From an uncultured Bacilli bacterium (lineage in GTDB: Bacteria; Bacillota_I; Bacilli_A; RF39; UBA660), in NCBI GenBank assembly GCA_944355355.1, contig CALVQE010000004.1, positions 1 through 49,411 of the forward strand: 49,411 nt of DNA, written 5' to 3'. The position numbers and the translations under genes are program-made. Below, piece after piece: positions 1 through 49,411 of this stretch. Every line of letters starts with the position of its first letter. Positions within the stretch are counted from its first letter, which is position 1. Below the pieces are notes generated by a model. The model was not told the origin of the DNA, searched no databases, and saw only the letters and a program-made list of their open reading frames with translations.

Positions 1-2
1 TA

Positions 3-350
3 TTGAGTAAACTATATGAAGGAGATGAAATTATGCTGAGTATGCAAAGAGAAGTAACCAGTTTAATGGGATGCGTTGATGATTACTTATATTATGATAA
101 AGATCGCATGGAACAAAGTGAAGCTTATCAAGAGGGGCGAAAGTCTGGTTTAGCTGAGGGCAAGAAATCTGGAATGGCTGAAGGTAAAAAATTAGGTCAA
201 ATGTTAGGTCAAAAGTTAGGTCAAAAAGAAAGCCGGTTAGCTATTGCAAAGAAAATGTTGCAAGCAGGTGTATCCGAAGCGTTTATTTGTCAAATGACTG
301 GAGTGCCTAAAAAGGAATTAAAGAATTTAATACAGGAGTTGAATTCATAA
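3..350 (+). CDS. C-terminal part of an Rpn-family (PD-(D/E)XK) nuclease/transposase-like protein, cut by the window edge
   Basis: The frame is open to the left edge, so this is probably the last ~115 residues of a longer protein; the TTG at position 3 is unlikely to be the true start. Seen: a basic glycine-rich stretch with repeated EGKK/LGQ-type units (about residues 45-75), then a compact helical tail with the pattern AKKML..GVS...I...TG....EL..L. That tail is typical of the C-terminus of Rpn/transposase_31 proteins (recombination-promoting nucleases), where EG-K repeats join the nuclease domain to a short helix-turn-helix-like end. The catalytic domain lies outside the window, so the family call rests on the tail alone. 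A strong terminator follows the stop. Confidence 0.6.
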   Translation: MSKLYEGDEIMLSMQREVTSLMGCVDDYLYYDKDRMEQSEAYQEGRKSGLAEGKKSGMAEGKKLGQMLGQKLGQKESRLAIAKKMLQAGVSEAFICQMTGVPKKELKNLIQELNS

Positions 351-354
351 AAAA

Positions 355-385
355 CACTGAGATTTGAAAACTCAGTGCTTTTTTT
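355..385. terminator. bidirectional intrinsic terminator
   Basis: A 7-bp stem CACTGAG (355-361) pairs with CTCAGTG (371-377) around a 9-base loop. It is followed by T7 on the plus strand and by TTTTTT on the minus strand. It sits between two convergent genes and can end both. Confidence 0.85.
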
Positions 386-1859
386 AGCGCATAATAATGT
401 CTGCTAATGGGTAGCCTATAAAGGCTGATATAAATATAATGATAAACATCATTAGGAAACCATATTTGAGTAGACTTGATGATGTTGTCCAACCTGAACT
501 TCCTGCAACGGCGACGTATGGCATTGATGGTGGAGCGGCTGAACCGGTTGAAGCGATTAAGCCTATTACAGATGTAATTGCAGCAGCTCCTAGGGCTCCT
601 CCTGAAGCCATAGCTACTGGTACAGCAATTGTTGGTACAAGTTGGGCTGTTACCATATGGCTTGATACATTGGATTGTAAGCCAGCCCATAAACCGAATA
701 ATAAAAGTAATAATATCGGCGATAGGTTGCTTGTTATTGGAGCAATTGAATCAGATAGATATTTTGTTAAACCGATTGAACTATTGGTCATAGCGGCTCC
801 TAAGGATAAAGTGGCTGCAACCATGATAATGCTTGGCCAAGACACACCTTTTACCATTGATTCATTAATATTGATTAATGGTTTCTTTTCATATTTTAAG
901 ATAGATAGAATGATAATACCAAGTAGAGGTGGCATTGCTGTTCCAAAGCCATCAATCCATTCAAAAAATTTAATATCGATTAGACTTGGTAATACCCATA
1001 GAGCAATGACAAGGACAAATGTTGCTAAAACCATTTTTTCTCCTCTTGTTGCTGGTGGGATTTCTTTTTTCATTTTATCTAATTCTTTTGATTGCAAATC
1101 AATTCCTTTTGTACTAGGATTCATTAGGAAACGGAAGACTAACATCATTGCTGCGAAGATTAGCAATCCGACAGGAATAGCGAACATCATATATTGTCCA
1201 TAGTTGATTACATTTCCCGTTAAACTTTCATAGACATTCATGGAAAGAACTGGGAAGACATGGGCAATTGGAGTCATTCCTGATGATAAGCTAGTACAGA
1301 AGACTAAGCCCATCATTAACATGCTAGCATATTTATTTCCTTTTTCTAATTTTAATATGCTGTAAATTTCCGTTAAAATTGGTAGAATAACGAAGTATAA
1401 TACGGTAGGTGACATGAAACAACCAATTATTATAACGGCAGCAAAGAACATTAGTGCAAAACGCCATGGTGATTTACGAGCATATTTACTGGTGACAAAC
1501 CCAAGAGCAATTTTTTTTACATAGCCTGTTTGCGAAAAGGCATAGGTAAACATGAATGTAAATAATAGGAAAGCAAATGTTTGGTTACCAAATGAACTTG
1601 TTAAAACAGTTGACATTCCTAGTGAAGGTACTAAAGCAAGTGCTAGTAAGCAGAGTAAACTAGGCCAACCAATACCTATTGTGATCCATAAGAATAGTAT
1701 ACCAATAAATATTCCTAGAACTTTCATTCCATCGGCACTTAAACCAGATGGAGGATCAAGGAAAAAGAATAAAGCAATGATTGCGAAAGCTATTATTGTG
1801 CATACTAATTCTTTGAGACTTTTATCTTTTGGAGCTTTCTCCTTTTTTTCTTCTTTCAT
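384..1859 (-). CDS. DASS/SLC13-family anion (probably dicarboxylate) symporter
   Basis: 491-residue integral membrane protein. A lysine-rich cytoplasmic N-terminus (MKEEKKEK...) precedes about 11-12 hydrophobic segments. The two half-repeats of the ion-transporter superfamily can be recognised: a first re-entrant-type motif near FMSPTVLYFVILP and a second near STGSAAPPSMPY, which correspond to the SNT-containing substrate and Na+ sites of DASS proteins. The family imports C4-dicarboxylates, citrate or related anions with Na+; the substrate here cannot be read from sequence. The ATG at 1859 has the ribosome site AGAAAGGGA just upstream. It lies 13 bp after the FAD oxidoreductase gene on the same strand, so the two are probably co-transcribed and the oxidoreductase may act on the imported acid (inference). 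ArsB/NhaD relatives share the fold and are the alternative. Confidence 0.75.
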   Translation of the reverse strand: MKEEKKEKAPKDKSLKELVCTIIAFAIIALFFFLDPPSGLSADGMKVLGIFIGILFLWITIGIGWPSLLCLLALALVPSLGMSTVLTSSFGNQTFAFLLFTFMFTYAFSQTGYVKKIALGFVTSKYARKSPWRFALMFFAAVIIIGCFMSPTVLYFVILPILTEIYSILKLEKGNKYASMLMMGLVFCTSLSSGMTPIAHVFPVLSMNVYESLTGNVINYGQYMMFAIPVGLLIFAAMMLVFRFLMNPSTKGIDLQSKELDKMKKEIPPATRGEKMVLATFVLVIALWVLPSLIDIKFFEWIDGFGTAMPPLLGIIILSILKYEKKPLININESMVKGVSWPSIIMVAATLSLGAAMTNSSIGLTKYLSDSIAPITSNLSPILLLLLFGLWAGLQSNVSSHMVTAQLVPTIAVPVAMASGGALGAAAITSVIGLIASTGSAAPPSMPYVAVAGSSGWTTSSSLLKYGFLMMFIIIFISAFIGYPLADIIMR

Positions 1860-1872
1860 ACTAAATCCCTTT

Positions 1873-3126
1873 CTAAATTAATGCACCTTGATTAACTAAT
1901 TCGTCTTGAATTTTCTTGACATCGTAGGTTTCATTATCTAGTGTTAAGGCAGCAGCAACTCCAGCAGCTTGACCAGTTGCAAAACCAGTACCCATAACTC
2001 TGACTGAACCTAAAGCAAGTGAGTCTGTGGAAATAAGTCTTCCAGCAGCCCATAAGTTTTTAGCATCTTTTACTTTTAAGCAACCAAGTGGAATTGAAAA
2101 ATACTCATTATCTGGAATATGTGTATATTTTATATTTGTATTGCTTTTATGCATTTCTGGACTCCATCCGCCACGAGCGATTGAATCGTCTGTTTTTGGA
2201 GCAGTGATAATTTCTTCGCCATATAGAGTTTTTTCGCCAATAATTCTTCTGGCTTCTCTAATACCTACACATGGGCCTGAACTAGATAAAACGAGATTTT
2301 CACAGCCATCTAAATATTTTTGGAAAGCTTCGACATAGTTGTGAATTTGGCCACGTAAATTCATTTCAGTTTCGGTTAGTGTTTTGGCATCTAAAGCTGG
2401 GACAATTGTACTTGGAATGGTACAGTAGCCATAATCTTTGTCTAAGATTTTAATGATTAAACCAGTTTCTTTTTGAATTGGAATACCAGCTTCTTTGGCC
2501 TTTTTTAAGGCTTCTTCAATTTCTGGTTTAATAATTTCACGAGCTGGAATATTATCTATTCTAAATGGTAATGAAGATTGTTGAACTTTTCCTTCCGCAT
2601 CACCCCAATTTGTTTTGATTCCTGCAAAGTGAACTAGATTAGCATTACCTGATGCATCGACAAAAGCTTTAGCTTCAACAGTGAATGTCCCTTCATCATC
2701 GGTACATTTCATTTGTTTAATCATGCCATTTTCGTTTACTACTTCATACATTTGAGCATGGAGATAGTATTCGACATCACTTTCTTTGAGCATTTCATCC
2801 ATAACAAGTTTGACATACTCTGGATTAAAGGATACGGATACGTTTCCTGTTGATTTTGAAGGTTTTGGATGAATATTTGTTCCATATTTTTCGAGTCTTT
2901 TTAGAACTTCACCACCAATTCCTTCTACGACTTGATCGTAATTTTCACCTCTGGTGAAGAACCCACAGTATGCTGTAACTTGCGAGTTTGTTGCTTGACC
3001 GCCGAAGTAAGGATTTCGTTCGATCAAAACAGTTTTGGCACCTGCTTTAGATGCCGCGAGTGCGGCTGCAACACCGGCAGCTCCGCCACCTAAGACGGCG
3101 ACGTCACACTTAATGTTTCTTTCCAT
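1873..3126 (-). CDS. FAD-dependent oxidoreductase (FAD_oxidored, PF12831-like)
   Basis: 417 residues. The N-terminus holds a classic dinucleotide-binding fold, VLGGGAAGVAAALAA (about residues 10-26), ending in the acidic/basic pair LIER, followed by NPYFGGQATNS, a segment typical of FAD oxidoreductases of the PF12831 group. A second FAD-contact region near the C-terminus reads LWAAGRLISTD and GTGFATGQAAGVAAAL. No Fe-S cysteine cluster or flavocytochrome domain is seen. It is soluble, with no signal peptide. The substrate is unknown; pairing with a DASS carboxylate transporter suggests an organic acid (inference). The ATG at 3126 is preceded by GAGAGGTG. It is the first gene of the minus-strand pair. 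Confidence 0.75.
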   Translation of the reverse strand: MERNIKCDVAVLGGGAAGVAAALAASKAGAKTVLIERNPYFGGQATNSQVTAYCGFFTRGENYDQVVEGIGGEVLKRLEKYGTNIHPKPSKSTGNVSVSFNPEYVKLVMDEMLKESDVEYYLHAQMYEVVNENGMIKQMKCTDDEGTFTVEAKAFVDASGNANLVHFAGIKTNWGDAEGKVQQSSLPFRIDNIPAREIIKPEIEEALKKAKEAGIPIQKETGLIIKILDKDYGYCTIPSTIVPALDAKTLTETEMNLRGQIHNYVEAFQKYLDGCENLVLSSSGPCVGIREARRIIGEKTLYGEEIITAPKTDDSIARGGWSPEMHKSNTNIKYTHIPDNEYFSIPLGCLKVKDAKNLWAAGRLISTDSLALGSVRVMGTGFATGQAAGVAAALTLDNETYDVKKIQDELVNQGALI

Positions 3127-3156
3127 TAAAACACCTCTCTCTATTTTTATATCCTT

Positions 3157-3190
3157 ATTATAACATGGTTTTTAAAAAATATTGTATAGA
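3157..3190 (-). promoter_or_regulatory. promoter of the FAD oxidoreductase-transporter pair
   Basis: On the minus strand a perfect TATAAT lies at 3162-3157, about 30 bp before the ATG. The -35 region is weak (ACAATA-like at about 18 bp spacing). Position and spacing to the gene support the -10; the -35 is uncertain. Confidence 0.5.
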
Positions 3191-3202
3191 CGATTATTTA
3201 AC

Positions 3203-3216
3203 GTAAAGTTCTTTAC
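3203..3216. promoter_or_regulatory. inverted repeat between divergent genes, possible operator
   Basis: GTAAAG-TT-CTTTAC is a perfect 6-bp inverted repeat with a 2-base centre. It lies upstream of both divergent transcription units and partly overlaps the -35 region of the plus-strand gene. The regulator is not identifiable. Confidence 0.35.
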
Positions 3217-3238
3217 ATCTTTTTTTCTTCTTTATAAT
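3212..3238 (+). promoter_or_regulatory. probable promoter of the zinc-ribbon gene
   Basis: TATAAT at 3233-3238 with a TTTACA at 3212-3217. The spacing is 15 bp, shorter than optimal, so the -10 is firmer than the -35. Confidence 0.4.
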
Positions 3239-3275
3239 GTGTTATACTTGTTTGGAAAGAAGAGGAGTTGTTTAT

Positions 3276-3785
3276 ATGTATTGTGAAAATTGTGGAAAAA
3301 AGTTAGAAAAAGGAGAAGCTTTTTGTGGAAATTGTGGTACGAAAGTTTCTAATGTAAAACCTAAGAAGACTGTAAATGATTTGATGAAGAACAATCGCAA
3401 TTTAGTATATTTAGGAATAGTTGTGGTTATAGTTGTTCTTGCCTTTGTTTTCTTTGGGGGTCAATCTGAAGAAGTTAAGTTGGTAAAGTCGTGGCAAAAT
3501 GTTTTTTTAGAGGATGAGAATGTTACATTTGGTGAAGTTGTTGATTATGCGATGACAAATGTGAAGTGGAAAGATGTTACTTATGAGGGAAAGAAGGCTG
3601 TTCGTCTTAGTGGAGTAGATAAGGAGACTGGAACTAAAATTGTTGCTATTTTAGATCCTGATAAGGATGCTGATACGATTTTTCTTTATTATGAAGAGGA
3701 TGGAGAAGAAGAGTATGCTTTAGATATGGCCTTTTATGTTACGGAGTATGCTGAGGAGACTGCAGAGCATTTAGGAAGAGAATAA
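3276..3785 (+). CDS. zinc-ribbon, single-pass membrane protein of unknown function
   Basis: 169 residues starting at the ATG at 3276, which follows AGAGGAG at 7-8 bases; the frame is open further upstream but without a ribosome site. Domains in order: a zinc ribbon with two CxxC knuckles (YCENCG and FCGNCG, residues 2-21), a basic linker, one strongly hydrophobic segment (about residues 41-60), then an acidic ~105-residue domain. Zinc ribbons of this kind (DZR/zinc_ribbon_2) are common at the cytoplasmic N-terminus of Firmicute membrane proteins. The outer domain is not recognised and no enzymatic motif is visible. It reads alone, with the infC promoter starting within 10 bases of its stop. 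Confidence 0.7.
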   Translation: MYCENCGKKLEKGEAFCGNCGTKVSNVKPKKTVNDLMKNNRNLVYLGIVVVIVVLAFVFFGGQSEEVKLVKSWQNVFLEDENVTFGEVVDYAMTNVKWKDVTYEGKKAVRLSGVDKETGTKIVAILDPDKDADTIFLYYEEDGEEEYALDMAFYVTEYAEETAEHLGRE

Positions 3786-3792
3786 AAAATAC

Positions 3793-3821
3793 TTGACAAA
3801 CGATGGAATTCCTAGTAATAT
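3793..3821 (+). promoter_or_regulatory. promoter of infC-rpmI-rplT
   Basis: Consensus TTGACA (3793-3798), exactly 17 bp, then TAATAT (3816-3821). Transcription would start near 3828 and give a leader of about 150 bases before infC. Confidence 0.85.
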
Positions 3822-3960
3822 GGATAACGTTATAAGAAAAAGCGAAGAAACAGTTCACCTGTTCACCTAAGTATAGTAGTACTGGGTTATCCATTTAGAA
3901 GATTTCTTTTGATTTTTAAAATGGGATAGGTGAATACTGTTTGTATTCATCTTTTTCATT
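3821..3960 (+). ncRNA. infC leader with attenuator, L20-leader type
   Basis: A long-range helix pairs TGGATAAC (3821-3828) with GTTATCCA (3886-3893). Downstream, GGTGAATAC (3929-3937) pairs with GTATTCATC (3943-3951) and is followed by T5, a plausible intrinsic terminator. The terminator's 5' arm, AGGTGAA (3928-3934), can instead pair with either of two TTCACCT copies (3854-3860, 3862-3868), giving a mutually exclusive antiterminator. Known: in Firmicutes the infC-rpmI-rplT operon is repressed by L20 binding a leader that drives premature termination. The pairings are read from sequence; L20 control is inferred from location. Confidence 0.7.
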
Positions 3961-3978
3961 GTATGGAGGTGCATTGAC

Positions 3979-4503
3979 ATAGCAAAGAAGACGGATGATT
4001 TACTTATCAATGATAATATACGTGTTAGTGAATTGATGGTAATTGGACCTAACGGTGAGCAAATGGGTATTAAATCTCTGGAAGACGCTAAGACGATTGC
4101 TAATTTTGCCGGTTTGGACTTGGTTTTAATGAATGGTAATTCTGTACCAGCTGTTGGTAAGATTATGGATTATAACAAGTATCGTTATGAAAAGCAAAAG
4201 AAGCAAAAGGATGCTTTGAAAAAGCAACGTGAGACAAATAAGGAACTTAAGGAGTATCGTTTATCAGTTAAGATTGATGTTCATGATTTTGATACTCGTT
4301 GTAAGAATGCTTCAGATTATTTAAGTCGTGGACATAAGGTAAAAGCATCTATTCATTTTCGGGGAAGAGAGATTGCGCATCCTGAGTTAGGGCGAGAAGT
4401 TCTTGAGAAATTTGCTGATAAGTTAAGTGAGGTAAGTATCGTTGAGACCAATATTAAACAAGAAGGTCGCAACATGTTTATTATCTTAGCACCAAAAAAA
4501 TAG
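3979..4503 (+). CDS. infC: translation initiation factor IF-3
   Basis: IF-3 binds the 30S subunit, checks the start codon and prevents early 50S joining. About 174 residues with the N-domain (LINDNIRV..., IGPNGEQMGI), the linker rich in K and R (YRYEKQKKQK) and the C-domain (HDFDTRCKNA..L.RGHKVK, FRGREIAH), all canonical. No ATG, GTG or TTG gives a full N-domain: the frame continues upstream of TTG 4033/ATG 4036, both of which would cut the first strand. A strong GGAGGT (3965-3970) lies 8 bases before ATA at 3979 and only 2 bases before ATT at 3973, so AUA is preferred and AUU is the alternative. Rare start codons are a known device of infC self-control. First gene of infC-rpmI-rplT. Confidence 0.9.
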   Translation: MAKKTDDLLINDNIRVSELMVIGPNGEQMGIKSLEDAKTIANFAGLDLVLMNGNSVPAVGKIMDYNKYRYEKQKKQKDALKKQRETNKELKEYRLSVKIDVHDFDTRCKNASDYLSRGHKVKASIHFRGREIAHPELGREVLEKFADKLSEVSIVETNIKQEGRNMFIILAPKK

Positions 4504-4519
4504 AAAGAAGGAAGTTATT

Positions 4520-4717
4520 ATGGCAAAAGGGCCTAAAATGAAAACACATAAAGCTAGTAGCAAAGTTTTTAAAAAGAGAAAAAATGGTGAACTTTCTTAT
4601 AAAGTAAGTGGTGGTAACCATAAGACAAGTAAGGATAGTTCAAAACAAATTCGTCAAAGACGTAATAAAGGAACATTAAGTAAAGGAGAAGCTAACAGAA
4701 TTAAATCTGTTATCTAG
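4520..4717 (+). CDS. rpmI: 50S ribosomal protein L35
   Basis: 65 residues, highly basic, with the family landmarks KMKTHKASSKVFK near the N-terminus and a C-terminal RNKGTLSK segment. L35 is a small 23S rRNA-binding protein of the large subunit. The start ATG follows AAGAAGGAAG. It lies 16 bp after infC and 15 bp before rplT, in the usual order. Confidence 0.95.
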   Translation: MAKGPKMKTHKASSKVFKKRKNGELSYKVSGGNHKTSKDSSKQIRQRRNKGTLSKGEANRIKSVI

Positions 4718-4732
4718 TAAGGTGGTGTAAAT

Positions 4733-5275
4733 ATGGCAAGAGTTAAAGGTGGAACTGTTTCTAAAAATAGAAGAAGAAAAGTTTTAAAGCAAGCTAAAGG
4801 TTATTTTGGAAGTAAGCATCGTTTATATAAAACTGCTCAAGAGCAAGTTTTCCATAGTGGAGCTTATGCTTATCGTGATAGAAGACAAAAGAAAAGAGAT
4901 TTCAGAAAGTTATGGATTGCACGTATTAATGCAGCATGTCGTGAAAATGGAATCAGCTATTCTAAGTTTATGAATGGACTTTCTGTTGCAGGTGTAGAAA
5001 TCAATCGTAAGATGTTAAGTGAGCTTGCTATTGATAATCCTAAGGCTTTTAGTGAACTTGTAGAAGTTGCTCAAAATGCTTTAAAAAGTGGCAAGAAGCC
5101 TGAAGTAAAGGAAGAGAAGAAGGAAGCTCAACCTGTAAAAGAAGAAAAAAAAGCTGAAGAAAAAAAGGATTATAGCAAGATGACTTTAGCTGAGTTAAAA
5201 GCTGTAGCTAAAGAACAAGGTGTTAAGGGTTATTCTTCTATGAAGAAGGATGAGTTATTAGCAAGTTTAAAATAA
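4733..5275 (+). CDS. rplT: 50S ribosomal protein L20 with a C-terminal Rho_N/SAP-like extension
   Basis: Residues 1-117 are a normal L20 ([37 protein letters not shown]), an early 23S rRNA-binding assembly protein and the expected repressor of its own operon. The usual length is about 115-120; here the protein runs to 180. Residues about 118-145 are a charged K/E linker. The end (about 146-180, [13 protein letters not shown], then [14 protein letters not shown]) matches the helix-extended-helix pattern of Rho N-terminal/SAP domains, which bind nucleic acid. The stop codon lies inside the terminator stem. Start ATG after AAGGTGGTG. The L20 call is certain; the extension's role is inferred. Confidence 0.95.
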
Positions 5276-5299
5276 GGCTGTGGTTAATAGCCTTTTTTT
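5274..5299 (+). terminator. intrinsic terminator of infC-rpmI-rplT
   Basis: AAGGCT (5274-5279) pairs with AGCCTT (5289-5294) around a 9-base loop, running into T7. The 5' arm includes the last bases of the rplT stop codon. Confidence 0.85.
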
Positions 5300-5329
5300 G
5301 GTACAATATTTTTAGAAAGGAAAATGCAT

Positions 5330-6232
5330 ATGTATGATTGTATTGTTGTTGGAGGAGGACCTGCTGGGTTAACCGCGGCAATTTATTTGAAAAGGGCTTG
5401 TAAGAAAGTGGCTATTTTTGAGCGTGAGGTTTTTGGGGGGCAAATTACAAAGGCAACTGAAGTAGAAAATTATCCCGGGTTTGATCGCATTTCTGGGATG
5501 GAACTTGGTAATAAGATGAAAGCACAAGCTGAGGATTTAGGGGTTGAATGTTTTTATGATGAGATAATTCAAATTGAAAAGAATGGTGATGTGTTTCAAG
5601 TGATTACCGTGGACAAGACTTATGAAAGCAAGACTGTTATTTATGCTGCGGGAACAAGTCCAAGAAAGCTTGGTATAAAAGAAGAAGAAAAATTTATTGG
5701 GAATGGTGTTAGTTATTGTGCTACTTGTGATGGAGCATTTTATAAGGATAAGACGGTCTGTGTTGTCGGTGGTGGCAATACGGCGATTGATGATGCTTTG
5801 TATCTTTCTAATATTTGTAAAAAGGTTTATGTTATTCATCGCAGAGATTCTTTTCGCGCGGAACCAATTAAAGTTTCTTCTTTAAAAGAAAAGGATAATA
5901 TTGAATTTATTTATAATGCAACGGTTGAAGGTATTATGGGAAATGATAAAGTTGAGGCTTTGGAAATTGTTGTAAATGATAAGAAAATGGAAGTTAAAAC
6001 CGACGGTGTTTTTGTAGCTATTGGGTCAACTCCGAATACAGAGATTTTAGATAATTTTTTTAGTTTAGATGCGAATGGATATGCTCTTTCCAATCATGAA
6101 CTTGAAACTTCGGTAGCGGGTCTTTTTGTGGCTGGTGATGTCAGGGATAAGCAAGTGAAACAACTTACAACGGCGACAAGTGATGGGACGGTTGCAGCAA
6201 CGTTTGCAATTGATTATTTGAATACGTTATGA
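5330..6232 (+). CDS. trxB: thioredoxin reductase (NADPH)
   Basis: About 300 residues, typical of low-molecular-weight bacterial thioredoxin reductase, which uses NADPH and FAD to reduce thioredoxin in the cytoplasm. Seen: the FAD-binding GGGPAG at the N-terminus, FGGQITKATEVENYPGF, the redox-active CATC pair (about residues 130-133), the NADPH fold GGGNTAIDDA and the NADPH-selective HRRDSFRA, then a second FAD contact AGDVRDK...Q. The ATG at 5330 sits 9 bases from AAAGG; the ATG at 5324 is in frame but only 3 bases from it, so the later start is preferred. It overlaps the next gene by ATGA. Confidence 0.93.
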   Translation: MYDCIVVGGGPAGLTAAIYLKRACKKVAIFEREVFGGQITKATEVENYPGFDRISGMELGNKMKAQAEDLGVECFYDEIIQIEKNGDVFQVITVDKTYESKTVIYAAGTSPRKLGIKEEEKFIGNGVSYCATCDGAFYKDKTVCVVGGGNTAIDDALYLSNICKKVYVIHRRDSFRAEPIKVSSLKEKDNIEFIYNATVEGIMGNDKVEALEIVVNDKKMEVKTDGVFVAIGSTPNTEILDNFFSLDANGYALSNHELETSVAGLFVAGDVRDKQVKQLTTATSDGTVAATFAIDYLNTL

Positions 6233-7248
6233 ATATTAATTATTTAGAACAATGGATTTCAAGTTTGGATGCAGAGTGTTTAGCTTATTTTCAGAGAGAT
6301 CTTAATCTTTTAGATAAGAAATGTATTTTGGGATTGGATGAGAAAGAAACGTGGTTTTTGCGTAAAACAATGGGAGTGTTTGATCAAGGAGTAAGGTTGT
6401 CTTATGCTGCGGTTGGACAGAGTGTTTTGGAAAGTGGTTATTTTGAAAACACTGTTTCGCAGTATCATGCTGCAAATTTAATTCGTAGTATTCTTTATAA
6501 GATGACTTTACATATGGATATGTTAAAAGAGAAAAGAAAATTGGTTGAAGGAAATTGTGATGCTTTGATTGTTGGTCTTAATCTTTCTAAAAAAAGTAGA
6601 AATGTCTTAAATAAAGCAGGAATTAAGACTGTCGGAATGTTGCTTGCTTGTCCTTTTGAGTATTTTGTTTCTTTTACAGAGCCTGTTTGGAATGAGCTTT
6701 TGAGTAGAGTACGTGAATATAATTTTTCTTTTGAAGATGCTCGAATTAATGATTTACAACCAGGAATGAATATACGAAGAGATCTTAAAGAAAAGAATTA
6801 TCAAAATATTCCGTTATCTTTTTTGTTTTGGAAGGAAGATCTTGTTCAGAGATTGAAAGTAAGAGGAGTATTATCTTTACAGGATTTAATTCAACAGGAT
6901 TATTTCAAGTTGTATCTTGAACACGTATTTGATGAGCCTTTTTTAGATAAAGAGATTTATTCTTCTTGGAAAAATATTTTAATATCTTTATTTGATAAAA
7001 TTGGCTTTTATAGTAAGAAAGAAATTGTTGAAAATTTGATTCAGTTAGGCGAGTTTGATAAAATTGGAGTAGATCAGTTGTTTTCTTTTCGAGCTTCTAA
7101 TTTGTTAAAACAAGAGCGCATATATACGCTTCAGGATGTAGTTTGTAGTTCTAAAATAGATTCTTTTAATTATAGAGATGCTTTTTATATTTTAAATACG
7201 CTTAGAAAATATGGGATAGATTATTCTAGTTTTGAGCATAAGCGGTAG
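6229..7248 (+). CDS. protein with RNA polymerase alpha-CTD-like helical repeats, function unknown
   Basis: 339 residues, translationally coupled to trxB (ATGA overlap) and without its own clear ribosome site. Not a family I can name. The segment near residues 115-145 (LNLSKKSRNVLNKAGIKTVGML) has the exact spacing of the helix-hairpin-helix in RNA polymerase alpha C-terminal domains (L-LS-RS-N-L--AGI-TV--L). A second degenerate copy lies near 205-230 (VQRLKVRGVLSLQDLI) and a third near 285-305 (FSFRASNLLKQERIYTLQDVV). The rest is helical and aromatic-rich; no membrane segment or catalytic motif is seen. It could bind DNA or act as a scaffold; this is inference from the fold only. Transcription ends before a new promoter at 7259. 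Confidence 0.6.
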   Translation: MNINYLEQWISSLDAECLAYFQRDLNLLDKKCILGLDEKETWFLRKTMGVFDQGVRLSYAAVGQSVLESGYFENTVSQYHAANLIRSILYKMTLHMDMLKEKRKLVEGNCDALIVGLNLSKKSRNVLNKAGIKTVGMLLACPFEYFVSFTEPVWNELLSRVREYNFSFEDARINDLQPGMNIRRDLKEKNYQNIPLSFLFWKEDLVQRLKVRGVLSLQDLIQQDYFKLYLEHVFDEPFLDKEIYSSWKNILISLFDKIGFYSKKEIVENLIQLGEFDKIGVDQLFSFRASNLLKQERIYTLQDVVCSSKIDSFNYRDAFYILNTLRKYGIDYSSFEHKR

Positions 7249-7258
7249 AAAAAAAGAT

Positions 7259-7286
7259 TTTACAAATAAAAAAAGTATGTTATAAT
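7259..7286 (+). promoter_or_regulatory. promoter of the rimP-nusA-infB operon
   Basis: TTTACA (7259-7264), 16 bp, TATAAT (7281-7286), with an upstream TG that makes an extended -10 (TGT-TATAAT). Confidence 0.85.
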
Positions 7287-7301
7287 ACAGGTATCAGATT
7301 T

Positions 7302-7330
7302 AAGTGGGCAGAAATTCCCACTTTTATTAT
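7302..7330 (+). promoter_or_regulatory. rimP leader hairpin
   Basis: AAGTGGG (7302-7308) pairs with CCCACTT (7317-7323), followed by a short T-rich run broken by A. Transcription starts only about 10 bases upstream, so it lies at the very 5' end of the nusA operon mRNA. It may act as a weak attenuator or an mRNA-stabilising hairpin. Feedback by NusA is known for such operons; that it applies here is inference. Confidence 0.55.
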
Positions 7331-7350
7331 TGGAAAGGGTGATGTAAGCC

Positions 7351-7605
7351 ATGTTAGATAAAATTAGGGATGCCATCCAAAAACCTTTACAGGAAATGAA
7401 TATCGTTGTGGATTCGATTGAATATGTAAAGGATGGAAGTTATTATTTTCTTAATATTGTTTTGGATCGGGTAAATGGCCTTGATTTGGATACGGTGGTA
7501 GAAGCAACAAATATTATTAATCCAATTTTGGATGATCTTGATTTAATTGAGGAGTCTTATATTTTGGATGTGTCAAGTAAGGAAAGGGATGATCAGGATG
7601 AATAG
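7351..7605 (+). CDS. rimP: ribosome maturation factor RimP, short form
   Basis: RimP helps mature the 30S subunit. This copy is 84 residues against about 150 in the family. The N-terminal domain is intact (I..P.......V-SIEYVKDGSYYFLNIVLDR, D.V...N.INPILDD), and the conserved segment YILDVSS marks its end. There the usual VSSPGLDRPL continues into the SH3-like C-domain; instead the protein ends with a charged tail (KERDDQDE). The position directly ahead of nusA, overlapping it by 8 bp, confirms identity. GGAAAGGGTG precedes the ATG. It is either a naturally single-domain RimP or a decayed one; the reading frame and operon coupling are intact. Confidence 0.85.
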   Translation: MLDKIRDAIQKPLQEMNIVVDSIEYVKDGSYYFLNIVLDRVNGLDLDTVVEATNIINPILDDLDLIEESYILDVSSKERDDQDE

Positions 7606-8719
7606 TGAAGAATTTATTAAGGCGTTGAATCATATTACAGAGGAAAAAGGAATTAGTAAGGATATTGTTTTTGATGCGATGGAGCTTGCTTTAGCAACGG
7701 CTTATAAGAAGAATTTTCAATCTAAGACAAATGTTAAGGTAAAAATTGATCGTGAAACTGGAGATATAAGAGTATTTTCTTATTATGTTGTGGTTGATGA
7801 TTATGATGATGGAACTGAAACGACCGATGAAGAAGGAAATATTGTTCGGATTCCACCTGAGATTAATGTTGATGCCCAAATTTTGCTTGATGAAGCAAGA
7901 GAGATGGATCCAACGATTCAAATTGGGGATACGATTGAAAAGGAAGTTACACCTAAGGATTTTGGACGTGTTGCCGCTGGAACAGCTAAGCAGGTATTAA
8001 CACAGAAGATTAGGGAAGCTGAACGAGCAAGTATTATGGAAGAGTTCCAAGATAAACAAGGAGAAATGATGATGGGTCTTTTGGCTATGGAAGATCAAAG
8101 GAACTATTATGTTGATTTAGGAAAGTCTCGCGGTATTTTACCAAAATCAGAGATGATTCCTGGTGAAGTTGTTAAAATGGGAACAAATATTAGAGTTTAT
8201 CTTACGAAAGTTGAAGAGACTACTAAGGGACCTTTAATTTTATGTTCAAGAAAGCATTATGGTTTTGTTAAACGTTTATTTGAAACGGAGATTCCAGAAC
8301 TTGTTGATGGAACGATTGAGCTTTATGCAGTTGTGCGTGAGCCAGGTATTCGTAGTAAAGTAGCTGTTTATTCTAATGATGATCGTGTTGATCCAATCGG
8401 CGCTTGTATTGGGGAACATGGATCTCGAATTGGCAGTATTTTGAAGGAACTTAATGGTGAGAAGATTGATTTGATTCGTTATAGTGCTGAACCTAGTGAG
8501 TTTATTGCAAATGCCCTAGCGCCTGCTAAGAATGTTACGGTTAATATTATTGATCCGATGAAAAAAGAGGCTTTAGCAATTGTGGATGATGATAATTTGT
8601 CTTTAGCAATTGGTAAAAAGGGTTCTAATATTAAACTTGCTAGTCGTTTGACGAAATACAAGATTGAAGTAAAGACTTTAAAGCAAATTAATGAGGAAGG
8701 AAATAAAGATAATGATTAA
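7598..8719 (+). CDS. nusA: transcription termination/antitermination factor NusA
   Basis: 373 residues starting at the ATG at 7598 (upstream AAGGAAAGGG), inside the end of rimP. Domains in order: N-terminal RNAP-binding domain (residues 1-~125, SEEFIKALNHITEEKGI, RETGDIRVF), S1 domain (~130-200), and two KH domains (~205-345), with VYSNDDRVDPIGACIGEHGSRI and AIGKKGSNIKLASRL as the GxxG-type RNA contacts. There is no acidic C-terminal repeat, as usual in Gram-positives. NusA binds the elongating polymerase and modulates pausing and hairpin-dependent termination. It overlaps the following DHH gene by 8 bp. Confidence 0.95.
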   Translation: MNSEEFIKALNHITEEKGISKDIVFDAMELALATAYKKNFQSKTNVKVKIDRETGDIRVFSYYVVVDDYDDGTETTDEEGNIVRIPPEINVDAQILLDEAREMDPTIQIGDTIEKEVTPKDFGRVAAGTAKQVLTQKIREAERASIMEEFQDKQGEMMMGLLAMEDQRNYYVDLGKSRGILPKSEMIPGEVVKMGTNIRVYLTKVEETTKGPLILCSRKHYGFVKRLFETEIPELVDGTIELYAVVREPGIRSKVAVYSNDDRVDPIGACIGEHGSRIGSILKELNGEKIDLIRYSAEPSEFIANALAPAKNVTVNIIDPMKKEALAIVDDDNLSLAIGKKGSNIKLASRLTKYKIEVKTLKQINEEGNKDND

Positions 8720-9245
8720 ACTTTTTACTCATATGAGCGATCCGGATGGTTTAGGATGTGTTATTTTGGGTAAACTTATGGATGAATATCTTGATTTTAC
8801 TTTATGTAAGGGAGTCGAAGAGTTAGATACATATTTGGATTTCTTTTTAAAGATAAATCAGGCAAAGAATTATGATCAGGTTTATGTTACTGATTTATGT
8901 CCTAGTGATGTTTTATTACAAAGAATTGAAGAGGATGGGCTTTTGATCGAGCAACTTAGTCGTTCTGTTCAGGTTCAGCAATATGGGGATTATCAAGTTG
9001 GCTGTGTTTTTGGTCCGTATGAAATACGTAATGACTTGGCAGAATATTTGAAAGGAGTAAGTCCTCAGTTAGATGTTTTAATGCTTTTTGCACCAGATAA
9101 CAGTTCGGTTTCTTTCCAAGCTTTAAAAGAGAATGTTGAGGTAAGAAGTTTGGCAGAAAGTTATGGTGGTGACGGTCATGAGCAAGCAGCAAGTTGTTCG
9201 TTTGAGGCTACTTTACCATACTTGCTTGAGCGTGTTTTGAAATAG
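8712..9245 (+). CDS. DHH/DHHA1 phosphoesterase-like protein lacking the DHH motif (NrnB-like, internally shortened)
   Basis: 177 residues. The first ~70 match the start of NrnB-type DHH nucleases (SDPDGLGC in place of N-D-DGVGC, then VTDLCPSD for the motif II aspartate). The last ~90 match their DHHA1 end (GDYQVGCVF, later LAESYGGDGHEQAAS, the GGGGH substrate-binding motif). The central ~200 residues, including the DHH motif that names the family, are missing, yet the frame is open throughout. With two metal-binding motifs lost, nuclease activity is unlikely. In Bacillus the nusA-ylxR junction has no such gene, and ylxQ, normal between ylxR and infB, is absent here. The start ATG overlaps nusA and follows GAGGAAGG. 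Confidence 0.7.
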   Translation: MIKLFTHMSDPDGLGCVILGKLMDEYLDFTLCKGVEELDTYLDFFLKINQAKNYDQVYVTDLCPSDVLLQRIEEDGLLIEQLSRSVQVQQYGDYQVGCVFGPYEIRNDLAEYLKGVSPQLDVLMLFAPDNSSVSFQALKENVEVRSLAESYGGDGHEQAASCSFEATLPYLLERVLK

Positions 9246-9262
9246 ATAGACAGGAGGTTAGG

Positions 9263-9535
9263 ATGAAAGTTAGAAAAATTCCTATGCGCACTTGTGTGGT
9301 TACACGTGAAAAGTGCGAGAAAAGAGAGTTAGTGAGAGTTGTTCGTACACCTGAAGGGACGGTTTGTATTGATTCAGAGGGAAAGATGAATGGAAAAGGA
9401 GCATATTTAAAGCTTACTAAAGAGGTTATTTTAAAAGCTAAAAAGAGTAAGGCTTTGGATAGAGCTTTGGATGTGGAAGTCCCAGCTTCTATTTATGATG
9501 AGTTAGAAGGTATGATTAGGGAAGAAAATAATTAG
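9263..9535 (+). CDS. ylxR: YlxR family RNA-binding protein (RnpM-type)
   Basis: 90 residues with the YlxR signature PMRTCVVTREKCEKRELVRVVR at the N-terminus (residues 7-28) and the NGKGAYL loop near residue 48. B. subtilis YlxR (RnpM) modulates RNase P; the family always lies between nusA and infB. The ATG follows CAGGAGG. The fold has no catalytic residues. Confidence 0.92.
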   Translation: MKVRKIPMRTCVVTREKCEKRELVRVVRTPEGTVCIDSEGKMNGKGAYLKLTKEVILKAKKSKALDRALDVEVPASIYDELEGMIREENN

Positions 9536-9551
9536 AAAGGATGTGTTATTT

Positions 9552-11660
9552 ATGACTGTAAAGGAATATGCAGAGAGTGTTTCTTTATCTGTGGCTGAGG
9601 TTTTGAAAAAGTGTGAAACTTTAGGTATTGATGTAAAAAAGGCGACGGATGAGTTATCTGATGATGATGTTATTAATTTGGATTTTGCAACGAACTTGAT
9701 TAGTACAGATAGTGAATCGACTTATGAAGAGGAAGATAGTATTGATGAAGTTGTTGAGGAGTTAGTTGCGTCTACAAATATTCATACGATGAATCCAGAA
9801 ACGAAGAAGCAGAAGTTAAAGAAACGTAGTGAAGTGGAGTCTAGTAAGTCTGAGTATTTTAATAAACGTAAGGAAATGTATAAGCATAAAGAAAAATTGA
9901 TGACGAATCAGGCGTTAGATGATGTTGTGTTATATAAAAATAATATGACTGTGGCTGATTTAGCGGATGCTTTAAATATTAGTGGAACGGATATTATTAA
10001 AAAGTTAATGAGTCTTGGGGCAATGGTTAGTTTGAATCAGGCTATTGATTTTGAACAAGCTGAGTTAGTTGCTTTGGATTATGGAAAAACTTTGAAGAAA
10101 AAAGAAACGCAAGATGTTACGAACTTCGAAGAATTTGAAGTGAATGATAAAGAAGAAGATTTGGTTTTAAGACCACCTGTTGTAACGATTATGGGACATG
10201 TTGATCACGGTAAAACAACGCTTTTGGATTATATTCGCCATAGTAAGGTTGTTGAGGGTGAATTCGGTGGTATAACACAACATATTGGTGCTTATCAAAT
10301 TACACATAATGATGGTAAGATTACTTTTATTGATACACCAGGTCATGCTGCTTTTACTGAGATGCGGGCACGGGGAGCAAGTGTGACAGATATCGTTATT
10401 ATTATTGTGGCAGCGGATGATGGGGTAATGCCTCAGACGGTTGAAGCAATTGATCATGCTAAGAGTGCTGGTGTACCTATTATTGTTGCTGTAAATAAGA
10501 TTGATAAACCAAATGTTAATATTGAACGTGTTATGCAACAAATGAGTGAGCATGGTATTACACCTGAAACATGGGGTGGAGAAATTCCATTTGTTAATAT
10601 TTCAGCTCAAACGGGAGAAGGTGTTGATCTTCTTTTAGAAACGATTCAGATTATTAGTGAAGTAAATGGATATAAAGCAAATCCTTCTCGTTATGCTATT
10701 GGAACAGTTATTGAATCTAAGGTAGATAAGAATATTGGTGGAGTTGCTTCATTATTGATTCAAAATGGAACATTACGTTTAGGTGATCCAATTGTAGTTG
10801 GAGCTTTTGCTGGTCGTGTTAGAACGATGAAAAATGATCGTGGTGAGGCTATTGTGGAAGCTGGTCCTTCGACACCGGTAGAGATTACAGGTATTTCGGA
10901 TAATCCTAGTGCTGGAGATAAGTTTATGGCTTTTGAAACGGAAAGTGAAGCTAAGTCTATTGCTGCTAAACGATATGCTGCTTTGAAAGAAGCAAAGAAT
11001 AAGAAAGAAGTTGTTTCTTTAGATGATTTGTTTGCGAAAATCAAATCTGGTCAAAAAGAAATTAATGTTGTTTTAAAAGCAGATGTCCGTGGAAGTGAGG
11101 AAGCTGTTCGTTCTTCTTTAGAAAAAATTGATGTTGAAGGGGTTCGAGTTAACGTTATTCGCAGTGGCATTGGAACGATTACGGAAAGCGATGTTGTTTT
11201 AGCTAATGCTTCAAATGCAATTATTATAGGCTTTAATGTTATTCCTTCTTCGATTACGAAAGAAGTAGCAAAAGAGTATGGTGTAGAAATTCGTTTGTAT
11301 ACCATTATTTATAAAGTGATTGAAGAGATGGAACTTGCTATGAAAGGTCTTTTAGATCCTGAGTTTGAAGAGCATGTTTTAGGTAGTGCTGAGATTCGTA
11401 AAATATTTACTTTTTCTAAAGTGGGTAAGATTGCTGGATGTTATGTTACAGAAGGAATTATGAAAAGCGGAGCTCAAGCTAGAGTTATTCGTGATGGAGT
11501 CATTATTTATGATGGAAGAATTGCTTCTATTCAAAGGGAAAAAGATCAGGCTAAAGAAGTGAAGAAAGGTTTTGAATGTGGAATTACTCTAGAAAATTAC
11601 AGTGATATTAAAGAAGGCGACATCATAGAAAATTATGAAATGGTGGAGATTAAAAGATGA
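9552..11660 (+). CDS. infB: translation initiation factor IF-2
   Basis: 702 residues from the ATG at 9552 (AAAGG 11 bases upstream; a GTG at 9543 is too close to it). The GTPase brings fMet-tRNA to the 30S and promotes 50S joining. Two IF2_N modules are visible (about residues 1-50, VKEYAESVSLSVAEVLK, and about 125-180, MTVADLADALNISGTDIIKKLM). G-domain motifs: GHVDHGKT (about 212-219), DTPGH (about 261), NKID (about 315), SAQTG. Domains II-IV follow, with the fMet-tRNA binding C2 region near the C-terminus (GMxxGxxARVIRDG-like). It overlaps rbfA by ATGA. Confidence 0.96.
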   Translation: MTVKEYAESVSLSVAEVLKKCETLGIDVKKATDELSDDDVINLDFATNLISTDSESTYEEEDSIDEVVEELVASTNIHTMNPETKKQKLKKRSEVESSKSEYFNKRKEMYKHKEKLMTNQALDDVVLYKNNMTVADLADALNISGTDIIKKLMSLGAMVSLNQAIDFEQAELVALDYGKTLKKKETQDVTNFEEFEVNDKEEDLVLRPPVVTIMGHVDHGKTTLLDYIRHSKVVEGEFGGITQHIGAYQITHNDGKITFIDTPGHAAFTEMRARGASVTDIVIIIVAADDGVMPQTVEAIDHAKSAGVPIIVAVNKIDKPNVNIERVMQQMSEHGITPETWGGEIPFVNISAQTGEGVDLLLETIQIISEVNGYKANPSRYAIGTVIESKVDKNIGGVASLLIQNGTLRLGDPIVVGAFAGRVRTMKNDRGEAIVEAGPSTPVEITGISDNPSAGDKFMAFETESEAKSIAAKRYAALKEAKNKKEVVSLDDLFAKIKSGQKEINVVLKADVRGSEEAVRSSLEKIDVEGVRVNVIRSGIGTITESDVVLANASNAIIIGFNVIPSSITKEVAKEYGVEIRLYTIIYKVIEEMELAMKGLLDPEFEEHVLGSAEIRKIFTFSKVGKIAGCYVTEGIMKSGAQARVIRDGVIIYDGRIASIQREKDQAKEVKKGFECGITLENYSDIKEGDIIENYEMVEIKR

Positions 11661-12013
11661 GTGTAAAACTAGAACGAATTAATAGTGAACTGGTTCGAAC
11701 AATTTCAGAGATATTACTTTTAGAGACAAATGATGATCTTTTAAAAACCATTACGATTACTTCGGCTGATGTATCAAAGGATTTATCTTTTGCTAAGATT
11801 TATTTTACAAGTATGTTAGATATGGATAAAAAAGACTTAGAAAAAGAAATGAACGAGGCTAGTGATTTTGTGCGGAAGTTTGTGGCTGAAAAAATGGATT
11901 TAAGACAAACTCCAAAGTTAAAGTTTATTTATGATGATTCAATTGCTTATGGTAATAAGATTGAGCATATTTTAGAAAAGATTCATGAAGAAGATCAAGA
12001 AAAGAAGATGTAA
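11657..12013 (+). CDS. rbfA: 30S ribosome-binding factor RbfA
   Basis: 118 residues, a KH-type cold-shock maturation factor for the 16S 5' end. Seen: N-terminal RINSELVRTISEILLLE, the central VSKDLSFAKIYFT, and the C-terminal LRQTPKLKFIYDDSIAYGNKIEHIL characteristic of the family. It is the last gene of the operon, coupled to infB by ATGA. Confidence 0.94.
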   Translation: MSVKLERINSELVRTISEILLLETNDDLLKTITITSADVSKDLSFAKIYFTSMLDMDKKDLEKEMNEASDFVRKFVAEKMDLRQTPKLKFIYDDSIAYGNKIEHILEKIHEEDQEKKM

Positions 12014-12038
12014 AGTTTACATTTTCTTTTCTTTTTTT
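12008..12038 (+). terminator. possible weak terminator after rbfA
   Basis: ATGTAAA and TTTACAT (12008-12022) form a self-complementary palindrome with almost no loop, followed by a T-rich run interrupted by C. It includes the rbfA stop. A TTGACA at 12037 follows at once, but no good -10 lies at the right distance. Confidence 0.4.
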
Positions 12039-12040
12039 GA

Positions 12041-13075
<1,035 letters not shown>

Positions 13076-13080
13076 TGCAT

Positions 13081-13113
13081 AAAAGCTTTTCTATTTTTAG
13101 AAGAGCTTTTTTT
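13081..13113 (+). terminator. intrinsic terminator of the collagen-like gene
   Basis: A 13-base stem (13081-13093 with 13098-13110, AAAAGCTTTTCTA against TAGAAGAGCTTTT, one wobble) followed by T7. Confidence 0.85.
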
Positions 13114-13133
13114 CTCTGAAGGGATGATGACAA

Positions 13134-13170
13134 AATTGTAATTGCAATTCAAGCATTTTTATACTATAAT
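13134..13170 (+). promoter_or_regulatory. promoter of the glycosyltransferase gene with overlapping near-palindrome
   Basis: TTGCAA (13142-13147), 17 bp, TATAAT (13165-13170). The 16-bp near-palindrome AATTGTAATTGCAATT (13134-13149, 7 of 8 pairs) covers the -35 and could be an operator. Confidence 0.65.
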
Positions 13171-13221
13171 TTGGTTATATTAATTAATGTGTTATACGTT
13201 AAGAGAAAGGATTGAAATAAG

Positions 13222-14460
13222 ATGGCGAGTGTAGTAGTAACGATATATTATATCTTATTTGCACTATCATTTATATATTGCATGTATTTTGCAGTGACTG
13301 GTTTATTTGGTTTTAAAAATTATCATAAAAGTATGTTTGGAAGACATAAACCTAAATATAAGTTTGGGATAGTCATTCCTGGACGAAATGAAGAGAAAGT
13401 TATTGGCGCTTTAATTAAGAGTTTACAAAAGCAAAGATATCCAGCTAGTTTATATGAGATTTTTGTAGTACCTAATAATTGTACAGATAATACAGAAGAG
13501 GTTGCTCGAGAAGCTGGAGCAACTATTATCCATTGTGATGTTTTAGTAAAACAAAAAGGAGACGCTTTAGAAGATACATTTAAAAAGTTAGTTAAACGTG
13601 AAGATTTGGATGCATTTGTAATTTTTGATGCCGATAATCTTGTTCATCCTGATTTTTTAGCTAGAATGAATGATGCTTTATGTGAGGGAGCTGAAGTTGC
13701 ACAATGTTTTCGAGATGCGAAAAATATGGGAGATAACTGGTTAACTGGTTCGTATACATTATTTTACTTTATTCAGAATTTCTTTTTTAACCGGGCTCGA
13801 ATGAACTTTTCTGGTTCGGCAGCTATTAATGGAACGGGTTTTATGGTTAAAAAGAATGTTGTTGAAAAAGGATTTCATACGGTAACGTTGACTGAGGACT
13901 CTGAGTTTACTGGACAATGTGCCTTAAGAGGAATTCAAGTTGCTTTTGTCGAGGAAGCTATTACTTATGATGAGCATCCTCAAAGTTTCTGGGCAAGTTG
14001 GAAACAACGAAAAAGATGGACGAGTGGAACGTTAAGTTGTTTAAAAGTTTATGGTGGCAAACTACTAAAAAACTTTTTGAAAACAGGTAATATTGCTTGC
14101 TTTGATATGTTTATGATGTATGTTGCGCCAATTGTTACTGTGCTCGGACTTCTTTTAACAATTGTTTTGATCATTTTTAATGTTGTTGGGGTTGAACTCT
14201 TTGATTTCTTCTCTTACTTGTATGCTTCAGGATTATTATTCTTTGTAGTGTTCTATATTCTCAATGTGGCTATGAATATTTTTGTTGTGAAATATAATCG
14301 TAAAAGTGCTAAAAATATTATTACGGGTATTTTGTTCTTTTCCTTATTTATTGCAACGTGGATTCCAATTAATATCATTTGTTTATTTAAGAAAACGGAA
14401 AGTTGGGAACAAATTAAGCATGATCGTAGTGATGTTGACTTAGATTCCTTAGTAAATTAG
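13222..14460 (+). CDS. membrane glycosyltransferase, family 2 (processive type)
   Basis: 412 residues. An N-terminal membrane segment (about 5-28), a cytoplasmic GT-A domain, then about three to four C-terminal membrane segments (from about 290). GT2 landmarks: VIPGRNEEKVI at the nucleotide-sugar fold, the metal-binding DAD (about residue 136), TED (about 222) and QRKRW (about 262), the D, DxD, TED, QxxRW set of processive enzymes such as BcsA, hyaluronan or PNAG synthases. It therefore probably builds a polysaccharide or transfers repeated sugars at the inner membrane; the product is not predictable. Start ATG after AGAGAAAGG. It is a single-gene unit between a promoter and a strong terminator, next to a collagen-like surface protein. 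Confidence 0.85.
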   Translation: MASVVVTIYYILFALSFIYCMYFAVTGLFGFKNYHKSMFGRHKPKYKFGIVIPGRNEEKVIGALIKSLQKQRYPASLYEIFVVPNNCTDNTEEVAREAGATIIHCDVLVKQKGDALEDTFKKLVKREDLDAFVIFDADNLVHPDFLARMNDALCEGAEVAQCFRDAKNMGDNWLTGSYTLFYFIQNFFFNRARMNFSGSAAINGTGFMVKKNVVEKGFHTVTLTEDSEFTGQCALRGIQVAFVEEAITYDEHPQSFWASWKQRKRWTSGTLSCLKVYGGKLLKNFLKTGNIACFDMFMMYVAPIVTVLGLLLTIVLIIFNVVGVELFDFFSYLYASGLLFFVVFYILNVAMNIFVVKYNRKSAKNIITGILFFSLFIATWIPINIICLFKKTESWEQIKHDRSDVDLDSLVN

Positions 14461-14485
14461 GTACCTTTAGAAGGTATCTTTTTTT
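14459..14485 (+). terminator. intrinsic terminator of the glycosyltransferase gene
   Basis: A 9-bp stem (14459-14467 with 14471-14479, AGGTACCTT against AAGGTATCT) with a 3-base loop and T7. The 5' arm includes the stop codon. Confidence 0.88.
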
Positions 14486-14486
14486 C

Positions 14487-14514
14487 TTGACAAGATTTAT
14501 TACTGTATGATACT
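14487..14514 (+). promoter_or_regulatory. promoter ahead of the 26-residue ORF and ABC exporter
   Basis: TTGACA (14487-14492), 16 bp, GATACT (14509-14514). Confidence 0.65.
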
Positions 14515-14551
14515 CTTGTGGTGAATTTGCATGAAGAAAGGAGTGGAAATT

Positions 14552-14632
14552 ATGGTAAATTTTGTTTTAGAAGATTTTTATGTTGTTTTTGGTAGTACTT
14601 GGAAATGGATAATTTCCACTTTGATGTGGTAA
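14552..14632 (+). CDS. 26-residue hydrophobic peptide, possible leader or exported peptide
   Basis: ATG at 14552 follows a strong AAAGGAG at 7-8 bases, and the frame runs 26 codons to TAA. The peptide has an acidic first half and an aromatic, Trp-rich, hydrophobic end (three Trp, ending in LMW). Nothing similar is recognised. It has its own promoter upstream and an intrinsic terminator downstream, before the ABC exporter gene. It could be an attenuation leader peptide, a small membrane peptide or a substrate of the exporter. Translation is supported only by the ribosome site and its spacing. Confidence 0.5.
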   Translation: MVNFVLEDFYVVFGSTWKWIISTLMW

Positions 14633-14654
14633 TTTATTCTTATTTTATTCGAAA

Positions 14655-14682
14655 AGGCTACTTTTGAGGTAGTCTTTTTTTT
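14655..14682 (+). terminator. intrinsic terminator/attenuator between the small ORF and the ABC exporter
   Basis: AGGCTAC (14655-14661) pairs with GTAGTCT (14669-14675, one G-U) and runs into T8, 15 bases before the exporter's start. Confidence 0.8.
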
Positions 14683-14699
14683 AGAAAGGTGTGAGTGGG

Positions 14700-16439
14700 T
14701 TGAGTAAGGTTAAAACATTTAAAATTTTGTGGCATTATATTAAAGATGATAAACTACGCTTATTTGGTTATATTGTTCTTGTGGCTGTTTCTTATCTTCC
14801 ATCTTTATTTGCTGCGGTTTTATGGGGAGTTTTGATTGAAGCTTTGACAGAGGGACATTTTGACCAATTTGTTTTCTATTTGGCTATTTATGAAGGTATT
14901 TATATTCTTTTGTTTTCTATTTTACAGATTCCAAGGGATTATTTGTATAATTATTTAGAAATCAAGTTTATGCGAAATGTTAGTAAAGATTTATATTGCA
15001 AAATTGATAACTTGCCGGCTATAGCTTTTGAGGATATAGGTGTTGGTGAATTTATTAATCGTTTGTATACAGATCCTGATCGGGTTATTGAACTGTTATC
15101 TAAAATGGTACGTTTGATTTGTAGAGCTTTGGTTGTTTTGGTTGTTTTAGTTATTTGTTTTCGTGTTTCTTTCCTTTTGGGTATGGAAATTATTCTTTTG
15201 ATCGTGATTATGGGATTTATTTCTTGGAAGTTTTTTCCGAAGATCAAAAAGAGTAATGAAGAGATAAAAAAACAAAGCGATAAATATGTTAAGGATGCTA
15301 CGGAAAATATTACGGGTATTCGAGAAGTTAAAGCTTTAGGGATTAAGAAAAATGTTGAACAAAGAGTCTTCAAAGTTTTAGATGGAATGTATTTAAGTCA
15401 GAGCAATGCGGCTCGTTATGAAAGATGGTATTGGGCTTTTAATAATGTTGCTTATTATTTGCTACAATTTGTCATTTTCTTTACAAGTGGTAAATATTAT
15501 ATTGATGGTATTATTACTTTAGGGGTATTTATGATGCTCGAAAGTTATATATGGCGTATTGATGAGGTTGTCGAAAGTATTAGTGATTTTGGAGTGAACT
15601 TTAACAAGGTATATGTTTCTTTAAAGAGAATAGATGAAATTGTTCATAATCGTTTATACGAAGATGAGAAGTTTGGCGATGTAGAGCTTCAAAAAGCTAG
15701 AGGTAAGATTGAGTTTAAAGATGTAAAATTTCGTTATCGTGATGAAGAAAAGTATACTTTAAATGGTTTAAGTTTAGTGTTTGAACCTCATAAGAAAATT
15801 GCCGTTGTTGGACGAAGTGGTAACGGTAAGAGTACAATTTTTAATTTGTTACTACGATATTTTGATGCGACTGAAGGACAGATTTTGGTTGATGGCATAC
15901 CTTTACAAAACTTAACGGAAAATTCTTTACGACAAAATATTTCAATTATTCGGCAAAGTCCATTTTTGTTTAATCTGAGTATCATGGATAATTTCCGGTT
16001 GGTTCGTGAGGATGTTACTTTAGAAGAGATTCGCATGGTTTGTCAAAAAGCTTATATAGACGAATATATCATGAGTTTACCTGAACAGTATGAAACGGTT
16101 ATTGGTGAAGGTGGTATTAATCTTTCCGGTGGTCAGAAACAGAGAATTGCGATTGCCAGAACTTTGCTTTTACAAACGAAAATCATTTTATTTGATGAGG
16201 CGACAAGTGCTCTTGATAATGAATCTCAAGAGTACATTAAGAAAACGATTGATGAACTTGTAAGTGATCATACGGTAATTATTGTAGCGCACAGGCTTTC
16301 AACAATTGTTGATGCGGATCGTATTTATGTGATTGATAAAGGTATTTTAGCTGGTAGTGGAACACATAAAGCTTTACTAGAAAATAATGAGGTTTATCGT
16401 AGTCTTTATTTTACTGAAAATGCAAATTCAATTGAATAG
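14700..16439 (+). CDS. ABC exporter with fused membrane and ATPase domains
   Basis: 579 residues. An N-terminal ABC membrane domain with six hydrophobic segments (to about 300), then a nucleotide-binding domain: Walker A GRSGNGKST (about 371-379), Q-loop IIRQSPFLFN, signature LSGGQKQR (about 475), Walker B IILFDEATSALD, and H-loop VAHRL. This is the MsbA/MdlB-type half-transporter architecture, working as a dimer to export lipids, peptides or drugs. Only one half-transporter is present, so a homodimer is expected. The start is TTG at 14700, about 10 bases after AGAAAGG; GTG at 14691 is in frame but almost touches that site. It lies downstream of a terminator, so its expression probably depends on readthrough. 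Confidence 0.9.
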   Translation: MSKVKTFKILWHYIKDDKLRLFGYIVLVAVSYLPSLFAAVLWGVLIEALTEGHFDQFVFYLAIYEGIYILLFSILQIPRDYLYNYLEIKFMRNVSKDLYCKIDNLPAIAFEDIGVGEFINRLYTDPDRVIELLSKMVRLICRALVVLVVLVICFRVSFLLGMEIILLIVIMGFISWKFFPKIKKSNEEIKKQSDKYVKDATENITGIREVKALGIKKNVEQRVFKVLDGMYLSQSNAARYERWYWAFNNVAYYLLQFVIFFTSGKYYIDGIITLGVFMMLESYIWRIDEVVESISDFGVNFNKVYVSLKRIDEIVHNRLYEDEKFGDVELQKARGKIEFKDVKFRYRDEEKYTLNGLSLVFEPHKKIAVVGRSGNGKSTIFNLLLRYFDATEGQILVDGIPLQNLTENSLRQNISIIRQSPFLFNLSIMDNFRLVREDVTLEEIRMVCQKAYIDEYIMSLPEQYETVIGEGGINLSGGQKQRIAIARTLLLQTKIILFDEATSALDNESQEYIKKTIDELVSDHTVIIVAHRLSTIVDADRIYVIDKGILAGSGTHKALLENNEVYRSLYFTENANSIE

Positions 16440-16464
16440 TCCTAATTCTTGGGGCTATTTTTTT
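16436..16464 (+). terminator. intrinsic terminator of the ABC exporter gene
   Basis: ATAGTCC (16436-16442) pairs with GGGCTAT (16452-16458, one G-U), followed by T7; the stop codon is in the stem. Confidence 0.82.
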
Positions 16465-16515
16465 AGAAAAATGGTGTTTTGATTTCGTTTGCTTTTAGAA
16501 AATTACAAGAATTTT

Positions 16516-16638
16516 ATGGATAAAATAAGTGAGGGAAGTAGCAACTTTAAGGAACTGTTAAATACGAAAGCGACTCTTTCAGAACTTAAGGAAAAATATA
16601 AAAAATATGATGTCTCAAGGTATAATAAGAAAAATTGA
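16516..16638 (+). pseudogene. 40-codon ORF, probable gene remnant
   Basis: Begins MDKISEGSS and is rich in Lys, Glu and Leu. No ribosome site precedes the ATG, and the reading frame just upstream (ending EFYG) is in another phase, so it looks like a fragment of a lost gene. No family recognised. Confidence 0.25.
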
Positions 16639-16696
16639 ATAACCAGGACAAACTAAAGAGCTTATGGATAGTTGTAATTTAGACGAAAAGGGATAG

Positions 16697-16725
16697 AAAA
16701 AATCACAGTAAACTTGTGATTTTTT
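16697..16725. terminator. intrinsic terminator in the intergenic region
   Basis: An 11-bp perfect stem (16697-16707 AAAAAATCACA with 16715-16725 TGTGATTTTTT) and a 7-base loop; symmetrical enough to act on both strands. It shows that a transcript ends here although no intact gene precedes it. Confidence 0.75.
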
Positions 16726-16827
16726 CTTTAGAGATATTAGTCAACTATATAAAAATACGAAGGGGGCAGGTCCTTTAAAATATTTTCGTTGTTAGAGAAT
16801 AAATTGCTGATAACGTGTCGGGAGGTG

Positions 16828-16923
16828 ATGACTATATTAAAATTAACCATTATAATTTAACTTATTTTGATACTATTAATATTTTTTGTTGAGTATTTTA
16901 TTGGTAAATTCGGCTTATTTTAG
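16828..16923 (+). pseudogene. interrupted hydrophobic small peptide
   Basis: Behind GGGAGGTG, ATG starts MTILKLTIII then meets TAA at 16858-16860. The same frame continues for 20 more codons as an almost purely hydrophobic stretch ending KFGLF and TAG. The combined pattern is like small type I toxin or holin-like peptides, broken by one stop. The ribosome site lies only 2 bases from the ATG, so even the intact form is uncertain. Confidence 0.2.
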
Positions 16924-17023
16924 TTTTTCATAGTATTTATCTGTTAAAACATAATCAATATTTCGGCTTTATTTTTCCTTAAAACTAAATTTTTGTAAAT
17001 TGAAGAAAGGAACGAAAAAAGTA

Positions 17024-17052
17024 TTGACGCGACTTTAAAAATTTGTTACATT
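17024..17052 (+). promoter_or_regulatory. promoter of ybxB
   Basis: TTGACG (17024-17029), 17 bp, TACATT (17047-17052). Confidence 0.65.
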
Positions 17053-17090
17053 ATTAACACAAGTTATACAAAGAAACGAACGGTGGTCAT

Positions 17091-17684
17091 TTGGAACATT
17101 ACTTCACAAATAATACTAATCTTCGTAGTGAATTGCGGAGCATTATTTATGAAAACAAGGGGCATGTTTTCACTTTTTTCAGTGATTTAGGCGTGTTTTC
17201 TAAGGATAAAATTGATTATGGAAGTCGTTTACTTGTAGATACAGTCTTAGCAAAAGAAGAACATATTCCTAAAACTCTTTTGGATGTTGGATGTGGCTAT
17301 GGTTTTTTAGGTATTGTTTTAGCCAAAGTTTTTGATAGTGAAGTTACTCTTGTTGATGTGAATAAACGAGCCGTTCATTTAAGTGAACGTAATATTAAAC
17401 AGAATAAAGTAAAAGGAAAAGCTTTGGAAAGTAATATTTATGAAAGTGTTGAGGGAACTTTTGATTTAATTGTGACGAATCCGCCTATACGAGCGGGGAA
17501 AGCTGTTGTTTTAGAAATATTAGAAAAGGCAAGAGATTATTTAAATCCTGATGGGGTTTTATGGTTTGTGATTCGAAAGGATCAGGGGGCCATAAGTATT
17601 TTAAAACTACTTGAACCAATTTATAAATGTGAAATTGTAAAGAAAGATAAAGGTTTTTATATTATGCGAGCAAAAATTTATTGA
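17091..17684 (+). CDS. ybxB: class I SAM-dependent methyltransferase (YbxB/RsmC-like)
   Basis: 197 residues. It has the SAM-binding LLDVGCGYGFLGIVLA (about residues 63-78), acidic VTLVDVN, and the catalytic NPP motif (VTNPPIRAG) of RsmC-type N2-guanine/adenine methyltransferases. In Bacillus the orthologue ybxB lies between rplL and rpoB, and here too it directly precedes rpoB, which supports the symbol; the rRNA substrate is inferred from the family. The start is TTG at 17091 after CGGTGG; no better ATG fits. Confidence 0.85.
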   Translation: MEHYFTNNTNLRSELRSIIYENKGHVFTFFSDLGVFSKDKIDYGSRLLVDTVLAKEEHIPKTLLDVGCGYGFLGIVLAKVFDSEVTLVDVNKRAVHLSERNIKQNKVKGKALESNIYESVEGTFDLIVTNPPIRAGKAVVLEILEKARDYLNPDGVLWFVIRKDQGAISILKLLEPIYKCEIVKKDKGFYIMRAKIY

Positions 17685-17709
17685 CATCATGTTAGATTGC
17701 TTGTAAAAT
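17681..17709 (+). promoter_or_regulatory. promoter of rpoBC
   Basis: TTGACA (17681-17686, overlapping the ybxB stop), exactly 17 bp, TAAAAT (17704-17709). It gives rpoB a promoter independent of ybxB and a leader of about 70 bases. Confidence 0.85.
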
Positions 17710-17781
17710 TATAAATTGGTGACGTGTTAGTTTTTGAAACGTAGGGTTTTCCAAAAAATGAAATTTAGATGGGGTGAGATC

Positions 17782-20700
17782 GTGGCTTATAAACTAAAAA
17801 AATGTGGAGATTATCGTACGAGAAGAAGTTTTTCGAAAAGTAAAAACACTATGGAACTATCCGATTTGTTAGAGATTCAAAAGAAGAGCTATCAAAGATT
17901 CCTAGAGGAAGGAATTAAGGAAGTTTTTGAAGAGTTGTTTCCGGTGGAAAGTTTTACTGGAAATTTAACTGTTGACTTTGGAGATTATTCTTTTGATGAA
18001 CCTAGATATTCGGTAAAAGAAGCAAAGGAAAGAATGGTTAACTATGCTGCACCTTTGAAGGTTCAGGCTAGAGTTTTCATTCATGCGACTGGTGAAGTAA
18101 AGGAACAAGAGATCTTTTTAGGTGATATGCCTTTAATGACTGAATCTGGAACATTCATTATTAATGGTGCTGAACGTGTTATTGTTTCTCAATTGGTTCG
18201 TAGTCCAAGTGTATATTTTAAACGTGAAGTAGATAAGAATGGACGTCGTATTATTAGTGGAGAAATGATTCCTAATAAGGGTACTTGGCTTGAATTTGAA
18301 ACAGATGCAAGAGACGTTATTTATGTTCGTATTGACCGGACTCGTAAGGTGCCTATTACGACTTTCTTAAGAGCATTAGGTTTATCTTCTAATGAGGATA
18401 TTATTAATGTTTTCGGGGAAAATGATTATTTAACCAATACATTTGAGAAAGATAGTACTAGAAATACGGATGAAGCATTAATTGATATTTTTGAAAAGTT
18501 GCGTCCAGGAGAGCCTGCGACACTTGATTCAGCTAAGAATCAACTTATTACGAGATTCTTTGATCATTTCCGTTATGATTTGGCTAAGGTTGGTCGTTAT
18601 AAGTTTAATAAGAAGTTAAATGTTTGTGATCGTTTGGTTGGATGTACTTTAGCTGAGGATATTAAGGTTGATGGTAAAGTCTTATTTAGCAAAGGAACTT
18701 ATATTAATAAGGAAGTCTTAGATGAGTTAAAACCAGTTTTAGCTAATGGCTATGGTATGAAGAATGTTCAAATTCATGAGGAATTGGATCAATATAATCG
18801 TGTTCAAGAGATTCTTGTCCAAAATAAAAATAATCCAGATAAGGTAGAGAAGATTATTGGTATTGATACTAGTGTTGAGGAAAGAAGACTTACTATTCCT
18901 GATATTTATGCTTCTGTTAACTATTATTTGAATTTATTAGATGGCATTGGCAATACTGATGAAATTGATAACTTAGGAAATCGTCGTGTTCGTCAAGTTG
19001 GTGAGTTAATTGAAAACCAATTTAGAGTTGGTATGGCACGTATGGAAAGAGTTATTCGTGAGCGTATGACTACTCAAGAAGCTGAAGATATTACACCTAA
19101 GTCACTCATCAATATTCGTCCAGTTACTGCTGTATTAAAAGAATTCTTTGGTAGTTCTCAGCTTTCTAAATTCATGGATCAAATTAATCCTATTGCAGAG
19201 TTAACGGATAAGAGACGTCTTTCTAGTTTAGGACCTGGTGGTTTATCTCGTGAACGTGCTGGTATGGATGTTCGTGACGTTAATGCAAGCCATTATGGTC
19301 GTATTTGTCCAATTGAGTCTCCTGAAGGTCAAAACATTGGTCTTATTACTTCTTTAGCTGGATATGCTAAAATTAATGAGTATGGCTTTATTATGACTCC
19401 TTATCGTAAGGTTGTTGATGGTAAAGTTTTAATGGATGAAGTTTATTATATGACTGCTGATGAGGAAGCTGATTATTATATTTCTCAAGCTAATATTGCT
19501 TTGGATGATGATAATCATATTGTTGAGGATGAAGTTATTGTTCGTTATAATGGCGACAATGTTATGGTTTCTAAGGATAAAGTTAATTATGTCGATGTTT
19601 CGCCAAGTCAGGTTGTTTCTATTACGACAAGTTGTATTCCATTCTTGAACTATGACGATGCTAACCGGACATTGATGGGTTCAAACATGCAACGTCAAGC
19701 TGTTCCTTTACTTAAGAGTGAAGCGCCAATTGTTGGTACTGGTGTAGAGTGGGTTGCAGCAAAATATTCAGGAAGTACCATTGTTTGTAAGGCTGATGGT
19801 GTTGTAGAGTATGCTGATGCTAAAAAGATTATTGTTAAGAATGCTAAAGGTAAAGATACTTATTATTTAGCTAATTTCGAAGGTAATAATGCTGGTGCTT
19901 GTACAAATCATATTCCTTTGGTTCACAAAGGCGATAAAGTTAGTGCTGGACAAGTTATAGCTGATGGACCTAGTACAGATCATGGTGAACTTGCTTTAGG
20001 TAAAAACATGACTGTTGCATTCATGACTTATAATGGTTATAACTACGAGGATGCTGTTATTTTAAATGAAAGACTTGTTAAAGATGATGTTTATACTTCA
20101 CTACATATTGAAATGTATGAAGTTGAATGTCGTGATACGAAGTTAGGACCTGAGGAAATTACAAGAGATATTCCTAATGTTGGTGAAGAAGCTCGTAAGA
20201 ATTTGGATAGTGAAGGTATTGTTCGAATTGGTACTGAGGTTAAAGAAGGCGACATTTTAGTTGGAAAAGTAACTCCTAAGGGTGTTCAAGAGCTAACAAG
20301 TGAAGAAAAACTATTACATGCTATTTTTGGAGAAAAGACTCGTGAAGTGCGTGATACTTCTTTAAAGGTTGAGCATGGTGCGGCAGGTATTGTTCATGAT
20401 GTTAAAGTTTATACTAAAGAGAATAGTGATGAACTTCCTGCTGGTGTATTTAAAATTATTCGTGTTTATATTATTCAAAAACGTAAGATTCAAGTTGGTG
20501 ACAAGATGAGTGGTCGTCATGGTAATAAAGGTGTTATTTCACTTGTTTTACCAGAAGAGGATATGCCTTATTTACCAGATGGACGTCCAGTTGATATTAT
20601 GCTTAATCCACTTGGTGTGCCATCTCGTATGAATATTGGTCAAATCTTAGAAGTTCATTTAGGTATGGCTGGTAAAAGATTAGGTGTTCATTATGCAACT

Positions 20701-21402
20701 CCAGTATTTGATGGAGCCAATATTGATGATATTCATGAGGAAATGCGCGAAGCTGGTATGAGTGAAGATGGTAAGGTAACGCTTATTAATGGCCGTACCG
20801 GAGAACCATTTGAGCATAAGGTTAATGTTGGTGTTATGTATATGGTTAAGTTGCATCACATGGTTGATGATAAACTTCATGCAAGAGCTACTGGTCCATA
20901 TAGTTTAGTTACACAACAACCATTAGGTGGTAAGGCTCAATTTGGTGGACAACGTTTTGGTGAAATGGAAGTTTGGGCATTGTATGCTTATGGTGCTGCT
21001 CATGTTCTTCAAGAGATCTTAACGATTAAGTCTGATGATGTTATTGGACGTGTTAAAGTTTATGAAGCTTTAGTTAAAGGTAAGACTGTAAATCAAGCTG
21101 GTGTTCCAGAATCATTTAGAGTATTAATTAAAGAGTTCCAAGCTTTAGGTTTAAATGTTCAGATTATTGATAATAAAGATGAGTTATTAGATTTAAAAGA
21201 TATTGAAGTTGAGGAAGAAAAAGAAGATTTGATTAAAATTGATGAAATTGATATGAGTGATACTGAAGCTATGCCTGAGGAATCAGATGCTTCAGCTGAA
21301 GAAGAAGCTTATGAAGATGAGTTTGAAGATGATTTAGATGATCTTGAGTTTCCAGGAGATTTGGATTTAGATAGTGAACTTGAGGAGGGTGAAGAAGAAT
21401 GA
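17782..21402 (+). CDS. rpoB: DNA-directed RNA polymerase subunit beta
   Basis: 1206 residues from GTG 17782, chosen because GGGGTGAG lies just upstream and the protein then begins [17 protein letters not shown], aligning with B. subtilis RpoB; upstream TTG/ATG starts add unmatched residues. Landmarks: the rifampicin pocket [14 protein letters not shown]...[14 protein letters not shown] (about 456-485), [13 protein letters not shown] (about 906) and [14 protein letters not shown] (about 1060). In the pocket the residue matching E. coli His526 is Asp (codon 19207-19209) and Asn518 is Ile. The C-terminal ~65 residues are a long acidic tail. It overlaps rpoC by ATGA. Confidence 0.97.
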
Positions 21403-24400
21403 TAGAAGTTAATAACTTTAAAGGGTTAAAAATTAGTCTTGCTAGTCCAGAACAAATTCGTTCTTGGTCTTATGGAGAAGTTAAAAAGCCTGAAACAATT
21501 AACTATCGTACTTTAAAACCTGAACGTGATGGACTTTTCTGTGAAAAGATCTTCGGTCCTACAAAGGATTATGAATGTTCTTGTGGAAAGTATAAAAGAT
21601 TACGTTATAAAAATGTTGTATGTGATCGTTGTGGGGTAGAAGTAACGAAGTCTAAGGTTCGTCGTGAGCGAATGGGACATATTGAGCTTGCTTCTCCTTG
21701 CTCTCACATTTGGTTCTTTAAGGGTGTTCCCTCTAAGATGGGGCTTGTTTTGGACATGAGTCCAAGAGATTTGGAAGAAGTTTTATACTTTGTTAGTTAT
21801 GTTGTTTTAGATCCAGGAAGTGCACCTTTAGGAAAGAAGCAAACTCTTTCAGATAAAGAGTATCGTGCTTATTATGAAAAGTATGGAAATAGTTTTAAAG
21901 TAGGCATGGGTGCTGAAGCGATTAAAACGCTTTTAAAAGAAGTTGATATTGATAAAGAAGTTGAGGAGTTAAGAGCTGAACTTGAAAATGCTTCTGGTCA
22001 AAAAAGAATTCGTTTGGTAAAACGTTTGGATTGTTTAGTTGCTTTCCAAGAGAGTGGCAATCGTCCTGAATGGATGATTTTGGATGTTATTCCAGTTATT
22101 CCACCTGATTTGAGACCTATGATTCAACTTGATGGTGGCAGATTTGCAACGAGTGATTTGAATGATTTATACCGAAGAATTATTAATCGTAATAATCGTT
22201 TAAAGAAGCTTTTAGAGTTAGGGGCTCCTACGATTATTGTTCAAAATGAGAAAAGAATGCTTCAAGAAGCAGTTGACTCTTTGTTTGATAATGGAAGAAG
22301 AGGAAGAAGTGTTTCTGGAGCAGGTAATCGTCCTTTAAAGAGTTTATCTAGTATGTTAAAAGGTAAACAAGGTCGTTTCCGTCAAAACTTACTTGGTAAA
22401 CGTGTTGACTATTCTGGTCGTAGTGTTATTGTTGTTGGACCTAATCTTAAGATGTATCAATGTGGTATTCCAAAAGATATGGCTTTAGAGTTATTTAAGC
22501 CTCATGTTATTCATGGTCTTGTGGAAAGAGGTCTCGCTCATAATATTAAAGGGGCTAAGAAGTTAATTGATGCAAAGGATGATTGTGTATGGGATGTGGT
22601 TGAAGATGTTATTACAGAGCATCCTGTAATGCTTAATAGAGCACCTACACTTCACCGTTTAGGTATTCAAGCGTTTGAACCAAAACTTGTTGGTGGTAAG
22701 GCTATTCGTTTGCATCCACTTGTTTGTACTGGTTTTAATGCTGACTTCGATGGTGACCAAATGGCTGTGCATGTTCCTTTATCTGAGGAAGCTAAAGCTG
22801 AAGCTCGTATTTTGATGCTTGGTGCCCAAAATATCTTGAATCCAAAAGATGGTAAACCTATTGTTACGCCTTCGCAAGATATGGTGTTAGGTAACTGTTA
22901 TTTAACGCAAGAAAAAGCTGGTGAAGAGCATGAAGGTAAGGTTTATAAAGATTCTGATGAAGTTTTAATGGCTTATGCTCGTAAAGAGATTACACTTCAT
23001 ACGCGTATTGCCTTGCCAGTTCGTTCATTTAAACATAAATTATTTACTGAAGATCAAATGGATAAATATTTAGTAACGACTTGTGGTAAGATAATATTTA
23101 ATGAGATTTTACCAGATAGTTATCCATATATTAATGAGGCAAGTAAAGAAAATATTGAGGGAATTACGCCTAGTAAGTTCTTCTTACCAATGGGAACAAA
23201 TATTCCTGAAGCTATTAAAGAAATGCCTTTAGGAAAACCATTTATTAAGGGAGATTTAAGTAAGATTATTGCTCAAGTCTTTAAACGTTATCATACGACA
23301 GAAACAAGTATTTTCTTGGATAAGTTGAAAGATTTAGGATTTAAATATTCAACGATTGCCGGAGTTACGGTTTCTGCTGCGGACATTGTTCCTTCAAAAA
23401 CAAAACATCAAGTTATTGAAGAATCTAAAGAGTTAGTTGAAAAAGTTAATAAACAATTTAAACGTGGTATGATTACGGAAGAAGAACGTTATAATACGGT
23501 TATTGATATTTGGACAAAGGCTAATGATAAGATTAAAGATGAATTAAAAGCTATTGCTAGTAATGATTATGATAATCCATTATTCATGATGATGAACTCT
23601 GGTGCCCGTGGTTCTATTTCAAACTTTGCTCAGCTTGCTGGTATGCGTGGTTTGATGGCTAAACCAGATGGTACAACGATTGAAATTCCAGTTATGTCTA
23701 ACTTCTCTGAAGGATTAAGCGTATCTGAGTTCTTCTTATCAAGTCATGGTTCAAGAAAAGGTTCTGCCGACACAGCTTTACGTACTGCTGACTCTGGTTA
23801 TTTAACTCGTCGTTTAGTTGAAGTTGTTCAAGATATTATTGTTAAGGAACATGATTGTGGTTCTATTCAAGGTGTTGTAGTTCAAGATTTAATTAACGAT
23901 AAAGATGGTAGTGTTATTGAACCTCTTGCTGAACGTATTTTAGGTCGTTTTACCGCTCAAAGAATCGTTCATCCTGAAACAAAAGAAGTTATTGCTGAAA
24001 AGGGTGTAATGATCACTGAAAATATCGTTAAAAAGATTACAGATGCTGGTATTAAGGCTGTTGAAATTCGCAGTATATTAACATGTAAAACACAAAATGG
24101 TGTTTGTCAAAAATGTTATGGTCGCAATCTTGCAACTGGTAACTTAGTTGAAACAGGTGAAGCTGTTGGTATTATGGCTGCTCAATCTATTGGTGAACCA
24201 GGTACACAGCTTACTATGCGTACATTCCACTCTGGTGGTGTTGCTGGAGACGATATTACGCAAGGTCTTCCACGTGTTGAAGAGTTGTTTGAAGCACGTA
24301 ATCCAAAAGGAAAAGCAACGATTGCCGAGATCAATGGTAAAGTTACAAGTATTACGGAAGATAATGGTAAACATAAAATTATCGTTGAAAACGATGTTGA

Positions 24401-25103
24401 AGCTCGTGAACATGTTACAAATTACAACATGAAAGTTCGAGTTAATATTGGTGATGAGGTAAATGCTGGTGACAAACTTACTGAGGGTGTTATTTCACCT
24501 AAAGAGTTACTTGCAGTAACAAACCCAATTACCGCGCAAGAATACATCTTAAAAGAAATTCAAATGGTTTATAAATTACAAGGTGTTGATATTAACGATA
24601 AACATGTTGAGATTATTTGTAAACGTATGATCAATAAAGTACGTATTGTTGATCCAGGAGATACGGATTTAATTGAAGGTTTAAGTGTTTCTTTAAAAGA
24701 GTTTACAGATGCAAACAAACCAGTTATTTTAAGAGGTGGAGTTCCTGCTAAAGGACGTCCAATTATGCTTGGTATTACAAAGAGTTCTTTACAAACTGAT
24801 TCATTCTTATCTGCTGCATCTTTCCAAGAGACAACGAGAGTTCTTACCGATGCTGCTATTAAAGGTTCTGTAGATTATTTAAGAGGTTTGAAAGAAAATG
24901 TTATTATTGGTAAGTTAATTCCTGCTGGTACAGGTGCTCATCAATATAGTGATATTGAAATTGAACTTCAAAAGCAATTTATGGATGATGAAGCTAGTGA
25001 AGTTTTAGAAGAACATTTAATGAGTGATGAAGCAGGAGATGAAGTTGAATCTCCTGAAGTAGAGACTACTTTAGAAAACGTTGAAGAAAGTACTGAAGAA
25101 TAA
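21399..25103 (+). CDS. rpoC: DNA-directed RNA polymerase subunit beta'
   Basis: 1234 residues. N-terminal zinc finger [10 protein letters not shown]...CDRCG (about 60-80), the catalytic NADFDGDQM (447-455) that holds the active-site Mg2+, the second zinc site CKTQNG..CQKCYG (about 895-905) and the trigger loop [20 protein letters not shown] (about 923). The length matches Firmicute beta'. The end is acidic ([13 protein letters not shown]...), mirroring the acidic tail of RpoB. The start ATG overlaps the rpoB stop and follows GAGGAGGGTG. Confidence 0.97.
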
Positions 25104-25117
25104 TTCAGTGCTTTTTT
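25090..25117 (+). terminator. intrinsic terminator of rpoBC
   Basis: GTACTGAA (25090-25097) pairs with TTCAGTGC (25104-25111, one wobble) and runs into T6; the rpoC stop is in the loop. Confidence 0.8.
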
Positions 25118-25132
25118 CTTTGAAGGCAAAAG

Positions 25133-25161
25133 TTGCTTAAATAACCATTTCTTTATATAAT
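25133..25161 (+). promoter_or_regulatory. promoter of the HipA-like gene
   Basis: TTGCTT (25133-25138), 17 bp, TATAAT (25156-25161). Transcription should start near 25168, practically at the first possible start codons. Confidence 0.75.
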
Positions 25162-25170
25162 GGTGTTGTG

Positions 25171-26016
25171 ATGCTTATGAAAAGAGAAAATGGTTTTATT
25201 TTATTAGATGATTACCAAGGACAAGTGATTTCTTCGGCTGGACATAATCAAGTTATTTGCTTTACTATAGATAGGGAAAATTGGTATTTTAAGGAAACAG
25301 AGAAGGCAAATTTGTATAAAGACTTATTTTGCTCTTTTATTTGTTCTTCCTTGAATATTGCATATGTAGAATATCTTTTGGCAAAATATAAGGATAAAAT
25401 TGGGCATCTGAGTCATGATTATAAGAAAACGCATGAAAAAGAAGTTACTTTGTATGACGTTTTAATTGATTATTATTATTCTTATGCGGTTGAATTAGAC
25501 GAATACCAAGATTTGAAGTCGTTTGATGAATTGTATAATTTTCAAGATGTTTTAAAAGCATTTGAGTATCGGTATCGTTCTCATAAAAATAAAGAAATTA
25601 TTCTACAAAGACTGGAAAAGGAATTATTAGATGCCTTTTTACTGCAAATTTTTCTTGGTAATCCAGATATGCATTATAAGAATTTAGGGGTTTTAGAAAA
25701 TGAAGAGGACGTTCGTTTGACCCCCAACTATGATTTTGAAAGAGCTTTTTACGTTTCAATAGACAATGATTTGTTTCCTTATGCTTTAAAATGGCGGAGA
25801 AGTGAGGAGAAACAAATACCTGGAGAAACAATTTTAGAATTTATGAAAGATACAAAGTATCAAGAGTATTTTTTCTATAAAATTTCTTTATTGCCTAGAA
25901 TGAAGGATATTCCTTTAGATCAAGCTTATGAAGGTCAATATCGTTTCTTTTTGCATCAATATCAGAGTTATTTAGATTATTTACGAGGTTATGCTAATCA
26001 AATCCATAAAATTTAG
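25171..26016 (+). CDS. HipA-like kinase-fold protein without a HipB partner
   Basis: About 281 residues. The centre holds GNPDMHYKNLGV (about 164-175), matching the catalytic loop N-x-D-x-H-x-K-N of HipA-type Ser/Thr kinases, followed by LTPNYDFERAF, the metal-binding aspartate region (SPxYD in HipA). The HipA N-terminal domain and a HipB-like antitoxin are both absent, and the neighbours are rpoC and clpB. Start possibilities are GTG 25168, ATG 25171 and ATG 25177; no ribosome site precedes any, and the promoter predicts +1 at about 25168, so a leaderless mRNA is likely. HipA-fold proteins phosphorylate proteins such as GltX; here activity and target are unknown. Confidence 0.7.
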   Translation: MLMKRENGFILLDDYQGQVISSAGHNQVICFTIDRENWYFKETEKANLYKDLFCSFICSSLNIAYVEYLLAKYKDKIGHLSHDYKKTHEKEVTLYDVLIDYYYSYAVELDEYQDLKSFDELYNFQDVLKAFEYRYRSHKNKEIILQRLEKELLDAFLLQIFLGNPDMHYKNLGVLENEEDVRLTPNYDFERAFYVSIDNDLFPYALKWRRSEEKQIPGETILEFMKDTKYQEYFFYKISLLPRMKDIPLDQAYEGQYRFFLHQYQSYLDYLRGYANQIHKI

Positions 26017-26039
26017 CACTCATTCTTGACAAGTGCTAA
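26013..26039. promoter_or_regulatory. CIRCE operator (HrcA site)
   Basis: TTAGCACTC, nine bases, AAGTGCTAA: the CIRCE element with a single mismatch (A for G in the right arm). It overlaps the stop of the HipA-like gene and the -35 of clpB. HrcA binding is known to repress heat-shock genes through this site. Confidence 0.93.
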
Positions 26040-26054
26040 AAAATAATGTATACT
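26026..26054 (+). promoter_or_regulatory. promoter of clpB
   Basis: TTGACA (26026-26031) lies inside the CIRCE spacer and right arm; 17 bp later is TATACT (26049-26054). Confidence 0.9.
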
Positions 26055-26081
26055 AGTTCCTGTAAAAAGGAGGTATGTAGG

Positions 26082-28190
26082 ATGTATCCAAATAATAATG
26101 AAGAGTTAAAGAATGTTTTAGATAAATATGGACGAGATATCACGAAGAATGTTCGGGATAATAAAGTGGATCCGGTTATTGGTCGTGATGAAGAGATCCG
26201 AAATGTGATTCGAATTTTATCGCGTAAAAGTAAAAATAATCCAGTGTTGATTGGTGAGCCTGGTGTTGGTAAGACTGCTATTGTGGAAGGGCTTGCGCAG
26301 AGAATTGTGGCTGGAGATGTACCGAATAGTTTAAAAAATAAAACGATATGGGAGCTTGATTTAGGGGCTTTAGTGGCTGGTGCTAAGTATCGTGGTGAAT
26401 TTGAGGAACGTCTTAAGGCTGTTTTAAAAGAAATACAAGATAGTGATGGCAATATTATTATGTTTATTGATGAGATTCACATGATTGTTGGCAGTGGTGC
26501 TGAGGGAGCTATGGATGTTTCTAATATGCTTAAACCAATGCTTGCTCGTGGTGAGATTCATGTAATTGGAGCAACGACTTTGAATGAGTATCGTAAGTAT
26601 ATTGAGAAAGATGGAGCTTTGGAAAGAAGATTTCAAAAGGTATTAGTTTCTGAGCCTACGGTGGAAGATACGATTACTATTTTAAGAGGTCTTAAGGAGC
26701 GTTTTGAGATTTTTCATGGTGTAACAATTAAAGATAATGCTTTGGTTGCTGCGGCTACTTTGTCTGATCGTTATATTACGGATCGTTATTTACCAGATAA
26801 GGCGATTGATTTAGTGGATGAGGCTTGTGCAACGATTAAGATGCAGTTAGATTCTGTTCCAGTAGAGTTAGATACTTTAACACGCAAGATTATGTCTTTA
26901 GAGATTGAAAGACAAGCTTTGAAAAAGGAAAAAGATGAGCTTTCGGTTTCTCGTAAAGAGGCTATTGATAAAGAGCTTGATACCCTAAAAGAACAAGAGA
27001 GTGAGATGCGGACGAAGTGGGAAAAAGAAAAGAGTGTTAAAGAATTAATTAATAAGAAGAAAGAAGATTTAGAGCAAGCTCGATTTAAATTACAGAATGC
27101 TGAGAACAACTATGATTTGGAGACAAGTGCAAGATTAAGACATGGTGAGATTCCAAAGTTAGAGAAAGAGTTAGAAGATTTAAGAAAGACTGAGGAGTCT
27201 AGTATTTTGTCTGATGTTGTTGATGAAGAAGGTATTGCCAATATTATTTCAAGATGGACACATATTCCAGTTGCTAAGCTTGTTAGTAGTGAAAGAGAAA
27301 AACTTTTACATTTGTATGACCGTTTGAAAAAACGAGTTATTGGTCAGGATGATGCCTTAAAACGTGTTAGTGAGGCTATTTTAAGAGCTAGAAGTGGGAT
27401 TAAAGATCCAAATAGACCTATTGGTTCATTTATCTTTTTGGGGCCTACTGGGGTTGGTAAAACAGAAGTAGCTAAGAGTTTAGCTTATGAACTTTTTGAT
27501 GATGAAAGACATATGATTCGTATTGACTGTTCAGAATATATGGAAGCGTTTAATGTTTCTCGTCTTATTGGCGCGCCTCCAGGATATGTTGGTTATGATG
27601 AAGGTGGAGTTTTAACGGAAGCTGTTAGACGTAATCCTTATAGTATTGTTTTGTTTGATGAGATTGAAAAGGCTCATAAAGATGTCTTTAATATTTTGTT
27701 ACAGATCTTAGATGATGGAAGACTTACCGATAGTCAAGGTAGAACAGTAGATTTTAAAAATACGATTATTATTATGACAAGTAATTTAGGAAGTGAGTAT
27801 ATTCTCGATCATGAGGATAATGCAGAAGAGCTTGTTTTAAATGAACTTAGACAAAACTTTAGACCAGAGTTTATTAATCGTATTGATGAGATTATTGTGT
27901 TTAATTCTTTACATAAGGATGTCGTAGGAGAAATCTTAGATAAGATTATTCGTGAGATTAATATGCGTTTAAAAGCTAAACAAATTTCGGTTGAACTTAC
28001 AAATGCAGCTAGAAAGAAAATTATTGATGAGTCTTTTGATCCAAATTATGGAGCAAGACCAATTAAACGTTATGTAACGAAGAATATTGAGACGCTGATT
28101 GCACATGAAATTGTGGAACAAGATTTGAAAGTTCATGATACTCTCGTTGTAGATGTTTTAAATGAACAATTTACTATTCATAAAAAATAA
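26082..28190 (+). CDS. clpB: ATP-dependent disaggregase ClpB, form lacking the N-domain
   Basis: 702 residues from ATG 26082, 8 bases after AAGGAGG. Two AAA+ modules: Walker A GEPGVGKT (about 58-65) and GPTGVGKT (about 454), with Walker B boxes IMFIDEIH and [11 protein letters not shown]. Between them is a long coiled-coil middle domain (about 260-385, [17 protein letters not shown]...) of ClpB, not ClpC, length; ClpC has a much shorter one. The usual ~140-residue N-domain is missing, as in Mycoplasma ClpB (about 715 residues). ClpB resolves protein aggregates with DnaK. Controlled by CIRCE/HrcA. The ClpP-binding loop of ClpC/ClpA is not apparent. Confidence 0.92.
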
Positions 28191-28194
28191 AAAT

Positions 28195-28244
28195 AAGACT
28201 ACAATGTACTATGAAATATATATGTACGATTGTAGTCTTTTTCT
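28195..28244 (+). terminator. clpB terminator that encloses the next start codon
   Basis: AAGACTACAAT (28195-28205) pairs with ATTGTAGTCTT (28229-28239); inside, GTAC (28206-28209) pairs with GTAC (28224-28227). T-rich TTTTTC follows. The ATG of the next gene (28211-28213) lies in the apical loop. Confidence 0.85.
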
Positions 28245-28831
28245 TTGCTTGTCTTACTATTGGAAGTTTAATTTGGGTTAATAGGGCAATGGCTTCGATT
28301 AATGAAGAACCAATGCATCCTTATAAAATGCATGTAGATTCTTTTTATACACCTATAGAGTCTTTAAATCGTTACGTTTCTGAAAAATTAGATGAAATTA
28401 AGACTAGCTTTTTAGAGGAAATGAAGTTGGCCACAGAACAAAATAATCAAATTTATACTTTAAATGTGACTTATGATTCTTATGAAACAGAAGAGTATCT
28501 GTCATTTGTTTTTTATATTGAGACGTATACCGGTGGAGCGCATCCCAATTTGGAAATATGGACGGTGGTTTGGGATAAAACAAATAGGCTTATTGTGACA
28601 AATGAATCTTTTACCAAAGATTTTCTTGAAAAGGTAAGTGAAGAGGTACGTGGAGACTTACTTATGAATCCTAAAATCACTTCACCTACATGGCTTTTTG
28701 AAGGAACAAGGCCTATAAAAGAGAACTTTAAATCCTTTGTTTATACGAATGATGGTTTATTATTTTTCTTTTCCCCTTATCAAGTTGCACCTTATTCAAG
28801 CGGAGTTTTCGAATCTATTGTATTTTATTAA
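28211..28831 (+). CDS. secreted or membrane-anchored DUF3298 (RsiV/PdaC-like) protein
   Basis: 206 residues. The N-terminus is a signal anchor (MKYICTIVVFFFACLTIGSLIW). The outer part has FVFYIETYTGGAHPN (about 96-110) and, near the end, FFFSPYQVAPYSSG, the two signatures of DUF3298 domains found in RsiV (lysozyme-binding anti-sigma factor) and the C-half of deacetylase PdaC. No catalytic deacetylase part and no cytoplasmic anti-sigma domain is present, so it may simply bind a ligand at the surface. There is no ribosome site before the ATG, and the start is buried in the clpB terminator hairpin; no good alternative start exists before residue 27. Confidence 0.75.
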   Translation: MKYICTIVVFFFACLTIGSLIWVNRAMASINEEPMHPYKMHVDSFYTPIESLNRYVSEKLDEIKTSFLEEMKLATEQNNQIYTLNVTYDSYETEEYLSFVFYIETYTGGAHPNLEIWTVVWDKTNRLIVTNESFTKDFLEKVSEEVRGDLLMNPKITSPTWLFEGTRPIKENFKSFVYTNDGLLFFFSPYQVAPYSSGVFESIVFY

Positions 28832-28841
28832 TTGTCAAACA

Positions 28842-28869
28842 GCTGTAAATTTACTTTACAGTCTTTTTT
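28842..28869 (+). terminator. intrinsic terminator after the DUF3298 gene
   Basis: CTGTAAA (28843-28849) pairs with TTTACAG (28855-28861), then TC and T6. It overlaps the -35 of the next gene. Confidence 0.7.
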
Positions 28870-28877
28870 GTTATAAT
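28850..28877 (+). promoter_or_regulatory. promoter of the BspA-like surface gene
   Basis: TTTACT (28850-28855), 16 bp, TATAAT (28872-28877). Confidence 0.65.
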
Positions 28878-28935
28878 GATTATCGTAATAAATACGATGG
28901 TATGAACCATAATAGAAATAGGAGTGTGTAGTAGT

Positions 28936-29775
28936 ATGCAGAACAAGAATGTTTATTTAATCATAGGAATAATTGTTTTAATATGCGCGATAGTGGGGAT
29001 AAGTTATGCTTATTGGCAACTTACTTTACAACAAAGTGGCACTAATGTTGTGACTACAGATTGTTTTCATATTACTTTTACGGATAGTAATGATATTAAC
29101 TTACAAAAAGCTTATCCCATTACGAATAGTGAAGGAGCCTCATTAGCTCCATACACATTTACAATAGAAAATACATGTGATAGTCCTGCTAGTTATCAAA
29201 TTAACTTAGAGACAATGAGTCAAGAAGGAAGTATTAAAGTCTTACCAGAAGAATACCTTAAAGCTAACTTGATCGAGAAAGATAGTAGTAATATTAGTAC
29301 GAATAACTTAACAAGTGATTATGAAGTAAATACTACAATTGATGGGGCTATAAAAGCTTACAAATTAGATACAGGAATTATTCAGGGAAAAATGAGTAAA
29401 ACGTTTGAATTAAGATTATGGTTAGATTATGATACCCCAGTTATTGATGAAGTTATGAATGCTACATATAATAGTAAGATCTCTATTATAAGTAGTTATA
29501 GAGAGGCACCAAGTAATATGATCATGGCAGGAGCATTTAGCACTAGTTCCTTTAGCCAATACAGGTCAAATATCCAAACCATTGCATTCGAGGATACTTT
29601 AAGTCCGAAAGAAAATGCTACTTACACCTATGATATCTCAGCCAGTCAAGATGGCAGTGTGATGGCTTATTTAGTGGACAATGAAACTTCAGGTTATGAC
29701 ATTACATTCAATCAAATGGAAAAGCATATGCCAATTATGATAGTTCAAGTTTATTCGCAAATTTTGACAATTTAA
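28936..29775 (+). CDS. N-terminal part of a SipW-type surface protein, split by a frameshift
   Basis: 279 residues from ATG 28936 (AGGAG 11 bases upstream). Residues 1-~33 are a lysine-tipped hydrophobic segment ending GISYAYW, the form of SipW-processed signal peptides of camelysin/TasA-like proteins. Residues ~34-195 are a beta-rich domain (CFHITFTDSNDINLQKAYP, FTIENTCDSPASYQ) closely resembling the same part of the 40739 protein. From ~200 a BspA/DUF285 lead-in starts (FEDTLSP, SQDGSVMAYLV). After about 29713 the reading becomes unlike the family and ends at 29775, while the -1 frame continues the expected domain into the ORF at 29823. The original was one protein of about 626 residues. 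Confidence 0.75.
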   Translation: MQNKNVYLIIGIIVLICAIVGISYAYWQLTLQQSGTNVVTTDCFHITFTDSNDINLQKAYPITNSEGASLAPYTFTIENTCDSPASYQINLETMSQEGSIKVLPEEYLKANLIEKDSSNISTNNLTSDYEVNTTIDGAIKAYKLDTGIIQGKMSKTFELRLWLDYDTPVIDEVMNATYNSKISIISSYREAPSNMIMAGAFSTSSFSQYRSNIQTIAFEDTLSPKENATYTYDISASQDGSVMAYLVDNETSGYDITFNQMEKHMPIMIVQVYSQILTI

Positions 29776-29822
29776 TCGAGATCAATAATCTTCAAAATCT
29801 AGATACAAGTTATACCATCGAC

Positions 29823-30815
29823 ATGAGTCGTATGTTTGATTGGACGCTATCTTTAACAAATCTAGATTTAAGTTCGTTTGATACTTCAAATGTTACGAAT
29901 ATGAGTTCTATGTTTTATAATACGCCTTTAACCACACTAGATTTAAGCTCCTTTGATACCTCGAATGTCACGGATATGAGTTGGATGTTTTCTAGTACAG
30001 ATTTAACCGAATTAGATTTAAGTCATTTTGATACCTCAAATGTCACGGATATGAGTTACATGTTTAATTGGACGCTATCTTTAACAAATCTAAATTTAAG
30101 TTCATTTGATACTTCGAATGTCACGAATATGAGTTCTATGTTTTCTAGTACAGATTTAACCGAATTAGATTTAAGTCATTTTGATACTTCGAATGTCACG
30201 GATATGAGTCATATGTTTGCCGGTATGGACTTCTTAACAAGTTTAGATTTAAGCACTTTTGATACCTCAAATGTTACAAATATGAGCAGTATGTTTTCGA
30301 GTATGGATTCTTTAACAGCCTTAAATTTAAGTTCATTTGATACCTCGACTGTCACGAATATGAGTAGTATGTTTGCTTATACAGACTTAACCACACTAGA
30401 TTTAAGTTCATTTGATACTTCGAATGTCACGAATATGAGTTCTATGTTTTCTAGTACAGATTTAACCACATTAGATTTAAGCTCCTTTGATACTTCAAAT
30501 GTTACAAATATGAGTGAGATGTTTTATCGTATGTCATCTTTAACCACATTAGATTTAAGTGGTTTTGATACCTCAAATGTCACGGATATGAGTAGTATGT
30601 TTAGTCGTATGGAATCCTTAATAGAATTAGATTTAAGTAGTTTTGATACTTCCAATGTAGCAAATATGAGTTCTATGTTTTATTTCGCATATGGTTTAAA
30701 TACTATTATTTATGGAAATAATTTTGTGTATGCAAACACTGCGAGTGTTAGTAATATGTTTTATGATTGTCCTGCTAATAAACCAACAGATCCTTCTTGG
30801 GATGGAGTGTTGTAG
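29823..30815 (+). CDS. C-terminal part of the same surface protein: DUF285/BspA repeats
   Basis: 330 codons made of 11 repeats of 23-25 residues with the core LDLSSFDTSNVTNMSSMF, the DUF285 (BspA-like, Mycoplasma-type leucine-rich) repeat, then a short cap ending DPSWDGVL. Such repeats form an extended adhesive solenoid on surface proteins. The ATG at 29823 has no ribosome site; the open frame actually starts further upstream, where it reads NGKAYANYDSSSLF and NLQNLDTS, the normal lead-in to this repeat class. That frame joins the preceding ORF if one base is restored near 29714-29723. As it stands it is probably untranslated unless frameshifting or length variation occurs. Confidence 0.8.
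   Translation: MSRMFDWTLSLTNLDLSSFDTSNVTNMSSMFYNTPLTTLDLSSFDTSNVTDMSWMFSSTDLTELDLSHFDTSNVTDMSYMFNWTLSLTNLNLSSFDTSNVTNMSSMFSSTDLTELDLSHFDTSNVTDMSHMFAGMDFLTSLDLSTFDTSNVTNMSSMFSSMDSLTALNLSSFDTSTVTNMSSMFAYTDLTTLDLSSFDTSNVTNMSSMFSSTDLTTLDLSSFDTSNVTNMSEMFYRMSSLTTLDLSGFDTSNVTDMSSMFSRMESLIELDLSSFDTSNVANMSSMFYFAYGLNTIIYGNNFVYANTASVSNMFYDCPANKPTDPSWDGVL
29862..30680 (+). repeat. tandem ~69-75 bp repeats encoding DUF285 units
   Basis: Eleven copies of a unit containing TTTGATAC(C/T)TC(A/G)AATGT with high DNA identity. Such an array can gain or lose copies by recombination. Confidence 0.8.
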
Positions 30816-30831
30816 CTAAAAAAAGTTTAAA

Positions 30832-30868
30832 AAGAGTTATAAGCTTATTGTTATGATTCTTTTTTTTT
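30832..30868 (+). terminator. intrinsic terminator after the DUF285 protein
   Basis: An 11-bp stem with two G-U pairs (30832-30842 AAGAGTTATAA with 30851-30861 TTATGATTCTT), then a T9 run. Confidence 0.75.
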
Positions 30869-30876
30869 GGTATAAT
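30848..30876 (+). promoter_or_regulatory. promoter of the Tad/Flp pilus operon
   Basis: TTGTTA (30848-30853), 17 bp, TATAAT (30871-30876), overlapping the terminator's 3' arm. Confidence 0.7.
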
Positions 30877-30903
30877 GGGTACATAATAAGGGGAGTGGGA
30901 GCT

Positions 30904-31131
30904 ATGAGAATGAATAGAAATGGGCAAGCTCTTGTAGAATATGTTTTAATTGTCGCGATTATTAGTGTTATCACGGTTAGTATTGTGTCTTATTTTGGTG
31001 GTTATTTAAAGGATACAATTGTTAAGACGTCTTGTGAACTTGTCAATAATTATTATGTCGAAGGGGAAAAACCGGGTGATGCTGAGTGTTTGACAAAGGA
31101 AGAGTATGAACTTAGATATCCAGAACAATAA
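30904..31131 (+). CDS. Flp-type pilin
   Basis: 75 residues from ATG 30904 behind GGGGAGTGGGAG. The pattern of a class IVb (Flp) prepilin is clear: a very short basic leader (MRMNRN), the processing region G-QALVEYVLIVAII with Glu and Tyr at +5/+6, and a hydrophobic helix of about 20 residues (to residue ~32), then a small acidic tail with two Cys. Flp pilins are cleaved by a TadV-type peptidase, not present in the window, and assembled by TadA/B/C. It is the first gene of the operon and overlaps the next by 26 bp. Confidence 0.85.
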   Translation: MRMNRNGQALVEYVLIVAIISVITVSIVSYFGGYLKDTIVKTSCELVNNYYVEGEKPGDAECLTKEEYELRYPEQ

Positions 31132-31471
31132 AAAAGGACAGGCTTTGGTTGAGTTTGTCATTATTTTGCCCATTTTTATTTTTATGCTTTTAGCTATTAT
31201 TGATATTGGTAAGGTGATCTATAATCAAAATCGATTGGAAAGTGAGATGTCTAGTGTTGTTCTACTGTATCGGAATGAGAAGAGTTATGATGAGATTTTA
31301 GATGAGCTTAGTTTGAATGATGAAAGTGTTACTTTGGATGTAACGAATGAGGAAAATGAAATGGTAACTTTTTCGTTAAAAAAGAAAGTTACGATTGTAA
31401 CACCTGGACTCAATCTTTTGTTTTCTAATCCTTATGAAATAGAAGTGACAAGAGTGATTCATTATGAATAA
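31106..31471 (+). CDS. TadE-like pseudopilin
   Basis: 121 residues. The N-terminus NNKKGQALVEFVIILPIFIFMLLAIIDIGK is the TadE signature (GQALVEFxLxxPxxxxxxxxIxDxG). A ~70-residue external domain follows. TadE/F pseudopilins are processed like the pilin and are needed for Flp pilus assembly. The start overlaps the pilin gene and follows AAAGGAAG. It overlaps the next gene by 8 bp. Confidence 0.8.
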   Translation: MNLDIQNNKKGQALVEFVIILPIFIFMLLAIIDIGKVIYNQNRLESEMSSVVLLYRNEKSYDEILDELSLNDESVTLDVTNEENEMVTFSLKKKVTIVTPGLNLLFSNPYEIEVTRVIHYE

Positions 31472-31835
31472 TAAGGGACAGACGTTAATTATTTTTGTTA
31501 TTTTGATTCCAATTATTATTTTGATGATGGCTATTGTGGTAGATGTTGGAATTTTACAAAATGAGGTGACAAAGGCTACTGGGGTTGTTGATATGGCTAT
31601 TCGTGAAGCTTTTTTGAAGGGTGATGAGAGTGTTGTAGAGACATTGCTTGTTGAGAATGATATTCCGGTAGAAAATCTAAATGTTTCTTTTGAAGAAGAT
31701 GAGATTGAGGTAAATTTGACTTATTCTGTGGAGGCATTATTTGGTCGTATTGTTGGGTTAGAAACTTATGATGTTAATGTTCATCGGGTTGGAAAGTTGA
31801 GCAATGATGAAGTGATTATTGAAAAGAAAGAGTAG
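31464..31835 (+). CDS. TadE/TadG-like pseudopilin
   Basis: 123 residues. N-terminus NNKGQTLIIFVILIPIIILMMAIVVDVG: the same cleavage-type motif with Ile in place of the usual Glu at +5, as in TadG/DUF192-like pilus accessory proteins. One membrane helix, then an acidic domain. The missing +5 Glu suggests a structural minor component rather than a polymerising pilin. Coupled to both neighbours. Confidence 0.7.
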   Translation: MNNKGQTLIIFVILIPIIILMMAIVVDVGILQNEVTKATGVVDMAIREAFLKGDESVVETLLVENDIPVENLNVSFEEDEIEVNLTYSVEALFGRIVGLETYDVNVHRVGKLSNDEVIIEKKE

Positions 31836-31836
31836 G

Positions 31837-32616
31837 ATGAAGATGAAAAAGAGAATTGGCAAAAGTTTGTGTTTATTTTCTGGTAAAGGTGGGGTTGGTA
31901 AGACTGTCTTGGCTTTGAATTTAGCAGGTATTTATGCTGGTATTGAAAAGAAGGTTTTGCTTGTTGATTTGGATTTATCTGGTGGAGGTATTGCTTTAGC
32001 AACAAATAAGCCTGCTATTAAAACGGTTTATAATTTTGTGGATGATTATAATAATAATCGTTTTAAGGATTTTAATGATTATGTTGTTAAGTATAATGAT
32101 TATATTGATATTTTGCCTAGTCCTAAGGATCCTAGACAGGCCACAAAGATTGATTCTAAGTATATTGAGATTTTGTTAGATAAAGCTACTTTTCATTATG
32201 ATGTTGTGCTCATCGATACGAATCATGTTTTAAATGAGATTAATTTGGTGGTTTTGGATGCAGTGGATTCTATTTTGTTTGTGATGCAAAATGATCCAAT
32301 GGATTTAAAGAATATGAAGAGTTTGCTTTCTATTTTTAAGGATTTAGAGAAGACAAATTACAAGATTTTACTTAATAATTCAAGGGATCCTTTTAAGAAG
32401 TATTTTACGATGTTTGATATTAAGAGTATTATTAAGAGTAATGTTGATTATGAGCTTACTAGTGAGTTTTATGTCAAGAATATGGATGCTTATGTCATGA
32501 ATGGAGAGATTGTGACTTTACAACCTAAGGCTGCAAATACTTTTAATAAGGATTATACGACACTTGTGAAGATTGCTCTAGATTTTTTAGGAGGGGATAA
32601 GCATGACAAAGACTAG
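31837..32616 (+). CDS. TadZ/CpaE-like ATPase (MinD/ParA family)
   Basis: 259 residues. Deviant Walker A GKGGVGKT (about residues 15-22), Walker A' LLVDLDLSGG, and VVLIDTNHVLNE in the Walker B position. Tad loci carry such MinD-like proteins (TadZ/CpaE), which place the pilus machine; they often have an N-terminal receiver-like domain, absent here. The start is ATG 31837 or 31843, both near AAAGAGTAGG. It overlaps tadA by 14 bp. Confidence 0.82.
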   Translation: MKMKKRIGKSLCLFSGKGGVGKTVLALNLAGIYAGIEKKVLLVDLDLSGGGIALATNKPAIKTVYNFVDDYNNNRFKDFNDYVVKYNDYIDILPSPKDPRQATKIDSKYIEILLDKATFHYDVVLIDTNHVLNEINLVVLDAVDSILFVMQNDPMDLKNMKSLLSIFKDLEKTNYKILLNNSRDPFKKYFTMFDIKSIIKSNVDYELTSEFYVKNMDAYVMNGEIVTLQPKAANTFNKDYTTLVKIALDFLGGDKHDKD

Positions 32617-33937
32617 TTTGATTGAGGCGTTTAATATTGAACGTAAGCAGACAAAGATTGATAATATAACGGATTATGAGATTTTCCCTGATAAGAAGCT
32701 TTTGGATGATTTACGGGTTAAGATTGTGGAAAATTTAATTGATCAAGAAGTTCCCCAAGATAAGCTTTTGCAAGAGTTTATTAATGATGAGATTGATCGT
32801 TCTATTGAGGGTTATGATTTAACGAATTTGGAACGTAGTCATTTATATAATTTGATTGATAATGAGATTAATGGTTATGGACCTTTGACGGAGTTACTTG
32901 AGGATAAGAATATTACAGAGATTATGGTCAATAGTCCTCGGGAAATTTATATTGAGATTGATGGACAGCTTATTCGTGATGAGAGTGTTTCGTTTATTAA
33001 TGATGAGCATATTGTAAGAACGATTGAGCGAATGATTGGGCCAATGGGAAGGACGATTGATGCAACTAATCCTATGGTGGATTCAAGACTTAAGGATGGG
33101 TCAAGAATTAATGCGGTTATTCCTCCTTTGTCAACGAAAGGACCAGTTATTACGATTCGAAAGTTTAAAAGTGAGATGACTAGTGCGGATGATATGATAC
33201 GTATTGGTTCAATGACTCCTTATATGGCAACGTTTTTGGAGGCTGCAGTTAAGGGGAAATGTAATATTATTGTTTGTGGTGGTACTGGTAGTGGTAAGAC
33301 AACGCTTTTAAATATTTTGAGTAGTTTTATTCCTAATGATGAACGTATTATTACAATCGAGGATGCAGCTGAGTTAAAGCTTGAGAAGGAACATGTTATT
33401 TCTTTGGAAACAAGGGTAACGAATTATGATAATGAAGGAGAAATTACGATTCAGGATTTGGTTATTAATGCTCTTAGAATGAGACCAGATCGGATTATTG
33501 TTGGTGAGGTGCGTGGTAAGGAAGCTTTTGATATGTTACAGGCTATGAATACTGGACATGAGGGCTCTATTACGACGCTTCATGCTAATGGTCCAAAGGA
33601 TGCTTTAAATCGGTTAGAGACAATGGTTTTGATGAGTGGACTTGATATTCCTATTAAGGCTATTCGTGAGTATATTGTCAGTGCGATTGATTTGGTTGTT
33701 AATATTGAGCGTATGAGTGATGGTAAAAGAAAAATTACTTCGATTTCTGAGTTAGAAAGTTTTCAGGATGGGGATATTCATTTGAAAGAAATATTTGCTT
33801 TTCATCAGAAAGGTGTTACTGAAAGTGGCGAGGTCGATGGAACGTATACGCTTTATGATGAGAAGGTTCCACGGGTATATCGTAAAATTGCTGCGCGAGG
33901 GATTACAGAGATTAACGAGATGTTTCATATTAAATAG
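32603..33937 (+). CDS. tadA: Tad pilus secretion ATPase TadA/CpaF
   Basis: 444 residues. Type II/IV secretion ATPase: N-terminal helical region (1-~90), the [10 protein letters not shown] and [15 protein letters not shown] entry of the CpaF family, Walker A GGTGSGKT (about 227-234), Asp box [10 protein letters not shown], Walker [13 protein letters not shown] (about 295) and the His box [12 protein letters not shown]. It powers assembly of Flp pili from the cytoplasm. The ATG follows GGAGGGG inside the end of the tadZ gene. Confidence 0.93.
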
Positions 33938-33952
33938 GAAGGAGGAATTTGT

Positions 33953-34960
33953 ATGAATGCGTATTCTTTTCAGATTTTACTTACGCAAGGGATTGTTATT
34001 CTTTTACTTGTTGTTTTAATTATTTATTTGCTTCATCAAAAACGGGCAATTAAGTTAGCAAGACGATTTGAGTCTTTTGCTTTGTTAAGTATTAAAGATA
34101 GTGAAAAGAGTATTTTTGATCATATTGTTTCCTTTTTATGGTCGGTTATTCAGAAGATATCTAAAGTGCTTTCGAAGTCTGTTTTTTTGAAACGTTATGG
34201 ATCACGTTATGATAAGTATATTAAGTATGAAAATAAAGATAAGATTAGTAGTATGGATTATATAACGATTAAGTTTTTTACAGCTGTAGGTCTTATCTTG
34301 CTTAGTTTTATTACGGCAATGTTTCGTTTGAGTTCTTTAAATTTCATGAGTTTACTGCTTACTTTTGTAGTTGGTTTCTTTTTGCCAGATTTACTTTTGT
34401 ATATTCAATTTCAAAAGAAAAGAAAACGGATTGAGGATGATCTTTTAAAGGCCATCATTATTATGAATAATAGTTTTAAATCAGGACGAAATATTATGCA
34501 AGCGGTGGAGATTGTTAAAAATGAACTGGAAGGTCCAATTAGTGATGAGTTTAAGAAGATTTATATGGATATGACTTATGGGCTTAGTATTGAGGTAGTT
34601 TTTGAACGGTTTTATAATCGGGTAAAATTAGATGATGCTAAGTATATTACAAGTTCTCTTACAATGCTTAATAAAACGGGTGGAAATATCGTAAAAGTAT
34701 TTGGGACGATTGAGAAGTCTTTCTTTAATAAGAAGAGGTTAAAACAAGAAATGGAGAGTTTAACAAGTGCTTCAATATTTGTTTTCCGTGTTTTATGTGT
34801 GATGCCTTTTTTGTTTATTTTAGCGATTTACATCTTGAATCCAACTTATTTTGAGCCTATGTTTACGACTACTTTAGGACATATTTTGCTTGTTCTTACA
34901 ATTCTTTTCTATGGTTTGTATGTCTTAATTATTAAAAAGATATTAGAGGTGAAGATGTAA
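33953..34960 (+). CDS. tadB: Tad pilus inner-membrane platform protein TadB
   Basis: 335 residues. An N-terminal membrane helix, a soluble part, two central helices (about 105-145), a T2SSF/GspF-type helical domain (DLLKAIIIMNNSFKSGRNIMQAVEIV, GLSIEVVFERF, LTMLNKTGGNI) and two C-terminal helices. This is the TadB pattern, forming the membrane platform with TadC. Start ATG after GGAAGGAGG. The stop shares one base with the tadC start. Confidence 0.87.
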   Translation: MNAYSFQILLTQGIVILLLVVLIIYLLHQKRAIKLARRFESFALLSIKDSEKSIFDHIVSFLWSVIQKISKVLSKSVFLKRYGSRYDKYIKYENKDKISSMDYITIKFFTAVGLILLSFITAMFRLSSLNFMSLLLTFVVGFFLPDLLLYIQFQKKRKRIEDDLLKAIIIMNNSFKSGRNIMQAVEIVKNELEGPISDEFKKIYMDMTYGLSIEVVFERFYNRVKLDDAKYITSSLTMLNKTGGNIVKVFGTIEKSFFNKKRLKQEMESLTSASIFVFRVLCVMPFLFILAIYILNPTYFEPMFTTTLGHILLVLTILFYGLYVLIIKKILEVKM

Positions 34961-35661
34961 TGAAGGAAAGAAGCTTAGTTCGAAAAATTTATTTGGATAG
35001 TACGATTAAAAAAGTAGATCGTAAGGTTAAACTGTTAGGTATTCATTGTAAGTATGATCCCATTGATCTTTTAAATATTCGTTTACTTATTTGTTTATTT
35101 ATTTTGGCAGTTTGTCTAATTTTCTTTGATAATGGTTTTATTTTAGGGCCTATTTTAGTTCTTTTATTTCATTATTTAAGTGAGTATTTTGTTTTAGATT
35201 TGCCTATTAAGAAGAGATGTCAAAAGTTAGAAGAGGAAGCTATTTTCTTTTTTGAGGTTTTGTCTTTGACTTTAGAGGGTGGCCGCAACTTAACGATGTC
35301 TATTTCAATGACGGCTAAAAATGTTGATAGTGAGTTAGCTGAGGAATTTCAAAAATCTTTGAATGAAATGAAAATGGGCAAAAGCTTTCCAGAGGCAATG
35401 AACGATATGAAGGCTAGAATTCCTAGTGATACAATAAATAATGCTATTTTAAATATTGTTCAAGCAAGTGTCTTTGGAAATAATATTGAAGAATCTTTAA
35501 ATAATCAATTAGATTTTTTAAGGGATAAAAGATTATTAGAAATTAAGGGAAAGATTGGTAAATTGCCAACAAAGATTAGTGTTATTTCAGTTGTCTTTTT
35601 TATACCGATTATTTTACTGGTTATTTTATCACCAGTACTTATTGATTTTGTTATGAAATAA
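34960..35661 (+). CDS. tadC: Tad pilus inner-membrane platform protein TadC
   Basis: 233 residues, somewhat shorter than most TadC (about 290-320). It has the T2SSF-type domain (EEEAIFFFEVLSLTLEGGRNLTMSISM, NEMKMGKSFPEAMNDM, QASVFGNNIEESLNNQL) between a pair of helices (about 45-85) and a C-terminal helix. Paralogous in form to tadB and translationally coupled to it. Last gene of the core Tad set; a new -10 follows at 35689. Confidence 0.85.
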   Translation: MKERSLVRKIYLDSTIKKVDRKVKLLGIHCKYDPIDLLNIRLLICLFILAVCLIFFDNGFILGPILVLLFHYLSEYFVLDLPIKKRCQKLEEEAIFFFEVLSLTLEGGRNLTMSISMTAKNVDSELAEEFQKSLNEMKMGKSFPEAMNDMKARIPSDTINNAILNIVQASVFGNNIEESLNNQLDFLRDKRLLEIKGKIGKLPTKISVISVVFFIPIILLVILSPVLIDFVMK

Positions 35662-35665
35662 GGGG

Positions 35666-35694
35666 TTTAAGATTTCGGAAAAATATATTATAAT
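35666..35694 (+). promoter_or_regulatory. possible promoter of the SipW-type/DUF6273 gene
   Basis: TATAAT at 35689-35694; a TTTAAG at 35666 is a weak -35 at 17 bp. Confidence 0.45.
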
Positions 35695-35720
35695 GAAAAA
35701 GAGAATAGTTGGGTGATCGT

Positions 35721-37265
35721 ATGAACAATTGGAGCTTTTCAAGTATTTTTAAGAAAGAAACGAAATTAGCTAGTTATATTATTATTTGTCTTACTTTAGT
35801 TGTTATAGGTATTTCTTATGCTTTGTTTTTTAAAGTAGGAAGTAATAGTGAGAATCAAGAGGTTGTGGCTGGAACGTTTACGTTTACGTATGAACAAGGA
35901 ACTGAGATTACTAATACGGGTAATACTTCTTGTTTTTTACCAATGAATGCCGATGAAGCAGGATTGGTATCTAGTGATTGTGATTATGTATTTAGTGTTA
36001 AAAATACGGGTTCTTTAAAAGCAAGTTATACGTTAAGATTGGTTAGTCAAGATGTCAATACCATGGAAGCAAGTAAGTTAAAAGTCATGTTAAAAAGAGA
36101 AAACAATGGGAATTTAGAGACCGTAGAAGGATATCCAAAAGCGATATCGGAGTTAAGTGATGGTTATTTGCTTGAAGCTGAGATTGAACCAAATCAAATT
36201 GTTGTTTATCATATTCAAATTTATGTCGATGAAGCAAGTTATGTTTCAGGAGATGAAGGAAAGACAGTTGCTTATAAAATAGAAGGACATGGAGTAGTTG
36301 ATGATGATCAACCTCTTAGCACTGAAACAATAGTAGATAAGATTATTGAAGATGTAGACACAACTGGTGCTTGTCCAGTAGTGAGTGAAGATGGAACAGT
36401 GCAAGTAACAAGTGCTGAAAGTACAAATGGCTACTTATGCAGTGCACCAGATGATTATGGCACCTCTTATTATTACCGTGGTAATGTTACAAATAACTAT
36501 GTTAAGTTTGGCGATTATTACTGGAGAATTATCCGTATTAATGGGGATGGTTCTATAAGAATCATCTATGATGGGACAAGTGCTCATGCCAATGGCGAAT
36601 CAAGTACCGATAGACAAATTGGTGAAAGTGCTTATAATTCATCTTCTAATGATAATGCGTATGTCGGCTATATGTATGGAACACCAGGATCAACTACTTA
36701 TGATGCTACCCATGCTAATACTAATGATAGTACCATTAAAGCGTATTTAGATAATTGGTATAAAACAAATATTGAAGATAAAGGCTTATCAAGTTATATC
36801 AGCGATACCTTATTTTGTAATGATCGTTCGTTTGATTCATCCAATAGTGGGACAGGTACCGGGGCAAGTAATACTCAATATCGATGGTATAGTTCTAGTA
36901 ATGGAATACGACTTACATGTCCAAATCAAAATGATCGGTTTACAGTAGATGATGAAGTAACAGGCAATGGAGATTTAACGTATCCAATCGGACTTGTTAA
37001 TGCTGATGAAGTTTATTTAGCAGGAGGACATAGTGCGACTAATCATGGTTATTATTTATATACAGGCAACTATTACTGGACCATGTCGCCTGTTTACTTC
37101 AATAATGGCTATGCACGCGTGCGTTTCGTCACTTCTGATGGTAGTGGCCACCGCTATGTCACTGTGTATACCTTGAACGGTGTGCGGCCCACTCTCAATC
37201 TGATACCTGATAGCCTGAAAGTGGGCTCAGGGACGGCTGATGATCCGTATCGGATGACGGAATAG
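35721..37265 (+). CDS. SipW-type exported surface protein with C-terminal DUF6273-like domain
   Basis: 514 residues from ATG 35721, with GGGTGAT upstream. A basic N-terminus and hydrophobic helix ending GISYALFF (about 18-42), of the SipW-processed class, then a camelysin/TasA-like beta domain (VAGTFTFTYEQG, CDYVFSVKNTGSLKASYTLRL) to about 200. From about 240 comes a C-terminal domain with YYWRIIRINGDGSIRIIYDG, repeated small-residue loops, YYWTMSP and GVRPTLNL, the DUF6273-type pattern seen in many gut Firmicute surface proteins. The last ~60 codons differ sharply in base composition from the rest. It directly follows the Tad genes. No sortase signal; attachment would be by the N-terminal helix or by assembly. 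Confidence 0.8.
   Translation: MNNWSFSSIFKKETKLASYIIICLTLVVIGISYALFFKVGSNSENQEVVAGTFTFTYEQGTEITNTGNTSCFLPMNADEAGLVSSDCDYVFSVKNTGSLKASYTLRLVSQDVNTMEASKLKVMLKRENNGNLETVEGYPKAISELSDGYLLEAEIEPNQIVVYHIQIYVDEASYVSGDEGKTVAYKIEGHGVVDDDQPLSTETIVDKIIEDVDTTGACPVVSEDGTVQVTSAESTNGYLCSAPDDYGTSYYYRGNVTNNYVKFGDYYWRIIRINGDGSIRIIYDGTSAHANGESSTDRQIGESAYNSSSNDNAYVGYMYGTPGSTTYDATHANTNDSTIKAYLDNWYKTNIEDKGLSSYISDTLFCNDRSFDSSNSGTGTGASNTQYRWYSSSNGIRLTCPNQNDRFTVDDEVTGNGDLTYPIGLVNADEVYLAGGHSATNHGYYLYTGNYYWTMSPVYFNNGYARVRFVTSDGSGHRYVTVYTLNGVRPTLNLIPDSLKVGSGTADDPYRMTE
37075..37262 (+). other. GC-rich 3' cassette, candidate hypervariable region
   Basis: Hand count: 95 of 180 bases are G or C from 37081 to 37260 (53%), against 42 of 120 in 36901-36960 and 36961-37020 (35%). 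Codons switch to C/G endings (GTC, TTC, GGC, CGC, CTC). It starts at TACTGGACC(A/T)TGTC, shared with the 42585 cassette, and ends near the stop. A CCTGA/TCAGG inverted repeat lies close to its end. Confidence 0.6.
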
Positions 37266-37281
37266 AAGTAGGTGAATGTTA

Positions 37282-37800
37282 ATGAAAAAAACTTATATTG
37301 TGATTGCGGCTAGTGTAATGCTTTTGTTTTGTTTGGCTTATGCTGGTTCTTATGCGTATTTTTCTTCTGAGGCATTGCATGGTGGTAATTTTAAAGGGAA
37401 TATGGAGTCTGGTAAGGTTGAGGATGTTGTGATTTCTGATGGGGCTCATGTTACTAGTAGGACGATGATTCCTGGTGATGAGGTTCGGACGGTGTTTACG
37501 ATTACAAATCCTAATGATGTCATGGTTTGTCTTAGTTTGAAATGGACTGGTGTTATAAATACTTTTGTTAATAAGGATGATTTGGTTATTGAGTTAAGGG
37601 ATCAGAATAATGTTGTTGTTGGAAGTGGTACTTTTCCAGAAGGTGATGGAGAAGTTCTTGCTACTTCTTTACATGTTTTGGCTAACTCAACAAATACTTA
37701 TACTTTAACGATTACTTATCAGAATATGGATGAAAATCAGGTTGGTGATATTGGAGCTAGTTTTGAAGGAATTATTGAAGGTGAGTTAGGTTCATGTTAA
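37282..37800 (+). CDS. small camelysin/TasA-like secreted protein
   Basis: 172 residues from ATG 37282, 7 bases after GTAGGTGA; an ATG at 37276 is too close to that site. N-terminus MKKTYIVIAASVMLLFCLAYAGSYAYFSS: a SipW-type signal peptide ending in the A-G-SYAYFSS form. The body is a beta-sandwich-like domain (GNMESGKVEDVVISDG, TVFTITNPNDVMVCLSLKW, NTYTLTITYQNMD), like camelysin and TasA matrix-fibre proteins. These are released and can form fibres. It is co-directional with the preceding surface gene (17 bp) and overlaps the next, so it probably belongs to the same secreted set. Confidence 0.75.
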   Translation: MKKTYIVIAASVMLLFCLAYAGSYAYFSSEALHGGNFKGNMESGKVEDVVISDGAHVTSRTMIPGDEVRTVFTITNPNDVMVCLSLKWTGVINTFVNKDDLVIELRDQNNVVVGSGTFPEGDGEVLATSLHVLANSTNTYTLTITYQNMDENQVGDIGASFEGIIEGELGSC

Positions 37801-38405
37801 ATAAGAAGGGGATTACTTTAATTGAGATTATTGTGAGTATTGGTCTTATTTCGATTGTAATGATTTATTTGTTTAATTTGCTTGTTGATATGCAGTATGA
37901 GGAGGATCATGCTTCTTATGCTAAGGATAATGCGGTGAATCGCGCAACGATTATTCGGATTGTTCAGGATGATTTTATGGAGTATGGTCTTCAGGCTGTT
38001 AATCAATATACGGATGATAGTATTTCTTTTACGTTTGATGATGGAAGTATGAGAACGATGAATATTACGGCAAATTCAATTAGTTATAATGGTGAAACAT
38101 GGCTTTTAGATACAGACAATGATGAGGAAGTTTATGATGTTGATCATATTGAAATTTCGACTATTCCTTCTAATACATGTTCTTATATTATGAATGTTGA
38201 TACTGATGGTGATGGTAATTGTAATTATAATTGTGATATGAATGGGAATAATATTTTGGATTCTGATGAGATGAGTACACAGAGTGATTCTTATCGGGCA
38301 TGTTCGGATTATACTTATTTTCATGTGACTATTCCGGTTGTGACTGGTAGTATTGATAATGTTATTGATGATTTGGAATTCTTCTATATTGGAAGGAAGG
38401 GATAG
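37794..38405 (+). CDS. prepilin-like protein with an EF-hand-like loop
   Basis: 203 residues. The N-terminus LNKKGITLIEIIVSIGLISIVMIYLFNLL is a type IV prepilin-type (class IVa/pseudopilin) motif: G, then ITLIE with Glu at +5, and a hydrophobic helix. In the outer domain, residues ~140-165 have DTDGDGNC and then DMNGNNILDSDE, a 12-residue loop matching the EF-hand consensus (D1, N3, N5, D9, E12), so calcium binding is likely. Several Cys could form disulfides. Similar in role to ComG/PilE minor pilins; its processing enzyme is not in the window. It overlaps the camelysin-like gene by 7 bp. Confidence 0.72.
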   Translation: MLNKKGITLIEIIVSIGLISIVMIYLFNLLVDMQYEEDHASYAKDNAVNRATIIRIVQDDFMEYGLQAVNQYTDDSISFTFDDGSMRTMNITANSISYNGETWLLDTDNDEEVYDVDHIEISTIPSNTCSYIMNVDTDGDGNCNYNCDMNGNNILDSDEMSTQSDSYRACSDYTYFHVTIPVVTGSIDNVIDDLEFFYIGRKG

Positions 38406-38407
38406 AG

Positions 38408-38956
38408 TTGTTGAAGGGTAAGAATGGTTTTGTTTTTATTGAGACGATTGTAGTGACTTGTTTTTTAATTGTTTCATTGATGCTTCTTTATTCTTTGTTT
38501 GTTACATCCAATAATAATGAGCTACGAAGATTGCGCTATGATGATACGCCTAAGATTTATGATGCTTTTTATCTTTATCAATATTTGGAGAGTTATCATC
38601 TTGATAGTTTAATTCAAAATTTAGAGAATGGAACGAAGTATGAAATTATTTATCCTGGAAGGTCAGATATTTTTGGTAATGATACTTTAAAGGAGAGCAT
38701 TTTTTTTGAAAGTTTATGGGCTGAATTGAATATTCAAAGAATTTATTTGATTCCTGGTGATGTTAGTACAATTTTAGAATGTTCTAGTGAGTATGCGACT
38801 ATTTGTTCTAATACGAATTTGGTTAATTATTTAAATACATTAGATGATGGGGAAGACTATTATTTTATTGTTGAGTTTGCTAATGCTCGGGATGGTAGTG
38901 GTTGTACGAACGAGGATTGTGTATATTCTTATGCCTATTTTGAAGTTAGTCGTTAG
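38408..38956 (+). CDS. second prepilin-like protein
   Basis: 182 residues from TTG 38408 (or TTG 38411), after GGAAGGGAT. The N-terminus KGKNGFVFIETIVVTCFLIVSLMLLYSLF has the G-F-x-x-IE prepilin motif with Glu near +5 and one membrane helix. The outer part has two Cys pairs (CSSEYATIC, CTNEDC), plausible disulfides. No other family is recognised. It follows the preceding prepilin gene by 2 bp and ends the surface operon at the 38967 hairpin. Confidence 0.65.
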   Translation: MLKGKNGFVFIETIVVTCFLIVSLMLLYSLFVTSNNNELRRLRYDDTPKIYDAFYLYQYLESYHLDSLIQNLENGTKYEIIYPGRSDIFGNDTLKESIFFESLWAELNIQRIYLIPGDVSTILECSSEYATICSNTNLVNYLNTLDDGEDYYFIVEFANARDGSGCTNEDCVYSYAYFEVSR

Positions 38957-38966
38957 GTAAAATAAA

Positions 38967-39004
38967 GATCACTTGTTGCATAAAATGTAATGGGTGATTT
39001 TTTT
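38967..39004 (+). terminator. terminator of the pilus/surface operon, overlapping the ylbD ribosome site
   Basis: ATCACTT (38968-38974) pairs with GGGTGAT (38992-38998, including G-U pairs), followed by T7 (38998-39004). The 3' arm GGGTGAT is also the ribosome site of ylbD. Confidence 0.65.
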
Positions 39005-39367
39005 ATGGATAAAAAGGAAGCGTTTAAAGGTTTTGCTCGTCTTCATCCTGAGTTGGTTTCTTATATTAAAAGTGGAGAAATGAGTTGGCAAAAGTTTTAT
39101 GAAATTTATGATATTTATGGGGAGGATAATTCAGCATGGCAAAGTTATATTCAAAAGGCTCCAACAGTTAGTTCTCTAACTTCGGCAGATGCTTTGGCTA
39201 ATAAGCTTAAAAGTATTGATATGAATTCGATTCAGGAACATATTAAAACAGCTCAGAAGGCTTTGAATTTAGTTAGTGAACTCACGGGGAAGACGGAGGT
39301 TACTTCACCACTGAGTGCGAGTGTTCCAAAAGTTCCAAGACCTATAAATCAATTTTTTGAGGATTAG
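39005..39367 (+). CDS. ylbD: YlbD-like protein
   Basis: 120 residues from ATG 39005, 6 bases after GGGTGAT. The N-terminal half (FARLHPELVSYIKSGEMSWQKFYEIYDIYGED...W) matches the YlbD family, annotated as spore-coat protein in Bacillus. The rest is low-complexity helical and ends PRPINQFFED. Paired with ylbE 3 bases later, as in B. subtilis, which supports the symbol. The role outside spore formers is unknown, so a coat function should not be assumed here. Confidence 0.78.
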   Translation: MDKKEAFKGFARLHPELVSYIKSGEMSWQKFYEIYDIYGEDNSAWQSYIQKAPTVSSLTSADALANKLKSIDMNSIQEHIKTAQKALNLVSELTGKTEVTSPLSASVPKVPRPINQFFED

Positions 39368-39370
39368 GCT

Positions 39371-39592
39371 ATGCAATTAGGTTTACAAAAAGTGTTGTTA
39401 GATAATCCTAAAATGTATCAGTATTTAAAAGAGAATTCTTATTGGATTAAGCATTTAAATCGTGATCCTAGTTTGTATAAGTCTTTTGAAAGTAAGATGA
39501 AGGCGTTGTACCGTGAAAGGCCTACGGATAAAATTAGTGATATGATTGATCATATTGATTTGATTAGTGGGGTTTTAAATTCCCTAAAATAA
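39371..39592 (+). CDS. ylbE: YlbE-like protein
   Basis: 73 residues. LLDNPKMYQYLKENSYWIKHLNRDP.L is the YlbE signature (HPEVKQFLRENPVWYRxLSRxP in Bacillus). Helical and soluble, with no known function. The start ATG is only 3 bases after the ylbD stop, so the pair is translated together. Confidence 0.8.
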   Translation: MQLGLQKVLLDNPKMYQYLKENSYWIKHLNRDPSLYKSFESKMKALYRERPTDKISDMIDHIDLISGVLNSLK

Positions 39593-39596
39593 GGGT

Positions 39597-39625
39597 TTGA
39601 CAAGCTAATATAAATCTTTTAGAAT
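39597..39625 (+). promoter_or_regulatory. promoter of miaA
   Basis: TTGACA (39597-39602), exactly 17 bp, TAGAAT (39620-39625). Confidence 0.8.
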
Positions 39626-39647
39626 AGGATAAAAGAAGGTGCTTAAG

Positions 39648-40511
39648 ATGATTTTGGCTATTGTTGGGCCTACGGGTGTGGGGAAGACTCGGATGAGTGT
39701 AGAACTTGCTAAGCGTTATAATGGGATTATTATTAATTGTGATGCGATGCAAGTTTATAAAGGTTTAGATATTGGGACGGCTAAGATTAGAGAGGAAGAA
39801 AAGGAAGGTATTTTACATTATCTTTTTGATTTTGTTGATGTTCGTGATAATTATACGGTTTATGATTATCAGAAGGATGTCAGGGCTTTGTTAGATCGTT
39901 TTGCAGATCGTAATATTATTTTTGTGGGAGGAACAGGTTTGTATTTGCGGGCTGCTTTGTATGATTATCGGTTTAATGAAGAGGATGAGAAGGTTGTGGA
40001 TGAAAGTTTAAGTAATGATGAATTATATCAATTGTGTTTGCAAAAAGATCCAAATTGTTCTATTCACAAAAATAATCGAAAAAGGATGATTCGTTTTTTA
40101 AAAAGAGGCTTGGAACCTCCTGTAAATCCCGTTTTGCTTTATCCTACTATTTTTATAGGTCTTACTACAGATCGTGATCATCTTTATCAAATTATTAATC
40201 AAAGAGTTGATAAGATGATTGCCGAAGGACTTATCGAAGAAGCGAAAAGTTTTTTTGTTCAAAAGATTTATAGTAAGGCTTTGATGACTGGTATTGGTTA
40301 TAAAGAGTTGTATAGTTATTTTGAAGGAAAATGTTCTTTGGAGGAAAGTATTGATTTGATTAAGAAAAATTCCCGTCATTATGCTAAAAGACAGTATACT
40401 TTTTTTCGGCATCAATTACCGGTTCAGTGGTTTGAGGTAAATTATGATCATTTTGAAAAAACAGTCGCGGAAGTAGATCAATTTATTATAAAGACTAATA
40501 ATAAATTTTAA
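39648..40511 (+). CDS. miaA: tRNA dimethylallyltransferase MiaA
   Basis: 287 residues from ATG 39648, after AGAAGGTG. P-loop GPTGVGKT (about residues 7-14), the catalytic-site CDAMQVYKGLDIGTAK (D-S/A-MQVY), FVGGTGLYLRA, and the C-terminal GIGYKEL and RHYAKRQYTFFRHQ segments of the family. It transfers a dimethylallyl group to A37 of tRNAs reading UNN codons. The length matches bacterial MiaA. Confidence 0.95.
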   Translation: MILAIVGPTGVGKTRMSVELAKRYNGIIINCDAMQVYKGLDIGTAKIREEEKEGILHYLFDFVDVRDNYTVYDYQKDVRALLDRFADRNIIFVGGTGLYLRAALYDYRFNEEDEKVVDESLSNDELYQLCLQKDPNCSIHKNNRKRMIRFLKRGLEPPVNPVLLYPTIFIGLTTDRDHLYQIINQRVDKMIAEGLIEEAKSFFVQKIYSKALMTGIGYKELYSYFEGKCSLEESIDLIKKNSRHYAKRQYTFFRHQLPVQWFEVNYDHFEKTVAEVDQFIIKTNNKF

Positions 40512-40530
40512 GATAAGTCCATAGTTTTTA

Positions 40531-40648
40531 TGTGAAAAATAAACTGAAATAGAAATGGCTAAGAAAAATATAAGAGCTAAATAAAATTATAATGTATAAA
40601 GGCTTATCTGAGGAAGAAGTTAAAGGCTTAAAATAGACATTTTTCACA
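40531..40648. repeat. 118-bp segment bounded by a perfect 10-bp inverted repeat
   Basis: TGTGAAAAAT (40531-40540) and ATTTTTCACA (40639-40648). Inside is a 14-codon frame MYKGLSEEEVKGLK without a ribosome site. It could be a miniature mobile element or remnant; no target duplication or transposase was seen. Confidence 0.3.
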
Positions 40649-40677
40649 CTTATTATGCGGTGTCAAGAAAATGTAAA

Positions 40678-40709
40678 TTGACAACGGGGGGGGGGTATTC
40701 ATGTATAAT
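40678..40709 (+). promoter_or_regulatory. promoter with a G10 tract in the spacer
   Basis: TTGACA (40678-40683) and TATAAT (40704-40709) are both perfect but 20 bp apart. Ten consecutive G (40686-40695) fill half of the spacer. Loss of three G would give the optimal 17 bp. Confidence 0.85.
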
Positions 40710-40738
40710 CATCTTAGGAAACTGTGGTGATTTTTTAT

Positions 40739-42790
40739 ATGAAAGATATGGTTAATAATCAAAAGCGAAAGAAGGTTTTGCTTTTTATAGGAATTTTAAT
40801 TATGCTATGTGGAGTTATTGGTATAAGTTATGCTTATTGGATGCTTACCTATATGCAAGAAGGTTTAAATCGAGTAGCTAGTGGATGCTTTAGTTTAAGT
40901 TTGACGAATGAAAAGAACAGCATTAATTTGCAGAATGCCTATCCGATTTTGGATGAAGAAGGAAAGGCTTTAACTCCTTATTCCTTTACGATTACTAATA
41001 CTTGTGATTTGTTTGCAAGTTATACGGTTAATTTAGAGATGCTTGAGAATAGTACATTGGATAGCAAGTATATTCGGGTTATGTTAAATAATGAAGCTAT
41101 TCAAAATTTAAATGAATATGAAAGTACTACAACGACTATTTCTGGATCAGTAGGTTCTAAAGTGCTCGCGAAAGGCTCTTTAGGAAGTGGAGACTCTGCA
41201 GATTATACGTTAAGGTTATGGATGGATGAAGATATTACAATTGAAGATACAGATGCGATGAATAAGTTGTTTAGTTCAAAGGTTGTAATTGTGGCTAGTG
41301 TAAGTAATTATAGTCCTGTTGATCAAGGGTACACGACTTTAGCTGATGCTATTTTAGCAAATGAGTATCAATCTACACCAGAAATTGCTAAGCAAAAGAT
41401 TAGTGAAAAGCAAGCGGTGGATTTTACTAAGACTGCGCCAATTATTGATTGGCAAGAAAATCATACAGGGACCACTTCATCTCCTACAGCAACTATGCCA
41501 CATCCAGATTTAGTAGGTACGGGTGGCATAGCAGCTAATTTAACAGCCGAAAATATTTTGGTTAGAGTTGGCACAGAATATGAATTTGATTCGACAACAG
41601 GAAAATATACGTTTACAGAATATCAAAATGTCGACCCAACTACCTTAACTTATGGTGGTGAGGAAAAGTATTATTATTGTAGTTCAGGATTTAATACAAG
41701 TTCATCTGATTTAATCTCAATTTATCAAAATTATGAGAATTGTACAAGAATTTATAAATTAACTGGGGCAACAGCGAGCGATAGTAGTCAAACTGGTCCT
41801 GGAGGGGCATCAATTAAAACAAGGGTTTATCGTATGACTGGGTACGCTTATACTCAAACAGAGTTTGAAAGTGATAAATCTGACAAAGGATTATATGCGA
41901 TAGAAGACGCTGATGGAACAAGTTATTACTACCGTGGAAGTATATCTAATAACTATGTTTATTTTGCTGGGTATTATTGGCGAATTATTCGTATAAATGG
42001 TGATGGAAGTGTAAGACTTTTATATGCTGGAGATACAGCTGATGCAACAGGGAATAATTTAAATATGAAATTAACCGATAGTAGTTTAGGGTATACGAAT
42101 CAATCAACAATTGCCTTTAATACCGTTCGATCAGATCCTGCCTATGTAGGTTATATGTATGGTAGTACTTTGGGAAGTTCGTATGAACAAACAAATGCAA
42201 ATGAAAATGATTCTACTATTAAAAAGTATTTAGATAGTTGGTATAAACAAAATATATTAGATAAAGGATATGCAGATTATATAGCTGATTCAGGATTTTG
42301 CAATGATCGAAGTTTATCTACACAGGTTAATAACGGAGATGGGGTTAGTACTAGCGGGAGAAGTACTTATTATGGAGGATATCAAAGATTTTTTAGTACT
42401 AAAACACCAAGTTTAGTATGTCCTAATGAGGGTAATAACTTATTTACGACTTCATCAAGTGACATAGGTAATCAGAAATTAACTTATCCAATTGGACTTA
42501 TTACTGTTGATGAATTAATGTTATCTGGATATGCCAATGGCTATTTAAATAAATCGGCTTATACTTATTCTTCATCGACTTACTGGACCTTGTCTCCGAG
42601 TAATTTCGATGTCGGTAATGCGTCGGCGCGTGAGCTTGTTCTCCGTTCGGAGGGCTATGTGACTCAGTGGTACAATGTGACGGAGAGCTGGATTGGTGTT
42701 CGCGCGGTGATCAATCTGAAGTCTGACACTCAGATCAGTGGGGGAATTGGAACCTCTAATGATCCGTATGTTGTAAGTGATGTTCTGTAA
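40739..42790 (+). CDS. large SipW-type surface protein with C-terminal DUF6273-like domain
   Basis: 683 residues from ATG 40739, 8 bases after GTGGTGAT. N-terminal basic stretch and hydrophobic helix ending GISYAYW (about 12-38), then a beta domain (CFSLSLTNEKNSINLQNAYPI, FTITNTCDLFASYTVNLE) nearly parallel to the 28936 protein. A ~170-residue linker/Ser-Thr-rich zone follows, then from about 395 a domain with SYYYRGSISNNYVYFAGYYWRIIRINGDGSVRLLY, YWTLSP and IGVRAVINLKS, resembling the C-terminus of the 35721 protein. The last ~65 codons show the GC-rich shift. It has no sortase motif. Expression probably depends on the G-tract promoter. Confidence 0.8.
   Translation: MKDMVNNQKRKKVLLFIGILIMLCGVIGISYAYWMLTYMQEGLNRVASGCFSLSLTNEKNSINLQNAYPILDEEGKALTPYSFTITNTCDLFASYTVNLEMLENSTLDSKYIRVMLNNEAIQNLNEYESTTTTISGSVGSKVLAKGSLGSGDSADYTLRLWMDEDITIEDTDAMNKLFSSKVVIVASVSNYSPVDQGYTTLADAILANEYQSTPEIAKQKISEKQAVDFTKTAPIIDWQENHTGTTSSPTATMPHPDLVGTGGIAANLTAENILVRVGTEYEFDSTTGKYTFTEYQNVDPTTLTYGGEEKYYYCSSGFNTSSSDLISIYQNYENCTRIYKLTGATASDSSQTGPGGASIKTRVYRMTGYAYTQTEFESDKSDKGLYAIEDADGTSYYYRGSISNNYVYFAGYYWRIIRINGDGSVRLLYAGDTADATGNNLNMKLTDSSLGYTNQSTIAFNTVRSDPAYVGYMYGSTLGSSYEQTNANENDSTIKKYLDSWYKQNILDKGYADYIADSGFCNDRSLSTQVNNGDGVSTSGRSTYYGGYQRFFSTKTPSLVCPNEGNNLFTTSSSDIGNQKLTYPIGLITVDELMLSGYANGYLNKSAYTYSSSTYWTLSPSNFDVGNASARELVLRSEGYVTQWYNVTESWIGVRAVINLKSDTQISGGIGTSNDPYVVSDVL
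42585..42745 (+). other. GC-rich 3' cassette, candidate hypervariable region
   Basis: Hand count: 63 of 120 bases G or C from 42601 to 42720 (52-53%) against 19 of 60 in 42481-42540 (32%). It begins after TACTGGACCTTGTC, as in the 37075 cassette. An inverted repeat ATCTGA/TCAGAT sits near its end (about 42714-42735). Its codons differ from the other cassette mostly where AAT/AAC could be the parent (AAT versus GAT, TAT, GTC, TCG). Confidence 0.6.
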
Positions 42791-42855
42791 AGTTTCTAAA
42801 AATTTCCTGTATTTAAAAAAGGGAATGTAGTACAATAAAAGAGGAGGATGGAGGA

Positions 42856-43746
42856 ATGAAAATGGATTTAAAGAAGTTATTTGGTTATGAAGGTAAAACG
42901 GTTGTGATTACTGGGGCTGCTTCAGGAATGAGCAGGTCTGCTACGGAGTTTTTACTTGAGTTAGGGGCAAAGGTATATGCGATTGATAAGAATCCAATTG
43001 ATTTGCCTGTTATGAAGGCTTATCAAGCTGATTTAAGTAATAAAGAAGAGATTGATGAGGTTATAAGTGATTTGCCTGATAAGATTGATGCTTTGTTCTT
43101 ATGTCATGGTATTGCGGGTTTTAAGGGTAATGAATTACTTGTTCAAAAGGTTAATTTTTATAGTCAAAAGTATATGACTGAGTGTTTACTTGAGCGGATA
43201 AGTGATCATGGTTCTGTTACTTTTATCGCGTCTGTTGGCGGTTTTGGATGGCAGAGTGTTTATAGGAAAGCTGTTGAGCTTATTCATTTGCCAACTTGGG
43301 AAGAGGCAATGAAGTGGTATGAGGATCATCCAAAAGAGATTGAAAGTTCTTATGTTTTTGCAAAACAATGTTTATTATCTTATGTGACTTATAAGTGTAT
43401 GAGTAAAGAATTTATTGATCGTAAGATTCGAATTAATGCGATTAATCCTGGGGATACGACTACAGGTCTAACAGATGATTTTAATAAATCAACGAGTCCA
43501 ACTGGTGATGCCGAAGAGGGTGCGCAGATGATTGAGAATATTTTCTTAAAGAGTTGGAATGGTTATGCTGCAGAGCCAAAGGATATGGGGTATCCAATGG
43601 TTGTTGTTGGTAGTGATATTTGTTCTTATATGTCTGGACAGTTAATTTATATTGATTATGGACTTACTTCAAATTGGACAAGTATGGCTTTACTTCAAGA
43701 CAGTAATAAGACGATTGAAGAAATTTCTCACGAGTCTCAAGAATAG
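42856..43746 (+). CDS. SDR-family oxidoreductase
   Basis: 296 residues. NAD(P)-binding TGAASGMSRSA near the N-terminus (the usual third glycine region TGxxxGxG is altered to TGAASGMS), acidic VYAIDKN that suggests NAD preference, CHGIAG in the NNAG position, FIASVGGFGW with the catalytic Ser, and the catalytic pair YVFAK (about 165-169), followed by RINAINPGDT. The arrangement resembles 3-alpha-hydroxysteroid/carbonyl reductase-type short-chain dehydrogenases. The substrate is unknown; a steroid or bile-acid role is possible in a gut bacterium but not shown. The start ATG is 8 bases after GAGGAGG. Confidence 0.82.
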   Translation: MKMDLKKLFGYEGKTVVITGAASGMSRSATEFLLELGAKVYAIDKNPIDLPVMKAYQADLSNKEEIDEVISDLPDKIDALFLCHGIAGFKGNELLVQKVNFYSQKYMTECLLERISDHGSVTFIASVGGFGWQSVYRKAVELIHLPTWEEAMKWYEDHPKEIESSYVFAKQCLLSYVTYKCMSKEFIDRKIRINAINPGDTTTGLTDDFNKSTSPTGDAEEGAQMIENIFLKSWNGYAAEPKDMGYPMVVVGSDICSYMSGQLIYIDYGLTSNWTSMALLQDSNKTIEEISHESQE

Positions 43747-43777
43747 AAAAAACGAGCTTAATTTGACTCGTTTTCTT
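43746..43777. terminator. bidirectional terminator between convergent genes
   Basis: AAAACGAG (43749-43756) pairs with CTCGTTTT (43767-43774); T-rich on both sides (TTTTCTTTT on plus, TTTTTT on minus). Confidence 0.85.
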
Positions 43778-44729
43778 TTAGTTCTATATAGATATTTTCT
43801 TTGAAGTTGTGTTCTGTTACGGTGATTTCACCTTGATCTACTTCTCTTAGCTGGCTTGTGGTGATAAGAAAGTATTTGTGTTGTAAGTAGTCTTTGCCAT
43901 CTGTGCTAACTGGATCATCCCAAGTAAGGTCAAGATGAAGCCAGGTGTTGTTTAGGTAAACGGCATTCCATACGTGTCCTTCGGTGTTAGTTGTGTTATC
44001 TGGTGTTCTTGCTACTTTGAAGTTTGGTATACCCATTTTGATTAGGAATAAGGCCATTGCGTCTGTGTAGCCATTGCAGGTGGCGTACCCTTCTAATAAA
44101 GGACCATAGGCTGTGTATGAGTGGTAAATGCTTGTTCCATCGTTGTTTCTTTCTACATCGTATTTGGTGTTATTAATAATGTAGTCGTGAATGGTTAGGA
44201 TTTTGGTTTGGGTATCCATATTGTCTGTAATGATATTGTTGTAGATTTCATCAACTTTAGCATTGATTTTTTGGATTTCTTCATCGTTATAAAAGTAAGT
44301 AATGGAAACGGTGACATCTCCAGCTTCGCTGATAATGGTTTTGACATTAGAAAAGCCATTGTAAGGATGGACAAAGTTGTTTAAGTGGGTTAAGAGGTCT
44401 TGATCTTGACTTAGGTCTTTCACGTCGTTTAAGCAATTGGTATATTCACTTGGGCAATAGAATGTAAATTGATCCCAACCGTTGTTGACAATGGTATAAA
44501 AGATGTTTTTTAAGTCTTGTTTACTTAAGGGAACAAAGTTTTCAGTAGATTTAACAAAGATGAATTGATCTGTTTTGACATAGTTATTGGTAGGTTCAAT
44601 GAGAATTGGCGGATCTTTTTTGATGAGTGTCATGGTGTGATTCGTAATTGAATCGAGATTGAATAGTAGAAAGGCGAAAAAAAGAAAGCATAAAAAGGGT
44701 ATATTTGTCTTCTTTAATATATTTAACAT
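43758..44729 (-). CDS. exported transglutaminase-like protein
   Basis: 323 residues from the ATG at 44729, which follows TTAGGATGATG at good distance; ATGs at 44738 and 44735 touch that site. The N-terminus is a hydrophobic signal/anchor (about 8-25). The transglutaminase-like core has the catalytic triad: Cys218 in YATCNGYTDA, His252 in GHVWNAV, and Asp267 in LHLDLTWDDP. It is preceded by IHDYIINNTKYD, the usual start of the fold. Members act as cysteine proteases or amide-bond enzymes in the cell envelope; the substrate is unknown. Confidence 0.83.
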   Translation of the reverse strand: MLNILKKTNIPFLCFLFFAFLLFNLDSITNHTMTLIKKDPPILIEPTNNYVKTDQFIFVKSTENFVPLSKQDLKNIFYTIVNNGWDQFTFYCPSEYTNCLNDVKDLSQDQDLLTHLNNFVHPYNGFSNVKTIISEAGDVTVSITYFYNDEEIQKINAKVDEIYNNIITDNMDTQTKILTIHDYIINNTKYDVERNNDGTSIYHSYTAYGPLLEGYATCNGYTDAMALFLIKMGIPNFKVARTPDNTTNTEGHVWNAVYLNNTWLHLDLTWDDPVSTDGKDYLQHKYFLITTSQLREVDQGEITVTEHNFKENIYIELKENESN

Positions 44730-44747
44730 AGTCATCATCCTAAGGAT

Positions 44748-44776
44748 ATTTTATCAAAGTTTGAGAGAGGCTTCAA
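44748..44776 (-). promoter_or_regulatory. promoter of the transglutaminase-like gene
   Basis: Minus strand TTGAAG (44776-44771), 17 bp, TAAAAT (44753-44748). Confidence 0.7.
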
Positions 44777-44783
44777 TCTAAAG

Positions 44784-44811
44784 TTGAAAAATGTAGGAAA
44801 GAGTGTATAAT
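44784..44811 (+). promoter_or_regulatory. promoter of the amidoligase gene
   Basis: TTGAAA (44784-44789), 16 bp, TATAAT (44806-44811), back to back with the divergent promoter. Confidence 0.75.
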
Positions 44812-44833
44812 AAATGCACATGGAGTGGTTGGT

Positions 44834-45574
44834 ATGACTTTTGGTTATGAATTGGAGTTTTTGGGAGCGAATTTGGAGACAGTTTCCAAAAAATATGCAA
44901 TTCCTTTGTATACGAAAGGGTGGCCCTGTAATTATCGTACCTTTATTTTAAGTGGTGAACAAGACGTGACCAATATTTTAACTTGTGAAGGAGGAGAACT
45001 TATTTCTCCAATCTATACGGAGAACAATAAATTGCAGTGTTTGAAAGAATTGAAGGATAAACTGGAAATTTTAAAGGAAGAAAAAGCTTACTTAAGAGAA
45101 AATGCTGATGGGACGGGTTTTCATATTCATTTGGGAAGACAATGTTTAGTTTCTAAAGAAAGGAAACGGATGTTGTTAAAGTTTTTAGTGGCTTTTCAAC
45201 CTGAAATTTTTAAACTTGCTTGTGGTGAGTATAATGCTATACGAGCAAATTATTTAAAACATGCTCAGTGGCTTACGAAGCAGGATGTGGAAGATGAAAT
45301 AAGGCAGAGTTCTAAAAGAGAACTTCTTCATCAAAAAACGAAGTGTTTTCGTTTTACTAAAGAAACTTTTGAACTTCGTCATTTTAATAGTTCTTTAGAT
45401 TTTTCAGTTTTAGAGAGTTATTTACAGTTTGCGTGGCATCTTTATGCAGTTTTAGAAACGGGAGATATTGATTTGGAAGAGTTAGAGTTTTATTATCGTA
45501 AGTATTATTATTTAGGGTTGGAGCCAAATGAAGTAAGAAGAAACGCGATGGAAAGAATGTTAAAAATGGAATAA
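44834..45574 (+). CDS. amidoligase-family enzyme (COOH-NH2 ligase, PF12224-like)
   Basis: 246 residues from ATG 44834, 6 bases after GGAGTGG. Motifs of the glutamine-synthetase/gamma-glutamylcysteine-ligase-like amidoligases appear in order: FGYELEF (the E-x-E metal motif, residues 3-9), CEGGELISPI (about 54-63), GTGFHIHLGRQ (about 96-106) and FELRHFNSSLD (about 186-196). These enzymes are predicted to use ATP to join a carboxylate to an amine, often making modified amino acids or peptide tags. Usual partners (AIG2/BtrG-type cyclotransferases, ATP-grasp) are absent nearby; the divergent transglutaminase-like gene could be a functional counterpart (inference). Confidence 0.78.
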   Translation: MTFGYELEFLGANLETVSKKYAIPLYTKGWPCNYRTFILSGEQDVTNILTCEGGELISPIYTENNKLQCLKELKDKLEILKEEKAYLRENADGTGFHIHLGRQCLVSKERKRMLLKFLVAFQPEIFKLACGEYNAIRANYLKHAQWLTKQDVEDEIRQSSKRELLHQKTKCFRFTKETFELRHFNSSLDFSVLESYLQFAWHLYAVLETGDIDLEELEFYYRKYYYLGLEPNEVRRNAMERMLKME

Positions 45575-45576
45575 AA

Positions 45577-45603
45577 AAAGAAATGACTAAGCCATTTCTT
45601 TTA
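45577..45603. terminator. bidirectional terminator of amidoligase and rpsT genes
   Basis: AAGAAATG (45578-45585) pairs with CATTTCTT (45593-45600); T7 on the minus strand, TTTT on the plus strand. It overlaps the rpsT stop. Confidence 0.75.
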
Positions 45604-45850
45604 CTTTGTGTGAAAGTCTTGATTTTTCACGAGCTGCTGTATTTTTCTTAATTAAGCTTTTGCTTACAGCTTTATCAATGTATTTTTGAGTATCAGCAAG
45701 GAGTCTTTGAGCATTTTCTTTATCTCCAGCTTCGATTGCTTTATCGCATAAACGGATACAGTTTTTTACACGAGCTTTAAGTTCATGATTGTTTTCTGTT
45801 TTTTTAGCAATTACTTTAATTGCTTTTTTTGAACTTTTAATATTAGCCAT
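45587..45850 (-). CDS. rpsT: 30S ribosomal protein S20
   Basis: 87 residues from ATG 45850, behind GAAAGGAG; the frame is open upstream but without homology. The sequence MANIKSSKKAIKV, then RVKNCIRLCDKAI, and the Lys/Ala-rich C-terminus (IKKNTAAREKSRL) are characteristic of S20, a helical protein that binds 16S rRNA. Monocistronic, with its own promoter and terminator. Confidence 0.96.
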   Translation of the reverse strand: MANIKSSKKAIKVIAKKTENNHELKARVKNCIRLCDKAIEAGDKENAQRLLADTQKYIDKAVSKSLIKKNTAAREKSRLSHKVKEMA

Positions 45851-45884
45851 TACAATATCTCCTTTCTTCATTAAGTCATGTATA

Positions 45885-45913
45885 ATTTTAACAGATTCTA
45901 AGGCGTTTGACAA
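45885..45913 (-). promoter_or_regulatory. promoter of rpsT
   Basis: Minus strand TTGTCA (45913-45908), exactly 17 bp, TAAAAT (45890-45885). It lies at the end of the yigZ coding region. Confidence 0.75.
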
Positions 45914-46266
45914 TCATTTTTTTCAGTAACTTTTAAAGCTGAGGTGTGATAGGCTCTCATTAAAGGTCCAGCGCCAAGTTTTGTCCCGCCAAAGTAACGG
46001 ACGACGAAGATGGCATGATTTATAAGTTGACTCCGTTCTAAGACTTGATAGATGGGCATACCGCTTGTCCCGCTTGGTTCTTTGTCGTCGGTTTTGCCAG
46101 CTGTGTTTGTTAAGAGATAGGCATAGGGAATATGACGGGCTTTTTTATGTTCTTTTTTTAAATTCTCATAAATTTCTTTTACTTCTTCTTTGGTTGATAT
46201 TTGATATAAATAAGCAATGAATTTTGATTTTTTTATTTCGATTGTGTATGTGTTTAAAAGTTTCAT
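45898..46266 (-). CDS. YigZ/IMPACT-family protein, N-terminal domain only
   Basis: 122 residues from ATG 46266, behind GGAGGC. UPF0029/IMPACT domain: KKSKFIAYL near the start, H-x-PYAYLL, the PSGTSGMPI loop (about 72-80) and VVRYFGGTKLGAGPLMRAY (about 97-115). YigZ proteins are usually about 205 residues with a second (DUF1949) domain; here the gene ends just after the first, on top of the rpsT promoter. The family is linked to translation-factor or ribosome functions but is not well defined. Confidence 0.82.
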   Translation of the reverse strand: MKLLNTYTIEIKKSKFIAYLYQISTKEEVKEIYENLKKEHKKARHIPYAYLLTNTAGKTDDKEPSGTSGMPIYQVLERSQLINHAIFVVRYFGGTKLGAGPLMRAYHTSALKVTEKNDCQTP

Positions 46267-46355
46267 AGTTTGCCTCCATAGATTCATTGTATCATAAGTT
46301 TTGCTGATATTCTGTTAAAATCATGATAAAATAATAAAGAAATGGGGTGGTACAT

Positions 46356-48131
46356 ATGCTTAAAGAGAAGTTGGCTCAGATTCCAAATAAGCCAGGAAGT
46401 TATCAAATGAAGAATAAGGATGGGATTATTATTTATGTTGGTAAGGCTAAGAATTTACATAAGCGCGTGAATTCTTATTTTAATCGTGTTCAAACGGGTA
46501 AAACGGCTAAGTTAGTTTCGGAGATTGCTGATTTTTCTTATATTGTGACGGCTAGTGAATTAGAGGCTTTTTTGCTCGAGATTAATTTAATTAAGCAATA
46601 TGATCCAAAGTACAATATTTTACTTAAAGATGATAAGAGTTATCCTTATATTGAGTATATTGAAAAACCATATCCAAAGCTTAAAGTGTCTCGTTATTTG
46701 AATATTAAGAAGAAAGAGCATAAGAAGTTGTTTGGGCCTTATCCTAATGCTTATGCGGCAAGAAGAATTGTCAATCTTTTGAATCGTTTATATCCTTTAA
46801 AGAAGTGTGATGGTAATCCTAAAAAGGTTTGTTTGTACTATCATATTGGGGAATGTTTAGGGTATTGTGAGAAAAAGGTAGATGCGGAAAAACTTAGACA
46901 GATGCAAGAAGATATTTTAGGATTTTTGAATGGAAATGATAAGATTTTAAAAGATAAAATTGAGGAAAAGATGCGTTTTTATAGTGAATCTTTGAATTTT
47001 GAACTTGCTTTAGAGTTAAAAAAGGAATTAGATTATATCAATATTGTTTTAGATAAGCAAAAGATTACTTTGCAAGATTTGACCAATCGTGATTGTATTG
47101 GGGTTTATTTTCATAATGGGTATATTTCCGTGCAGATTTTATTTATTCGTAATGGGAAGATTGTTGGTGGACACACGGATTTATTCCCGGTTGTTTCTGA
47201 TTTGCAAAGTGATATGGAGCATTATATTACGATGTTTTATGCACGTCATGAAATTCCTAAAGAGATTATTGTTCGTGAAGATATTTGTAGTGAGGTTTTA
47301 CAAGAGTATTTTGAGCATAAGTTTGTTGTGCCTCAGAAAGGACAGAAGAAGAAGCTTTTACTTATGGCAGAGGAGAATGCTCGTATAACTTTTGATAATG
47401 AAATGGAACTTGTTTTAAAGAAGGAAGATGCGACTGAAGGGGCAAATGAAGAGTTACGAAAGATTTTAAAGTTAGATATTTTGGATCGGATTGATTTGTT
47501 TGATAATTCAAATCTTTTTGGCGATTGGAGTGTCAGTGGGATGGTCGTTTTTAAAGGTGGTGTTCCGGCTAAGAACGAGTATCGTAAGTACAAGATTAGT
47601 TTTGATAAAAATGATGATTATGATATGATGCGAGAGGTTATTTATCGGCGGTACCAAAGGGCAATGGTAGAAAAGTCTGAACTTCCTAATTTGATTATTG
47701 TTGATGGTGGTATTGGACAGATTCATGCTTGTAAGGAAGTTTTAGATGCCCTTCATTTAGAGATTAAGGTATGTGGTTTAAAGAAGAACGATAAGCATAG
47801 AACCAATGATTTGGTTGATGGGGATACTTTAGAGGTTATTGATATTCCTCGGGATAGTCAAGTTTTTCATTATTTAACGAGAATGCAAGATGAGGTCCAT
47901 CGTTATACGATTAATTATCATCGAACAGTCCGTAGTAAGGGGTCTATTAGTAGTGTGTTAGATGGTATTCCAGGGATTGGAGCAAAAAGAAAAAAGGATT
48001 TGATTAAGACTTTTGGTAGTGTGACGGCGATGGAAAAGGCTAGTTTAGAGGAGTTAAGTAAAGTCGTGCCGGTGGAAGTGGCTAAGACTTTGCAAAGTTA
48101 TTTAATGAGTCGTAAAGAGACTGATGTGTAA
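46356..48131 (+). CDS. uvrC: excinuclease ABC subunit C
   Basis: 591 residues from ATG 46356, after GGGGTGG. The N-terminal GIY-YIG nuclease (PGSYQMKN..IIYVGKAKNLHKRV, residues ~14-40) makes the 3' cut. Next a cysteine-bearing segment (KKCDGNPKKVCLYYHIGECLGYC), the UVR region (SLNFELALELKKEL), the RNase H-like nuclease with FDNSNLFGDWSVSGMVVFKGG and IVDGGIGQI for the 5' cut, and C-terminal helix-hairpin-helix pairs (LDGIPGIGAKRKKDLIKTFGS). It completes nucleotide-excision repair with UvrA and UvrB, which lie elsewhere. Confidence 0.95.
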   Translation: MLKEKLAQIPNKPGSYQMKNKDGIIIYVGKAKNLHKRVNSYFNRVQTGKTAKLVSEIADFSYIVTASELEAFLLEINLIKQYDPKYNILLKDDKSYPYIEYIEKPYPKLKVSRYLNIKKKEHKKLFGPYPNAYAARRIVNLLNRLYPLKKCDGNPKKVCLYYHIGECLGYCEKKVDAEKLRQMQEDILGFLNGNDKILKDKIEEKMRFYSESLNFELALELKKELDYINIVLDKQKITLQDLTNRDCIGVYFHNGYISVQILFIRNGKIVGGHTDLFPVVSDLQSDMEHYITMFYARHEIPKEIIVREDICSEVLQEYFEHKFVVPQKGQKKKLLLMAEENARITFDNEMELVLKKEDATEGANEELRKILKLDILDRIDLFDNSNLFGDWSVSGMVVFKGGVPAKNEYRKYKISFDKNDDYDMMREVIYRRYQRAMVEKSELPNLIIVDGGIGQIHACKEVLDALHLEIKVCGLKKNDKHRTNDLVDGDTLEVIDIPRDSQVFHYLTRMQDEVHRYTINYHRTVRSKGSISSVLDGIPGIGAKRKKDLIKTFGSVTAMEKASLEELSKVVPVEVAKTLQSYLMSRKETDV

Positions 48132-48137
48132 TATTAT

Positions 48138-48166
48138 TTTACAGATTAACAGATTTGTAGTACAAT
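48138..48166 (+). promoter_or_regulatory. promoter of the coiled-coil gene
   Basis: TTTACA (48138-48143), 17 bp, TACAAT (48161-48166). Confidence 0.75.
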
Positions 48167-48192
48167 AAGGGCAATTTAAGGAGTCTTGGGTT

Positions 48193-49347
48193 ATGTTAAG
48201 TCAAAGTGAAGTGTTTAAGATATTGAAAGCCGTTCGTGAGGGAAAAGCTAGAAGAGTTGAGGATGTTTATGCGTTAGTTGCTGTTGAGAATAGAGATTTG
48301 GATGTTATGTTTTCTTTTTTCATTTCTTATTATCAAAGAAAGGCAACGAGTCAGCCTGTAACAGGGATAACTTTAGATGTTTATCATTTTTTGGTTTATT
48401 TGGTTCAATTTTCTAATTATATTGGTAATAAATTGGCAGAAGAACATTTTTTCGCTTTAAAGGAAATTGGTAAGCAAAATGAGCATGATGGACGATTAAT
48501 ATGTGAGTTAGAGAAAGTTGAGGTTAAAAGTAAAGTAGAAAAAGAAGAAGTGGCTTGTGAATGTCAGGAGGAAAAAAAGGGTTTAACAAGTAAAGAAGAA
48601 AAGAATTTACGAAAAGCTTTGGAGAAAAGGAGTGAGCGAATTACTCTTTTAGAGAAGGAGCTTGGTCGTGTTCGAGAAGAGAAAAAGGCTCTTCAAACTG
48701 AGGTAAAGGATTTAGGAAAAAAGGTTCGCGAGCTGGAACTTAAAATGTCTAAACAAGAAATGGACTTTCAACAACGTCAAGATAAGATGCAAGATTTACA
48801 GATTTTGGAAGAAAAGTTAAGTGGATTACAAGAGGAGATTAAACGTATTGAGGCAGAAAAAGCGCATCTTTTAAGTGATAAGGCAACTTTAGAGGCAGTG
48901 CTCCAAAAACTTAAAAAGAGAAAGCAAAAAGAGGTTGCAAAGAGCGAACAAATTGAGGCTTTACAAAGAGAAATAAAATCTTTGAAGGTACAGAAAGTAG
49001 AAGGGGATTATACTCAAGAAATAGAAGATTTGCGGATTGAGCTTTTGAAACTTAAGGGAAAGGAAAGGGCAAGGCGTGAGGATGAGCAAAACAGATTAGA
49101 AGAACAGGAACGCATTAAACAAGTTATTTTAAGCGATGCTCTTCAAAAAACAACACTTGAAACGGTAGCGGATCATTTGCGCTTAGATACTTTAGAGACT
49201 AGACGATATTTAAATGTTCTTAATCGAGATTATATGATTTTGCCAATGCGAAGTCTATCTAATAATCCAACTGTTCAGTTTTACTGGCCTCAGATAGTTC
49301 CACAGACATTTGATATTGCGTCGGAAGATGAATTTCTTGTACAATAG
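48193..49347 (+). CDS. long coiled-coil protein of unknown function
   Basis: 384 residues; ATG 9 bases after AAGGAG. Not recognised. Residues 1-~105 are a compact helical domain (MLSQSEVFKILKAVREGK, FFISYYQRK, YHFLVYLVQFSNYIG). About 130-320 is a continuous charged coiled coil with Leu heptads (LEKELGRVREEKKALQ, LQEEIKRIEAEK). About 320-384 looks like a small winged-helix-type end (LQKTTLETVADHLRLDTLETRRYLNVLNRDYM). There is no signal or membrane segment. It may be a cytoplasmic scaffold or DNA-associated protein (inference). The window ends 64 bases later with nothing further recognisable. Confidence 0.6.
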   Translation: MLSQSEVFKILKAVREGKARRVEDVYALVAVENRDLDVMFSFFISYYQRKATSQPVTGITLDVYHFLVYLVQFSNYIGNKLAEEHFFALKEIGKQNEHDGRLICELEKVEVKSKVEKEEVACECQEEKKGLTSKEEKNLRKALEKRSERITLLEKELGRVREEKKALQTEVKDLGKKVRELELKMSKQEMDFQQRQDKMQDLQILEEKLSGLQEEIKRIEAEKAHLLSDKATLEAVLQKLKKRKQKEVAKSEQIEALQREIKSLKVQKVEGDYTQEIEDLRIELLKLKGKERARREDEQNRLEEQERIKQVILSDALQKTTLETVADHLRLDTLETRRYLNVLNRDYMILPMRSLSNNPTVQFYWPQIVPQTFDIASEDEFLVQ

Positions 49348-49411
49348 GAAAGTCATACATTTTCATTTTTAAGCAAAAGCAAGGAACAATAGTTCGTGCC
49401 ATTAAAAACGG

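Follow-up and report, generated by a model that had tools for sequence, protein, structure and literature searches.

A G10 tract in a promoter as a probable phase switch of a predicted retroelement-diversified surface protein gene in an uncultured Bacilli bacterium

A perfect -35 box and a perfect -10 box held 20 bp apart by a spacer containing ten consecutive G raise the question of whether the tract switches the expression of the gene behind it. Most known poly-G promoter switches come from a small number of pathogens, and the DNA examined here belongs to an uncultured Bacilli bacterium, the relatives of which are mostly gut bacteria. We analysed a stretch of 49,411 nucleotides (hereafter the window) together with the rest of its assembly (1.37 Mb in 80 contigs), a sister genome (G437) and a broad set of relatives. 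Re-reading of the sequence reproduced exactly the TTGACA/G10/TATAAT arrangement with its 20-bp spacer reported in the preliminary description, and the GC content, put there at about one-third, was measured at 33.8% for the window. The elements of the locus are as follows:

40676-40741, + strand: conserved promoter-leader cassette, aaTTGACAAC-G10-TATTCATGTATAATcatcatAGGAaactgtGGTGatttttatATG, up to and including the ATG, common to otherwise different genes
40678-40683, + strand: -35 box TTGACA, perfect consensus, kept in 6/6 copies of the own genome and 7/7 copies of G437
40686-40695, + strand: G10 homopolymer within the promoter spacer, among just eight tracts of G8 or longer in the genome
40704-40709, + strand: -10 box TATAAT, perfect consensus, 20 bp from the -35 box
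40739-42790, + strand: predicted exported or membrane-anchored surface protein of 683 amino acids, member of a large paralogous family and putative target of a diversity-generating retroelement (DGR)

The order at the site is TTGACA, AC, G10, TATTCATG and TATAAT, the full spacer being ACGGGGGGGGGGTATTCATG, and the start codon ATG at 40739 lies downstream of the -10 box. By inspection, no second -10 box at 17 bp from the -35 box was found in the window.

The G10 promoter arrangement is not a product of chance. A first-order Markov estimate from the GG frequency predicted 0.01 G10 runs per window and approximately 0.3 G10 or C10 runs in the whole assembly; the assembly contains six G10 runs, each of them in this promoter context. 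Tracts of G8 or longer numbered eight with about five expected, and as this count is near expectation, the unusual features are the length of ten and the position. Six of the eight occur in the same promoter arrangement, each being exactly G10; the remaining two are G9 tracts, one in a prophage tail region and the other just before ybeY. The former (contig C10: 12136-12144, L037) separates the gene of a tail protein, which may end in an S74-type chaperone, from a tail gene downstream of it, and a prophage tail gene at this tract is possibly phase-variable. The latter (contig C35: 2330-2338, L045) directly precedes a TATAAT and the ATG of the ybeY-like gene, and could be a promoter spacer or a ribosome-binding site.

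Slightly varied versions of the cassette were found upstream of the window gene and of genes on contigs C6, C7, C15 and C45. The sixth copy, on C11, is followed approximately 45 nt further by a sequence that resembles a group II intron start and runs into the contig end (3243-3370, L292), breaking the G10 leader at the expected place of the start codon; Rfam did not confirm this likeness, returning no match for either the C11 cassette or the window. G437, whose DGR reverse transcriptase (RT) is 97% identical to that of the own genome, carries seven cassette promoters. An inverted repeat, TGTCAA...TTGACA, overlaps the -35 box in four of these 13 copies (40661-40683 in the window, and loci L031, L047 and L246), and is possibly an operator. 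No copy of the exact cassette was found in IMG/VR.

The arrangement recurs well beyond these two genomes. The strict pattern TTGACA-NN-G4+...TATAAT was detected in 16 of 291 family genomes (the reversed-pattern control gave one in each of four genomes), and the looser pattern TTGAC-N1-4-G6+ in 58 of the 385 relatives searched, the richest genome having 43 sites (the reversed control gave 0 in the genomes listed). A scan of GTDB yielded at least 117 stretches with the arrangement, and the matches listed were mostly from gut Bacilli, Faecalibacterium, other Clostridia and Selenomonadaceae, plus Helicobacter and a few others. The first ORF downstream bore an N-terminal hydrophobic export signal at 76/102 G-tract sites versus 1/14 promoters from the same loci that have TTGACA and TATAAT but no tract (P = 1.6e-6, an optimistic value, as the signal was called by a simple hydropathy rule and many of the 102 sites share genomes). 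These comparisons support the -35/G-tract/-10 arrangement being a recurrent, selected promoter type upstream of putatively exported proteins. A G10 promoter with a 17-bp spacer was also noticed before a UDP-galactopyranose mutase-like gene (G235, contig C23: 6159-6187, L078), hinting that surface glycan synthesis is switched in that genome.

Where one genome carried two or more copies of a cassette with identical flanks, the G count differed among the copies in 10 of 21 cassettes. For instance, Lapin-017 bin4 from rabbit gut carries eleven copies of TTGACACC-Gn-TAATATATAAT with n being 7, 8, 9 or 10, and copies in Faecalibacterium, of which the downstream 100 nt are 99-100% identical, carry G7, G8 and G10. 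The G-tract spacers spread over 14-21 bp with two peaks, at 15-16 and 19-20 bp, whereas promoters without a tract in the same sequences have their maximum at 16-18 bp (28/52). Such broad spacers and length-only differences are as predicted for a promoter switched by tract length, and are unlike a fixed spacing requirement. Published systems bear on the lengths concerned. In Treponema pallidum, transcription of tp0126, which has a poly-G between its -35 and -10 boxes, is optimal at a spacing of 17; the tprL promoter was active with G8 and near background with G10 in an E. coli reporter; and transcription of Neisseria porA, the layout of which the preliminary description had likened to that of the window, is lost when its 17-bp spacing is reduced (PMC7864442).

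Taken together, we consider that the G10 promoter is probably a slippage-driven phase switch, placed on a surface protein gene that appears to be rewritten by a DGR (see below). The G10 run, lying in the spacer of a sigma-70-type promoter, would be prone to slippage: slipped-strand mispairing would add or remove G's and thereby change the distance between the -35 and -10 boxes, and the 40739 gene would in turn be transcribed or not at random. By analogy with the published systems, tracts of about G7-G8 (17-18 bp) are predicted to be on or strong, and the assembled state (G10, 20 bp) off or weak. Slippage in this species, its effect on transcription and the assignment of lengths to on and off are inferences. 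As the genome encodes a full-length MutS, slippage need not be fast and may be moderate.

The tract may alternatively be an element of fixed length under conventional regulation, in which a regulator binds or remodels the 19-20-bp spacer (MerR-type activators act on spacers of 19-20 bp), or in which stiff poly-G makes 20 bp act as a shorter distance. We regard this as possible but rather unlikely. In its favour, G10 and the 20-bp spacer are invariant at 13/13 sites of two species (six in the own genome and seven in G437), despite differing neighbouring spacer bases, the five bases before the -10 box varying in G437. The flank TTGACAAC-G-TAT is also conserved. Within the same genus, G071 carries G10 in four of five copies, 20 bp from a TACAAT -10 box, one length is common to most sites of G341, and spacers range only from about 18 to 20 bp. 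Nevertheless, this constancy is not decisive. In other multi-copy cassettes, the modal length accounts for 64/80 copies (~80%), and at this fraction the probability of finding G10 in 6/6 copies is 0.26 and in 13/13 about 0.06; moreover, a metagenome assembly reports the majority tract length alone at each locus. Against a fixed length stand also the 14-21-bp spacers of relatives and the length-only differences among copies with identical flanks. The non-G parts of the spacer vary between genera, as those of simple-sequence switches would, and neither a dyad nor a motif was seen to be shared by all copies.

It is improbable that the G run is a passenger without effect on expression, carried by a cassette recently duplicated or gene-converted with surface genes. 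Some copies are indeed almost identical over ~60 bp before different genes, but the C15 copy and its G437 orthologue retain TTGACAAC-G10-TAT-N5-TATAAT although their flanks have diverged, independent G-tract promoters with differing flanks occur in many genera, and poly-G is otherwise very rare in the genome. An artefact of sequencing or assembly is less probable still: the length of a homopolymer is what a metagenome assembly gives least reliably, but the architecture recurs in assemblies made independently by different projects on several hosts (rabbit, deer, chicken and others), and the sister species has the same tract length.

A slippage-driven switch thus accords best with the recurrence of the promoter type upstream of exported genes, the length-only differences in relatives and the published precedents, with the 13/13 constancy in the species and its sister weighing against it. 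The preliminary description had proposed such a switch, with a spacer moving through 17 bp. Family-wide, the spacer range of 14-21 bp crosses the ~17-bp optimum, but no G7 tract was seen in this genus among the G-tract promoter sites examined. Counting G lengths across related genomes, as it had suggested, gave variation in several relatives but the single length G10 in the own species and G437.

The gene behind the promoter was described earlier as encoding a large exported protein with a variable C-terminus. Both points hold: the ORF is 683 codons long with a predicted N-terminal hydrophobic signal or anchor, and the C-terminal variability is real, its cause being apparently a DGR, a mechanism distinct from the promoter tract and overlooked at that time. 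The protein belongs to a family with 54 matching places in the genome, the members of which share a C-terminal domain that is conserved apart from hypervariable sequence close to the end; most paralogues have other promoters without a G tract. In a test for a C-type-lectin/FGE-like fold, paralogues gave weak matches to DUF6273. No sequence match was found in PDB, and the AlphaFold model of the C-terminal domain (pLDDT 31) was unusable. The hypervariable part corresponds to the following feature, which was compared with two of the template-like repeats (TRs) on contig C20, TR3 and TR5:

42591-42706, + strand: DGR variable repeat (VR)

The first 86 nt of this VR differ from TR3 at 10/24 template adenines and 0/62 other bases (P = 5.5e-7), and the last 30 nt are identical to TR5. 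The VR is a TR3/TR5 mosaic, which suggests template switching or successive partial homing. Judged from these sequences, the window holds a remote DGR target, the RT being encoded on a different contig. On C20, a close paralogue of the window gene is followed by six template-like repeats, an Avd protein (bAvd, E = 6.7e-10; NF033474, 1.1e-9; both just under the curated cut-offs) and an RT with IGNMTSQ and YMDD motifs (RVT_1, 1.6e-17). The VR of the C20 gene differs from TR3 at 19/30 adenines and 0/83 other bases. We also considered gene conversion from a cassette array without a retroelement, and rejected it, as the VR/TR differences fall on adenines and the RT and Avd genes adjoin the array.

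Several observations accompany these loci. The six repeats of the C20 array (L013, 2588-4230) are all different, and targets match different repeats, with gene 1 of contig C30 being closest to TR4 and gene 2 to TR5. The target beside the RT has a one-base insertion in its VR (L013, 2131-2264) that shifts the frame, and this copy looks broken or switched off. Proteins of ~130-145 amino acids consisting only of a MutS N-terminal domain lie beside DGR RTs in three other genomes (G250, C25: 778-960; G097, C38: 8019-8150; G351, C7: 12775-12999), and an ORF similar to them is present in the own genome (C34: 445-720). The window contains a further candidate target:

35709-37265, + strand: paralogue that is a second DGR target, located within a Tad-like pilus gene cluster, with no G-tract promoter

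A second DGR, detected in G437, has a template repeat that matches the VR of this paralogue (37084-37196); the VR differs from that repeat at 16/32 adenines versus 4/81 other bases. The surrounding cluster (30853-39000) comprises TadE/F-like, CpaE, TadA, TadB, TadC and pseudopilin-like ORFs, named by sequence inspection, and the product of 35709-37265 is possibly a hypervariable pilus-associated protein. A BspA-like repeat surface protein with SNVTNMSSMF repeats is encoded beside the cluster (29823-30815).

If both readings are correct, chance would decide whether the protein is made, and a separate mechanism would decide which variant, with the ligand-binding-like C-terminal domain of the exported protein being independently rewritten by the trans-acting DGR. 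A dedicated system joining DGRs and G-tract promoters was considered and rejected: RTs of this type occur in 19/58 genomes with G-tract promoters versus 112/327 without (odds ratio 0.94, P = 0.88), the two being statistically independent across the 385 genomes. Their union at the 40739 gene is thus a combination of two diversification mechanisms. The evidence appears evenly balanced on the broader proposal that a large family of uncultured gut Bacilli, and some Clostridia, use dozens of poly-G switches per genome as a genome-wide phase-variation system, and that in some species the genes so switched are also diversified by DGRs and carry two independent layers of randomness.

The class of mechanism is already known; what is new is its wide occurrence among uncultured gut Bacilli, together with the DGR target. 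A search of the open-access literature, with most subscription journals outside its scope, found no paper on either. The layout is common in a large group of uncultured gut bacteria, genomes of which carry up to about 40 copies, and G-tract promoters mark surface genes that may be under switching. The prediction is testable, as existing metagenome reads should show mixtures of tract lengths; such reads would also let expression switching and directed hypermutation be traced together at the 40739 gene.

Compared with known systems, the locus resembles porA of Neisseria meningitidis and tp0126 of Treponema pallidum in having a poly-G between the -35 and -10 boxes of a surface protein gene, the optimum of those promoters being ~17 bp (PMC7864442). 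It differs from them in that 20 bp are assembled in every copy and one cassette serves several unlinked genes, and in that its hosts are uncultured Bacilli. The Vlp and Vmm systems of Mycoplasma, in which homopolymer or dinucleotide tracts in promoters act as a phase switch, are similar in belonging to small AT-rich genomes (M. hyorhinis and M. mycoides, respectively) with tract-bearing promoters on a surface protein family (PMC10502178). The tract is a poly-A in vlp and a dinucleotide repeat in vmm versus poly-G here; transcriptional on/off switching has been described for both and is predicted here, and no retroelement diversification of the gene product has been described for them, unlike the putative DGR target of the window (PMC10502178). 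As in DGRs that have remote targets, the system comprises Avd, template repeats and an RT carrying the IGNMTSQ and YMDD motifs, and the VR changes are adenine-specific and lie at the C-terminal end of a surface protein; the main metagenome survey of DGRs states that remote targets lie beyond its detection (PMC8144416). Distinctive of the DGR described here are six template-like repeats in one array, several remote targets and a target VR that is a TR3/TR5 mosaic.
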